Source: a virus. From it: a stretch of 36,383 nt of DNA. Below, in pieces: positions 1 through 36,383 of the stretch (position 1 is the stretch's first letter; each line of letters begins with the position of its first letter). Below the pieces are notes generated by a model that did no database searches, had not been told where the DNA came from, and saw nothing but the letters and a program-made list of their open reading frames with translations. The stretch spans positions 1 through 36,383 of the IMG/VR virus record IMGVR_UViG_3300021197_000620, one strand, 5' to 3'. The position numbers and the translations under genes are program-made.

Positions 1-120
1 GTATGCTTGAAAACATCTATTCCTAGGAATGATATTCAGGGTTATCTCGCTGGGAGAAAAACTATAACCACAGACTTTGTGGATAGAATCAACCAAATAG
101 GAGAAGACAATGGCAGATAA
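1..120 (+). CDS. C-terminal fragment of a small phage protein (cut by window edge)
   Basis: The first reading frame is open from base 1 to a TAA at 118-120 and encodes 39 residues ending in a polar, charged tail (…FVDRINQIGEDNGR). No start codon with a ribosome site is inside the window, so this is the 3' end of a gene whose beginning lies outside. It overlaps the ATG of the next gene at 110 by 11 bases, as do many genes in this operon, and that supports its being real. It sits between portal and scaffold, a place where podoviruses usually carry one or two small head-morphogenesis proteins. Function unknown. Confidence 0.55.
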   Translation, partial: VCLKTSIPRNDIQGYLAGRKTITTDFVDRINQIGEDNGR

Positions 121-364
121 AGACAGTCAAATTAAAGAAGGACAAGATGCCGAAAGGTTACTTAAAGACCCTTTATTAATTAAATCATACGAAGTAATCC
201 AAAATGATATTTTTCAACAATGGATTAGAACAGAAATAGAAGAATCTGGTAAAAGAGAATCTTTATATTTTTCACTTCGAGGTGTACTTACAGCACAAAA
301 TGTACTTGTAAACACAATGGAAAATGGCAAGATAGTTGAAAACGAATTAAGGGGAGGTAAATAG
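110..364 (+). CDS. Small conserved-type phage protein upstream of scaffold
   Basis: An 84-residue soluble, mostly helical protein with no membrane segment. The ATG at 110 follows AGGAGAAG at 101-108, an extremely close ribosome site, and overlaps the end of the upstream frame. The N-terminal phrase EGQDAERLLKDPLL resembles small proteins that stand between portal and scaffold in other podoviruses (recalled similarity, not a search). It ends three bases before the scaffold ATG and is clearly co-transcribed with head genes. A structural or assembly role is inferred from position only. Confidence 0.7.
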   Translation: MADKDSQIKEGQDAERLLKDPLLIKSYEVIQNDIFQQWIRTEIEESGKRESLYFSLRGVLTAQNVLVNTMENGKIVENELRGGK

Positions 365-366
365 TC

Positions 367-1392
367 ATGGCAAAAGATGATATCCCTACACAAGATTCTA
401 AGTTCGGTGGCACACCTGTTACAGATGTGAAATCGGCTCAGGAAGCACTTCAAGGTATGATGAGCACTCCAACGGAGCAAAGCGAAGAAGACCAAGAAGA
501 AACAGAAACAACGGAAGAAGTTTCTACACAGGACATGGAGTCCGAATCAGTTGAAGTCGAAGCAAGTAATCCTGATGGATTATCTGTTGATGACTTAGTA
601 GACCAAGACCAAGTAGAAGGAAACGAGGAACTTGATACATACACTGTCAAAGTAGATGGTAAAGATGTTCAAGTCACCCAAGAAGAACTTTTAGCTGGTT
701 ACAGTAGACAAGCTGATTACACAAGAAAAAGTCAAGTATTGTCCGAACAAAGGCAGAAAGCTGATGCAGAATTAGCAGCCACTCAACAAGAAAGACAGCG
801 TTACTTATCACAACTTGAACAATTTAACACTCAGGCAGATTCTAAAATAAATGAACTTGCAAAAACTGATTGGACACAACTCAAGGAAGAAGACCCAACT
901 GAATACATGCTAAAGCGTGACCAGTATAGGGAGTTGCAAGAAAACCAAAGGTTAATAACGGAAGAACAAAAGAATATCCATTATAAACAAGGTCAAGAGC
1001 GGGAAGCCGCTTGGAATGCAGAACTTGAAAGAAACCAGCAAATAATAAGCCAGAGAGTACCTGATTTTCATGACCCTGAGAAAGGCCCAAAACTTAAACA
1101 AGATATCAAAAGTTTTGCAGTCAAGAAAGGATTTAGTGAACAGGAAGTTGATAGCTTAATTGATGCAAGGTCTGTAGATATTCTACATAAAGCTATGTTA
1201 TACGATAAACTTTTAACAGCTAAAATTTCTGGAAAGAAATCAAAAGTTGTGCCTAAAGTTCAAAGACCTGGTTCTCCAGCAAGTAAAGAAGAAATTTCTA
1301 GTGATAAGCTTAAAGCAAAAAGAGCAAGACTAAGAAAGTCTGGACATATCAGTGATGCTTCAAGCCTTATTGAAAGTCTTATGACTAAATAG
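367..1392 (+). CDS. Head scaffolding protein
   Basis: The 341-residue protein has a strongly acidic, low-complexity N-terminus (about residues 30-90, Glu/Asp/Thr/Ser rich), a short ordered segment around residues 92-115 (YTVKVDGKDVQVTQEELL), a long Gln/Glu/Arg/Lys-rich coiled coil (about 118-225) and a basic Lys/Arg tail near the C-terminus. This acidic, coiled-coil, basic-tail layout directly before the capsid gene is typical of podovirus scaffolds, which organise capsid assembly and then leave the procapsid. The start at 367 has GGGGAGG at 350-356 upstream. The family call rests on architecture and synteny. Confidence 0.85.
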   Translation: MAKDDIPTQDSKFGGTPVTDVKSAQEALQGMMSTPTEQSEEDQEETETTEEVSTQDMESESVEVEASNPDGLSVDDLVDQDQVEGNEELDTYTVKVDGKDVQVTQEELLAGYSRQADYTRKSQVLSEQRQKADAELAATQQERQRYLSQLEQFNTQADSKINELAKTDWTQLKEEDPTEYMLKRDQYRELQENQRLITEEQKNIHYKQGQEREAAWNAELERNQQIISQRVPDFHDPEKGPKLKQDIKSFAVKKGFSEQEVDSLIDARSVDILHKAMLYDKLLTAKISGKKSKVVPKVQRPGSPASKEEISSDKLKAKRARLRKSGHISDASSLIESLMTK

Positions 1393-1428
1393 TCTAATAC
1401 TATAACTTTTTTATAAAGGTAATCAAAA

Positions 1429-2370
1429 ATGGCAATTTATACAAATGCGTATGAAACCTTCGACTCTAACGATAGAAGGGAAGATTTGGCGAATGTTATT
1501 TATAACATCTCACCAACAGACACTCCATTTATGTCTTCTATTGGAACTGGTTCAGCTTCCTCTACACTACATGAATGGCAAACAGACACGCTTGTAGCAG
1601 CAGCTACAAACGTAGTAATGGAGGGCGATAATGCTCCTTCAAGGGCTTTAGTAGCTACTTCTAAATTACTTAACTATACTCAGATTTCTACGAAACCTGT
1701 TGTAGTTACTGGTACTCAAGAAGTAATTAACAAAGCTGGAATGACATCAGAAATGGCTTATCAAATAGCTAAAGCTGGTAAAGAACTAAAACGTGATATG
1801 GAGTTCGACTTAACAGGTGTTAATGTTGCAACTGTTGGTTCATCAGGCACAGGTCGTAGACTTAGAGGTCTTGAAGCATGGTGCAATACTAATGAATCTC
1901 ATGGAGCTGGTGGTTCTACACATGGAACAACTGGTGCAGTTACAGATGGAACTCAAAGAGTTTTAACTGAATCATTAGTTAAAGCAAACTTAAAACTTTG
2001 TTATGACCAAGGTGGTAATCCTGACTTAATGTTAGTTGGTTCATTCAACAAACAAAAAGTATCAGGTTTCACTGGAAACTCTACTCGTATGGACATGGCA
2101 GAAGATAGAAGCTTAGTTGCAACTATTGATGTTTATGTTTCTGACTTCGGTGAAGTTAGAGTAGTAGCTGATAGAATCTTGAGAAGTTCTGGAAGAACTA
2201 CACATATCATAGATACAGAAATGTGGTCTACTGCTATGTTAAGACCTTTCACAGTTCAAGACTTAGCGAAAACTGGTGATAGTGAAATCAAACAATTATT
2301 AGTTGAGTATACTCTCGTTTCTAAAAACGAAGCTGCTTCAGGTAAAATTGCTGATTGCACAACTAGCTAA
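1429..2370 (+). CDS. Major capsid protein, SU10-like (DUF5309 type)
   Basis: The 313-residue protein forms the icosahedral shell. The N-terminal region DLANVIYNISPTDTPFMS followed by HEWQTDTL is characteristic of the SU10/DUF5309 branch of HK97-fold capsid proteins, in which an N-arm is followed by the P and A domains. No long pro-domain is seen, in agreement with a separate scaffold gene. The gene stands alone, with 36 bases before it and 140 bases of structured DNA after it, as is common for highly expressed capsid genes. AAAGGT at 1416-1421 is the ribosome site. Confidence 0.9.
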   Translation: MAIYTNAYETFDSNDRREDLANVIYNISPTDTPFMSSIGTGSASSTLHEWQTDTLVAAATNVVMEGDNAPSRALVATSKLLNYTQISTKPVVVTGTQEVINKAGMTSEMAYQIAKAGKELKRDMEFDLTGVNVATVGSSGTGRRLRGLEAWCNTNESHGAGGSTHGTTGAVTDGTQRVLTESLVKANLKLCYDQGGNPDLMLVGSFNKQKVSGFTGNSTRMDMAEDRSLVATIDVYVSDFGEVRVVADRILRSSGRTTHIIDTEMWSTAMLRPFTVQDLAKTGDSEIKQLLVEYTLVSKNEAASGKIADCTTS

Positions 2371-2400
2371 TAAAATTTAACTTTCCTCATAGTTAGTTAA

Positions 2401-2435
2401 GGGTGGGGTTTTACACTCCAATGTTTTCCCCACCC
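2401..2435 (+). terminator. Strong G+C hairpin after capsid gene, possible partial terminator
   Basis: GGGTGGGG at 2401-2408 pairs perfectly with CCCCACCC at 2428-2435 across a 19-base loop, 30 bases after the capsid stop codon. There is no following T-tract, so it is more likely an RNA-end stabiliser or a partial terminator that raises capsid transcript over downstream genes than a full stop. Confidence 0.5.
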
Positions 2436-2445
2436 ACCTAGATAC

Positions 2446-2495
2446 ATTAATGATGGCCTTGAAGAACGTATCGCTTCGGAACGAGGGTCATTAAT
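2446..2495 (+). promoter_or_regulatory. Long branched hairpin in the leader of the 2511 gene
   Basis: ATTAATGA at 2446-2453 pairs perfectly with TCATTAAT at 2488-2495. Inside, CCTTG at 2457-2461 can pair with CGAGG at 2482-2486 with one wobble, or GAAG with CTTC in an alternative fold. The element ends 15 bases before the next ATG and immediately before its ribosome site (TTGGAGAA, about 2499-2506). It is a candidate RNA processing or translation-control structure. I do not recognise a known family. Confidence 0.5.
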
Positions 2496-2510
2496 TTTGG
2501 AGAATATTTA

Positions 2511-2858
2511 ATGAGAACATTAAATGATTATTTTATAACTGGACAGATTGTTGATATATCAACAGCAGGTTCAACATTTGTAGCAGTACCTGATGGTGGC
2601 AGAATAATTAAAATTATGTCTGTGCTTGGAGGAGCTATTACTGGTGGTAACGCAGCAATTACATTTGAAATTGGTGGAACTGCTGTAACAAATGCTGGAT
2701 TTACAGTTGCACATTCAGGTTCAGCAGTAGGTACTATGGATGGTTCTACACCATCAGCACTTAATCGAGTTGAAGAAGATGGGTCAATCGAAATGATTAC
2801 CGATGGCAACTCTTCAGGTGCTAAAACATTAACTGTAACATTTGTAGTTAGGAGATAA
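2511..2858 (+). CDS. Probable head decoration or structural protein
   Basis: The 115-residue protein is rich in Gly, Ala, Thr and Val and is predicted to be nearly all beta strand, ending in a VTFVVRR strand. Small beta-rich proteins with this start (MRTLNDYFITG) are frequent directly after the capsid gene in aquatic podoviruses and are thought to be head decoration or vertex proteins (recalled, not searched). The next gene starts two bases after its stop, so the two are translated together. Role inferred from composition and position. Confidence 0.65.
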   Translation: MRTLNDYFITGQIVDISTAGSTFVAVPDGGRIIKIMSVLGGAITGGNAAITFEIGGTAVTNAGFTVAHSGSAVGTMDGSTPSALNRVEEDGSIEMITDGNSSGAKTLTVTFVVRR

Positions 2859-2860
2859 AA

Positions 2861-3154
2861 ATGAGTAATTGGAGCTACGGACAACGAGTTATAAAAAATC
2901 ACACAATTACTGTAACTCAAACAGGTACAAACAGAACTGATGCTTTCAGTGATGGGGTTACTTATGTAAGGGTTACTTCTAATACATCAGAAGTATTTGT
3001 TGATTTTGGAAAAGCTACTACTTCGGCAGTAACTACTGGCATACGTTTAGTAGCCGATGAACCTAAAGTGTTTAAGATAGACAATGCTGACAAGATGTCT
3101 TGTATTGCAGCTTCAGGTTCACCAAAAGTTTTTATTGAGGAGCTTAGTGAGTAA
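2861..3154 (+). CDS. Small beta-rich structural protein
   Basis: A 97-residue, Thr/Val/Ser-rich protein of predicted beta strands without signal peptide or membrane segment. It lies between the decoration-like protein and the neck genes, with TAGGAG at 2848-2853 as ribosome site, and its TAA overlaps the next ATG (TAATG at 3152-3156). It may be a second head-surface or connector protein. No diagnostic motif was found. Confidence 0.6.
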   Translation: MSNWSYGQRVIKNHTITVTQTGTNRTDAFSDGVTYVRVTSNTSEVFVDFGKATTSAVTTGIRLVADEPKVFKIDNADKMSCIAASGSPKVFIEELSE

Positions 3155-3456
3155 TGAGTAGAAAGTTAGGAGATGGACAAACATTTCACTTTCATTCTGC
3201 TGATGGCACTGGGGCTATACAACATAAGTCGGAAGACTTAACAAAGCTACTCGACCAAAACAAAAGATTGCAACAGGAAGACCACAGTATAAGAGATGAA
3301 CTTCGATTATCTGCTAGGATTCCTGTTACAATTTACTATGAATGGAAGAATAAATTTGGCGTAGATTTATATAATAAGAATCACGCACCAGCAGTTAGGA
3401 AATTATTAAATAGTCCTGACTATAGATATTTAAAAACAACAAGTAGAGTAATATAA
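3154..3456 (+). CDS. Neck-region protein of unknown function
   Basis: A 100-residue soluble protein with an N-terminal HFHSADGTGAIQHKSEDL segment, a helical middle and a basic C-terminus (YRYLKTTSRVI). Its start and stop both overlap neighbouring genes by one base, showing tight translational coupling in the head-to-tail region. Proteins of this kind are common before the tail adaptor in related marine podoviruses. Function unknown. Confidence 0.6.
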   Translation: MSRKLGDGQTFHFHSADGTGAIQHKSEDLTKLLDQNKRLQQEDHSIRDELRLSARIPVTIYYEWKNKFGVDLYNKNHAPAVRKLLNSPDYRYLKTTSRVI

Positions 3457-3704
3457 TGCCTAATTATGAATTTAAAAGAAATCGCTTTGCACAAAAGCCG
3501 AACTTAGCTAACCAATCTAGTGAAAATTTGAAAGATTATTCTGACATGGTAATAAAAGAGGATAGTAGAAACCTTGATGAGAGAATAGAAAATATTGGCC
3601 TTAAAGGGGGTGGATATCCATCAGTAGAAAAGCATAAAAAAAGAGTAGCTAGAGGTGATTATGACTTTAGGAAAAAAAAGAACTCCAAAGGTAGGGTTAA
3701 ATAA
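3456..3704 (+). CDS. Small basic protein in the neck region
   Basis: An 82-residue, highly charged protein with a Lys/Arg-rich C-terminus (about residues 55-82). The middle IKEDSRNLDERIENIGLKGGGY is likely part helix, part flexible. It is coupled to its upstream neighbour by a one-base overlap and ends directly before the adaptor ATG. A nucleic-acid-facing role in the neck is possible from charge alone. I do not recognise the family. Confidence 0.55.
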   Translation: MPNYEFKRNRFAQKPNLANQSSENLKDYSDMVIKEDSRNLDERIENIGLKGGGYPSVEKHKKRVARGDYDFRKKKNSKGRVK

Positions 3705-4331
3705 ATGGCTATATCAACATATGCAGAATTAAAAACATCTATAGCTAATTGGCTAGATAGAAGTGATTTAACTGATATTATTCCTGACTTTATTTCTTTA
3801 GCTGAAACAAGGCATAAAAGAGATTTTAAAATAAGAAGAATGGAAACTAGAGTAACAGCTAATACAATTTCAGACACTGAATACTATTCATTACCTGATA
3901 ATTATATAGCTATGCGTAATATTAAACTAAACTCTGACCCTAAAACACCACTAGAATATTTAACTCCTGAGATAATGGATAGATTACAAGCTGGAAGTAG
4001 CACAGGTATGCCTAAAGCCTATTCAATCAAAGGTAATGACATACAGATTAGACCTATTCCTGATGGAGTTTACGAAATAGAAATAGCTTATTACAAAACA
4101 TTTACTCCTTTATCAGACTCAAATACTACAAACGATATGCTTACTCATCACCCAGATGTTTATTTATACGGAGCATTAGTTGAAGCAGAGCCTTATTTAC
4201 AAAATGATAAAAGAATACAAACTTGGTCTGGATTTTACGACAGAGCCAAAGAAGATATTATAAAATCAAACGAGAGAGATAGACACTCAGGCACAGCACC
4301 TGTAACAAGAATTGACTACGGATTATATTAA
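3705..4331 (+). CDS. Head-tail adaptor protein (SU10 adaptor / P22 gp4 analogue)
   Basis: The 208-residue protein begins with two helices (TYAELKTSIANWLDRSDL, then IPDFISLAETRHKRDFKIRR), followed by a beta section with SLPDNYIAMRNIKL and IRPIPDGVYEIEIAYYK, and a helical C-terminal part (VYLYGALVEAEPYL). This pattern is typical of the SU10-type adaptor family, whose ring attaches under the portal and holds the tail hub. It lies between head and tail genes, as expected. The start directly abuts the preceding stop codon (3702-3704). Confidence 0.8.
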   Translation: MAISTYAELKTSIANWLDRSDLTDIIPDFISLAETRHKRDFKIRRMETRVTANTISDTEYYSLPDNYIAMRNIKLNSDPKTPLEYLTPEIMDRLQAGSSTGMPKAYSIKGNDIQIRPIPDGVYEIEIAYYKTFTPLSDSNTTNDMLTHHPDVYLYGALVEAEPYLQNDKRIQTWSGFYDRAKEDIIKSNERDRHSGTAPVTRIDYGLY

Positions 4332-4540
4332 TGACTACATGGACTATAGTTTCTACAGATTCTACGACATGGAGTGTTATACAAAATACATCAGAAGGGT
4401 ATTTTGAAACAGAAGATAATTTAGATTTATTAGTAACAGAAACAGGATTACTGTTTCAACAAGAAGGTGGAGTCGTAATAGCTCCTAATGACTGGCAAGA
4501 TGTTCCAGCAACAGCAACTACAACATGGACTGAACAATAA
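4331..4540 (+). CDS. Small Thr/Trp-rich structural protein
   Basis: A 69-residue acidic protein with repeated Thr-Trp pairs (TTWTIVSTDSTTWSVI near the start, TTTWTEQ at the end) and short beta-like segments. The TTWT pattern at both ends suggests an internal repeat, perhaps a small tail attachment or fiber-related protein. It overlaps the adaptor stop by one base and ends immediately before the fiber gene. No known family recognised. Confidence 0.55.
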   Translation: MTTWTIVSTDSTTWSVIQNTSEGYFETEDNLDLLVTETGLLFQQEGGVVIAPNDWQDVPATATTTWTEQ

Positions 4541-6844
4541 ATGGCAACACAAAAATTTAGTGATTTAACAGCAGAAACAACCCCTAACGCAGATTCTGTA
4601 TTTGCTATAGCTTATTCAAGTGCAAACTTTAAATTAAGCATAACAAATTTAGCAGCTAATCTACCAGCAGTTACAGCAACAAGTTTAACATCTTCAGGCA
4701 CTTTAACTACATCAGGCAATGCAACCATTGGGGGAGATTTAACGATATCAGGTGATGACCTAACTATGGGAACAAACACTAGTGGGGCTGCATTAATAGC
4801 TGATGGAACAAATTTTAATCCTGTGGTTATATCAGGTGATATATCTATAGGTACAACAGGTACAGCAGCGATTGGAAGTGGCGTAATTATAGATGCTGAT
4901 GTCAATGCTTCAGCAGCTTTAGCTTTTTCTAAAATGGAAAATCTAACGGCATCAAGACTGTTAGTATCAGATGGTAGTGGCGATGTTAGTGTATCAGCAG
5001 TAACTTCTACAGAAGCAGGTTATTTAGATGGCGTATCATCAGCAATACAGACACAATTAGATTCTAAAGCATCTTCAAGTTATGTGCCTACAACAATTAC
5101 AGTAGCTGATGAATCAACAGATACTACTTGTTTCCCTCTATTTGCAACAGCAGCAACTGGTGATTTAGGGCCAAAAACAGCTAGTGGATTAACTTTTAAT
5201 TCAAACACAGATGTATTATCAGGAACTTTTGCAGGAAACATTACAGGTAATGTAACAGGTAATACTTCAGGTACATCAGGTTCGACTACAGGAAATGCAG
5301 CAACAGCAACAGTATTAGAAACAGCAAGAAACATTGGTGGCGTAAGTTTTAATGGTTCAGCGAACATTGATTTACCAGGTGTTAACGCAACAGGTAATCA
5401 GAATACATCAGGAAGTTCAGCTTCTTGTAGTGGTAATTCAGCTACAGCAACTCTTTCTACAAACGTAACAGTTGCAGATGAATCTACCGATACCACATGT
5501 TTTCCATTATTTGTTACAGCAGCGACAGGCGACCTTCCACCTAAATCAGGAAGTAATCTTGCCTTTAATTCTAATTCAGGAATTTTAACAGCTACTGGTT
5601 TTGCAGGTGCATTAACAGGGAACGTAACAGGAAATGCTAGTGGAAGTGCAGGAAGTTGTACTGGAAACAGTGCTACAGCCACTACATCTACAAATGTTAC
5701 AGTAGCAGATGAAAGTAGTGATACTACTTGTTTTCCTTTATTTACAACTGCTGCTACAGGAGATTTAGCACCTAAGTCAGGTTCTAATTTAGCATTTAAT
5801 TCAAGTAGTGGCATTTTAACTGCAACAGGATTTGCTGGAGCGTTAACAGGCAACGTAACAGGCAATACTTCAGGTTCTTCAGGCTCATGTACTGGAAATT
5901 CTGCAACAGCTACTTCAGCAGCAACCCTTACAACTGCTAGAAACATAGGTGGAGTTTCATTTAATGGCTCTGCAAATATAGATTTACCAGGTGTAAATGC
6001 AGCAGGTTCACAAAATACCAGTGGTACAGCAGCAGGACTATCAGCAACTCTTGCAGTAGGAAGTGGTGGTACTGGAGCAACTAGCTTAACAGCTAACGGA
6101 GTTATTATTGGTAATGGAACATCTGCTCTTACAGCAGTTGATTTATCTACCAAAGGAAAGATTTTAATTGGTGATGGCAGTGGTAATCCACAAGCATTAG
6201 CTGTAGGTACAAATACCCATATATTAACAGCAGATTCATCAGAAGCAACTGGTGTCAAATGGGCAGCAGCAGCAGGAGGAGGTGGTGGATTAGCAGTTGT
6301 TACAGCAGTAAATCAATATGACTCTTCAAGTCCTTATGCAAGTTATTCATATACAGGATTTAGTTCAAGTTATGATAATTATTTAGTTTTAGTACACGCT
6401 ATTTCACTTGCTGGAGATGGAGATGTAAATTTCCAATGGCTAGATGATGGAAGTGCATTAACAGGTGGTGGTTATAGAGTTGCTCTAAATGGAATAGATA
6501 GTAATGCAACAGACAGACAATTAGCATCTAACAATGAAACTAGTCCAAGAATATTTGATGATTTAAAAGGTGGCGATGATAGACCTTTTTCAGGATTTAT
6601 GTATATGCAACTTGGTAGAGGTGGTCGTTGGGATAGTGATAGTTCAGATTCGGAAGGCAATGTTAGACCAATGGTTACTTGTGATTTTGTAGGAAAAGAC
6701 CATTCAAATTATTGCAGGTCAGTTCATGGTGGGTGGTTCTATGATGATGCTGCTGGTAACACAATGAATGGTTTTAAATTAACATTTGGTGGTGGTGGTG
6801 CTAATAAAGTTTGTTTAACAGTTTATGGAGTTGTAAGGAGTTAA
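4541..6844 (+). CDS. Repetitive tail fiber / spike protein
   Basis: The 767-residue protein is extremely rich in Gly, Ser, Thr, Ala and Asn. Residues about 1-40 (KFSDLTAETTPNADSVFAIA) probably attach to the tail; residues 45-185 form a beta-rich shaft; residues about 185-480 contain imperfect tandem repeats with the motifs DTTCFPLF, GNVTGN and ARNIGGVSFNGSANIDLPG; and residues about 580-767 form a distinct C-terminal domain with aromatic residues (YDNYLVLVHAIS, GGWFYDDAAGNT), probably the receptor-binding tip. Such shaft repeats are known in trimeric phage fibers. The start is taken at 4541, directly after the previous stop. Repeats make length variation likely between relatives. Confidence 0.85.
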   Translation: MATQKFSDLTAETTPNADSVFAIAYSSANFKLSITNLAANLPAVTATSLTSSGTLTTSGNATIGGDLTISGDDLTMGTNTSGAALIADGTNFNPVVISGDISIGTTGTAAIGSGVIIDADVNASAALAFSKMENLTASRLLVSDGSGDVSVSAVTSTEAGYLDGVSSAIQTQLDSKASSSYVPTTITVADESTDTTCFPLFATAATGDLGPKTASGLTFNSNTDVLSGTFAGNITGNVTGNTSGTSGSTTGNAATATVLETARNIGGVSFNGSANIDLPGVNATGNQNTSGSSASCSGNSATATLSTNVTVADESTDTTCFPLFVTAATGDLPPKSGSNLAFNSNSGILTATGFAGALTGNVTGNASGSAGSCTGNSATATTSTNVTVADESSDTTCFPLFTTAATGDLAPKSGSNLAFNSSSGILTATGFAGALTGNVTGNTSGSSGSCTGNSATATSAATLTTARNIGGVSFNGSANIDLPGVNAAGSQNTSGTAAGLSATLAVGSGGTGATSLTANGVIIGNGTSALTAVDLSTKGKILIGDGSGNPQALAVGTNTHILTADSSEATGVKWAAAAGGGGGLAVVTAVNQYDSSSPYASYSYTGFSSSYDNYLVLVHAISLAGDGDVNFQWLDDGSALTGGGYRVALNGIDSNATDRQLASNNETSPRIFDDLKGGDDRPFSGFMYMQLGRGGRWDSDSSDSEGNVRPMVTCDFVGKDHSNYCRSVHGGWFYDDAAGNTMNGFKLTFGGGGANKVCLTVYGVVRS
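5095..5995 (+). repeat. Coding tandem repeats of the fiber shaft
   Basis: Three copies of a unit starting TVADES(T/S)DTTCFPLF begin near 5098, 5467 and 5698. The second and third are 231 bases (77 codons) apart. A second motif, ARNIGGVSFNGSANIDLPG, occurs near 5325 and 5937. DNA copies differ at many third codon positions while the protein is kept, so the repeats are old and under protein-level selection rather than recently duplicated. Confidence 0.85.
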
Positions 6845-6845
6845 C

Positions 6846-7151
6846 ATGGCTAAAGACTTAATAACAGATGCTAGTGGAAATACAACAGAACAAGATGAGT
6901 CTGTTGAGTCAGCTAATGCAAGAGCAGAAAGACAGACTGCTAATGAAGCAAAAAGATATGCTACATATAGAACAGCAGGTTATTTAGATGAAGACACAAA
7001 TCAGAACACTAAAACTGTTTATGGAAGATTAGGAGAGCAACTTGATATGCTCTTTAAAGATATAGAAGCAGGAAAATTTGGAGATACTGCTAAAACAGGC
7101 TCATGGTATACACATATTAAATCAGTTAAAGACAACAACCCCAAAGGCTAG
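6846..7151 (+). CDS. Fiber-associated small protein, assembly chaperone candidate
   Basis: A 101-residue charged, helical protein. The C-terminal half, with LGEQLDMLFKDIEAGKFG, then GSWYTHIKSVKDNNPK, matches a pattern often seen in small proteins next to phage tail-fiber genes (GDQLDxLW … WYxxVKxxKxxxPK), some of which are fiber accessory or assembly proteins (recalled). It is two bases after the fiber stop and before the collar-domain fiber, so a role in fiber assembly or attachment is a fair inference. Confidence 0.65.
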   Translation: MAKDLITDASGNTTEQDESVESANARAERQTANEAKRYATYRTAGYLDEDTNQNTKTVYGRLGEQLDMLFKDIEAGKFGDTAKTGSWYTHIKSVKDNNPKG

Positions 7152-7161
7152 GAGAAATTAA

Positions 7162-7878
7162 ATGGGATTAGAAACAGGAACATATATATCAGACTTAAAT
7201 AGCTCAAACCCAGCAGCAGGTGATGCTGTTAATGAGGGTGATGACCATATAAGACTGGTAAAATCTACAGTTAAAGCAACCTTCCCCAGTATTACTGGAG
7301 CAGTTACTTCAACACACACAGAATTAAATTTATTAGATGGCGTTACAGCTAATACAGCAGAATTAAACTATGTAGATGTTACAACACTGGGTACAGCACA
7401 AGCATCAAAAGCAGTAACAGCAGATGCTAATATAGATATTACAGGTGTAAGAAATTTAACTTGTACAGGAACTGTAACGAGTTCTGCTGGAACATTAACA
7501 GCAATACAAACAGTTTATCCCGTAGGAAGTATTTATATAAATGCAGCCGTAGCTACTAATCCAGGTACGCTATTAGGTTTTGGTACTTGGGTAGCTTTTG
7601 GAGCTGGTCGAGTTATAGTAGGTTTAAACGCAGCAGATAGTGATTTTGATACAGTACAAGAAACTGGTGGCGCTAAGACTCATACCTTATCTACTGCTGA
7701 ATTACCATCACATACACATAATTCAAATTTTGTAACAGGTGGTAGTGGAGTATCAGGCGTAAATACAGCAGGTAATTACGATGCAGCAACCAATGCAACA
7801 AGTGCTACAGGTGGTGGTTCAGCACATAATAACGTACAACCTTACATCGTTGCATATATGTGGAGAAGAACTGCGTAA
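7162..7878 (+). CDS. Tail collar-domain fiber protein
   Basis: The 238-residue protein has an N-terminal attachment part (TGTYISDLNSSNPAAGDAVN), a short shaft (about residues 45-110) and a C-terminal collar-type domain: YPVGSIYINA at about 117, FGAGRVIVGLNA, LPSHTHN at about 184, and the terminal NNVQPYIVAYMWRR. The GSIY…HTH…QPYI.. pattern is diagnostic of phage tail-collar / gp10-C-terminal-like domains, in which histidines bind metal in the trimer core. Ribosome site TAGGAGAA lies at 7150-7157. Confidence 0.85.
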   Translation: MGLETGTYISDLNSSNPAAGDAVNEGDDHIRLVKSTVKATFPSITGAVTSTHTELNLLDGVTANTAELNYVDVTTLGTAQASKAVTADANIDITGVRNLTCTGTVTSSAGTLTAIQTVYPVGSIYINAAVATNPGTLLGFGTWVAFGAGRVIVGLNAADSDFDTVQETGGAKTHTLSTAELPSHTHNSNFVTGGSGVSGVNTAGNYDAATNATSATGGGSAHNNVQPYIVAYMWRRTA

Positions 7879-9440
7879 TGGCAACATTTCAAGTAGGCCC
7901 TCCAAAAGGTTTAAACAAGGATGTTAATAATACAGTTATTGAAAAAGAATATTTTTCAAATGTAGAGAATGTCAGATTTGAAGATGGAGCAGCTAAAAAA
8001 ATATCAGGACACGATAATCCTTTTCCAGTAGCTAACCCTACAGTAGCTCCTTATCAAGTATTAAACTGGGCAACAGGGTCTAACAATTATTGGTTCTATG
8101 CAGGTTTACAAAAAATATATAGAACTGATGGCTCAACACATACAGAATTTACAAGAACATCAGGTGTCTATGCTGTTAATCTTACAGCCGTAGGTAACTG
8201 GGATGTGTCTATTTTTAACGGGCTTCCTATTTTTAATAATGGAGTAGATGACCCACAATGCCTAGCAAATCTTGGAGCTAATAATTTTACAGACTTAACT
8301 AATTGGCCATCAAATACAACTTGTAAATCAATTAGGCCTTTTGGCAATTATTTAATATCCTTAAATTTAACAGAATCATCGGTTAATTATCCCAATAAAA
8401 TTAGATGGGGAGATGCAGCAGAGAATCTAGCACTACCTAGTTCTTGGACAGCTTCAGCTACAAACGATGCTGGTTTTACTACCATAGGTGATAACGGAGA
8501 TTTTATTATAGATGGTTTTTCTTTAAAAGAAGCATTTATTATTTACAAAGAAAAAACAACCTGGATTATGTCTTTTGAGGGTGGAAACTTAGTTTTTAAC
8601 TTTAAAAAGCTTTTTAATGACACAGGAATATTATCTAAAAATTGTGCCACAGAGTTTAACGGGAAACATTTTGTTGTAACTAATGGAGATATAATTGTAC
8701 ACGATGGTGTGTCTAAAAAATCTATTGCAAGTAATTTTGTTAAAAGAGCAATGTTTGAAGATATAGATGGTACAAATTATGCAAATACTTTTGTAACTCA
8801 TAATATTCAAAAAGGTGAAATATGGGTGTCTTACCCAAGCGTAGGGTCAACAAATTGCAATAAAGCATTAATTTATAACTATAATACTCAATCTTTTAGC
8901 TTTAGAGATTTACCAGGAATACTTGGAATAGGTCTTGGGGTAGTTAGTCCTACCTCAGATGGAAGCACTAGCATTTTATGGTCAGGTCAATCACAAAGCT
9001 GGATAGCTTATGATACTACTGAGTCATGGGGAGAAAGGGCTTACAACCCTACAGAAACCAGTATGTTAATGGCGGGAACAAGCGACACAAGATTGTATAG
9101 AGCAGACCAAGGGTTTGATTTCAATGGGTCTAACTTTACTATGCTTTTAGAAAGAAAAGGACTTGTTTTAGATGGCAACACTAATACTGTAAAACAAGTA
9201 AGAAAGATTAGCCCTAAATTTAAAGGTACTGGAAGTGCAGAAATATTTGTAGGAAGTTCTATGAGTCCTAATGGAACATACGATTACAAAACACAACAAA
9301 GCATAAACCCCAACACACAAAATAAAGTAGATGCAAGAAGCACAGGAAAATATATAGCTATTAAATTTCAAAACACAACTGGAACAACTTTTGAATTAAA
9401 CGGATATGATATAGAATATGAGGTAATAGGAGAACGATAA
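7878..9440 (+). CDS. Tail hub protein, P22 gp10-like beta-propeller candidate
   Basis: The chosen ATG at 7878 overlaps the preceding stop (TAATG) and has GGAGAAG at 7862-7868; an in-frame ATG at 7860 lacks such a site. The 520-residue product is beta-rich with repeated WxxG and DG turns (NVENVRFEDGAAKKI, SFKDLPG-like blades), ending in a strand (ELNGYDIEYEVIGER). Size, composition and order after adaptor and fibers resemble the P22 gp10 tail-stabilisation/hub family and homologues common in aquatic podoviruses. Structure-based comparison would be needed to be sure. Confidence 0.7.
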   Translation: MATFQVGPPKGLNKDVNNTVIEKEYFSNVENVRFEDGAAKKISGHDNPFPVANPTVAPYQVLNWATGSNNYWFYAGLQKIYRTDGSTHTEFTRTSGVYAVNLTAVGNWDVSIFNGLPIFNNGVDDPQCLANLGANNFTDLTNWPSNTTCKSIRPFGNYLISLNLTESSVNYPNKIRWGDAAENLALPSSWTASATNDAGFTTIGDNGDFIIDGFSLKEAFIIYKEKTTWIMSFEGGNLVFNFKKLFNDTGILSKNCATEFNGKHFVVTNGDIIVHDGVSKKSIASNFVKRAMFEDIDGTNYANTFVTHNIQKGEIWVSYPSVGSTNCNKALIYNYNTQSFSFRDLPGILGIGLGVVSPTSDGSTSILWSGQSQSWIAYDTTESWGERAYNPTETSMLMAGTSDTRLYRADQGFDFNGSNFTMLLERKGLVLDGNTNTVKQVRKISPKFKGTGSAEIFVGSSMSPNGTYDYKTQQSINPNTQNKVDARSTGKYIAIKFQNTTGTTFELNGYDIEYEVIGER

Positions 9441-9838
9441 TGGGGATAATGGATTTTTTGATATCTCAAAACATTCCTAGTTTGATTGGTAATATGTCTG
9501 ACTTTCAAAGAGCAATAAATCCTAATAGTCCTGTTTTAATGAACGAGCAAGGAATACCTAGAACAACAGAAACAGCAACTTATATTAATCCAATGCCAAC
9601 ACCTTTTACTATGTCAGACCAGTTTATGTTAGCACCTACCATAACAATGAGAGATAAAATATTAAAAAAAATGAGTGATGATGAAGCATTAGATACAGCT
9701 TTAAAAAGAGGTGCTTATAGAGGTTTTATTCCTTTACCTGGAATATTAACACCACAAGGAGTGCAAGAAACAGAATATAGTAAAAAGCTACCAGGTTTAA
9801 TATCAGATTACATAGCGACACAAAGAGGGCTAAGATAA
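9440..9838 (+). CDS. Virion-module protein of unknown function
   Basis: A 132-residue protein, rich in Pro, Met and Thr in its first 70 residues and helical thereafter (MRDKILKKMSDDEALDTAL), ending in a basic helix. It overlaps the tail-hub stop by one base and is followed directly by another small gene. AGGAGAACG at 9428-9436 is the ribosome site. Position suggests a tail or internal virion component. I do not recognise the family. Confidence 0.6.
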   Translation: MGIMDFLISQNIPSLIGNMSDFQRAINPNSPVLMNEQGIPRTTETATYINPMPTPFTMSDQFMLAPTITMRDKILKKMSDDEALDTALKRGAYRGFIPLPGILTPQGVQETEYSKKLPGLISDYIATQRGLR

Positions 9839-10099
9839 ATGTCACAAGCACCTAAATATACGCCTAATCCAGTACCAAGCAATCCCGAAGATTTACCGCA
9901 ATATTTAATGCAAGAATTAAATAGAATACAAGGTGCTTTACAAGAAAACTCTACAACTTTTATAGAAGTTAAGAATGTAGCCCCAGCTAGAATTAAACAA
10001 GGTGATATCGTTTACGGAGATGGTACTAACTTTAACCCAGGAAGTGGTGAAGGAGTTTACTTTAGAAATGCAGCAGGAAGTTGGGTGAAATTAGGATGA
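9839..10099 (+). CDS. Small tail-associated protein
   Basis: An 86-residue protein with a proline-rich N-terminus (PKYTPNPVPSNPEDLPQYL), a helix (MQELNRIQGAL), and a beta-like C-terminus containing YGDGTNFNPGSGEGVYF and ending GSWVKLG. The closing pattern resembles the last strands of phage fiber or spike domains and recurs in small tail proteins of aquatic podoviruses (recalled). Its stop overlaps the next start (ATGA at 10096-10099). Confidence 0.6.
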   Translation: MSQAPKYTPNPVPSNPEDLPQYLMQELNRIQGALQENSTTFIEVKNVAPARIKQGDIVYGDGTNFNPGSGEGVYFRNAAGSWVKLG

Positions 10100-10521
10100 A
10101 CTATTTAACTGGTATAAAGTCATCAACTATAGATTTAATTTGGGATTCATGTGTTCCTTTTATTGAGTTAGCTTCTCAGAAAGGCCAAGAAGAAATGTCT
10201 ATTGAAGATATCTATGACAAATGCAAAGAAAAATCTATGCAGTTATGGGTTGTATTTAATGATGAAGAAAAGATACTAGCGGTAGTAACTACAGAGATAG
10301 CAAATTACCCAAGAAAGAAAGTTTGCAGAATAGTAACTTTAGGCGGAGAAGATATGATTAACTGGGTTGATTGTATTTCTATAATAGAGGAATGGGCTAT
10401 TGAAAATAATTGCGTAGCCATGGAAACGTTCTGTAGAAAAGGATTCAAGAAACAATTAAAAGATTTTGGATATGAAGAAACATACATAGTTCTTGGAAAA
10501 GAACTCACAACAGTACATTAG
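10096..10521 (+). CDS. GNAT-like acyltransferase-fold protein
   Basis: The ATG at 10096 is chosen over the TTG at 10081 because it forms an ATGA overlap with the upstream stop. The 141-residue product shows the strand-helix order of compact GNAT-like phage proteins: an N-terminal helix, LWVVFNDEEKILAVVTTEI as central strands, CRIVTLGGED, a helix with IIEEWAIENNC, and AMETFCRKGFKKQLKDFGYE, which corresponds to the last strand and helix of the fold. Similar proteins sit between tail and internal virion genes in T7-like and related phages. The acetyl-CoA loop is not clear, so activity is uncertain. Confidence 0.65.
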   Translation: MNYLTGIKSSTIDLIWDSCVPFIELASQKGQEEMSIEDIYDKCKEKSMQLWVVFNDEEKILAVVTTEIANYPRKKVCRIVTLGGEDMINWVDCISIIEEWAIENNCVAMETFCRKGFKKQLKDFGYEETYIVLGKELTTVH

Positions 10522-10530
10522 GAGAGCATT

Positions 10531-11367
10531 ATGAGCGGTGGTGGAAGTAATACACAAACAACTAAATCAGAGCCTTGGCAAGTACAACAGCCTTATCTTA
10601 AGGATATTTACGACCAAGCACAAAGCCAGTATCAAGGTGGGCCAATGGAGTTTTATCCTAACCAAACCTATGCTAACGCAACAGATACTCAATTACAGGC
10701 AGAACAATTACAAAAACAAGCAGCTTTAGGAGCTTCTTCAACTCTTTCTGGCTCTTTGTTACCTGCTTTCCAACAACAGCTACAATCTCCTAGCCAAATT
10801 TTTAGTGACCCAATGTTTCAACAATCTTTAACAGCAGGGTTAAGACCTATACAAGAAGGTATGCAAACAGGCTTACAACAAGCTAGAAGAGATGCTACTG
10901 GAGCAGGTCAACTTGGCGGTGGAAGACAAGCTATACTAGAATCTAATGTATTAAAAGATTACTTAACTAAATCTTCAGATGTTGCATCTAAAATGTATGG
11001 TGATGTTTATGGAGATATTGCTAGGAACCAAGCGGTAACATTAGGACTAGCACCTCAAATAATGGGTTCATTAGCAGCTCCATCACAATTACTAGGTCAA
11101 GTAGGAAATATAGAACAAGCAAGACAACAACAAGCTATAGATGACCAAAGAGCAAGGTTTGAGTTTGAACAACAAGCGCCAGGAGCAGCATTATCACAGT
11201 ATGCTAATTTAGCAGCAGGTTCGATTATACCTGGTACAACAACACAAACAGGCCCAAAACAAGGTGGAAATCAATTAATGGGATTAATAGGAGCTGGTCT
11301 TGGCTCTTTTGCGGGTCCAGCAGGAGCATCAGCAGGGTACGCAATAGGCTCTCAAGGCTTTGCATAG
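10531..11367 (+). CDS. Internal virion / DNA-ejection protein candidate
   Basis: The 278-residue protein is rich in Gln, Ala and Gly with few aromatic residues. The first 60 residues are Ser/Thr/Gln rich, residues about 80-230 are helical (IQEGMQTGLQQARRDA, NIEQARQQQAIDDQ), and the C-terminus has a glycine/alanine membrane-active-looking stretch (LMGLIGAGLGSFAGPAG). Such proteins, encoded between tail genes and the giant internal protein, are typically packaged in the head and released to form a conduit through the envelope. GGAGAGC at 10521-10527 precedes the ATG. Confidence 0.65.
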   Translation: MSGGGSNTQTTKSEPWQVQQPYLKDIYDQAQSQYQGGPMEFYPNQTYANATDTQLQAEQLQKQAALGASSTLSGSLLPAFQQQLQSPSQIFSDPMFQQSLTAGLRPIQEGMQTGLQQARRDATGAGQLGGGRQAILESNVLKDYLTKSSDVASKMYGDVYGDIARNQAVTLGLAPQIMGSLAAPSQLLGQVGNIEQARQQQAIDDQRARFEFEQQAPGAALSQYANLAAGSIIPGTTTQTGPKQGGNQLMGLIGAGLGSFAGPAGASAGYAIGSQGFA

Positions 11368-11395
11368 AATAATATAGATTAACAGGAGATAAATG

Positions 11396-12166
11396 ATGGC
11401 AGGAATATTAAGCGATTTAGGACAAATGTTTAGCATGGATGATGCAACATCAAGACAAGGTCTTACAAATCTTTTTAAAGATGACCCTAACTCAGGATTT
11501 TTAGATACCATGGCTAGAGAACGTAAAATGAAAAGAGAAGCGGAAGCTTTAGCTATGCAGCAAAGTAATATAGACGCTGGAGGAATTAATCCCGATAATT
11601 CACTTAATGCTTTTCAAGGCACTTTTCCTGGAAATGTAAATCAAGCTGTAGTACCAAATAATCAAACTGGAGTACCAACTGTGGATAGCCTTGGTTATGA
11701 TTATAACCAACTATCTAATGTAAATACAGCTAACCCACAATTTCAAGTTCCTGAACAAACTATTGGTGATGCTTATGCTAAATATGGTTTAACTGGCATG
11801 GCTAAAGGGTTATTTGGTTTTGGACAAAATAACAATATGGGAGTTGATGCAAAAGGGAATCCTATTCCTCTTTCACAAATTCCTGGAGCAGAAGGAGCTT
11901 CCAGTGTAGATAACAGAAATATATCAGACACTAGACAAGGTTTATTAAATATTTTACCCGATGGTTTGAAAGATAGTTTAAGTAATTTTAAATCAGGTTA
12001 TGATAATTTATCTAAAGAAGATGCGGAAGCAATGATTAGTGCTTTTGAACAAGCAACAGCTAGACCAGAAGCTACTCCTTTTGCAGCTATAAGACCATCT
12101 GGGGCAAGTGCAGGTTATAGAATACCCGTAGAGAACCTATATAACAGAGGTCTTTTAAAGATTTAA
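11396..12166 (+). CDS. Internal virion protein candidate
   Basis: Two adjacent ATG codons exist (11393, 11396); the second lies seven bases after GGAG at 11385-11388 and is preferred. The product (256 residues) is Asn/Gln/Gly rich, largely disordered in the middle, with helical segments near the N-terminus (LTNLFKDDPNSGFLDTMARERKMKREAEAL) that here is cited only as two motifs, LTNLFKDD and MARERKMKREAEAL. It lies in the run of internal virion proteins. No catalytic motif was found. Confidence 0.6.
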   Translation: MAGILSDLGQMFSMDDATSRQGLTNLFKDDPNSGFLDTMARERKMKREAEALAMQQSNIDAGGINPDNSLNAFQGTFPGNVNQAVVPNNQTGVPTVDSLGYDYNQLSNVNTANPQFQVPEQTIGDAYAKYGLTGMAKGLFGFGQNNNMGVDAKGNPIPLSQIPGAEGASSVDNRNISDTRQGLLNILPDGLKDSLSNFKSGYDNLSKEDAEAMISAFEQATARPEATPFAAIRPSGASAGYRIPVENLYNRGLLKI

Positions 12167-12177
12167 GGAGAATATGA

Positions 12178-13152
12178 ATGGCAACTGAAGAACAAGTAAC
12201 AAGCAGAGTAATTCGAAATATTTTTGGTGATGTCTTTGACGATAAGAAGATAGCTGAAATGACTGAACGAGAAGTAAGAAACCAAGAGAGTAAAAATGCT
12301 AGAATAAACACAACAAATTCAAGCAATCCAAATGTGGGGCCAAAACAACCCCCTAAAAATCCTGCAACAGGTGGAAGCAAAGGCTCTCCTAAAATACCTC
12401 CAAAAGTTAGTACTGAAGGTAAATATACAACTGGAACAGGTGATAACCGAAGGCTAAAAACTCAAAGTTCACCATTAAGACAAGGATATAATAGAGCCAT
12501 TAATAGTGGTAAAGGATTACTAGGAACCATAGGAAGAATCCCAGGAGCTAGAGGAGCATTAGGCTTATTAGGTACAGCGGCAAGATTTGGAACACCACTA
12601 GGTTTAGCAGGAACAGCAGCATATTATGGTGCTAGAGGATTAGGTTATGACCCGTTTGGTTTTAATACTGAAGAACCAAAAGCGCCAACTCCAATAGGTT
12701 ATGATGTCAATAGAGATACACCTAAAGCTCCACCAGGAGCAAGATGGCAACAAACTTTTCGCCCTGACTCTAGTGCAACAGGTAAAGAATTAATTAACGC
12801 AGCTTTATTCAGAGCCGCTATGCAAGGCAATATGGCTGATGCTGGACAAGCCGCTGCAAGTGTTCTTGTTGATAAAGGTAAATACAGGACAGGAGCTGAA
12901 GCATTAGCTGCTGGAATGGAAAATCTAGGCGACCAAGCACAAGTTAGTGTAAGCCAAGACAAGGATGGGTTTTACCAGTATTATGGTAAAGTAGATAATT
13001 CCTTAAATCTTTTAAAAGGCGTTGCGGGTTTAAAGACAGTAAACCAAGAAGAATATAATCAACTCTTAGAACTAGCTAAAAGTAAACTTCCTAACGAAAC
13101 GGAAGAAAACTTAATAATTGCTTTAAATAAAAAATACGAGATAGGAGAATAA
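12178..13152 (+). CDS. Internal virion protein with Gly/Ala hydrophobic segment
   Basis: The 324-residue protein has a charged N-terminus (EEQVTSRVIRNIFGDVFDD), a basic disordered linker (about 45-100), a Gly/Ala/Leu-rich amphipathic segment at about 115-160 (ARGALGLLGTAARFGTPL), and a helical C-terminal half. It is preceded by AAGGAGAA and followed, after one base, by the gene for the giant internal protein. The amphipathic segment would suit an ejection protein that inserts into membrane. Function inferred from composition and position. Confidence 0.6.
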   Translation: MATEEQVTSRVIRNIFGDVFDDKKIAEMTEREVRNQESKNARINTTNSSNPNVGPKQPPKNPATGGSKGSPKIPPKVSTEGKYTTGTGDNRRLKTQSSPLRQGYNRAINSGKGLLGTIGRIPGARGALGLLGTAARFGTPLGLAGTAAYYGARGLGYDPFGFNTEEPKAPTPIGYDVNRDTPKAPPGARWQQTFRPDSSATGKELINAALFRAAMQGNMADAGQAAASVLVDKGKYRTGAEALAAGMENLGDQAQVSVSQDKDGFYQYYGKVDNSLNLLKGVAGLKTVNQEEYNQLLELAKSKLPNETEENLIIALNKKYEIGE

Positions 13153-13153
13153 G

Positions 13154-16100
13154 TTGGCAGAAATAAACTTAGATTTTTTAGAAGAAGGAAATACTGAAAA
13201 AGAAATAAATTTAGATTTTTTAGATGGCCCCACTTCTTCTCAAGATGTTAAACCTAATTCCACTGAAGAAGAAAGACCTTCAGTTAACCCTGTTGATGAA
13301 GTTAGTCTGGGCAAATTAGCTCAAGGACTAGGAGCAGAGGTTGCTATATCAGAAGGAGGAAGAATTGCTTCTTCACTAGCTTTCGGGCCAGTAGGTTATG
13401 TACTTGGTGCTTTAGGTGCTGGGGCGGTAGGTTCTTACGCAGCTCAAAAAATAACAAATCCAGATGACATATCAGAAGGAAGAATAATAGCCGATGCTTT
13501 GATTAACTTAATTCCTGGAATGAAAGCTACAAAAGGAAAGTCAATGGTAGCTGATGCAGTAATGCGACAAGGAGCATTAGGTGCTGGTATTGGAGCTTTT
13601 GGGGTAACTGGAGAAAAAGCTATTGATGAAGGCCGTATGCCAACTATAGATGAATTAACAAGTGCTGGGATGACCGCTGGATTATTAGGTGGGGCTTTAG
13701 GATTGTCTGGAGCAGCAGTAAGTAAGTTTCTTAGTAAATACCAAGGTATTGATGCAAGACAGTTAAGTAAGCTTGATTACTCTACAGACCCCGCAGACAA
13801 AACTTTTATAGATAGAATGAAGACTTTAAGAGAAAGAAATAGAAGTGATAATCAAAAAGCTTTTGATGAAAAGTATATAGGCTTACAAGAAACTATTAGT
13901 GATGCAAGTGTAAGACAAAGAAAACTACAAGACCAATCTGGAAATGGCCAGTATGTAGAAAACGGAGTATTAAAAGTAAGAGAATTTACAGATGAAGGTG
14001 GTAAGGTTTGGCAAAAAGACCAACAAGATTATTATAGTCTTAAAAGAACTTCTGAAGGAAAAATGGATGCTCAAATGGAGCTTATTTTAAAAGAAGAAGA
14101 TTTGTATTTAAAGGAGCTTGGAACTATAGGAGCTAGAATAGGCGGCAAAACAACTAAAGAATTAACTTCTAGTATTGATGACTATATGTATGCTAAATAC
14201 GCAGTAGATTATAATAAAATAAAAGGCGAAGGAATGTCTGGTATGCCTACTACTGAAGCTAAAGATATTATTAAACAGTTTGAAGGAGCTGGATTAAATA
14301 CCACTTTAGCAAACCCAATGAAGATATTACAAAATCAAAACAAAAGAGCGCAAAAGTTAGTTGTTGAAAGTGGCTTAGTTTCAGAAAAACAAATGAATAC
14401 ATGGAGAAAAGAATATGGTGATAACTATGTTCCTTTGACCAGAGAAATAGACAACAAAACATTATTAGGGTCTAAAGCTCCAAACGAAGTTACTTCATCA
14501 GGTATATACCAAGATGTAGGTAGCTTAGAAAGAGCAAGGTCAATTAAACAAAACATACAAGAAAATCTTGCTGATGTTATAAGAAGAGCAGAATTAAATA
14601 AAGTAAACCAATCTTTTGCTAGACTAGTAGATGCAAACAAAGTAGAAGCTGGTGGAATCCTTAAACAAACTAGTGGTAAAAACTATGTAGAAGGAGTTGG
14701 AGGTAAAGACTCAACTCTAACCTTTTTCAAAGAAGGCAAAGCTTACAACATGGAATTTGCTGACCGAACCCTAGCTAGAGCCTTTAAAGGCGCTCCTGCT
14801 AAAGATATGGGTACAATAACTAAAACAATATATAACGCAGCTTCTGGTTTAAACAGATACCTTGGTAGTATTTATACAAGATTTAACCCAGACTTTGTAA
14901 TTCCTAACTTGTTCCGTGATAGTACGGAAGCTACTGTTAACAACATGGCTAGACTAGGAGCTAAGTCAGCGGCATCCTTAAAAAGTACAGCAAACCCTTT
15001 TAGTGTCTTTGATAAAAAAACTATCTATAAAAAATTAAATGGGCAACCACCCGCTAACGCACAAGAAGCAGAAATACATAAAATGTATGATGAGTTTAAA
15101 GCTGATGGTGGAAGTGTTGGAGGAGTAGGAGCAACAACTCAACAAGAACTTACAACTAAAATAGAAAATATAGCTAAAGACCTTCAATCAGGAACTTCAG
15201 CAAAGTCTATAAAGAGTTTAGGTAAATGGTTTGATAAAGCAAACAATATATTTGAGGATGGAACAAGATTTAAAACCTACATGATGGGAAGGAAAAGCGG
15301 GATGTCTAGAGAATCAGCAGCATTAGCAGCAAGAGATTCTTCTTTTGACCCAAGATTAGGTGGTACTGATGTAGGTTTAATAAGAGCAACTTATTTATTT
15401 GCTAACCCAGCAATCCAGGCCAACAAAGTTTTTCTAAAAAACATGGCTAGAAACAAAAAACTAGCGGGAGCTGTGTTTAGTTCAATGGTAGGGGTAAGTT
15501 ATGCTCTTGATAATTGGAACTCAAGTATTGACCCAGACTGGAAAGAAAAACTAAAAACCACAAGCGGTAGTAATTTTTTAACAAATAAGTCTTTAGTAGT
15601 TGTAACAGGAGTTGATGAAGAAGGTAAGCCTAAATATGTTTCAATGCCTATAGGGTATGCAATGGTTCCTTTTAAGGTATTAGCTGATTATACAGCAAAA
15701 TCATTTAGTGATAACAAGCCTTGGTCAGAAGAAGATTTTATGGCAGCAGGAGCTGATATTTCTAACCAATTCTTAGAAGGATATAATCCTACTGGGGGAA
15801 GTTTAATACCTACTCCATTAAGATGGTATTCAGAATTACAAGCTAACGAAGATGGTTTAGGTAGAACTATTAGACCTGAATGGATGGAATCTAAGAACAT
15901 GGCAGCTAAAGAAAGAATGTTTTCTTTTACCATGGACACTAAAGGTGGAGAGTACGCTTACTCTTTAGCAGAAACCGCTGAAGCTATGGGTATAGAAATT
16001 TCCCCAGAAAGTCTTATACATTTATCTAAAATGTTTACAGGTGGCCCTGGTGGAACAATGAACAAATTACTTGGAATAGTATCTGATATTAAAAATGGAA

Positions 16101-16597
16101 AAGAAATTAAAGCCAAAGATATTCCTGTAATTCGTAGATTTATGGGAGAAGGTTATAAAGACAAGTTTGAAGAAAGAGCGGGTAAGTTATCAGAAGTGGA
16201 AGAGTTTTCCAAAATGGATAATACCGAGAGAGCAAAAGATGGAAGAACCGCATCTCAATTGTTTAGAGAAATGAAAGACAGTTCTCCAGAAGAAGCAAAC
16301 GCAGCTATTCAAAGAGCAATGACAGAGGGAATTTTAACCCCAAGCGTTCAAAAAAGACTAGTAAGTAAAATAAAAAACTCTAAATTAAATCTAACCCAAA
16401 CAGACTCAAGGGTTAAGCAATTATCAATACCTGTTAGGGCTAAATATTTAGCTAAACAAATGGCTAATATGAAACTAGAAGATATAGAACCTTATATGCA
16501 AGACCAAATAAATAAAAGAATATTAACTAAAGATGTTGCTAGAACATTACAAACCTTAAAAGAATTTCAAGATTTAAAACTACAGGATTTAAGATGA
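13154..16597 (+). CDS. Giant internal virion protein, LPD38-like region
   Basis: The start is a TTG at 13154, five bases after AGGAGA; no ATG fits. The 1147-residue product opens with a duplicated motif INLDFL (residues 4-9 and about 18-23), then a Gly/Ala-rich hydrophobic segment (about 60-105), long helical stretches, and around residues 575-620 the sequence YTRFNPDFVIPNLFRD, which resembles the large-polyvalent-protein associated domain LPD38 found in phage ejection proteins. The C-terminal 300 residues are charged and helical. No lysozyme active-site pattern was recognised. It probably is packed with DNA and ejected into the cell. Confidence 0.75.
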   Translation: MAEINLDFLEEGNTEKEINLDFLDGPTSSQDVKPNSTEEERPSVNPVDEVSLGKLAQGLGAEVAISEGGRIASSLAFGPVGYVLGALGAGAVGSYAAQKITNPDDISEGRIIADALINLIPGMKATKGKSMVADAVMRQGALGAGIGAFGVTGEKAIDEGRMPTIDELTSAGMTAGLLGGALGLSGAAVSKFLSKYQGIDARQLSKLDYSTDPADKTFIDRMKTLRERNRSDNQKAFDEKYIGLQETISDASVRQRKLQDQSGNGQYVENGVLKVREFTDEGGKVWQKDQQDYYSLKRTSEGKMDAQMELILKEEDLYLKELGTIGARIGGKTTKELTSSIDDYMYAKYAVDYNKIKGEGMSGMPTTEAKDIIKQFEGAGLNTTLANPMKILQNQNKRAQKLVVESGLVSEKQMNTWRKEYGDNYVPLTREIDNKTLLGSKAPNEVTSSGIYQDVGSLERARSIKQNIQENLADVIRRAELNKVNQSFARLVDANKVEAGGILKQTSGKNYVEGVGGKDSTLTFFKEGKAYNMEFADRTLARAFKGAPAKDMGTITKTIYNAASGLNRYLGSIYTRFNPDFVIPNLFRDSTEATVNNMARLGAKSAASLKSTANPFSVFDKKTIYKKLNGQPPANAQEAEIHKMYDEFKADGGSVGGVGATTQQELTTKIENIAKDLQSGTSAKSIKSLGKWFDKANNIFEDGTRFKTYMMGRKSGMSRESAALAARDSSFDPRLGGTDVGLIRATYLFANPAIQANKVFLKNMARNKKLAGAVFSSMVGVSYALDNWNSSIDPDWKEKLKTTSGSNFLTNKSLVVVTGVDEEGKPKYVSMPIGYAMVPFKVLADYTAKSFSDNKPWSEEDFMAAGADISNQFLEGYNPTGGSLIPTPLRWYSELQANEDGLGRTIRPEWMESKNMAAKERMFSFTMDTKGGEYAYSLAETAEAMGIEISPESLIHLSKMFTGGPGGTMNKLLGIVSDIKNGKEIKAKDIPVIRRFMGEGYKDKFEERAGKLSEVEEFSKMDNTERAKDGRTASQLFREMKDSSPEEANAAIQRAMTEGILTPSVQKRLVSKIKNSKLNLTQTDSRVKQLSIPVRAKYLAKQMANMKLEDIEPYMQDQINKRILTKDVARTLQTLKEFQDLKLQDLR

Positions 16598-17025
16598 TAC
16601 CAATGGAACTTATATCAATGCTTGGCTCCACTGTACTAGGTGGCGTTATGTCTATTATGGCACAGAAAGGACAAGCAGAAGCTGAAAGACAAAAGATGCT
16701 AATGCAACGAGCAAACTTTGCAGCAAAACAAACTGACAAAGCTCGTAATATTACGGATAATCACACCAAACATACTAGGCGTTGGATTGCTTTGATGTGC
16801 GTATTTTCTATTATTGTAGTGCCAATCGTTGCACCTATCTTTACTGATGTTAATGTTATCTATCAGATAGTTACAGAAGCAGATAGTGGTTGGTGGATAT
16901 TTGGCTCTACCTATGAAACATCTGTTTGGAAAGAAGGTAATTCAATTTTTATAACAAGCCTACAATCGCACACGATTTTCTCAATCATAGGATTATATTT
17001 TGGAGGAGCTTTGACTAGAAAATAA
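16594..17025 (+). CDS. Three-helix membrane protein, holin candidate
   Basis: The 143-residue protein has a hydrophobic N-terminal helix (about 5-23), a charged linker rich in Gln/Arg/Lys, a strong membrane helix (about 65-85, RWIALMCVFSIIVVPIVAPI) and a C-terminal one (about 122-139, HTIFSIIGLYFGGALT). This matches the layout of three-TM holins of the gene-transfer-agent type. Its ATG overlaps the stop of the giant virion protein. Position at the head of a cluster of membrane and secreted proteins supports a lysis role, but no endolysin is adjacent. Confidence 0.6.
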   Translation: MIPMELISMLGSTVLGGVMSIMAQKGQAEAERQKMLMQRANFAAKQTDKARNITDNHTKHTRRWIALMCVFSIIVVPIVAPIFTDVNVIYQIVTEADSGWWIFGSTYETSVWKEGNSIFITSLQSHTIFSIIGLYFGGALTRK

Positions 17026-17026
17026 A

Positions 17027-17278
17027 ATGGTAGCTAAAAAGTATCAAAGCAAAACTGGTGGATTAAACGAAGCTGGAAGAAAATATTTTAAAAATAAAAC
17101 AGGTGCTAATTTAAAAAGACCTGTAACAGGTAAAGCACCTAAAGGCTCTAAAGCAGCAGGAAGAAGGGCTAGTTTTTGTGCAAGAATGGGTGGTGTTAAA
17201 GGCCCAATGAAAGATTCTAAAGGCAGACCGACTAGGAAAGCACTAGCACTTAGGAAATGGAAATGTCGAAAGTCTTAA
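17027..17278 (+). CDS. Small basic DUF6321-like protein
   Basis: The 83-residue protein is about one third Lys/Arg. GGLNEAGRKYFKNKTGANLK, then RASFCARMGGVKGP, and RPTRKALALRKWKC match the conserved blocks of a small phage protein family (DUF6321-like, recalled), which has two conserved cysteines (here about 48 and 80). High charge suggests nucleic acid or phosphate-rich surface binding. It overlaps the next gene by 16 bases. Function unknown. Confidence 0.65.
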   Translation: MVAKKYQSKTGGLNEAGRKYFKNKTGANLKRPVTGKAPKGSKAAGRRASFCARMGGVKGPMKDSKGRPTRKALALRKWKCRKS

Positions 17279-17859
17279 AAGGACTGGGTATTTTAGTATT
17301 GGTAATCTTAGCTTTATGCTTAGAAAATGCTATTGCAGATGTTACGTCATCTGGAGCTACAACCAATACACAATCAGCTACTGGAACTTCAGGCTCAAAT
17401 ACGGCTATTACTGGAGGTTACGAATCTAGCACTACTTATCAGTCAGGTAGCTCAAACACAAGCAACACTACCAACAGTACCAATAACAACAGTAATACTA
17501 AGACTGCTGTAAACCCCTCTAATGCCCCTGCTATGAGTGTTTATGGTCAAGATAGTTGTGTTATACCATTAGCAGCAGGAATTACTGTAATCGGTTTCTC
17601 AGGCACGTTTGGAAGCTATTATGTAGACCCTAACTGTGAAAGAAGAAAGTCTGTATCAGTATTAGCTAAATTAGGTATGAAAGTCGCAGCAATATCTTTA
17701 ATGTGCCAAGATGAAAATGTATGGGAAGCTATGATGATGGCAGGAACACCTTGTCCTATAGATGGATTGATTGGTGAGAAAGCTAAAGCAAGATGGATTG
17801 AAAAAAGAAAGGGAGAACTGAGAGGTACTAGTAAACCTAGTATGACTTGGAATGATTAG
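17263..17859 (+). CDS. Secreted Cys-containing phage protein
   Basis: The ATG at 17263 has AGGA seven bases upstream and is preferred over 17257. The 198-residue product has a signal peptide (about residues 1-26: basic SKVLK, a GILVLVILALCL core, cleavage plausible after ENAIA), a Ser/Thr/Asn-rich low-complexity linker (about 27-95), and a compact C-terminal domain with cysteines in DSCVIPLAAG, DPNCERRKS, SLMCQDE and TPCPIDGLIGEKA. This C-terminal block recurs in exported proteins of aquatic phages (recalled). Four cysteines could form disulfides in the periplasm. Role unknown: lysis, exclusion or virion-associated are all possible. Confidence 0.65.
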   Translation: MSKVLKGLGILVLVILALCLENAIADVTSSGATTNTQSATGTSGSNTAITGGYESSTTYQSGSSNTSNTTNSTNNNSNTKTAVNPSNAPAMSVYGQDSCVIPLAAGITVIGFSGTFGSYYVDPNCERRKSVSVLAKLGMKVAAISLMCQDENVWEAMMMAGTPCPIDGLIGEKAKARWIEKRKGELRGTSKPSMTWND

Positions 17860-17977
17860 AGCAATACTATTGTCGTTAATGTTAACCAGTTGTGCTACAC
17901 AAGGCACAGTTACATTAGGAGAGATGAAAGTATATGGTTCTAATGAGAATTGGATTTACGAGCCTATAAAAGAATGA
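17852..17977 (+). CDS. 41-residue lipoprotein, outer-spanin-like candidate
   Basis: An ATG at 17852 opens a 41-codon frame whose product starts MIRAILLSLMLTSCATQ: a one-Arg n-region, a short hydrophobic core and a perfect lipobox LTSC with Cys at residue 14, giving a mature lipoprotein of 28 residues. It overlaps the upstream stop by 8 bases and its own stop by an ATGA with the next gene, so both flanks are coupled. Tiny lipoproteins in membrane-gene clusters are often outer-membrane spanin subunits (Rz1-like), but this one is not proline-rich, so that remains a guess. Confidence 0.65.
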   Translation: MIRAILLSLMLTSCATQGTVTLGEMKVYGSNENWIYEPIKE

Positions 17978-19545
17978 GATATCTAATATTACTATTTCCT
18001 TTAACTTTGTTTGCAGAAACTACTGGTAACTTATTACCTCAACAATTCTTTAATAACAATCAAGGACATGGTGGTTGGAATTGTAATGACCCCTCACACA
18101 ATCACGGCAATAGTATAGTTGCTGGTGTTCATGGAGATTTTATAGAGAATACAGTTACACTAGGAGATACACTTAATCAGTCAGAAATGAATGGTGGTTG
18201 GACTTCAACGCTTGGTGCTGACATGTGGGGTTGGAATCAATACGACCAACAAATTAAAATGACTCAAACTATAACTGGTGCAGATGGTACAGTTACTACA
18301 CAAATAAGAGATGTAGCTATTCCTGGTTGTAGTGGATATAACTGTGGAAGTTATTCAACTTATACAGATAGTTATACACAGGGTATAAATAGTCAGAATG
18401 ATTATACAATTAAAGCTAGATTTGACTTTAGCGAATCATCTCAGTCTACCTCTCATAGAGCAGTAGATTTAAAGAACCCTACGTTAACAATAGAGTATAG
18501 TGTTTTAGATATAACTCAGATAAATAATTTAAAAACAGTTAATGAATCAGTGTATAATGCAGTAGAAGATATAGACTTATACGAGTATATACCTGAACAA
18601 GAATTTAGATTTGAAATTACAGAACAACCTATTATAGAAATGTCTATGGTAGAAGAATTTAACTTTGAGCCACAAGCTATTGAAGAATTAAATGCTGGGG
18701 TTGTTGATGTATTTCAGGAGATAGGATATGACAATCAAACGACCTTCGAAGAAGTCGCAACAGAAATCAAAGTCGAAGAAGTCTTTGTTGAAAGACCAAG
18801 AGAAAGTTTTAACGAAACAGAAGAAATATTCCAAACCTCAGACTTTATCGGAGAGCCTGAAGGAGAACCCATTAAGGAGATTATCTCAGAGCCTAGCTCA
18901 AGCTTATCATCTAGGCCAAGAGAAAACGAAGAAAGTATTGCCGAAGAAATTACAACAGAAGCTCCAGTCAGAGAAGCTACCCCTGAAGCTGTGGAACAAA
19001 CTGAAACTGTTAATACAACACCTGAAGAAGAAACTACAGTTGTTGCTGAAGAAGTAGATGAAGTTATCGGAGAAGGAGAAACAGGAGGAAGTGAATCTGG
19101 AGATGGAGGAACTGAAACTGTTGTTGCAAGAGAAGATGCCCTCGAAAGCAGAGATACAGAGGTGGAAGAAAGCAGGAATGAAGGAAGCCCTAGAGTCAAT
19201 ACTCAAGCTATTACAGTAGAATCTATAGAAAAAAAGGTCAATGAAACCCTTAAACGAGTAGACCAAAGACTAATGGCTACATCATTAATAATTGCAAAAG
19301 CTATGGAAAGTAATATTTCGCTAGACAATTACGGACAAACCAACAATAATATATTTAATAATCAATTATTTATTGATGGAGGTAGTTATGATGAGCAAAC
19401 ACAATACATTGATTTGCGAAATATATATGCTGAGAATCAAACTGCATATAACGACCCTATGGCAAAAAGCCAAAAGATTCTTCAGGAATCTATAGATAAC
19501 AGAATACGAACAGAAGAACATCTAAGGAGGATTCGTGGATTTTAA
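17974..19545 (+). CDS. Large secreted acidic protein
   Basis: The ATG at 17974 (ATGA overlap with the lipoprotein) directly yields a signal peptide, MRYLILLFPLTLFAETTG, so it is preferred over the upstream in-frame start at 17950. The 523-residue protein has a beta-rich N-terminal domain (about 18-175; Trp and Gly rich, GGWNCNDPSHNHG, with cysteine pair PGCSGYNC), a very acidic Glu/Thr/Val low-complexity region (about 195-395) and a helical C-terminal segment (about 400-523, VNETLKRVDQRLMATSLI). The first domain resembles a carbohydrate-binding beta sandwich in style only. Probably periplasmic or surface-exposed. Function unknown. Confidence 0.65.
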   Translation: MRYLILLFPLTLFAETTGNLLPQQFFNNNQGHGGWNCNDPSHNHGNSIVAGVHGDFIENTVTLGDTLNQSEMNGGWTSTLGADMWGWNQYDQQIKMTQTITGADGTVTTQIRDVAIPGCSGYNCGSYSTYTDSYTQGINSQNDYTIKARFDFSESSQSTSHRAVDLKNPTLTIEYSVLDITQINNLKTVNESVYNAVEDIDLYEYIPEQEFRFEITEQPIIEMSMVEEFNFEPQAIEELNAGVVDVFQEIGYDNQTTFEEVATEIKVEEVFVERPRESFNETEEIFQTSDFIGEPEGEPIKEIISEPSSSLSSRPRENEESIAEEITTEAPVREATPEAVEQTETVNTTPEEETTVVAEEVDEVIGEGETGGSESGDGGTETVVAREDALESRDTEVEESRNEGSPRVNTQAITVESIEKKVNETLKRVDQRLMATSLIIAKAMESNISLDNYGQTNNNIFNNQLFIDGGSYDEQTQYIDLRNIYAENQTAYNDPMAKSQKILQESIDNRIRTEEHLRRIRGF

Positions 19546-19771
19546 AGATATAAAAACATGGGGAGTTTTACTCTCAATTACAATAGCTATCGGTGGTGGT
19601 TTTTCTAAGTTTGGAGAAATCTCAAATCGTTTAGCTGTCCTTGAAAAGAAATCAGCTCCTGATGTTAAACCTATTGTAGCAGACATTGCTATTAACAAAG
19701 CTGAGATAGCAGTATTAAATGCTAAAGTTAATGAGATGAAAGCTCGTAGCGATAATCCTTTATCACAATGA
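19535..19771 (+). CDS. Membrane-anchored coiled-coil protein, inner-spanin-like candidate
   Basis: A GTG at 19535 lies four bases after a perfect AAGGAGG (19524-19530). The 78-residue product has one N-terminal hydrophobic segment (WGVLLSITIAIGGGFSKF, about 9-26) followed by a heptad-like helix (ISNRLAVLEKK; then IAINKAEIAVLNAKVNEMKA). A single N-terminal anchor plus periplasmic coiled coil is the architecture of inner-membrane spanins and of some small holin-associated proteins. It overlaps the preceding stop by 11 bases and the following gene by an ATGA. Confidence 0.6.
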   Translation: MDFKDIKTWGVLLSITIAIGGGFSKFGEISNRLAVLEKKSAPDVKPIVADIAINKAEIAVLNAKVNEMKARSDNPLSQ

Positions 19772-19953
19772 TACAAGAAGCACTACTATTGGCTTTGCTA
19801 ATAGGAGTTGTTATTACTGTTAAACCTGAATTTTTTAATTGGTTTTTTTATAAAATAAAAACCAAATATTTGAAGCCTGAAGTTAGCATCTTTGAGCTTC
19901 TAACTATAGTGTTAATTGTTTTAATTTGTATAAAATTATTAACCTGGAGTTAG
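19768..19953 (+). CDS. Small two-helix membrane protein, holin-like
   Basis: A 61-residue, strongly hydrophobic protein with two membrane helices (about 5-18 and 40-59, FELLTIVLIVLICIKLLTW) joined by a basic loop (FFYKIKTKYLK). Size and layout suit a small holin or antiholin. The start forms an ATGA with the preceding gene. Two candidates for holin exist in this cluster (this and 16594), so the assignment cannot be settled from sequence. Confidence 0.6.
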   Translation: MIQEALLLALLIGVVITVKPEFFNWFFYKIKTKYLKPEVSIFELLTIVLIVLICIKLLTWS

Positions 19954-19955
19954 TT

Positions 19956-20171
19956 ATGAGTATGAATATTCCTTTCACAAAACGTGAAATGAAAATCATA
20001 AAAGCTATCAAGTCTATTGATAATCAAGCGTTGTTTAGAATCAAAGGGAAACTCGAAACTAGACAAGACTACCTTTATGGTGGTATAACATGGGATAGTG
20101 AATATATTCCTATACCATGGGAACATGTGCTTGAGAAGATAGATGAAGAAAAAGAAGATAGACAATATTAA
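19956..20171 (+). CDS. Small soluble protein of unknown function
   Basis: The ATG at 19956 follows TGGAG at 19945-19949 and is preferred to an upstream in-frame ATG at 19926, which would lie inside the previous gene. The 71-residue product is basic at the N-terminus (FTKREMKIIKAIKSI) and acidic at the C-terminus (EKIDEEKEDRQY), with a Trp/Tyr-rich middle (YGGITWDSEYIPIPWEHVL). It overlaps the next gene by 29 bases. I do not recognise it. Confidence 0.55.
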   Translation: MSMNIPFTKREMKIIKAIKSIDNQALFRIKGKLETRQDYLYGGITWDSEYIPIPWEHVLEKIDEEKEDRQY

Positions 20172-20376
20172 CCACCCTAGTCATTATACTAAGGGAGTTG
20201 AAACAATCGAGTACATTCGTTCTTGGGATATGGATTATGTTCGTGGAAATATAATTAAATACGTTACTCGTTTTCCATATAAGGGTACTCCTGTCCAAGA
20301 TTTAGAAAAAGCTAAATGGTATTTAGAATATCTTTTAAAAGAAACAAAGGAGAAAATGAATGCCGAGCAAGAATAG
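20143..20376 (+). CDS. DUF3310-family protein
   Basis: The 77-residue protein contains the family signature NHPSHYTKGVETIEYI followed by DYVRGNIIKYVTRFPYKG and DLEKAKWYLEYLL. Members are widespread in phages and are often labelled nucleotide kinase without proof; they are single small helical domains with conserved His, Tyr, Glu and Lys. The start lies within the preceding gene and the stop within the next, giving strong coupling. Its place next to a metallophosphoesterase suggests a nucleotide- or nucleic-acid-related task. Confidence 0.85.
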   Translation: MKKKKIDNINHPSHYTKGVETIEYIRSWDMDYVRGNIIKYVTRFPYKGTPVQDLEKAKWYLEYLLKETKEKMNAEQE

Positions 20377-21388
20377 GTCATCAATATCTAAAGCATTTGC
20401 ACACGACATAATTAGAGCCTGGAATCTACCAGGAATGAAAAAACAAAAAGATGTTTTTACTTATTTAGGTAAATCTACAGACTCAGCTACTATGACTTTT
20501 TATAGACAACAAGCTGAAGAAATGACAGGTGTAGAACTTAAACCACACGATAATAAATATAATGGCCCAACAAGAACCCACAGAGAACATTTACCCCCTT
20601 TAACTAATCATATTAATATCAGTGATACCATTCCTTATACAATGTTAGTATTTTCAGATGCTCATTTTGAAGGACATGAAACAGCATCTTATCAGGTAAT
20701 GCTTAAAGTGTTACAAGACTTAGTTAAAACTAGACAACTTAAATGTGTAATCGCTAATGGAGATATTATGGATTTATCTATTCTATCTACTTTTGCTAAA
20801 TATACTTTAGAGATAACGCCTAGAGAAAGAACTGTCCAACAAGAAATATTAGACAGTCAAGGTCAACTAAATAAAATTCAAAAAATTATTAATAGTGCTA
20901 AATATCCTATTAAACAAGTAGCTACTTTTGGTAATCATGAAACTAGATTATCTAAATTTGTATCTAACTGGGGAAGACAGTTTGAAGACTTTGAAGGATT
21001 TAAAATGCAAAACATATTTCCTGATTGGGATTGGGCTATGAGTCATTTAATAGATGATACTGTAATGATTAAACATAGAATGAGAGGTGGTATACATACT
21101 GCTTATCAAAACTCTATGAGAGCAGGACTAAACATAGTAACAGGACATACTCACCAATTAAACCAAAGAACATTCAATACTTATTCCACAACAACTATGG
21201 CAGTACAGACTGGTCATCTATCAGAAGACTATCACCCTTACTTAGAAGACAACGTAGCTAATGATTGGAATAATGGATTTGCTGTAATAACAGTAGACCC
21301 TGTAGAAAAAACTATACACCCTGAACTTGTGCAAGTTAATAACTTATTTAGAACAGCATACTTCAGAGGTAAAAAATATAAAGTCTAA
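20360..21388 (+). CDS. Calcineurin-like metallophosphoesterase
   Basis: The 342-residue protein carries the full two-metal set: SDAH (Asp100, His102), NGD (Asp135), GNHE (Asn192, His193), His239/His246, and GHTH (His263, His265). The first 90 residues form a separate domain with SKAFAHDIIRAWN and a helix-turn-helix-like region (FTYLGKSTDSATMTFYRQQ). Such phage enzymes hydrolyse phosphodiesters; proposed roles include DNA processing or nucleotide turnover. The start has AAGGAGAA upstream and overlaps the DUF3310 gene by 17 bases. Confidence 0.85.
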   Translation: MPSKNRSSISKAFAHDIIRAWNLPGMKKQKDVFTYLGKSTDSATMTFYRQQAEEMTGVELKPHDNKYNGPTRTHREHLPPLTNHINISDTIPYTMLVFSDAHFEGHETASYQVMLKVLQDLVKTRQLKCVIANGDIMDLSILSTFAKYTLEITPRERTVQQEILDSQGQLNKIQKIINSAKYPIKQVATFGNHETRLSKFVSNWGRQFEDFEGFKMQNIFPDWDWAMSHLIDDTVMIKHRMRGGIHTAYQNSMRAGLNIVTGHTHQLNQRTFNTYSTTTMAVQTGHLSEDYHPYLEDNVANDWNNGFAVITVDPVEKTIHPELVQVNNLFRTAYFRGKKYKV

Positions 21389-21389
21389 C

Positions 21390-21698
21390 ATGAATATAAA
21401 AATTACACTTATACACTGGGAAGATGCTATTAGCCCTACTTCAGGGTGGACAGATATAAATGAGGTATCAACTAATTTAGCAAAATGTATTTCTGTTGGA
21501 TTTGTAATAGAAGAAAACAAAAAAACAATCACAGTCGTATCTCATATTACAGGAGATGATGATGGTACTGATGTTGATGGTTCATTAGTTTTAGATAAAA
21601 CATGGATTAAACGTAGAGAAGATTTAACAATACCTTATACCCCTGATTGTGATGTGTCAAAGCTAATTCAATCTTGGTTGGAGAAAAAAAATGCCTAA
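21390..21698 (+). CDS. Small protein of unknown function
   Basis: The ATG at 21390 is two bases after the phosphoesterase stop and is preferred to an upstream in-frame ATG at 21327 that would overlap it by 62 bases. The 102-residue product has HWEDAISPTSGWTDINEV near the start, central beta strands with an acidic DDDGTDVDG loop, and a closing helix (SKLIQSWLEKK). WEDA…SGW… pattern occurs in small phage proteins that I recall without known function. It overlaps terS by 8 bases. Confidence 0.6.
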   Translation: MNIKITLIHWEDAISPTSGWTDINEVSTNLAKCISVGFVIEENKKTITVVSHITGDDDGTDVDGSLVLDKTWIKRREDLTIPYTPDCDVSKLIQSWLEKKNA

Positions 21699-22191
21699 AA
21701 AAATAGATAAAGAAAAAGAACAAGCATTCATAGAATACTTTACAGAAGGTGATTCGGCAGGAAATGCAACAAAATCAGCTATAAAAGCGGGTTGGTCAAA
21801 AGATAAATCGCCAAGACAAATGGGCGCTTATCTTAAAAATAAATATAAGCAAGAAATTAGAGATAAGAATGAAGAAAGAATCTCAGGCACATCAGGCATG
21901 GCTATATCTGTCCTACAAGATTTATTATTAAACTCAGAACAAGACACTGTTAAACTTAATACAGCTAAATTATTACTTGAGCTTGGAAATTTCTCTAGCC
22001 AGACAATTAATTTAAACGTAGACAACTCAAAACAAAAATCTGATGAAGAATTGATAGTCGAATTAAACACTTTAATGCAAACTATTCCTAATTTTGCACC
22101 AAAAATAAAAGGATATGCAGAAATGAAAGAAGAACCAGAAGTAATTGATTCTAACGAGCAAATTGATAGCGAAAAGCGTGTTGTAAATTAG
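21691..22191 (+). CDS. Terminase small subunit
   Basis: The 166-residue protein starts with a basic helical DNA-binding domain (about residues 10-55): FIEYFTEGDSAGNATKSAIK, then AGWSKDKSPRQMGAYLKN, the usual order for phage TerS (the AxxxA…GYS.…A..G..LL pattern). A central helical oligomerisation part (SVLQDLLLNSEQDTVKLNTAKLLLE, cited as two pieces: SVLQDLLL and LNTAKLLLELG) and an acidic tail follow. TerS recognises the packaging site and feeds TerL. It lies about ten kilobases away from terL, at the far end of the late region, which is unusual. Confidence 0.8.
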   Translation: MPKKIDKEKEQAFIEYFTEGDSAGNATKSAIKAGWSKDKSPRQMGAYLKNKYKQEIRDKNEERISGTSGMAISVLQDLLLNSEQDTVKLNTAKLLLELGNFSSQTINLNVDNSKQKSDEELIVELNTLMQTIPNFAPKIKGYAEMKEEPEVIDSNEQIDSEKRVVN

Positions 22192-22257
22192 TCATGACTG
22201 GTTGCCTATGGACAGGCATAAAAACGCCTTCTAGGGGTACGTATGGAAGCCGATTTC
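22192..22257. terminator. Convergent junction with weak hairpins
   Basis: This 66-base gap separates the end of the rightward late region from the end of the leftward operon. AGGC at 22214-22217 can pair with GCCT at 22226-22229, and CGATT with AATCG near 22251-22266 at the edge of the leftward gene. Neither has a T-tract. Bidirectional termination is expected at such a junction, but the sequence support is weak. Confidence 0.25.
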
Positions 22258-22467
22258 TTACCAATCGTACTTAGAATCGTGATATAAGCCCTTTTCAGGC
22301 TTTTTCTGTAATTTTCTAACCTTGACTTCAGATTCTTTAAAAGAAACTGTTTCTGGTAATCTTTCAGACTCAGCAATTACTTTCTTTATTGCATCTTTTT
22401 CATCTGTTGCTTTAGTGCAACCACTGAAGACGACTGTACAGCGATACAAATAGTAATTCTGTTTCAT
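22258..22467 (-). CDS. Small DpnD/PcfM-style protein
   Basis: A 69-residue charged protein with a strand (YLYRCTVVFSGC), then TDEKDAIKKVIAESE, a strand-helix layout also seen in two other small genes here (27848 and 31531) and in the DpnD/PcfM-like family. The C-terminus is basic (VRKLQKKPEKG). It is the last gene of the leftward operon and overlaps the Q-like gene by four bases (ATGA). Function unknown. Confidence 0.55.
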   Translation of the reverse strand: MKQNYYLYRCTVVFSGCTKATDEKDAIKKVIAESERLPETVSFKESEVKVRKLQKKPEKGLYHDSKYDW

Positions 22468-22973
22468 GTATCACCGATTTTTTCTAACGCAGATTGCTCT
22501 ACATCTATTAAATGATTCATTAATTCTTTATAATCTTTCTTAATCTTCATATACACTCCTTTTTTTAATCCCATAATAGCCGACCTTGAAAAGTCCGACC
22601 ACACAAATATCCCATTATGACAATGTAGACACTTATCTACACTATCGTTAAAAACAAGTTGCCCTGTACCATTACAAAAGAAACAAGTAGTATCAGTAAA
22701 TAATTCTATAACCCCTGTATAAGCTATTTTCTTAGCAACTTTTTCATCTTGTGTTTTGATAAAAGACTCAGCATAGGTAACTAAATCATATCTTGCTATC
22801 TCATCTTCTAAATACTTACTCATTAAAAGATTAAGTTCAACCTTATCAAGGTTAGCATAAGCTAGTATTGTAGATACTTCTTGAGGTGTTATAGTATCAT
22901 GCGACTTACCACTACCAATACTTCCCATATCTAATGACTTTGGTAATAAAACAGTTAGTAAATCCAATCTCAT
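22464..22973 (-). CDS. Q-like zinc-finger protein, antiterminator candidate
   Basis: The ATG at 22973 has GGAG eight bases upstream; the longer frame would need a TTG at 22985. In the 169-residue product, CFFCNGTG (Cys97, Cys100) and CLHC (Cys115, Cys118) form a DnaJ-like zinc knuckle, followed by FSRSAIMGLKKGVYMKIKKD and a helix with LMNHLIDVEQSAL. This finger plus downstream helix arrangement resembles phage 21/lambda Q-type antiterminators, which load RNA polymerase at the late promoter. It fits a phage with no RNA polymerase gene, but the family call is tentative. Confidence 0.5.
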   Translation of the reverse strand: MRLDLLTVLLPKSLDMGSIGSGKSHDTITPQEVSTILAYANLDKVELNLLMSKYLEDEIARYDLVTYAESFIKTQDEKVAKKIAYTGVIELFTDTTCFFCNGTGQLVFNDSVDKCLHCHNGIFVWSDFSRSAIMGLKKGVYMKIKKDYKELMNHLIDVEQSALEKIGDT

Positions 22974-23197
22974 TATTTTCTCCAAATTCGATACTGTAAA
23001 GGCTCTCCAGCAATTTTATGTTGTCTAAAAGATAAGGGTATTTTTTTCTCCCAAGCGTGATGTCTTAGTGCATCTACCACATAATAGTCATCTATCAAAA
23101 AACTCTGCCCAGGCTTCATCATATCTAATATATCATAATATTCCTTATATTTACCTCTACGTTTAATTGGTATATTGTCTTCTATCACTACTTTCAT
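22973..23197 (-). CDS. Small DUF7303-like protein
   Basis: The ATG at 23197 forms an ATGA with the upstream gene and has GGAGAAG before it; an in-frame ATG at 23209 is inside that gene. The 74-residue product shows VIEDNIPI near the start, a MMKPGQSFLID block, and SFRQHKIAGEPLQYRIWR at the end. The NIPI … G-SF … R … YRIWR pattern resembles a small phage family (DUF7303-like, recalled) and matches the 28166 gene. Function unknown. Confidence 0.6.
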   Translation of the reverse strand: MKVVIEDNIPIKRRGKYKEYYDILDMMKPGQSFLIDDYYVVDALRHHAWEKKIPLSFRQHKIAGEPLQYRIWRK

Positions 23198-23589
23198 GTT
23201 CTTCTCCATTGTATAAATTTATCAAATGCTATTTCTCTTTTATCAACATCTTTAATTGAAACCTTTTGCAGATGCTTGTGTAGGCTTAGTTTGGGATTTT
23301 TTGTTTTAATCGTTCCATCACCTACCGCCACCTCCAAAGCCTGTTTTAAATTACTTATCACATGATAATGGGGTGAAAAATTTTTAGTTAAGTTTTCCAT
23401 TTCTAAAGTATACTGGTTTTCCTTATCAGTAATTAGTTTAAATAATTTTATATCATTACGATAAAGGCATATTATGTCCACAGTAAAAGAGCTTTTATCA
23501 TTTTTAATTACTTTAACTCCCTCTGATTGTAAACCTTTTATAATTTTACCTAGTCTTATTCCCCATTCCCTTTTATAATCCCAACTCAT
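23194..23589 (-). CDS. Unknown protein of the leftward operon
   Basis: A 131-residue basic protein, mixed strand and helix, with no cysteine motif or membrane segment. It has a perfect GGAGG six bases... upstream (ribosome site GGAGGATTT before ATG) and four-base overlaps with both neighbours, so it is certainly translated within the operon. The C-terminal REIAFDKFIQWRRT is basic and aromatic. I do not recognise the family; position between a Ref-like nuclease and the DUF7303-like gene suggests DNA metabolism or regulation. Confidence 0.6.
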   Translation of the reverse strand: MSWDYKREWGIRLGKIIKGLQSEGVKVIKNDKSSFTVDIICLYRNDIKLFKLITDKENQYTLEMENLTKNFSPHYHVISNLKQALEVAVGDGTIKTKNPKLSLHKHLQKVSIKDVDKREIAFDKFIQWRRT

Positions 23590-23882
23590 AAATCCTCCTT
23601 GGCATTATTAACCTCTTCTAAATACATTTCTAGCAGCTCATTTTGAGTTCCATATTTTTCTTCCCAGACTCTATTTCCTAAATAATGTACACCTTGTGAG
23701 CCTTGATGATGATGGTGGCATAGAGGGATAAAATCTTCTGACTTCATTCCCATACCAGCACCTGTTACATGATGAATACAAGGCTCAGTATAAACCCCAT
23801 ATAAAATTTTGCACAAGATGCACCCGTACTCAACTGCTTCCGCATACCTTCTTCTCATTTCTTTATTTGGTTTCTTAGCCAT
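23586..23882 (-). CDS. Ref-like HNH endonuclease
   Basis: The 98-residue protein carries a zinc-bound HNH fold: CILC (Cys21, Cys24), CIHHVTGAGMGMKSED (Cys35, His37, His38), IPLCHHHHQG (Cys55, His57-59) and GVHYLG, followed by WEEKYGTQNELL. The CIHH…GMG…PLC..HH…G.H…G…YG motif order is that of P1 Ref-type RecA-dependent nucleases (PF16786-like) and related phage enzymes. It would cut DNA during recombination, in keeping with the ERF/exonuclease genes opposite. Confidence 0.8.
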   Translation of the reverse strand: MAKKPNKEMRRRYAEAVEYGCILCKILYGVYTEPCIHHVTGAGMGMKSEDFIPLCHHHHQGSQGVHYLGNRVWEEKYGTQNELLEMYLEEVNNAKEDL

Positions 23883-23884
23883 TG

Positions 23885-24274
23885 TTATTTATAATTCTCC
23901 ATGTTAAATATTTCGCTTATAGGTAATAATACTCCTGTAGATGTATTTTCATCTCCCCCAGGAATTATTTTATTTTTTAAATAATACTTCCTTGCTAGTT
24001 CTTTTGCTATTTTAATCGGTAAGGTTATAGTAAAACACAAGTCTTTTTCTTTATAAAAAGATACAACCCAATGGTCTGAATGAGTAGTAGAGATGCCACT
24101 TTTTTTACCCCTAGATTCAAACTCAATAAACATATTCCCTGTTTTTATCCACTTATCTCTTTCAGCTTTACATTCAGTTTTGCCTGAAGCTAAATCATGA
24201 ATTAACTCTCCATAAAATTTTTCAGACATCTCGCCAAAATCTAAATCATATCTAAAATCATTGTTGTGTTTCAT
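23885..24274 (-). CDS. PD-(D/E)XK-like nuclease candidate
   Basis: The 129-residue protein has Glu34-Cys-Lys36 followed by ERDKWIKTGNMFIEFESRGK and SGISTTHSDHWVVSF. The E-x-K…TGN-x-x-x-E…SGI..T..D.W pattern belongs to a common phage family in which E-x-K is the catalytic half of a PD-(D/E)XK nuclease fold (recalled). An N-terminal Asp (DLDFGEMSEKFY region) could supply the metal ligand. Its start has GGAG nine bases upstream and overlaps the zinc-ribbon gene by 17 bases. Possible resolvase-like role. Confidence 0.55.
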   Translation of the reverse strand: MKHNNDFRYDLDFGEMSEKFYGELIHDLASGKTECKAERDKWIKTGNMFIEFESRGKKSGISTTHSDHWVVSFYKEKDLCFTITLPIKIAKELARKYYLKNKIIPGGDENTSTGVLLPISEIFNMENYK

Positions 24275-24419
24275 TTTTTTTCTCCGTTGGATAATAAACT
24301 TCTACATAAGAACCACAATTAGGGCATGATAAATTTGTTACAATAGAATATTCCTCACTGTCTTCAACATCGTGGTCGCCACCCCAAATTAATTCAGTGT
24401 TACAGTGCCAACAGTTCAC
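24258..24419 (-). CDS. 53-residue zinc-ribbon protein
   Basis: A GTG at 24419, overlapping the upstream stop (GTGA), opens a 53-codon frame encoding MNCWHCNTELIWGGDHD…, with CWHC (Cys3, Cys6) and CPNC (Cys32, Cys35), a two-knuckle zinc ribbon, then VEVYYPTEKK. This short protein type is common in aquatic phages. TTAGG immediately precedes the start. It overlaps the next gene by 17 bases. It likely binds nucleic acid or a protein partner; function unknown. Confidence 0.8.
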   Translation of the reverse strand: MNCWHCNTELIWGGDHDVEDSEEYSIVTNLSCPNCGSYVEVYYPTEKKNETQQ

Positions 24420-24769
24420 CCTAATTCTCCAGTTAGTTTCATTTCACCTCTGATGTTAGCTGACTTAGTTCTAAACAAATTACAAGATTCTTGTATTGTA
24501 CTTATTTCATGCCTTAATTTGAGATACTTTCTTTTCTCGGCCCTAACTAAGTCGATGTATTTAACTACATCTTTATGCACTTCTGCCATAGCTTCTCTAT
24601 CTTTAACAGTTAAACCTTTGTCTTTAGTTTCTAAAAATACAGTAGCTTTAGTAACTTTCATCATTGATTCATAGTATTGATAGCTAGACTCAGCATCCGC
24701 TAACTCAGCGCCCTTCTCTCTCCAATTTATAAGAGCCTTTTCAAGCTCAACATCTCCTAATCTAATCAC
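24416..24769 (-). CDS. Helical protein of the replication operon
   Basis: The 117-residue product is almost all charged helix (LADAESSYQYYESMMKVTKA; VVKYIDLVRAEKRKYLKLRH), a form found in a small phage family encoded among recombination and replication genes. It begins with GTG at 24769 inside the upstream gene, behind GGAGGG at about ten bases. No catalytic residues were identified. It may bridge or bind DNA-processing proteins. Confidence 0.6.
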   Translation of the reverse strand: MIRLGDVELEKALINWREKGAELADAESSYQYYESMMKVTKATVFLETKDKGLTVKDREAMAEVHKDVVKYIDLVRAEKRKYLKLRHEISTIQESCNLFRTKSANIRGEMKLTGELG

Positions 24770-25040
24770 GCTCTACATCCCTCCACTTTGTTTTATCTCT
24801 CTCGCAAACTAAAAATAAACTTTCAGTAAATTGAGCTTCCATAATTTCATCTTCCTCGTTTATTTTAAAATTAGAAGGAAAATACACCCCACCACGCTGT
24901 ATTTTTTTATATTCACAGCTACCTGGGTCAGTACATTCATCTACAAGCCAGTACAAATCACCTTTAACTGTATTATCGTAGACAAAAATACCAACAGGCT
25001 CTTTATCCTCTTTTATTCTTACTATTACTGCTTCTATCAT
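24762..25040 (-). CDS. Unknown acidic protein
   Basis: A 92-residue acidic, beta-rich protein with aromatic-containing strands (VGIFVYDN, GDLYWLVDECTDPGSCEY) and two close cysteines. It has GGAG eight bases before the ATG and overlaps its neighbours by four and eight bases. I do not recognise it. Position in the leftward operon suggests an early accessory role. Confidence 0.6.
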   Translation of the reverse strand: MIEAVIVRIKEDKEPVGIFVYDNTVKGDLYWLVDECTDPGSCEYKKIQRGGVYFPSNFKINEEDEIMEAQFTESLFLVCERDKTKWRDVERD

Positions 25041-25498
25041 TTCTTAACTCCTATTAGTTTAGTTTTTAGTTTATTGGGAAGTTCGGCAAAAGTTTCCTGT
25101 GATTCTTCGGCCATATATAGCTCAACAAACAAGTCTTCTTTTTTCTTTGTTACATATTCAGGTAGCTTGTGCATTTCTCTACCACCCATTTGGCTATATA
25201 TTTTCAAAGCCCTTTTATCATCAACTTCTCTGTGCTTAAAAAAATCATTAAATATTGACCTTATAGAAACTTCAGTGTTCTTCAATGACTTAGTTATATG
25301 GCAGACTTGCGGTTTCCACTCGCCATCTTTACTCTCGCAATGTAATACGAAAGCGGCCATACAATCATCTAATGAAAATTTCTGAAGACTAAGCCAAAAC
25401 ATACCTTTTTGTACATCATTCAAAGGTTGTTGCCTTGGGTATTGTTTTTCTATAACATCAATAAAAGCGCCAAATTCTTTATTATCCATATCATTCAT
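25037..25498 (-). CDS. Replicative helicase loader-like candidate
   Basis: The 153-residue protein is the first gene of the leftward operon. Its first half has the pattern seen in phage helicase-loader/inhibitor domains (G39P-like): MFWLSLQKFSLDDCMAAFVL, then HCESKDGEWKPQVCHITKSL. The rest is charged and helical. Such a protein would bring the host replicative helicase to an origin, a fit for a phage with DnaA boxes but no helicase of its own. No ribosome site precedes the ATG at 25498, so a start at 25489 is possible. Family call is tentative. Confidence 0.4.
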   Translation of the reverse strand: MNDMDNKEFGAFIDVIEKQYPRQQPLNDVQKGMFWLSLQKFSLDDCMAAFVLHCESKDGEWKPQVCHITKSLKNTEVSIRSIFNDFFKHREVDDKRALKIYSQMGGREMHKLPEYVTKKKEDLFVELYMAEESQETFAELPNKLKTKLIGVKK

Positions 25499-25608
25499 AG
25501 TTAGTTAATTAACACAATCTTAACAGAAAATAAACTCAAATAAAAGGTTGTATTAAAATAAATATAGTTTACAATATCTACAATTAACTAAATATTTGAG
25601 GAAATATT
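25499..25608. promoter_or_regulatory. Divergent regulatory region between the two early operons
   Basis: This A+T-rich 110-base gap feeds the leftward operon and the rightward recombination operon. Rightward, TTGTAT (25548-25553) and TACAAT (25570-25575) are 16 bases apart, a plausible sigma70-type promoter 33 bases before the ATG. Leftward, only weak matches (TTGAGT then TTAAT-rich DNA) are seen. TTAATTAA at 25504-25511 is a short palindrome next to the leftward start. Confidence 0.55.
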
Positions 25609-26133
25609 ATGAATAAACTTAAAATAGCAATGAACGAGTTTCAAAAACTTGCTGTTCATGCAACAAAGGGTGGAACTAATCCACATTTTAAATCAACTTA
25701 TTCTTCATTGGAAGATGTAATAGCTGCGTTAGAACCCGCTGCTCAACTAGGTCTAGTATACACACAAAGTATCGGATTTAGTGAAAGCCACACCTGGGTT
25801 AAAACAACTATTAGTCATATTGAAGATGAAGCAACTATAGAGTCTACTGTTCCAGTAATTGTTAGAGATGCAACTTCGGCCCAAGCACTTGGCGCAGGAA
25901 TTACATACGCAAAAAGATATGGATTACAGTCTTTATTTGCATTGCCTTCTTATGATGATGATGGAAATGCCGCAGAAAAAGCTCCTGAAGTTAAAGTTAC
26001 TGGGAATGTTAAAAAAATAGCAGACTCAAAAGATAAAACTGTAGCTGTTGAAGAACAATTAAAATCTGGAGGTATAAAAGATGGACAAACCAATGAAATT
26101 GCACTCGGAAAAGCATTACAACCTAAGAAGTAG
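25609..26133 (+). CDS. erf: ERF-family single-strand annealing protein
   Basis: The 174-residue protein has the ERF core: MNEFQKLAVHATKGGTNPHF, KSTYSSLEDVIAALEPAA, and later SAQALGAGITYAKRYGLQSL followed by the DDDGN acidic site. ERF proteins form rings that anneal complementary DNA strands and promote phage recombination and genome circularisation. The C-terminal 40 residues are polar and likely flexible. TGAGGAAA precedes the ATG. It overlaps the exonuclease gene by 53 bases, giving a classic annealase-exonuclease pair. Confidence 0.9.
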   Translation: MNKLKIAMNEFQKLAVHATKGGTNPHFKSTYSSLEDVIAALEPAAQLGLVYTQSIGFSESHTWVKTTISHIEDEATIESTVPVIVRDATSAQALGAGITYAKRYGLQSLFALPSYDDDGNAAEKAPEVKVTGNVKKIADSKDKTVAVEEQLKSGGIKDGQTNEIALGKALQPKK

Positions 26134-26767
26134 TGCCTTTAAAGACTATGCTTTTGGTTTGAAATATAAATCTGCTGGGCAGTTCTATATGTCGCCAACT
26201 GAAAGACAAAGAAGATTAGAGCATGACCTTAATGGCACGAATCCAGAAATGCCAGAACGGGCCTTACCCTATATCGAGTACGGAAATGAGCATGAAATGA
26301 GCGGTATAGCTAAATACATCTTAGTTAGCAAAAAGATGTGTAAAGACTATGGTGATAATCAGCAGAATTATGTAATTCAAGACTGGTTGAATCTAAAAGA
26401 AGATGTTGTGGTAGACATATCTACAACTCCCGATGGCTTATCAATGGATGATAGCCGAATTATTGAGGTAAAATGCTCTAAAATGGGCCAAGGGTTATAT
26501 CCTGAGTTCCCAAAACAGTATTTACCTCAAATTGCAGGTCAAATGATGATATTAAACATGCTTGGGATACCTGTAAAAAGTGTAGACCTAGTTAATTGGA
26601 ATCCTACCGAGTCTAAAATATGGAGATTTGAAAGGGATGGAGATTATGAGCAATATCTGATTGACAACCTTGAACATTATTCATTGGCCCTTCTCGGGAA
26701 ACACGAGCTTGGTAAACCAGTGAAGTATGAAAAAGAGATAAAAACTAACTTAATATACGGAGAATAA
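26081..26767 (+). CDS. YqaJ/lambda-exonuclease-type 5'-3' exonuclease
   Basis: The 228-residue protein shows the PD-(D/E)XK exonuclease set: YGNEHE (Glu70, Glu72), TTPDGL (Asp118), IIEVKCS (Glu129, Lys131) and YLPQIAGQM (Gln150, Gln154). It would resect double-stranded ends to make strands for the ERF annealase. The ATG at 26081 follows TGGAGG by about nine bases; a second ATG at 26093 is possible. Overlap with erf indicates coupled synthesis. Confidence 0.9.
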   Translation: MDKPMKLHSEKHYNLRSSAFKDYAFGLKYKSAGQFYMSPTERQRRLEHDLNGTNPEMPERALPYIEYGNEHEMSGIAKYILVSKKMCKDYGDNQQNYVIQDWLNLKEDVVVDISTTPDGLSMDDSRIIEVKCSKMGQGLYPEFPKQYLPQIAGQMMILNMLGIPVKSVDLVNWNPTESKIWRFERDGDYEQYLIDNLEHYSLALLGKHELGKPVKYEKEIKTNLIYGE

Positions 26768-26768
26768 T

Positions 26769-27101
26769 ATGAAGACTGAATATTTTACACTATGGATAAG
26801 CAATGAAGTTAAAGAAGAACCTGAAACAGCAGCATTCTTTGACATGATTGACAGAAAGAAGGAAGAAAGCGGTAAAAATGTACCTTTATTTAGCAATAAA
26901 GAGGTAGAAGACAGTAATAAGCAAAACAAAAGCCCAAAAACTTACGACAATATTGCTATTTTTGTTAATAAATCTCAAAAAGGAACAATGTACGGCAATC
27001 TTGCTTTGAAATTCGAGAAACCCGCAGGAAAAGATGAGAGTATTTTCTCTAAAGAACCTGTAAGAGAAATAGAAGAAGATGATGGTGGCGTACCATTCTA
27101 G
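26769..27101 (+). CDS. Small protein with SSB-like acidic tip
   Basis: The 110-residue protein ends EEDDGGVPF, closely like the bacterial SSB C-terminal peptide (DDDIPF) that binds many repair and replication partners. The body has beta-type segments (YFTLWIS; YDNIAIFVNKS; MYGNLALKFE) with a charged middle. It follows erf and the exonuclease by one base. A single-strand-binding role, or a decoy for host SSB partners, is inferred. OB-fold identity is not proven from sequence. Confidence 0.6.
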   Translation: MKTEYFTLWISNEVKEEPETAAFFDMIDRKKEESGKNVPLFSNKEVEDSNKQNKSPKTYDNIAIFVNKSQKGTMYGNLALKFEKPAGKDESIFSKEPVREIEEDDGGVPF

Positions 27102-27109
27102 GAGGACTT

Positions 27110-27316
27110 ATGTCAAAAGGAAGCAAACAAAGGCCTAGTCAAGTTTCCGATGAGATACTCGGAAACAACTGGGATACTATCTTCGCAGGAGTTAGTGTTG
27201 AAAATGCATGGCAAAAATATATAGCAGAACTTGCGGTTAAAGAGCCTAACCGAGTTTTTTCTAAAGAAGAACACGATAGTTTTGTAAAAGCATATAAGGA
27301 GGATAATTGTGAGTAA
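27110..27316 (+). CDS. Small conserved-type phage protein
   Basis: A 68-residue protein starting SKGSKQRPSQVSDEILGNNW, a phrase seen in small phage proteins near recombination genes (recalled). AGGAGG at 27101-27106 precedes the ATG. A Trp-containing acidic helix (SVENAWQKYIAELA) and acidic C-terminus follow. It overlaps the next gene by eight bases. Function unknown. Confidence 0.65.
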   Translation: MSKGSKQRPSQVSDEILGNNWDTIFAGVSVENAWQKYIAELAVKEPNRVFSKEEHDSFVKAYKEDNCE

Positions 27317-27593
27317 ATATGACCCTGAATATTACATTAAAAATAGGGAAGCTATGGCAGCAGCAAACAAAGCTTGGTACTTAAAAAACAAAGCTAAAGT
27401 TTTGGGAGCGGCCAAAGAAAAAAGAAAGTCTAGAACAGAAGATGATATTGTTTTAGACAAGGAAAAGAGAAAAGAATATTACGAAGCAAACAAAGATAAA
27501 TTCTTAGAGAATAGCAGGAAGTCTTATAGAAATATGAGAGAGAAACTAGCTAGACTCAATGAATTAGAATCTAAGGAAGCTAATAACGAGTAA
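27309..27593 (+). CDS. Lys/Glu-rich helical protein
   Basis: The start is a GTG at 27309 with AAGGAGG eight bases upstream. The 94-residue product is highly charged with repeated YYxxNK phrases (PEYYIKNREAMAAANKAW; KEYYEANKDKF), similar to the N-terminal repeats that precede HNH domains in some phage endonucleases; the nuclease domain itself is absent. It may be a stand-alone DNA-binding helix bundle or a shortened relative. It is the last gene before a terminator. Confidence 0.55.
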   Translation: MSKYDPEYYIKNREAMAAANKAWYLKNKAKVLGAAKEKRKSRTEDDIVLDKEKRKEYYEANKDKFLENSRKSYRNMREKLARLNELESKEANNE

Positions 27594-27606
27594 TAGTTTT
27601 TTTATT

Positions 27607-27650
27607 GGGGAGGATATTTTTCCTTCCCTTCCCCTCCCCTTCATTTTTTT
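27607..27650 (+). terminator. Terminator of the recombination operon
   Basis: GGGGAGG at 27607-27613 pairs with CCTCCCC at 27633-27639 over a pyrimidine-rich loop, and a T-rich run (27640-27650, seven T at the end) follows. It stands 14 bases after the last stop codon of the erf operon. The loop is long (19 bases), so efficiency is uncertain. Confidence 0.6.
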
Positions 27651-27702
27651 AAGATTGTTTTTTTATTTTTTTTCAAATTTTTTCAAATTTTTTACATTAG
27701 TA

Positions 27703-27721
27703 TATTAGTACATTCTAATAT
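27703..27721 (+). repeat. Dyad repeat copy 1 (TATTAG-N6-CTAATAT)
   Basis: TATTAG at 27703-27708, spacer TACATT, and CTAATAT at 27715-27721. It stands about 30 bases before the parS-like site and 66 bases before a promoter -35 box. A second CTAATAT half follows directly at 27723-27729. Confidence 0.8.
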
Positions 27722-27749
27722 TCTAATATAAGCATTTTATTATATTCTA

Positions 27750-27765
27750 GGTTTCACGTGGAACA
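27750..27765 (+). other. parS-like ParB-binding site
   Basis: GGTTTCACGTGGAACA matches the bacterial chromosomal parS consensus TGTTTCACGTGAAACA at 14 of 16 positions and the frequent variant TGTTTCACGTGGAACA at 15 of 16. The central TTTCACGTG is intact. It lies in noncoding DNA between the terminator and the next promoter. No ParA or ParB gene is visible in the window, so host ParB would be the expected ligand. Chance occurrence is possible but unlikely for such a match in 36 kb. Confidence 0.6.
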
Positions 27766-27786
27766 TCATCTATATGAAAATAAAAC

Positions 27787-27814
27787 TTGCAATATGTATC
27801 CAGGGGTATATAAT
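27787..27814 (+). promoter_or_regulatory. Sigma70-type promoter for the 27848 gene
   Basis: TTGCAA at 27787-27792 and a perfect TATAAT at 27809-27814 are 16 bases apart. The predicted start of RNA is near 27821, leaving a leader of about 27 bases with the ribosome site AGAGG at 27833-27837. Confidence 0.65.
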
Positions 27815-27847
27815 TATTATATGAAACTTAATAGAGGAAATAATAAT

Positions 27848-28126
27848 ATGACTAAGAAGATACTTGATGAAATAACTAAACTTAAAAGAGAAAATTCTAC
27901 TAATGAACGCAGACTAAAAGAACTTGAACATGAGAAAAATTTAACCGAGGGTGAATTTGAGTTTGAGGTAAGAATACGGAATGTTATTTATGAAACTCGT
28001 ACAGTTCATGCTAATTCAGAAGAAGAAGCGGAAGAAAAAGTGCAAGAGGATTTAGACAATTTTAATCCGCATGTAGAAGAAGATGATTGTGATGGAGCAG
28101 AAATAGAAGAAGTCAACGAGATATAA
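27848..28126 (+). CDS. Acidic small protein with DpnD/PcfM-style motif
   Basis: The ATG at 27848 has AGAGG ten bases upstream and lies downstream of the promoter; a longer frame from a GTG at 27758 would start inside the parS-like site and before the promoter. The 92-residue product has an N-terminal coiled coil (LDEITKLKRENSTNERRLKE), a strand FEFEVRIRNVIYETR, then HANSEEEAEEKVQEDL and a very acidic tail. The strand plus SEEEA helix is shared with the 31531 and 22464 products. Function unknown. Confidence 0.65.
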   Translation: MTKKILDEITKLKRENSTNERRLKELEHEKNLTEGEFEFEVRIRNVIYETRTVHANSEEEAEEKVQEDLDNFNPHVEEDDCDGAEIEEVNEI

Positions 28127-28138
28127 AATTAATCAACA

Positions 28139-28154
28139 GGGGCCGCAAGGCCCC
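28139..28154 (+). promoter_or_regulatory. GNRA-capped intercistronic hairpin, copy A
   Basis: GGGGCCGCAAGGCCCC: a perfect six-base-pair G+C stem with a GCAA tetraloop, immediately followed by the ribosome site AGAGGA of the 28166 gene. No T-tract follows, so it is not a usual terminator. An almost identical element occurs at 31080-31095 in the same position relative to a start codon. Confidence 0.7.
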
Positions 28155-28165
28155 AGAGGAAAAAA

Positions 28166-28444
28166 ATGAAGATAGATAAAAATATACCTATACCATCAAG
28201 AAGCAAATCAAAAGGCCTAAAAAGACAAACCATGTATGCCAGATATGGTTTTATATTTGACCTTGAAGATGGCGACAGCTTAACCTGTAATAGAAATATG
28301 AAAACTAATTATGAAAATTTTTGCAAGAAAGAAAGTATTGGTTTTACAACTAGATGGGTTGATAAAAGAGATTGGAAAGTTGCCGGGTATCTTGATGATG
28401 GAAATTATAGAATTTGGTTTTTTCCGAGTCAAAAAAATGAGTAG
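28166..28444 (+). CDS. Second DUF7303-like small protein
   Basis: A 92-residue basic protein with IDKNIPIPSR near the start, a DLEDGDSLTC block, GFTTRW in the middle and DGNYRIWFF close to the end. The same order (NIPI … G-S … R … YRIW) is found in the leftward 22973-23197 product, so the window holds two distant members of one family. It starts behind the GNRA hairpin. Function unknown. Confidence 0.65.
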   Translation: MKIDKNIPIPSRSKSKGLKRQTMYARYGFIFDLEDGDSLTCNRNMKTNYENFCKKESIGFTTRWVDKRDWKVAGYLDDGNYRIWFFPSQKNE

Positions 28445-28601
28445 ATTATTTAACAATGAATATTTTAATGAGATTGATAAGCTTCAAGAAATAACAACCG
28501 AGGAAGCAATAAAGAATTTCAAATCTAAAAGCGGTCTAACTAGATATGAAATATTGGATATCAAAGACCAAAAACAAATCAAACTAAGTGAGGAAAGATA
28601 A
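28437..28601 (+). CDS. Short unknown protein
   Basis: An ATG at 28437 overlapping the preceding gene by eight bases opens a 54-codon frame. The product, MSRLFNNEYFNEIDKLQEIT…, is helical and charged. There is no clear ribosome site, so translation would depend on coupling with the upstream gene. A longer in-frame start at 28311 would lie deep inside that gene and is not favoured. Confidence 0.4.
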   Translation: MSRLFNNEYFNEIDKLQEITTEEAIKNFKSKSGLTRYEILDIKDQKQIKLSEER

Positions 28602-28602
28602 A

Positions 28603-29064
28603 ATGGAAATAGATGAATGGATAGGAATAACAACGCCTAAAGGTGAAAAGATAGATGTAAACATTAATACTGAAGATGACGCAGATGATGATGAGATTAG
28701 AATAGTTTTTTATGATATCAAAACTTTTCCTGACGGCATGGAACAGACAGGAGACCAGTTTGATATGATAACAATTAAGAAACAAGACACAAACAAACCT
28801 AGAAAATTCACCATTGAGTTCACAACTAAAACCAATGCAGATGTTGTTGAACTAGACTTTAAAAAAATAAAGAAATTTATTAAAGAAACTGTAGGCAACA
28901 TAACTGAAGAAACAACAATGTTTTCAGAGGAAAAAAAACAAAATAAGTTTATTAATAATGAAGGTAAGTTTGACATGTCAAAATGTATTAATACTAATGC
29001 AATAGACAAGTTAAACAATAAAGACCTTGAAAAAGCATTAAAAATATTAAATAAAATTAAATAA
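28603..29064 (+). CDS. Acidic protein of unknown function
   Basis: The ATG at 28603 follows TGAGGAAAG and is preferred to the GTG at 28588. The 153-residue product begins with an acidic beta-rich half (KGEKIDVNINTEDDADDDE; IRIVFYDIKTFPDG) and continues with a Lys-rich helical half ending LEKALKILNKIK. No cysteine cluster or nuclease motif is visible. It belongs to the small-gene cluster after the parS-like site. Confidence 0.6.
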   Translation: MEIDEWIGITTPKGEKIDVNINTEDDADDDEIRIVFYDIKTFPDGMEQTGDQFDMITIKKQDTNKPRKFTIEFTTKTNADVVELDFKKIKKFIKETVGNITEETTMFSEEKKQNKFINNEGKFDMSKCINTNAIDKLNNKDLEKALKILNKIK

Positions 29065-29088
29065 ACAACCATACGAGGAGTAAAAAGA

Positions 29089-29841
29089 GTGAAAAACAAA
29101 AGTACAATAATATACAAAGGCCCATCTTTAATAGATGGGAAACCAATAATCGTTATATATCAACCGCAAGGCAAAAACCCAAAAATCGGGGAAATGGCCC
29201 AAACGTGGATATTAAGAGAAGATATCGACCCTATAACAGCAAATCGAATAGGTGAAGACTATTCTATATGCGGGAATTGTACGCATAAGGGAATCACAGA
29301 CCCGCAAAAGAAAAAAGGTATGGCTTCCAATAGGTCATGTTATGTAAATCCAATGCCTATACTAGCCGTTTATAAGTCTTATAAAAAAGGAAATTATATA
29401 GAAGGCTATGATATAGGGAATAACCTTTATTCCCTGGCTATGCTGGGTTCGGGTCAAAATATCCGCCTAGGCTCTTATGGTGACCCGGCAGCGGTACCCG
29501 CTAGAATATGGGAAGGGTTATTAAGATTATCAAAATCTCATACAGGATATACGCATCAAGCGGGAATAAAAACATCATCATATGATTATATTAAAAATAT
29601 TTTGATGACCTCATGCGATACACTAGCACAAGCAAAGGCCGCATGGAAAAAAGGCCTAAGAACATTCAGAACCATTACAAACCTATCACAGATAACAAGT
29701 AATGAAAAACAATGTATGGCCACATTAGAGGGAAGCAAAACCACATGTTCAAAATGTAATAAATGTAACGGGGATAGTGATTTTAAATCTATTGCTATCG
29801 TAGTACATGGCAATGGCGCTAAATATGCAGGGGGTTATTAA
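29089..29841 (+). CDS. DUF7227-like cysteine-containing protein
   Basis: A GTG at 29089 has GAGGAG eight bases upstream. The 250-residue product shows conserved blocks of a phage and plasmid family (DUF7227-like, recalled): SICGNCTHKG (Cys61, Cys64), SCYVNP (Cys84), RLGSYGDPAAVP (126-137), HTGYTH (151-156), LRTFRTI (190-196) and CSKCNKC (220-226). The many cysteines and histidines point to bound metal. The function of the family is not known. It is the last large gene before the repeat-rich noncoding region, so it is a candidate for binding that DNA, without direct proof. Confidence 0.75.
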   Translation: MKNKSTIIYKGPSLIDGKPIIVIYQPQGKNPKIGEMAQTWILREDIDPITANRIGEDYSICGNCTHKGITDPQKKKGMASNRSCYVNPMPILAVYKSYKKGNYIEGYDIGNNLYSLAMLGSGQNIRLGSYGDPAAVPARIWEGLLRLSKSHTGYTHQAGIKTSSYDYIKNILMTSCDTLAQAKAAWKKGLRTFRTITNLSQITSNEKQCMATLEGSKTTCSKCNKCNGDSDFKSIAIVVHGNGAKYAGGY

Positions 29842-29907
29842 TTGATTATTGAAGCCGCTCAGATACTAATAACATTACTAATTATTATGTTTTTTATAAC
29901 GGGATAA
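29842..29907 (+). CDS. Possible 21-residue membrane peptide
   Basis: A TTG at 29842, one base after the preceding stop and seven after a GGGGG tract, opens a 21-codon frame with a fully hydrophobic product (IIEAAQILITLLIIMFFITG). It resembles in style the better-supported 35-residue peptide at 31350. Given the length and A+T-rich DNA this may be chance. Confidence 0.25.
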   Translation: MIIEAAQILITLLIIMFFITG

Positions 29908-29920
29908 TTAGTTAAAATGA

Positions 29921-29947
29921 AGCCTTGATTTATCAGGGCTTTTTATT
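29921..29947 (+). terminator. Rho-independent terminator
   Basis: AGCCTTGA at 29921-29928 pairs with TCAGGGCT at 29933-29940 (one G-T wobble) over the loop TTTA, followed by TTTTATTA. It closes the small-gene operon that starts at 27848. Confidence 0.8.
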
Positions 29948-30729
29948 ATCAATCTATATTAGAATATCCTAATATACTTATACAGGTCTAATGAAACCAG
30001 AAGCGCCAGAAAAGCCCTAGTGAGTGTTTATACATAAGGTTATAAGACTGATATAACCATTATACAAGCCTTTTAAGATACTAGACTATGATAGAGGGGT
30101 ATTTTGAAAGAGGTTCATAACCACACACACACACGCCCTATAACGCCTAATAAGTATATAAGCAACTACTAATATGGCCTTATTTCTACATTAGAGAATG
30201 CTAATATTTGCGTTATGGCCTGTTTATTGGATTAATGGCTTATCTATAACAAAGAAAATAAAGACTTTAATATGATAGGGATTAGAGCCTTAGAGAGCAA
30301 AACCAGTATAAAAATAAAACTTGACTTTTATATAATAATATGTTAGCGTTTAAATATTAGCATATTAGAATATAAGCAAATACTAATATGCCTTCCATCA
30401 GTATATAAGGATATACTAATATTCCCTTTCCATCAGTATATTAGCAAGTACTAATATTCCCTTCCCATTCATAAGAATAGAAGCAGATACTAATATTCCA
30501 GGGAAACAATATAAGAAAACTCTAATATACTAATACTCTAATATTAGTATTTGGTAATATTCTAATATGCTAATGCGATTTTTCATTCGCGCAGGGGCGG
30601 ATTATCCGATAAAGTTTATCCCGACAGCCTTAGCCTAGTAGTTTATTAAATATTTAAACATACTTTATTATATGAAATTTAATAGTAATAGTCAATATAA
30701 ATAATTATATTTATTTTAATAAATATTTG
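29948..30729. other. Repeat-rich noncoding region
   Basis: No credible gene is seen in these roughly 780 bases. The DNA is very A+T rich, carries eight copies of the TATWAG-N6-CTAATAT dyad, a short CA run (30121-30134), and near 30590-30625 a G+C patch with GCGCAGGGGCGG and a weak hairpin. The region ends at the promoter of the 30802 gene. It may serve as a regulatory, partition or secondary replication site. Confidence 0.6.
29957..30528 (+). repeat. Array of eight TATWAG-N6-CTAATAT dyads (copies 2-9)
   Basis: Copies lie at 29957-29975, 30157-30175, 30189-30207, 30371-30389, 30404-30422, 30439-30457, 30478-30496 and 30510-30528. Each has a left half TATTAG, TATAAG or a one-base variant (CATTAG, TAGAAG), exactly six spacer bases, and a perfect CTAATAT. 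Copies 5-9 are spaced 33, 35, 39 and 32 bases apart. Extra CTAATAT halves occur at 30537-30580. The fixed spacer and variable spacer sequence are typical of binding sites for a dimeric protein. Confidence 0.85.
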
Positions 30730-30758
30730 TTGACATTCGTATAGGTATCACTCATACT
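30730..30758 (+). promoter_or_regulatory. Promoter A (TTGACATTC family)
   Basis: TTGACA at 30730-30735, a 17-base spacer and CATACT at 30753-30758. The stretch TTGACATTCGTATAGG is shared almost exactly with the promoters at 31460 and 31871, suggesting a common regulator as well as common polymerase contacts. Confidence 0.75.
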
Positions 30759-30766
30759 GTATACAT

Positions 30767-30804
30767 ACCTGGAATTAACCAGGTTTGAACGGAAGGAAAT
30801 TATG
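30767..30804 (+). promoter_or_regulatory. Repeated leader with hairpin, copy A
   Basis: ACCTGGAATTAACCAGGT forms a six-base-pair hairpin at 30767-30784, just after the expected transcription start, followed by TTTGAACGGAAGGAAATT and the ATG. The whole leader is repeated nearly base for base at 31497-31533 before another gene. Confidence 0.75.
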
Positions 30805-31062
30805 AAAATTATAAACTTTAAAGACCACAAAAAAGCAAGAGATGCCATTTGGGATTACGAAGGTGAAGGAGGGGCCCCACTAAAAACGGGCAACACTTTT
30901 TCTAGAGGGAGCAATATAAGCTTTCACAAGGTAGTAAAAATGGTAACAAACGAGGTAGATATAAATAAAGTCTTATCAGTTACTCACCTAACCATTTTAT
31001 GCGAAGATGAGTTTGGTAAATATGTTGAACATAATATATCAGCAATGCATAAAAAAGACTAA
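30802..31062 (+). CDS. Small unknown protein under promoter A
   Basis: An 86-residue protein, basic N-terminus (MKIINFKDHKKARDAIW), a Gly-rich turn, then beta-type segments and ending in HNISAMHKKD. GGAAGGAAA precedes the ATG. It has its own promoter and leader, showing separate control from the late genes. No family recognised; a regulator of the nearby repeat sites is possible but unsupported. Confidence 0.65.
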   Translation: MKIINFKDHKKARDAIWDYEGEGGAPLKTGNTFSRGSNISFHKVVKMVTNEVDINKVLSVTHLTILCEDEFGKYVEHNISAMHKKD

Positions 31063-31079
31063 CAATTAAATAATTAAAC

Positions 31080-31095
31080 GGGGCCGAAAGGCCCC
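31080..31095 (+). promoter_or_regulatory. GNRA-capped intercistronic hairpin, copy B
   Basis: GGGGCCGAAAGGCCCC: the same six-pair stem as at 28139-28154 with a GAAA instead of GCAA loop, thirteen bases before the ATG of the 31109 gene and followed by AGGAC. The loop change between two GNRA sequences keeps the RNA structure, which argues for function in RNA. Confidence 0.7.
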
Positions 31096-31108
31096 AGGAC
31101 AAACAAAA

Positions 31109-31357
31109 ATGAAAAAAATAAAATATAGAACACAAGAGCAATTTGATGAAATTGTTGACAGCTTAATTAATGGTAATTTTGACCAAGCTGTTGATTTTGT
31201 AATTGAATATGGATTTTACGCCCAAGAGTTAAGAGAGTTTATAGATAATTCTCTTGTTGAGAGTCCATATTTTGATAACGAAAATTTTTATCAGTTGATA
31301 GAAACAGCAACTATTTATAGGGTCTTGAAACAAAAAAAGGATGCATTAAATGATTGA
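31109..31357 (+). CDS. Small acidic protein
   Basis: An 82-residue acidic, helical protein with many aromatic residues (FDQAVDFVIEYGFYAQELRE, then SPYFDNENFYQLIETA). It follows the 30802 gene through the GNRA hairpin and overlaps the next tiny gene by eight bases. No known motif. Possibly a small regulator or inhibitor of a host protein. Confidence 0.6.
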   Translation: MKKIKYRTQEQFDEIVDSLINGNFDQAVDFVIEYGFYAQELREFIDNSLVESPYFDNENFYQLIETATIYRVLKQKKDALND

Positions 31358-31457
31358 TGCAATACTAATATTTTTTATCTATGTAATTATAATATGCATA
31401 CTAGCATTGATAGCCTGGCCGATTATATATTTATTAGATAAAAATAATTTATTATAA
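31350..31457 (+). CDS. 35-residue single-span membrane peptide
   Basis: The ATG at 31350 lies inside the end of the 31109 gene, eight bases after AGGA at 31338-31341. The product MIDAILIFFIYVIIICILAL… is a single hydrophobic helix with a short charged tail (LLDKNNLL). Overlap, ribosome site and a clean membrane profile support translation. Tiny membrane peptides of phages may act on host envelope proteins or lysis timing; the actual role is unknown. Confidence 0.6.
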   Translation: MIDAILIFFIYVIIICILALIAWPIIYLLDKNNLL

Positions 31458-31459
31458 TG

Positions 31460-31488
31460 TTGACATTCATATAGGAATAGCTTAATAT
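31460..31488 (+). promoter_or_regulatory. Promoter B (TTGACATTC family)
   Basis: TTGACA at 31460-31465, 17-base spacer, TAATAT at 31483-31488. The first 16 bases match promoter A with one change. ATTC-ATATAG-GAAT just after the -35 box forms a small dyad that could be an operator. Confidence 0.7.
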
Positions 31489-31496
31489 TAATTATG

Positions 31497-31533
31497 CCTG
31501 GAATTAACCAGGTTTGAACGGAAGAAAATTATG
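31497..31533 (+). promoter_or_regulatory. Repeated leader with hairpin, copy B
   Basis: CCTGG at 31497-31501 and CCAGG at 31508-31512 enclose AATTAA, followed by TTTGAACGGAAG and AAAATTATG. Compared with copy A at 30767 only one base differs between the hairpin and the ATG. Confidence 0.75.
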
Positions 31534-31794
31534 AGTAGAAAAGAAGATATAAAAAACTACATGAACCAATTTGGGGAAGGTAGTGCAGATATTATAGTAA
31601 ACCCTGGCGGGAGTACTATTACAATGCCAATCAAAACCTATAACATTGGAATTGACTTAACTATAGGCAAATATATTACAGTTGAAGCAACTACTGAAGA
31701 AGAAGCTATTGAGATAGCTACTAAAGAAGCAGAAGACCACAGTAATATAGGTAGTAGTAGGGGTTGGCACTTTGTAGGTGTAAAAGAGCAATAA
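31531..31794 (+). CDS. Small DpnD/PcfM-style protein under promoter B
   Basis: An 87-residue protein with a disordered start, a strand (YNIGIDLTIGKYITVEA), then TTEEEAIEIATKEAEDH and a closing SRGWHFVGVKEQ strand. The strand, TEEEA helix, strand order resembles the DpnD/PcfM-like fold and the 27848 and 22464 products. GGAAGAAA precedes the ATG. A strong terminator follows, so it is a one-gene transcription unit. Function unknown. Confidence 0.65.
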   Translation: MSRKEDIKNYMNQFGEGSADIIVNPGGSTITMPIKTYNIGIDLTIGKYITVEATTEEEAIEIATKEAEDHSNIGSSRGWHFVGVKEQ

Positions 31795-31814
31795 GCCCTA
31801 ACGGGCCGTTCAAG

Positions 31815-31847
31815 GCCTATCAGTAGCAATACTGGTAGGCTTTTTTC
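31815..31847 (+). terminator. Strong Rho-independent terminator
   Basis: GCCTATCAGTA at 31815-31825 pairs with TACTGGTAGGC at 31830-31840 (eleven pairs, one G-T wobble) over a GCAA tetraloop, followed by six T. It insulates the origin-like region from upstream transcription. Confidence 0.9.
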
Positions 31848-31870
31848 TTGCCTAAATATTAAAATAATCC

Positions 31871-31899
31871 TTGACATTCATATGGATATGTGTTAGGGT
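31871..31899 (+). promoter_or_regulatory. Promoter C-like element beside the DnaA boxes
   Basis: TTGACATTCATATGG at 31871-31885 copies the upstream part of promoters A and B, but the -10 position (TAGGGT at 31894-31899) is poor and no gene follows. Weak transcription into the origin, a primer RNA, or a regulator-binding site without promoter activity are all possible. Confidence 0.45.
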
Positions 31900-31946
31900 T
31901 TACCAGAGTTATCCACAGGTTTATCCACAAGTTATCCACATTAGTA

Positions 31947-31965
31947 TATTAGCATATTCTAATAT
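31947..31965 (+). repeat. Dyad repeat copy 10, between DnaA box groups 1 and 2
   Basis: TATTAG, spacer CATATT, CTAATAT. The left half is itself preceded by TTAGTA, as in copy 1. Confidence 0.85.
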
Positions 31966-32072
31966 TGCTCTTCTACCTCAAGGTTATCCACAGGGTTATC
32001 CACAGGTTATAGGTAGTTATCCACAGGTTGGGCATAGTTATCCACAGAGTTATCCACATTAGCATATTAGTA

Positions 32073-32091
32073 TATTAGCAAACTCTAATAT
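32073..32091 (+). repeat. Dyad repeat copy 11, between DnaA box groups 2 and 3
   Basis: TATTAG, spacer CAAACT, CTAATAT, preceded by two further TTAG-type half elements (32059-32070). Confidence 0.85.
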
Positions 32092-32094
32092 TCG

Positions 32095-32107
32095 GCCCCT
32101 GCGGGGC
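32095..32107 (+). other. G+C hairpin in the origin region
   Basis: GCCCC-TGC-GGGGC is a perfect five-pair hairpin; CGGCCTTCGGCC follows at 32115-32126 with a GGCC-TTC-GGCC core. Both sit in the gap between DnaA box groups 2 and 3 and stand out in A+T-rich DNA. Confidence 0.5.
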
Positions 32108-32182
32108 ATAAGACTCGGCCTTCGGCCTCGTTATCCACAATTTATCCACAGGCTAAAGAAACTTATCCACAGAGTTATCCAC

Positions 32183-32200
32183 AGGGGTGCGACCCCTTTT
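32183..32200 (+). terminator. Short hairpin with T-run after the last DnaA box
   Basis: AGGGGT at 32183-32188 pairs with ACCCCT at 32192-32197 over GCG, followed by TTT. It could stop transcripts starting at promoter C, or mark the edge of the DnaA box cluster. Confidence 0.45.
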
Positions 32201-32350
32201 GGAAGTACACATATATATATATCTCCCCCAAACTCACCGATGGGGAAAATACATTCTATATAAAAATAAACACACACCCTCTATAAGGCTCTATAAGAGT
32301 CTATGAGAGTATATAAGAATATTAGCATTTACTTATATATAAAATAAAGG
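32201..32350. other. A+T-rich stretch, possible DNA unwinding element
   Basis: The DNA between the DnaA boxes and the late promoter has no gene. It holds a TA run (about 32210-32221), a short C-rich patch and four degenerate direct 10-mers at 32281-32320: CTATAAGGCT, CTATAAGAGT, CTATGAGAGT, ATATAAGAAT. A+T-rich tandem repeats on one side of DnaA boxes are the usual form of a bacterial unwinding element. Confidence 0.55.
32320..32338 (+). repeat. Variant dyad copy 12 upstream of the late promoter
   Basis: TATTAG, spacer CATTTA, CTTATAT. The right half is the complement of the TATAAG form of the left half, so it fits the family. It ends 12 bases before the -35 box of the terL promoter, a position suited to control of that promoter. 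Confidence 0.6.
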
Positions 32351-32379
32351 TTGACATAGCTATAACTGATAACTATACT
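32351..32379 (+). promoter_or_regulatory. Late promoter before terL
   Basis: TTGACA at 32351-32356, a 17-base spacer and TATACT at 32374-32379, the best sigma70-type match in the window. Transcription would start near 32386 and could continue through all rightward head, tail and lysis genes. ATAGCTAT at 32356-32363 is a palindrome overlapping the -35 edge. Confidence 0.8.
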
Positions 32380-32380
32380 C

Positions 32381-32394
32381 GGTGGGTGGGTGGG
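32381..32394 (+). other. G-quadruplex-type motif at the late transcript start
   Basis: GGTGGGTGGGTGGG has four G-tracts separated by single T bases, starting one base after the -10 box and covering the expected +1. A TA run of about 16 bases follows. The motif is exceptional in such A+T-rich DNA. Confidence 0.6.
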
Positions 32395-32463
32395 TATATA
32401 TATATATATTATAAATAGTATTGCATGTTTAAAAAAAAAGAATATACTCGGAGGTGGAGTAAT

Positions 32464-33888
32464 ATGTCTACTGAACAAGAAAGAATACAAGAGATACTCG
32501 GCACCCTTAAAAAAAGAGGGGAGGAGAATAAACTCAATTACTACGAACCCTATAAATTCCAAGAAAGATTCCACTCGGCTGGAGCTGAAGCCAATCAAAG
32601 ATTATTGATGGCGGCAAACAGGGTCGGTAAGTCCTATGTAGGCGCAATGGAGATGGCAGCTCATTTGACAGGGTTGTATCCTAAATGGTGGAAGGGAAAA
32701 AAATTCGACAAGCCCATTCGGGCTTGGGTTTGTGGGGCCAGTAATGAAACCACAAGAGATATCTGTCAAAGAGAATTATTCGGGCAACCAGACAACCCCA
32801 GAGATAAAGGGAAGGGAAGTATCCCTAAACATCTCATTGGCGAAACCACAAGAAAACCAGGTGTGCCTAACGCACATTCCTCGGTACTTGTAAAACACAG
32901 CACAGGTGGGTGGTCTAGAGTTGCCTTTAAGGCTTACGAAATGGGTGCAGAAAAATTTATGGGAGAATCATTAGACCTTGTATGGTTAGATGAAGAACCG
33001 CCCCAAGATATCTACTCACAATGCATAACCCGTACCCTAGACAGGCGAGGATTGGTTTATTTAACCTTTACACCCGAATCAGGCATGACTGAGGTAGTTC
33101 AAAACTTTACATCTGATTTAAGGCCCTCACAGGCGCTTATAACAGCAGGTTGGGAAGATGCAGGTCATTTAACCGATGACATGAAAGAGCAAATTTTAGC
33201 AGCCCTACCTCAACACGAAAGAGAAATGCGGTCTAAAGGGATACCGATGATTGGTTCAGGGTTAGTCTTTCCAATTCAGGAAGATGTATTAGCGATAGAA
33301 CCTTTCACTATTCCCAAGCATTTTGCAAAGATTGCAGCAATAGATTTTGGATACGACCACCCTACAGCGGTTGTATGGTTAGCGTGGGATAGAGATGAAG
33401 ACATAGTTTATGTTTATGACTGTTATCGAATGGCTAAACAGATACCGAGTTATCACGGCTCACACATCAATGAACGAGAAGGCTCTGACTGGATTCCTAT
33501 AGTATGGCCACACGATGGATATCAACACGACAAAGGTTCTGGTGTTACCCTAGCCGAGCAATACAGAGATGCTTATGTCAATATGATGCCGTTTCACTTT
33601 GAAAATCCTCCAGCATTGGGGCAGAAAAAAGGTGGAAATAGCGTAGAAACAGGACTCATGGAAATGTTAGACCGAATGGAGTCTGGAAGATTTAAAGTAT
33701 TTAATACCCTTTATGACTGGTTTGAGGAGTATCGTATGTATCATCGTAAAGATGGAAAGCTAGTTAAACTTAAAGATGACTTAATGTCGGCTACACGATA
33801 TGCTACGTTAAGTCTAAGACATTCAACAACTAAAAATTCACGCTGGGAATCCAAGGGAAGATTAGGCCCTGATGTCGCAGTCGTATAG
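32464..33888 (+). CDS. terL: Terminase large subunit
   Basis: The ATG at 32464 has GGAGGTGGAG just upstream; a longer frame from 32425 would begin in the leader. The 474-residue protein has the packaging ATPase (Walker A ANRVGKSY at 51-58, Walker B LVWLDEEPP at about 172-180 with catalytic Glu) and the RNase-H-like nuclease (Asp294 in AIDFGYDHP, Asp351 in WPHDGY, Asp438/439 in LKDDL). It pumps DNA into the procapsid and cuts it. The portal follows after one small gene. It is the first gene of the late unit, far from terS. Confidence 0.95.
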   Translation: MSTEQERIQEILGTLKKRGEENKLNYYEPYKFQERFHSAGAEANQRLLMAANRVGKSYVGAMEMAAHLTGLYPKWWKGKKFDKPIRAWVCGASNETTRDICQRELFGQPDNPRDKGKGSIPKHLIGETTRKPGVPNAHSSVLVKHSTGGWSRVAFKAYEMGAEKFMGESLDLVWLDEEPPQDIYSQCITRTLDRRGLVYLTFTPESGMTEVVQNFTSDLRPSQALITAGWEDAGHLTDDMKEQILAALPQHEREMRSKGIPMIGSGLVFPIQEDVLAIEPFTIPKHFAKIAAIDFGYDHPTAVVWLAWDRDEDIVYVYDCYRMAKQIPSYHGSHINEREGSDWIPIVWPHDGYQHDKGSGVTLAEQYRDAYVNMMPFHFENPPALGQKKGGNSVETGLMEMLDRMESGRFKVFNTLYDWFEEYRMYHRKDGKLVKLKDDLMSATRYATLSLRHSTTKNSRWESKGRLGPDVAVV

Positions 33889-33897
33889 GAGAACATT

Positions 33898-34134
33898 ATG
33901 GCAAACAAAGAACTGTTAAAATTTCATAAAATGACTGAGAAAGAATTTAAGTCATTATCAAATGATAAAAAAAGAGATAAAATACAAAATTTTGTGTCTA
34001 CAATTAATAAACAAAAAAGAGAAGCTGTAACAAAAAATATTTCTGAAAAAGTAGAAGATGCAAGATTTCGTTTTAAAAACCCTGATAAAGCAAAACAAAG
34101 AAAAACATTAAAAGAAACAGGATATCTTAAATAA
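33898..34134 (+). CDS. Small basic protein between terL and portal
   Basis: A 78-residue, Lys-rich helical protein (MTEKEFKSLSNDKKRDKIQN, KQRKTLKETGYLK). TAGGAGAA precedes the ATG and its stop overlaps the portal start by one base. A packaging or head-assembly accessory role is inferred only from place. No family recognised. Confidence 0.65.
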   Translation: MANKELLKFHKMTEKEFKSLSNDKKRDKIQNFVSTINKQKREAVTKNISEKVEDARFRFKNPDKAKQRKTLKETGYLK

Positions 34135-36179
34135 TGGCTAAAAAAATGACCAAAGATGAACTAGCTGCACAACTAAGCAGTGAAATAGAGTCTGCTTCAG
34201 GAAACTTTAATACAGAATTATCTGCTCAAAGAGAGCAGTCTATGAAGTATTATCTTGGAGAGCCTTTTGGTAATGAGATAGAAGGTCGTTCTGAAATCGT
34301 TACAACTGATGTAAGAGATACTATTGAATACATTATGCCGAGTCTTATGCGTATCTTTACAACGCACAGCAATATAGCTGAGTTTGAACCCCAAGGCCCC
34401 GAAGATGTTAAGATGGCTAAACAAGCTACAGAATATGTTAACTATGTTTTTAACAAGCAAAACAATGGCTTTAAAGTCTTGTACGATGCCTTTAAAGATG
34501 CTTTGATAAGTAAGACTGGAGTTATTAAGCATTTCTGGGAAGAAAAAAAAGAGGTATCTCACGAAACATACGAGAACCTAACTGAGATTGAGTATCAATC
34601 AATCCTAGCAAATGATGACTTAGAAGTTATAGAACATACTGAGACTACTATTGAAAAAGCTCAGACAGATGATTATGGAACTCAAGTTTCAGAAGCAATT
34701 GTAGAACACGATGTTAAGGTTAAAAAAGTCACAATAGATGGGCAGGTAAGAGTTTTATCCGTTCCACCAGAAGAATTTTTAGTATCAAGAAGGGCTACTT
34801 CTGTTGAAGATGCTAGTTTTGTATGTCATAGAGTTAAAAAATCTGTTAGTGATTTAATCTTAGAAGGATATTCTAAAAGCATTGTAGAAGATTTACCTAC
34901 CTATACGCAGAATAACGCAGAATGGAACGAAGAAAGACAAGCTAGATTTAGCTTTGATGAAGATTCTGTTCCAGCAGAAGAAGGAAAAGGCCCATCAAGA
35001 AAAGTTTGGATTGAAGAATGTTATATACGAATTGACTATGATGGCGATGGTATAGCAGAATTAAGAAAGATTACAAAAGGTGGAAATGTTATTTTAGATA
35101 ACGAGGAAATAGATTCAATTCCTTTCTCAACTATCTGCCCTTTACCTATACCTCACAAGTTTCATGGCATGAGTATTGCCGATACAGTTTCAGATATACA
35201 ATTAATTAAATCTACTATTATGAGAAATCTTCTTGATAATATGTATTTAACTAACAACGCAAGATATGCAGTCTTAGCAGGACAAGTAGAACTTGATGAT
35301 TTATTATCTTCTAAGCCAGGTGGAATAGTAAGAATGAGAGCGCCAGGAGCTGTTACAGCTTTACCTACACCCCAAATACAACCTTATGCTTTCCAAATGG
35401 TTCAATACCTAGATGGTATTAGAGAAGAAAGAAGCGGTGTATCGAAAACCACACAAGGATTAAATCCTGATGTACTTAACTCACACGTTACTACAGGGGC
35501 TATATCAGCAGCGACAGAGTCCGCTATGCAGAGAGTTGAATTGATAGCTCGTATATTTGCAGAAACAGGTATAAAAGATTTATTTAGAAATATATACGCT
35601 TTAGTACAAAGATATGAAGATAGAAAAAAAATAGCTTATCTCAATGGCCAGTTCGTACCAATAGATGTTTCCAGATGGAAAGAAAAATTAAATTGTACTG
35701 TTAATGTGGGGATTGGTTCTGGTAGTCAACAAAGCAAGACTCAAACAATGGGTTCTATTATGCAAGTTATACAACAATTAGTTCAAAATGGTGGAATGGG
35801 TTCACTAGTTACCCCAGATAATATTTATAATGCTGTAAAAGAATTTATAGCACAATCAGGATATAAAAATGCAGACCAATTTATATCTAATCCGCAGTCA
35901 GCTCCTCCTAAAGGGCCGCCTGAACCTACAGTAGAAGAAAAAATTGCTAATCAAAAGGGACAGATAGAATTACAAAAATTAAAATTACAAGCTCAAGAAT
36001 TAGAAATTGATACACAGTTAAAATCACAAGAGTTGCAACTTAAAAAAGAAGAAGCATCTGTTGACCTTGCTTTAAAACAACAAGAACTTTTAATTAAAAA
36101 ATCTCAACTAGAACTTAATGAAGCAGAGTTGGCTTTAGAAGCAACTCAAAATAGACCTGTTGGAATAGGGCCAAGCTAA
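34134..36179 (+). CDS. Portal protein, P22-type
   Basis: The 681-residue protein forms the dodecameric ring at the packaging vertex. Recognisable parts are an N-terminal helical section (AQREQSMKYYLGEPFGNE), RSEIVTTDVRDTIEYIMP, a wing region with DYDGDGIAELRKIT (about 302-315), the stem/crown part with ERSGVSKTTQGLNPDVL and ISAATESAMQRVELIARIFA, and a long C-terminal coiled coil (about 600-670, Gln/Lys/Leu/Glu rich). Length and motifs match podovirus P22-like portals rather than the shorter HK97 type. Confidence 0.93.
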   Translation: MAKKMTKDELAAQLSSEIESASGNFNTELSAQREQSMKYYLGEPFGNEIEGRSEIVTTDVRDTIEYIMPSLMRIFTTHSNIAEFEPQGPEDVKMAKQATEYVNYVFNKQNNGFKVLYDAFKDALISKTGVIKHFWEEKKEVSHETYENLTEIEYQSILANDDLEVIEHTETTIEKAQTDDYGTQVSEAIVEHDVKVKKVTIDGQVRVLSVPPEEFLVSRRATSVEDASFVCHRVKKSVSDLILEGYSKSIVEDLPTYTQNNAEWNEERQARFSFDEDSVPAEEGKGPSRKVWIEECYIRIDYDGDGIAELRKITKGGNVILDNEEIDSIPFSTICPLPIPHKFHGMSIADTVSDIQLIKSTIMRNLLDNMYLTNNARYAVLAGQVELDDLLSSKPGGIVRMRAPGAVTALPTPQIQPYAFQMVQYLDGIREERSGVSKTTQGLNPDVLNSHVTTGAISAATESAMQRVELIARIFAETGIKDLFRNIYALVQRYEDRKKIAYLNGQFVPIDVSRWKEKLNCTVNVGIGSGSQQSKTQTMGSIMQVIQQLVQNGGMGSLVTPDNIYNAVKEFIAQSGYKNADQFISNPQSAPPKGPPEPTVEEKIANQKGQIELQKLKLQAQELEIDTQLKSQELQLKKEEASVDLALKQQELLIKKSQLELNEAELALEATQNRPVGIGPS

Positions 36180-36337
36180 TGGCATATCCTAAATACTCAG
36201 GTCATGGAAGAATTGAAAGAAACAAATTAGTTTCTAAGAAGATTAAAATGTTAAGGAAAGAAGGTAAGCCACAGAAACAATCTGTAGCAATAGCTTTAAA
36301 TACTTATCCTAAAAGAAAGAAATTACCACTAGCATGA
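36179..36337 (+). CDS. 52-residue basic protein after portal
   Basis: An ATG at 36179 overlapping the portal stop (TAATG) opens 52 codons encoding a very basic protein with GHGRIERNKLVSKKIKMLRK and EGKPQKQSVAIALNTY. The KQ.VAIAL phrase is like that of small DUF6496-type phage proteins, in which a basic N-terminus is followed by KQAIAIAL. It has an ATGA overlap with the next gene. Function unknown. Confidence 0.65.
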   Translation: MAYPKYSGHGRIERNKLVSKKIKMLRKEGKPQKQSVAIALNTYPKRKKLPLA

Positions 36338-36383
36338 AAGATTTAAACGAGTTAAATACAGAAATAGAACTTATTAAAAAAGA
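36334..36383 (+). CDS. Start of a small coiled-coil protein (cut by window edge)
   Basis: An ATG at 36334, in ATGA overlap with the preceding stop, opens a frame still running at the window end. The 16 visible residues (MKDLNELNTEIELIKK) are a helical, heptad-like start, common in small proteins between portal and scaffold in aquatic podoviruses. If base 1 followed base 36383 directly, this frame would stop after three more codons. Confidence 0.6.
   Translation, partial: MKDLNELNTEIELIKK

Follow-up and report, generated by a model that had tools for sequence, protein, structure and literature searches.

A phased array of DnaA boxes 5' of the terminase gene in an uncultured phage, a candidate host-DnaA-dependent origin

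Why phages carry DnaA boxes is a question that has rarely been tested, and to our knowledge few phages have an origin that requires the host initiator DnaA. The question is raised here by a 36,383-base IMG/VR virus record from a marine phage, analysed over its whole length and called the window below, in which 12 exact copies of the DnaA box TTATCCACA lie on the plus strand within 275 bp (31909-32183). The copies are arranged as boxes 1-3 (31909-31940; starts 31909, 31921, and 31932, with gaps of 2-3 bp), boxes 4-8 (31984-32058; starts 31984, 31996, 32017, 32038, and 32050), and boxes 9-12 (32131-32183; starts 32131, 32142, 32163, and 32175), and no further exact copy is found on either strand of the window. 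Under a first-order Markov model, 275 bp would hold 0.0014 copies and each strand of the window 0.18; the density is far above this chance expectation, as in the DnaA-box clusters of oriC-type origins, which bears out the twelve perfect, co-oriented boxes reported in a preliminary description of this DNA.

The start-to-start spacings (12, 11, 52, 12, 21, 21, 12, 81, 11, 21, and 12 bp) are phased at 10.5 bp, with a resultant length R of 0.80 (P = 0.0007 against random non-overlapping placement). The earlier statement that the boxes are spaced near whole helical turns is correct with the sole exception of the 81-bp gap, which amounts to 7.7 turns. The sister phage L129, whose terminase is 97% identical, carries 13 exact boxes at the same position, and an alignment of this single sister pair, from which box conservation was measured, gives 99 matches and no mismatch in box bases versus 149 matches and 14 mismatches in linkers. 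One-base indels fall in the linkers, and one whole palindrome-hairpin-box module has been gained or lost; despite the indels, the phase in L129 has an R of 0.92, a value reached by none of 20,000 random placements. Because box bases stay constant while linkers diverge, the 9-mers are under selection, very probably as DnaA sites, and the alignment points to selection on phase as well, the pattern kept through indels being that expected if a protein binds cooperatively along one face of the helix. The gaps of 2-3 bp agree with those at which DnaA is reported to load cooperatively (PMC4451416). We consider it very probable, judging from the sites themselves, that host DnaA binds these boxes. That they serve a different phage or host protein, or reflect neutral tandem-repeat growth, is very improbable: this reading draws on the fact that DnaA binding is deduced from sequence, but it has to contend with an exact consensus match and flanks that are not homogenised, in addition to the unchanged box bases and the maintained phase.

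With respect to how common such arrays are, a scan of IMG/VR for three or more boxes within short gaps, in which all frequencies are lower bounds, returned at least 120 stretches, compared to 9 for a reversed control word. The densest other clusters among the matches listed hold 11, 9, 9, and 9 boxes. The window's 12 boxes are extreme, but phage DnaA clusters are not rare, contrary to what had been assumed at first. In the 56 of these loci that bear a terminase, the cluster lies 5' of the large terminase gene (TerL) in 55 and no more than 1.6 kb from it in 48, a terminase-proximal count that was reached in none of 2,000 random placements; when placement is confined to intergenic DNA, the count is 20 among 27 testable loci, compared to 8.5 expected. 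Terminases were found by iterated profile search, and PHROGs confirmed the assignment for a few representative members. Clustering them at 40% identity gives 11 groups including the window's, and the loci are not independent since one group accounts for 39 of them, with several separate groups nevertheless showing the cluster 5' of the terminase. The 9 loci found with the reversed word have no recognised terminase and hence are not usable as a positional control. DnaA arrays recur 5' of the terminase in uncultured phages belonging to several terminase groups, a position bias that is new here. The distance from cluster to TerL varies from 65 to 1460 bp, and the direction of the boxes is not conserved, pointing toward the terminase in 18 loci and away from it in 37.

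This strong bias argues for a role in cis rather than for a pure DnaA sink, the alternative that the preliminary description had named. Such a sink would titrate DnaA in a datA-like manner as phage copies grow, so that host initiation stops and replisome parts are freed while the phage origin lies elsewhere. All twelve sites are consensus sites and are therefore expected to have high affinity for both nucleotide forms of DnaA, and E. coli is known to titrate DnaA with datA-type clusters (PMC5835720). A sink should, however, be indifferent to position, and uniform orientation and helical phase exceed its strict need, although cooperativity could explain both; on balance, titration appears rather unlikely as the main role. 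The neighbourhood of the terminase also brings up a late switch, in which DnaA bound upstream of the terminase operon would control late transcription or packaging onset, the dilution of DnaA over phage copies acting as a copy-number gauge. The array is located between an intrinsic terminator that ends the early operon just to its left (31812-31850, plus strand) and a sigma70-type promoter that serves the terminase (late) operon (TTGACA-17-TATACT, 32351-32379, plus strand; 11 of 12 consensus matches); the promoter total in the array region is not above that of shuffled sequences. Clusters recur at this side of the terminase in unrelated phages, and in lambda the theta-to-sigma switch is reportedly under the control of host DnaA (PMC5499656). 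We nevertheless regard a late switch as unlikely, with the −35 box 168 bp from the last DnaA box and with TerL distance and box orientation so variable across loci. Given the position bias, this variability is more readily reconciled with an origin than with a promoter switch or a simple sink.

Boxes are present in only two of the TerL relatives scanned, L129 and L139, the latter (terminase 91% identical) with 3 at the window's position and 1 farther upstream, and no exact box was found in the sequence examined of G020, G016, G012, G004, and Pelagibacter phage Baldr. The boxes are thus dispensable in this phage group, and their number among close relatives (0, 4, 12, or 13) is of the kind expected for an accessory trait, which favours a sink. 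G020 and G016 are collinear with the window and carry the same replication-related gene set, yet have no exact boxes; the array is therefore not conserved in close relatives that share these genes, as an origin would be, and this counts against an origin. At the position of the array, the box-less L135 and L140 (each with a terminase 91% identical), L142, and the 37,155-base G020 have A+T-rich palindromes, and most of them also keep G+C hairpins and a CGACCCC...ATATATAT...CTCCC...GGGGAAA element in the same place. From this arrangement, the scaffold appears to predate the boxes, which would have been added to an existing non-coding junction between early and late operons. Box-less L135 has a well-formed promoter, TTGACA-17-TATAAT, and the window's equivalent (31871-31900) has a decayed −10 where the first boxes begin. 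The sequence GATC is absent from the window (about 95 expected) and from L129, L142, L244, G016, G020, and Vibrio phage Phriendly, and is near expectation in L139, L135, and Baldr, which suggests that its avoidance switches on and off among relatives with different host restriction or Dam backgrounds. As a correlate of SeqA escape it was rejected, since GATC is at normal frequency in L139, which has boxes, and missing from G020, which does not.

The A+T-rich decamers of the preliminary description are present within the array as two copies of a TATTAG-N6-CTAATA palindrome (31943-31966 and 32069-32092), but they are ruled out as a cluster-specific unwinding motif, because the palindrome is phage-wide (about twelve further copies in the window, at 27703, 29957, and some ten positions in 30150-30580) and occurs in box-less L135, L140, L142, and G020. 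Roughly ten of the copies lie in about 1 kb of non-coding DNA at 29841-30800, and similar copies precede TTGACA promoters or hairpins in relatives; these palindromes are likely the operator of some regulator, or else a candidate family-wide control or origin element. Searches joining the palindrome and the boxes returned only the same relatives and unrelated phages. Between boxes 8 and 9, two small G+C hairpins are predicted by folding (GCCCC-tgc-GGGGC and GGCC-ttc-GGCC, 32095-32127) and are conserved in L129. To the right of the array, alignment identifies a conserved, apparently ancestral non-coding element, GGGGTGCGACCCC-TTTT...ATATATATATAT...CTCCC...TGGGGAAA (32184-32245), which is present in relatives with or without boxes and is a candidate unwinding element, with an alternating-AT tract at 32211-32222. 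It is followed by a stretch of low duplex stability 3' of the last box (32246-32345), at the 99.4th percentile of 100-bp windows. All 12 boxes face this low-stability DNA with their 3' side, and in E. coli oriC, too, low-stability DNA lies on the 3' side of TTATCCACA. The stretch belongs to the top 0.6% for low stability, yet duplex stability is lower still at several other positions of the genome, the extreme being 30636-30735. An IHF site WATCAANNNNTTR was not found within 31500-32700, where the consensus used may not be that of the host; a host search by TerL in genome contigs gave no match. Third-position GC skew does not change sign across the array (0.029 left, 0.036 right), and GC skew, proposed earlier as a check, was set aside as an origin signal, being confounded by transcription. 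The steady skew, the less stable DNA elsewhere, and the failure to find an IHF site all count against an origin.

The gene content of the window bears on which machinery copies this phage. Besides the large terminase subunit (Terminase_6N/6C, 32461-33888, plus strand) and an SU10-type portal protein (34134-36179, plus strand; PF23899, E 5e-220), an Erf-type annealing protein (25609-26133) and a YqaJ/RecE-like exonuclease (26081-26767; both plus strand) are the only recognised DNA-metabolism enzymes other than nucleases, and homologues of a RecA-dependent nuclease and a metallophosphoesterase are also encoded. In relatives, the interval from the portal gene to an 84-aa gene (window 110-364) spans 750-1000 bases and contains only ORFs of about 50-75 aa, whereas the window has 314 bases of it, from which we infer a genome that is complete except for roughly 0.4-0.7 kb. 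No DnaB-type helicase, family A polymerase (PolA), or DnaA was detected in the window or in four relatives, while positive controls matched, and this agrees with the preliminary description; since the near-complete genome has none of these in recognisable form, the phage must be copied by host machinery. No phage initiator gene of the kind found with iteron or P1-type origins was recognised among the proteins scanned, where the product of 25037-25498 (minus strand) is weakly replication-like. This conserved 150-aa protein has weak, non-significant fold matches to a replisome organizer and to proteins of the G39P type; its assignment as a helicase loader was not upheld, with nothing convincing in Pfam and PDB and with BFVD fold matches that are suggestive at most. 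The minus-strand operon that it heads (22258-25498) resembles the P-to-Q region of lambda, with this possibly helicase-loader-like protein, a Ref/DUF968-type nuclease, and a zinc-motif protein that is possibly Q-like. Another protein (29089-29841, phrog_2554) shares 44% identity with proteins encoded close to the end of the records of Roseobacter phages CRP-118 and CRP-403, and its homologues adjoin dense DnaA clusters in the unrelated contigs L042, L078, and L127. It was rejected as a specific cluster partner, since further IMG/VR relatives and three isolate records were checked and carry no boxes.

Missing replication genes are not a general reason for phage clusters, because phages that encode a replisome carry them too, an observation that also counts against an origin. 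The DnaB_C cut-off is passed by 8, and the DNA_pol_A cut-off by 6, of 24 long contigs with clusters, and about a dozen loci have a T7-like primase-helicase at a distance of 2-6 kb from the cluster. Two Berlinvirus isolates, both T7-like and encoding their own polymerase and primase, have TTATCCACA boxes close to their termini: Shigella phage A7 (MK685668.1) has four near the terminus, with arrays at both record ends (22-135 and 39903-40016), and Escherichia phage P483 (KP090453.1) has five, at 37256-37358. Four to five boxes in phages with such enzymes are in keeping with a sink. They also fit an element of genome ends or DNA entry, in which boxes would mark a terminus, a pac region, or an entry stop, a role suggested in phages of the T5-like and T7-like kinds; the injection stop signal of T5 has been described with DnaA boxes (PMC13250531), and the array adjoins the terminase. 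In relatives, contig starts accumulate upstream of TerL at scattered positions and not at a single one, as expected of assembly breaks in variable DNA, so that a physical genome end at the array was rejected and a role of this kind is improbable.

Taken together, we tentatively interpret the array as a cis-acting platform for host DnaA at the early/late junction, through which the phage most likely draws host DnaA onto its own DNA, and as a DnaA-dependent or DnaA-assisted origin, or part of one (probability roughly 0.4). DnaA would occupy the twelve consensus sites, which share one orientation, follow each other at gaps of 2-3 bp within runs, and lie on one helix face, and would form an oligomer, with which both the short gaps and the low-stability 3' DNA agree (PMC4451416); the oligomer would then help to open the A+T-rich DNA on the 3' side (32211-32345), and host DnaB, together with the other components of the host replisome, would be handed to the phage DNA, so that replication would start at the array. 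The earlier view, which took direct use of host DnaA to be the simplest reading, is supported by selected, phased sites and by the low-stability DNA to their right, but its argument from missing genes is weakened by the box-less G020 and G016 with the same genes and by cluster-bearing phages with their own primase-helicase and polymerase. A broader reading, in which arrays 5' of the terminase are a general, repeatedly acquired control site of uncultured phages where replication mode and packaging onset are tied to viral DNA copy number by the host initiator, is about as unlikely as the late switch. The position rule makes origin, packaging-switch, and titration models separable, and the window's array, among the densest found, forms a natural series with sister phages that have 13, 4, and 0 boxes. 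If it is an origin, these 275 bp of phage DNA would act as a compact replicator driven by DnaA and possibly exempt from normal host control.

Compared to known systems, the array shares with the DnaA sites near ori-lambda and with P1 and iteron-plasmid origins the aid of host DnaA to a mobile replicon; those replicons have their own initiator (O, RepA) and one to few boxes, whereas no initiator was recognised among the phage proteins scanned. With the T5 injection stop signal and the Berlinvirus terminal regions it has in common several TTATCCACA copies near the packaging or terminal region of a lytic phage, although these phages have their own replication machinery and fewer boxes. Like datA-type loci, the array is a box cluster that could in principle hold many DnaA molecules, but datA depends on an IHF site between its boxes (PMC5835720), which was not found here under a consensus that may differ in the host, and the strict orientation and phase and the non-random position in phage genomes are further differences. 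Most bacteria have 3-8 high-affinity DnaA sites (PMC4451416), and the array departs from oriC in its twelve consensus boxes of one orientation, its place beside a terminase in a phage, its absence from sister phages, and its lack of GATC and of a recognised IHF site. What it shares with bacterial oriC of the E. coli, Thermus, and Streptomyces types are clustered boxes, gaps of 2-3 bp, low-stability DNA on the 3' side, and helical phasing.
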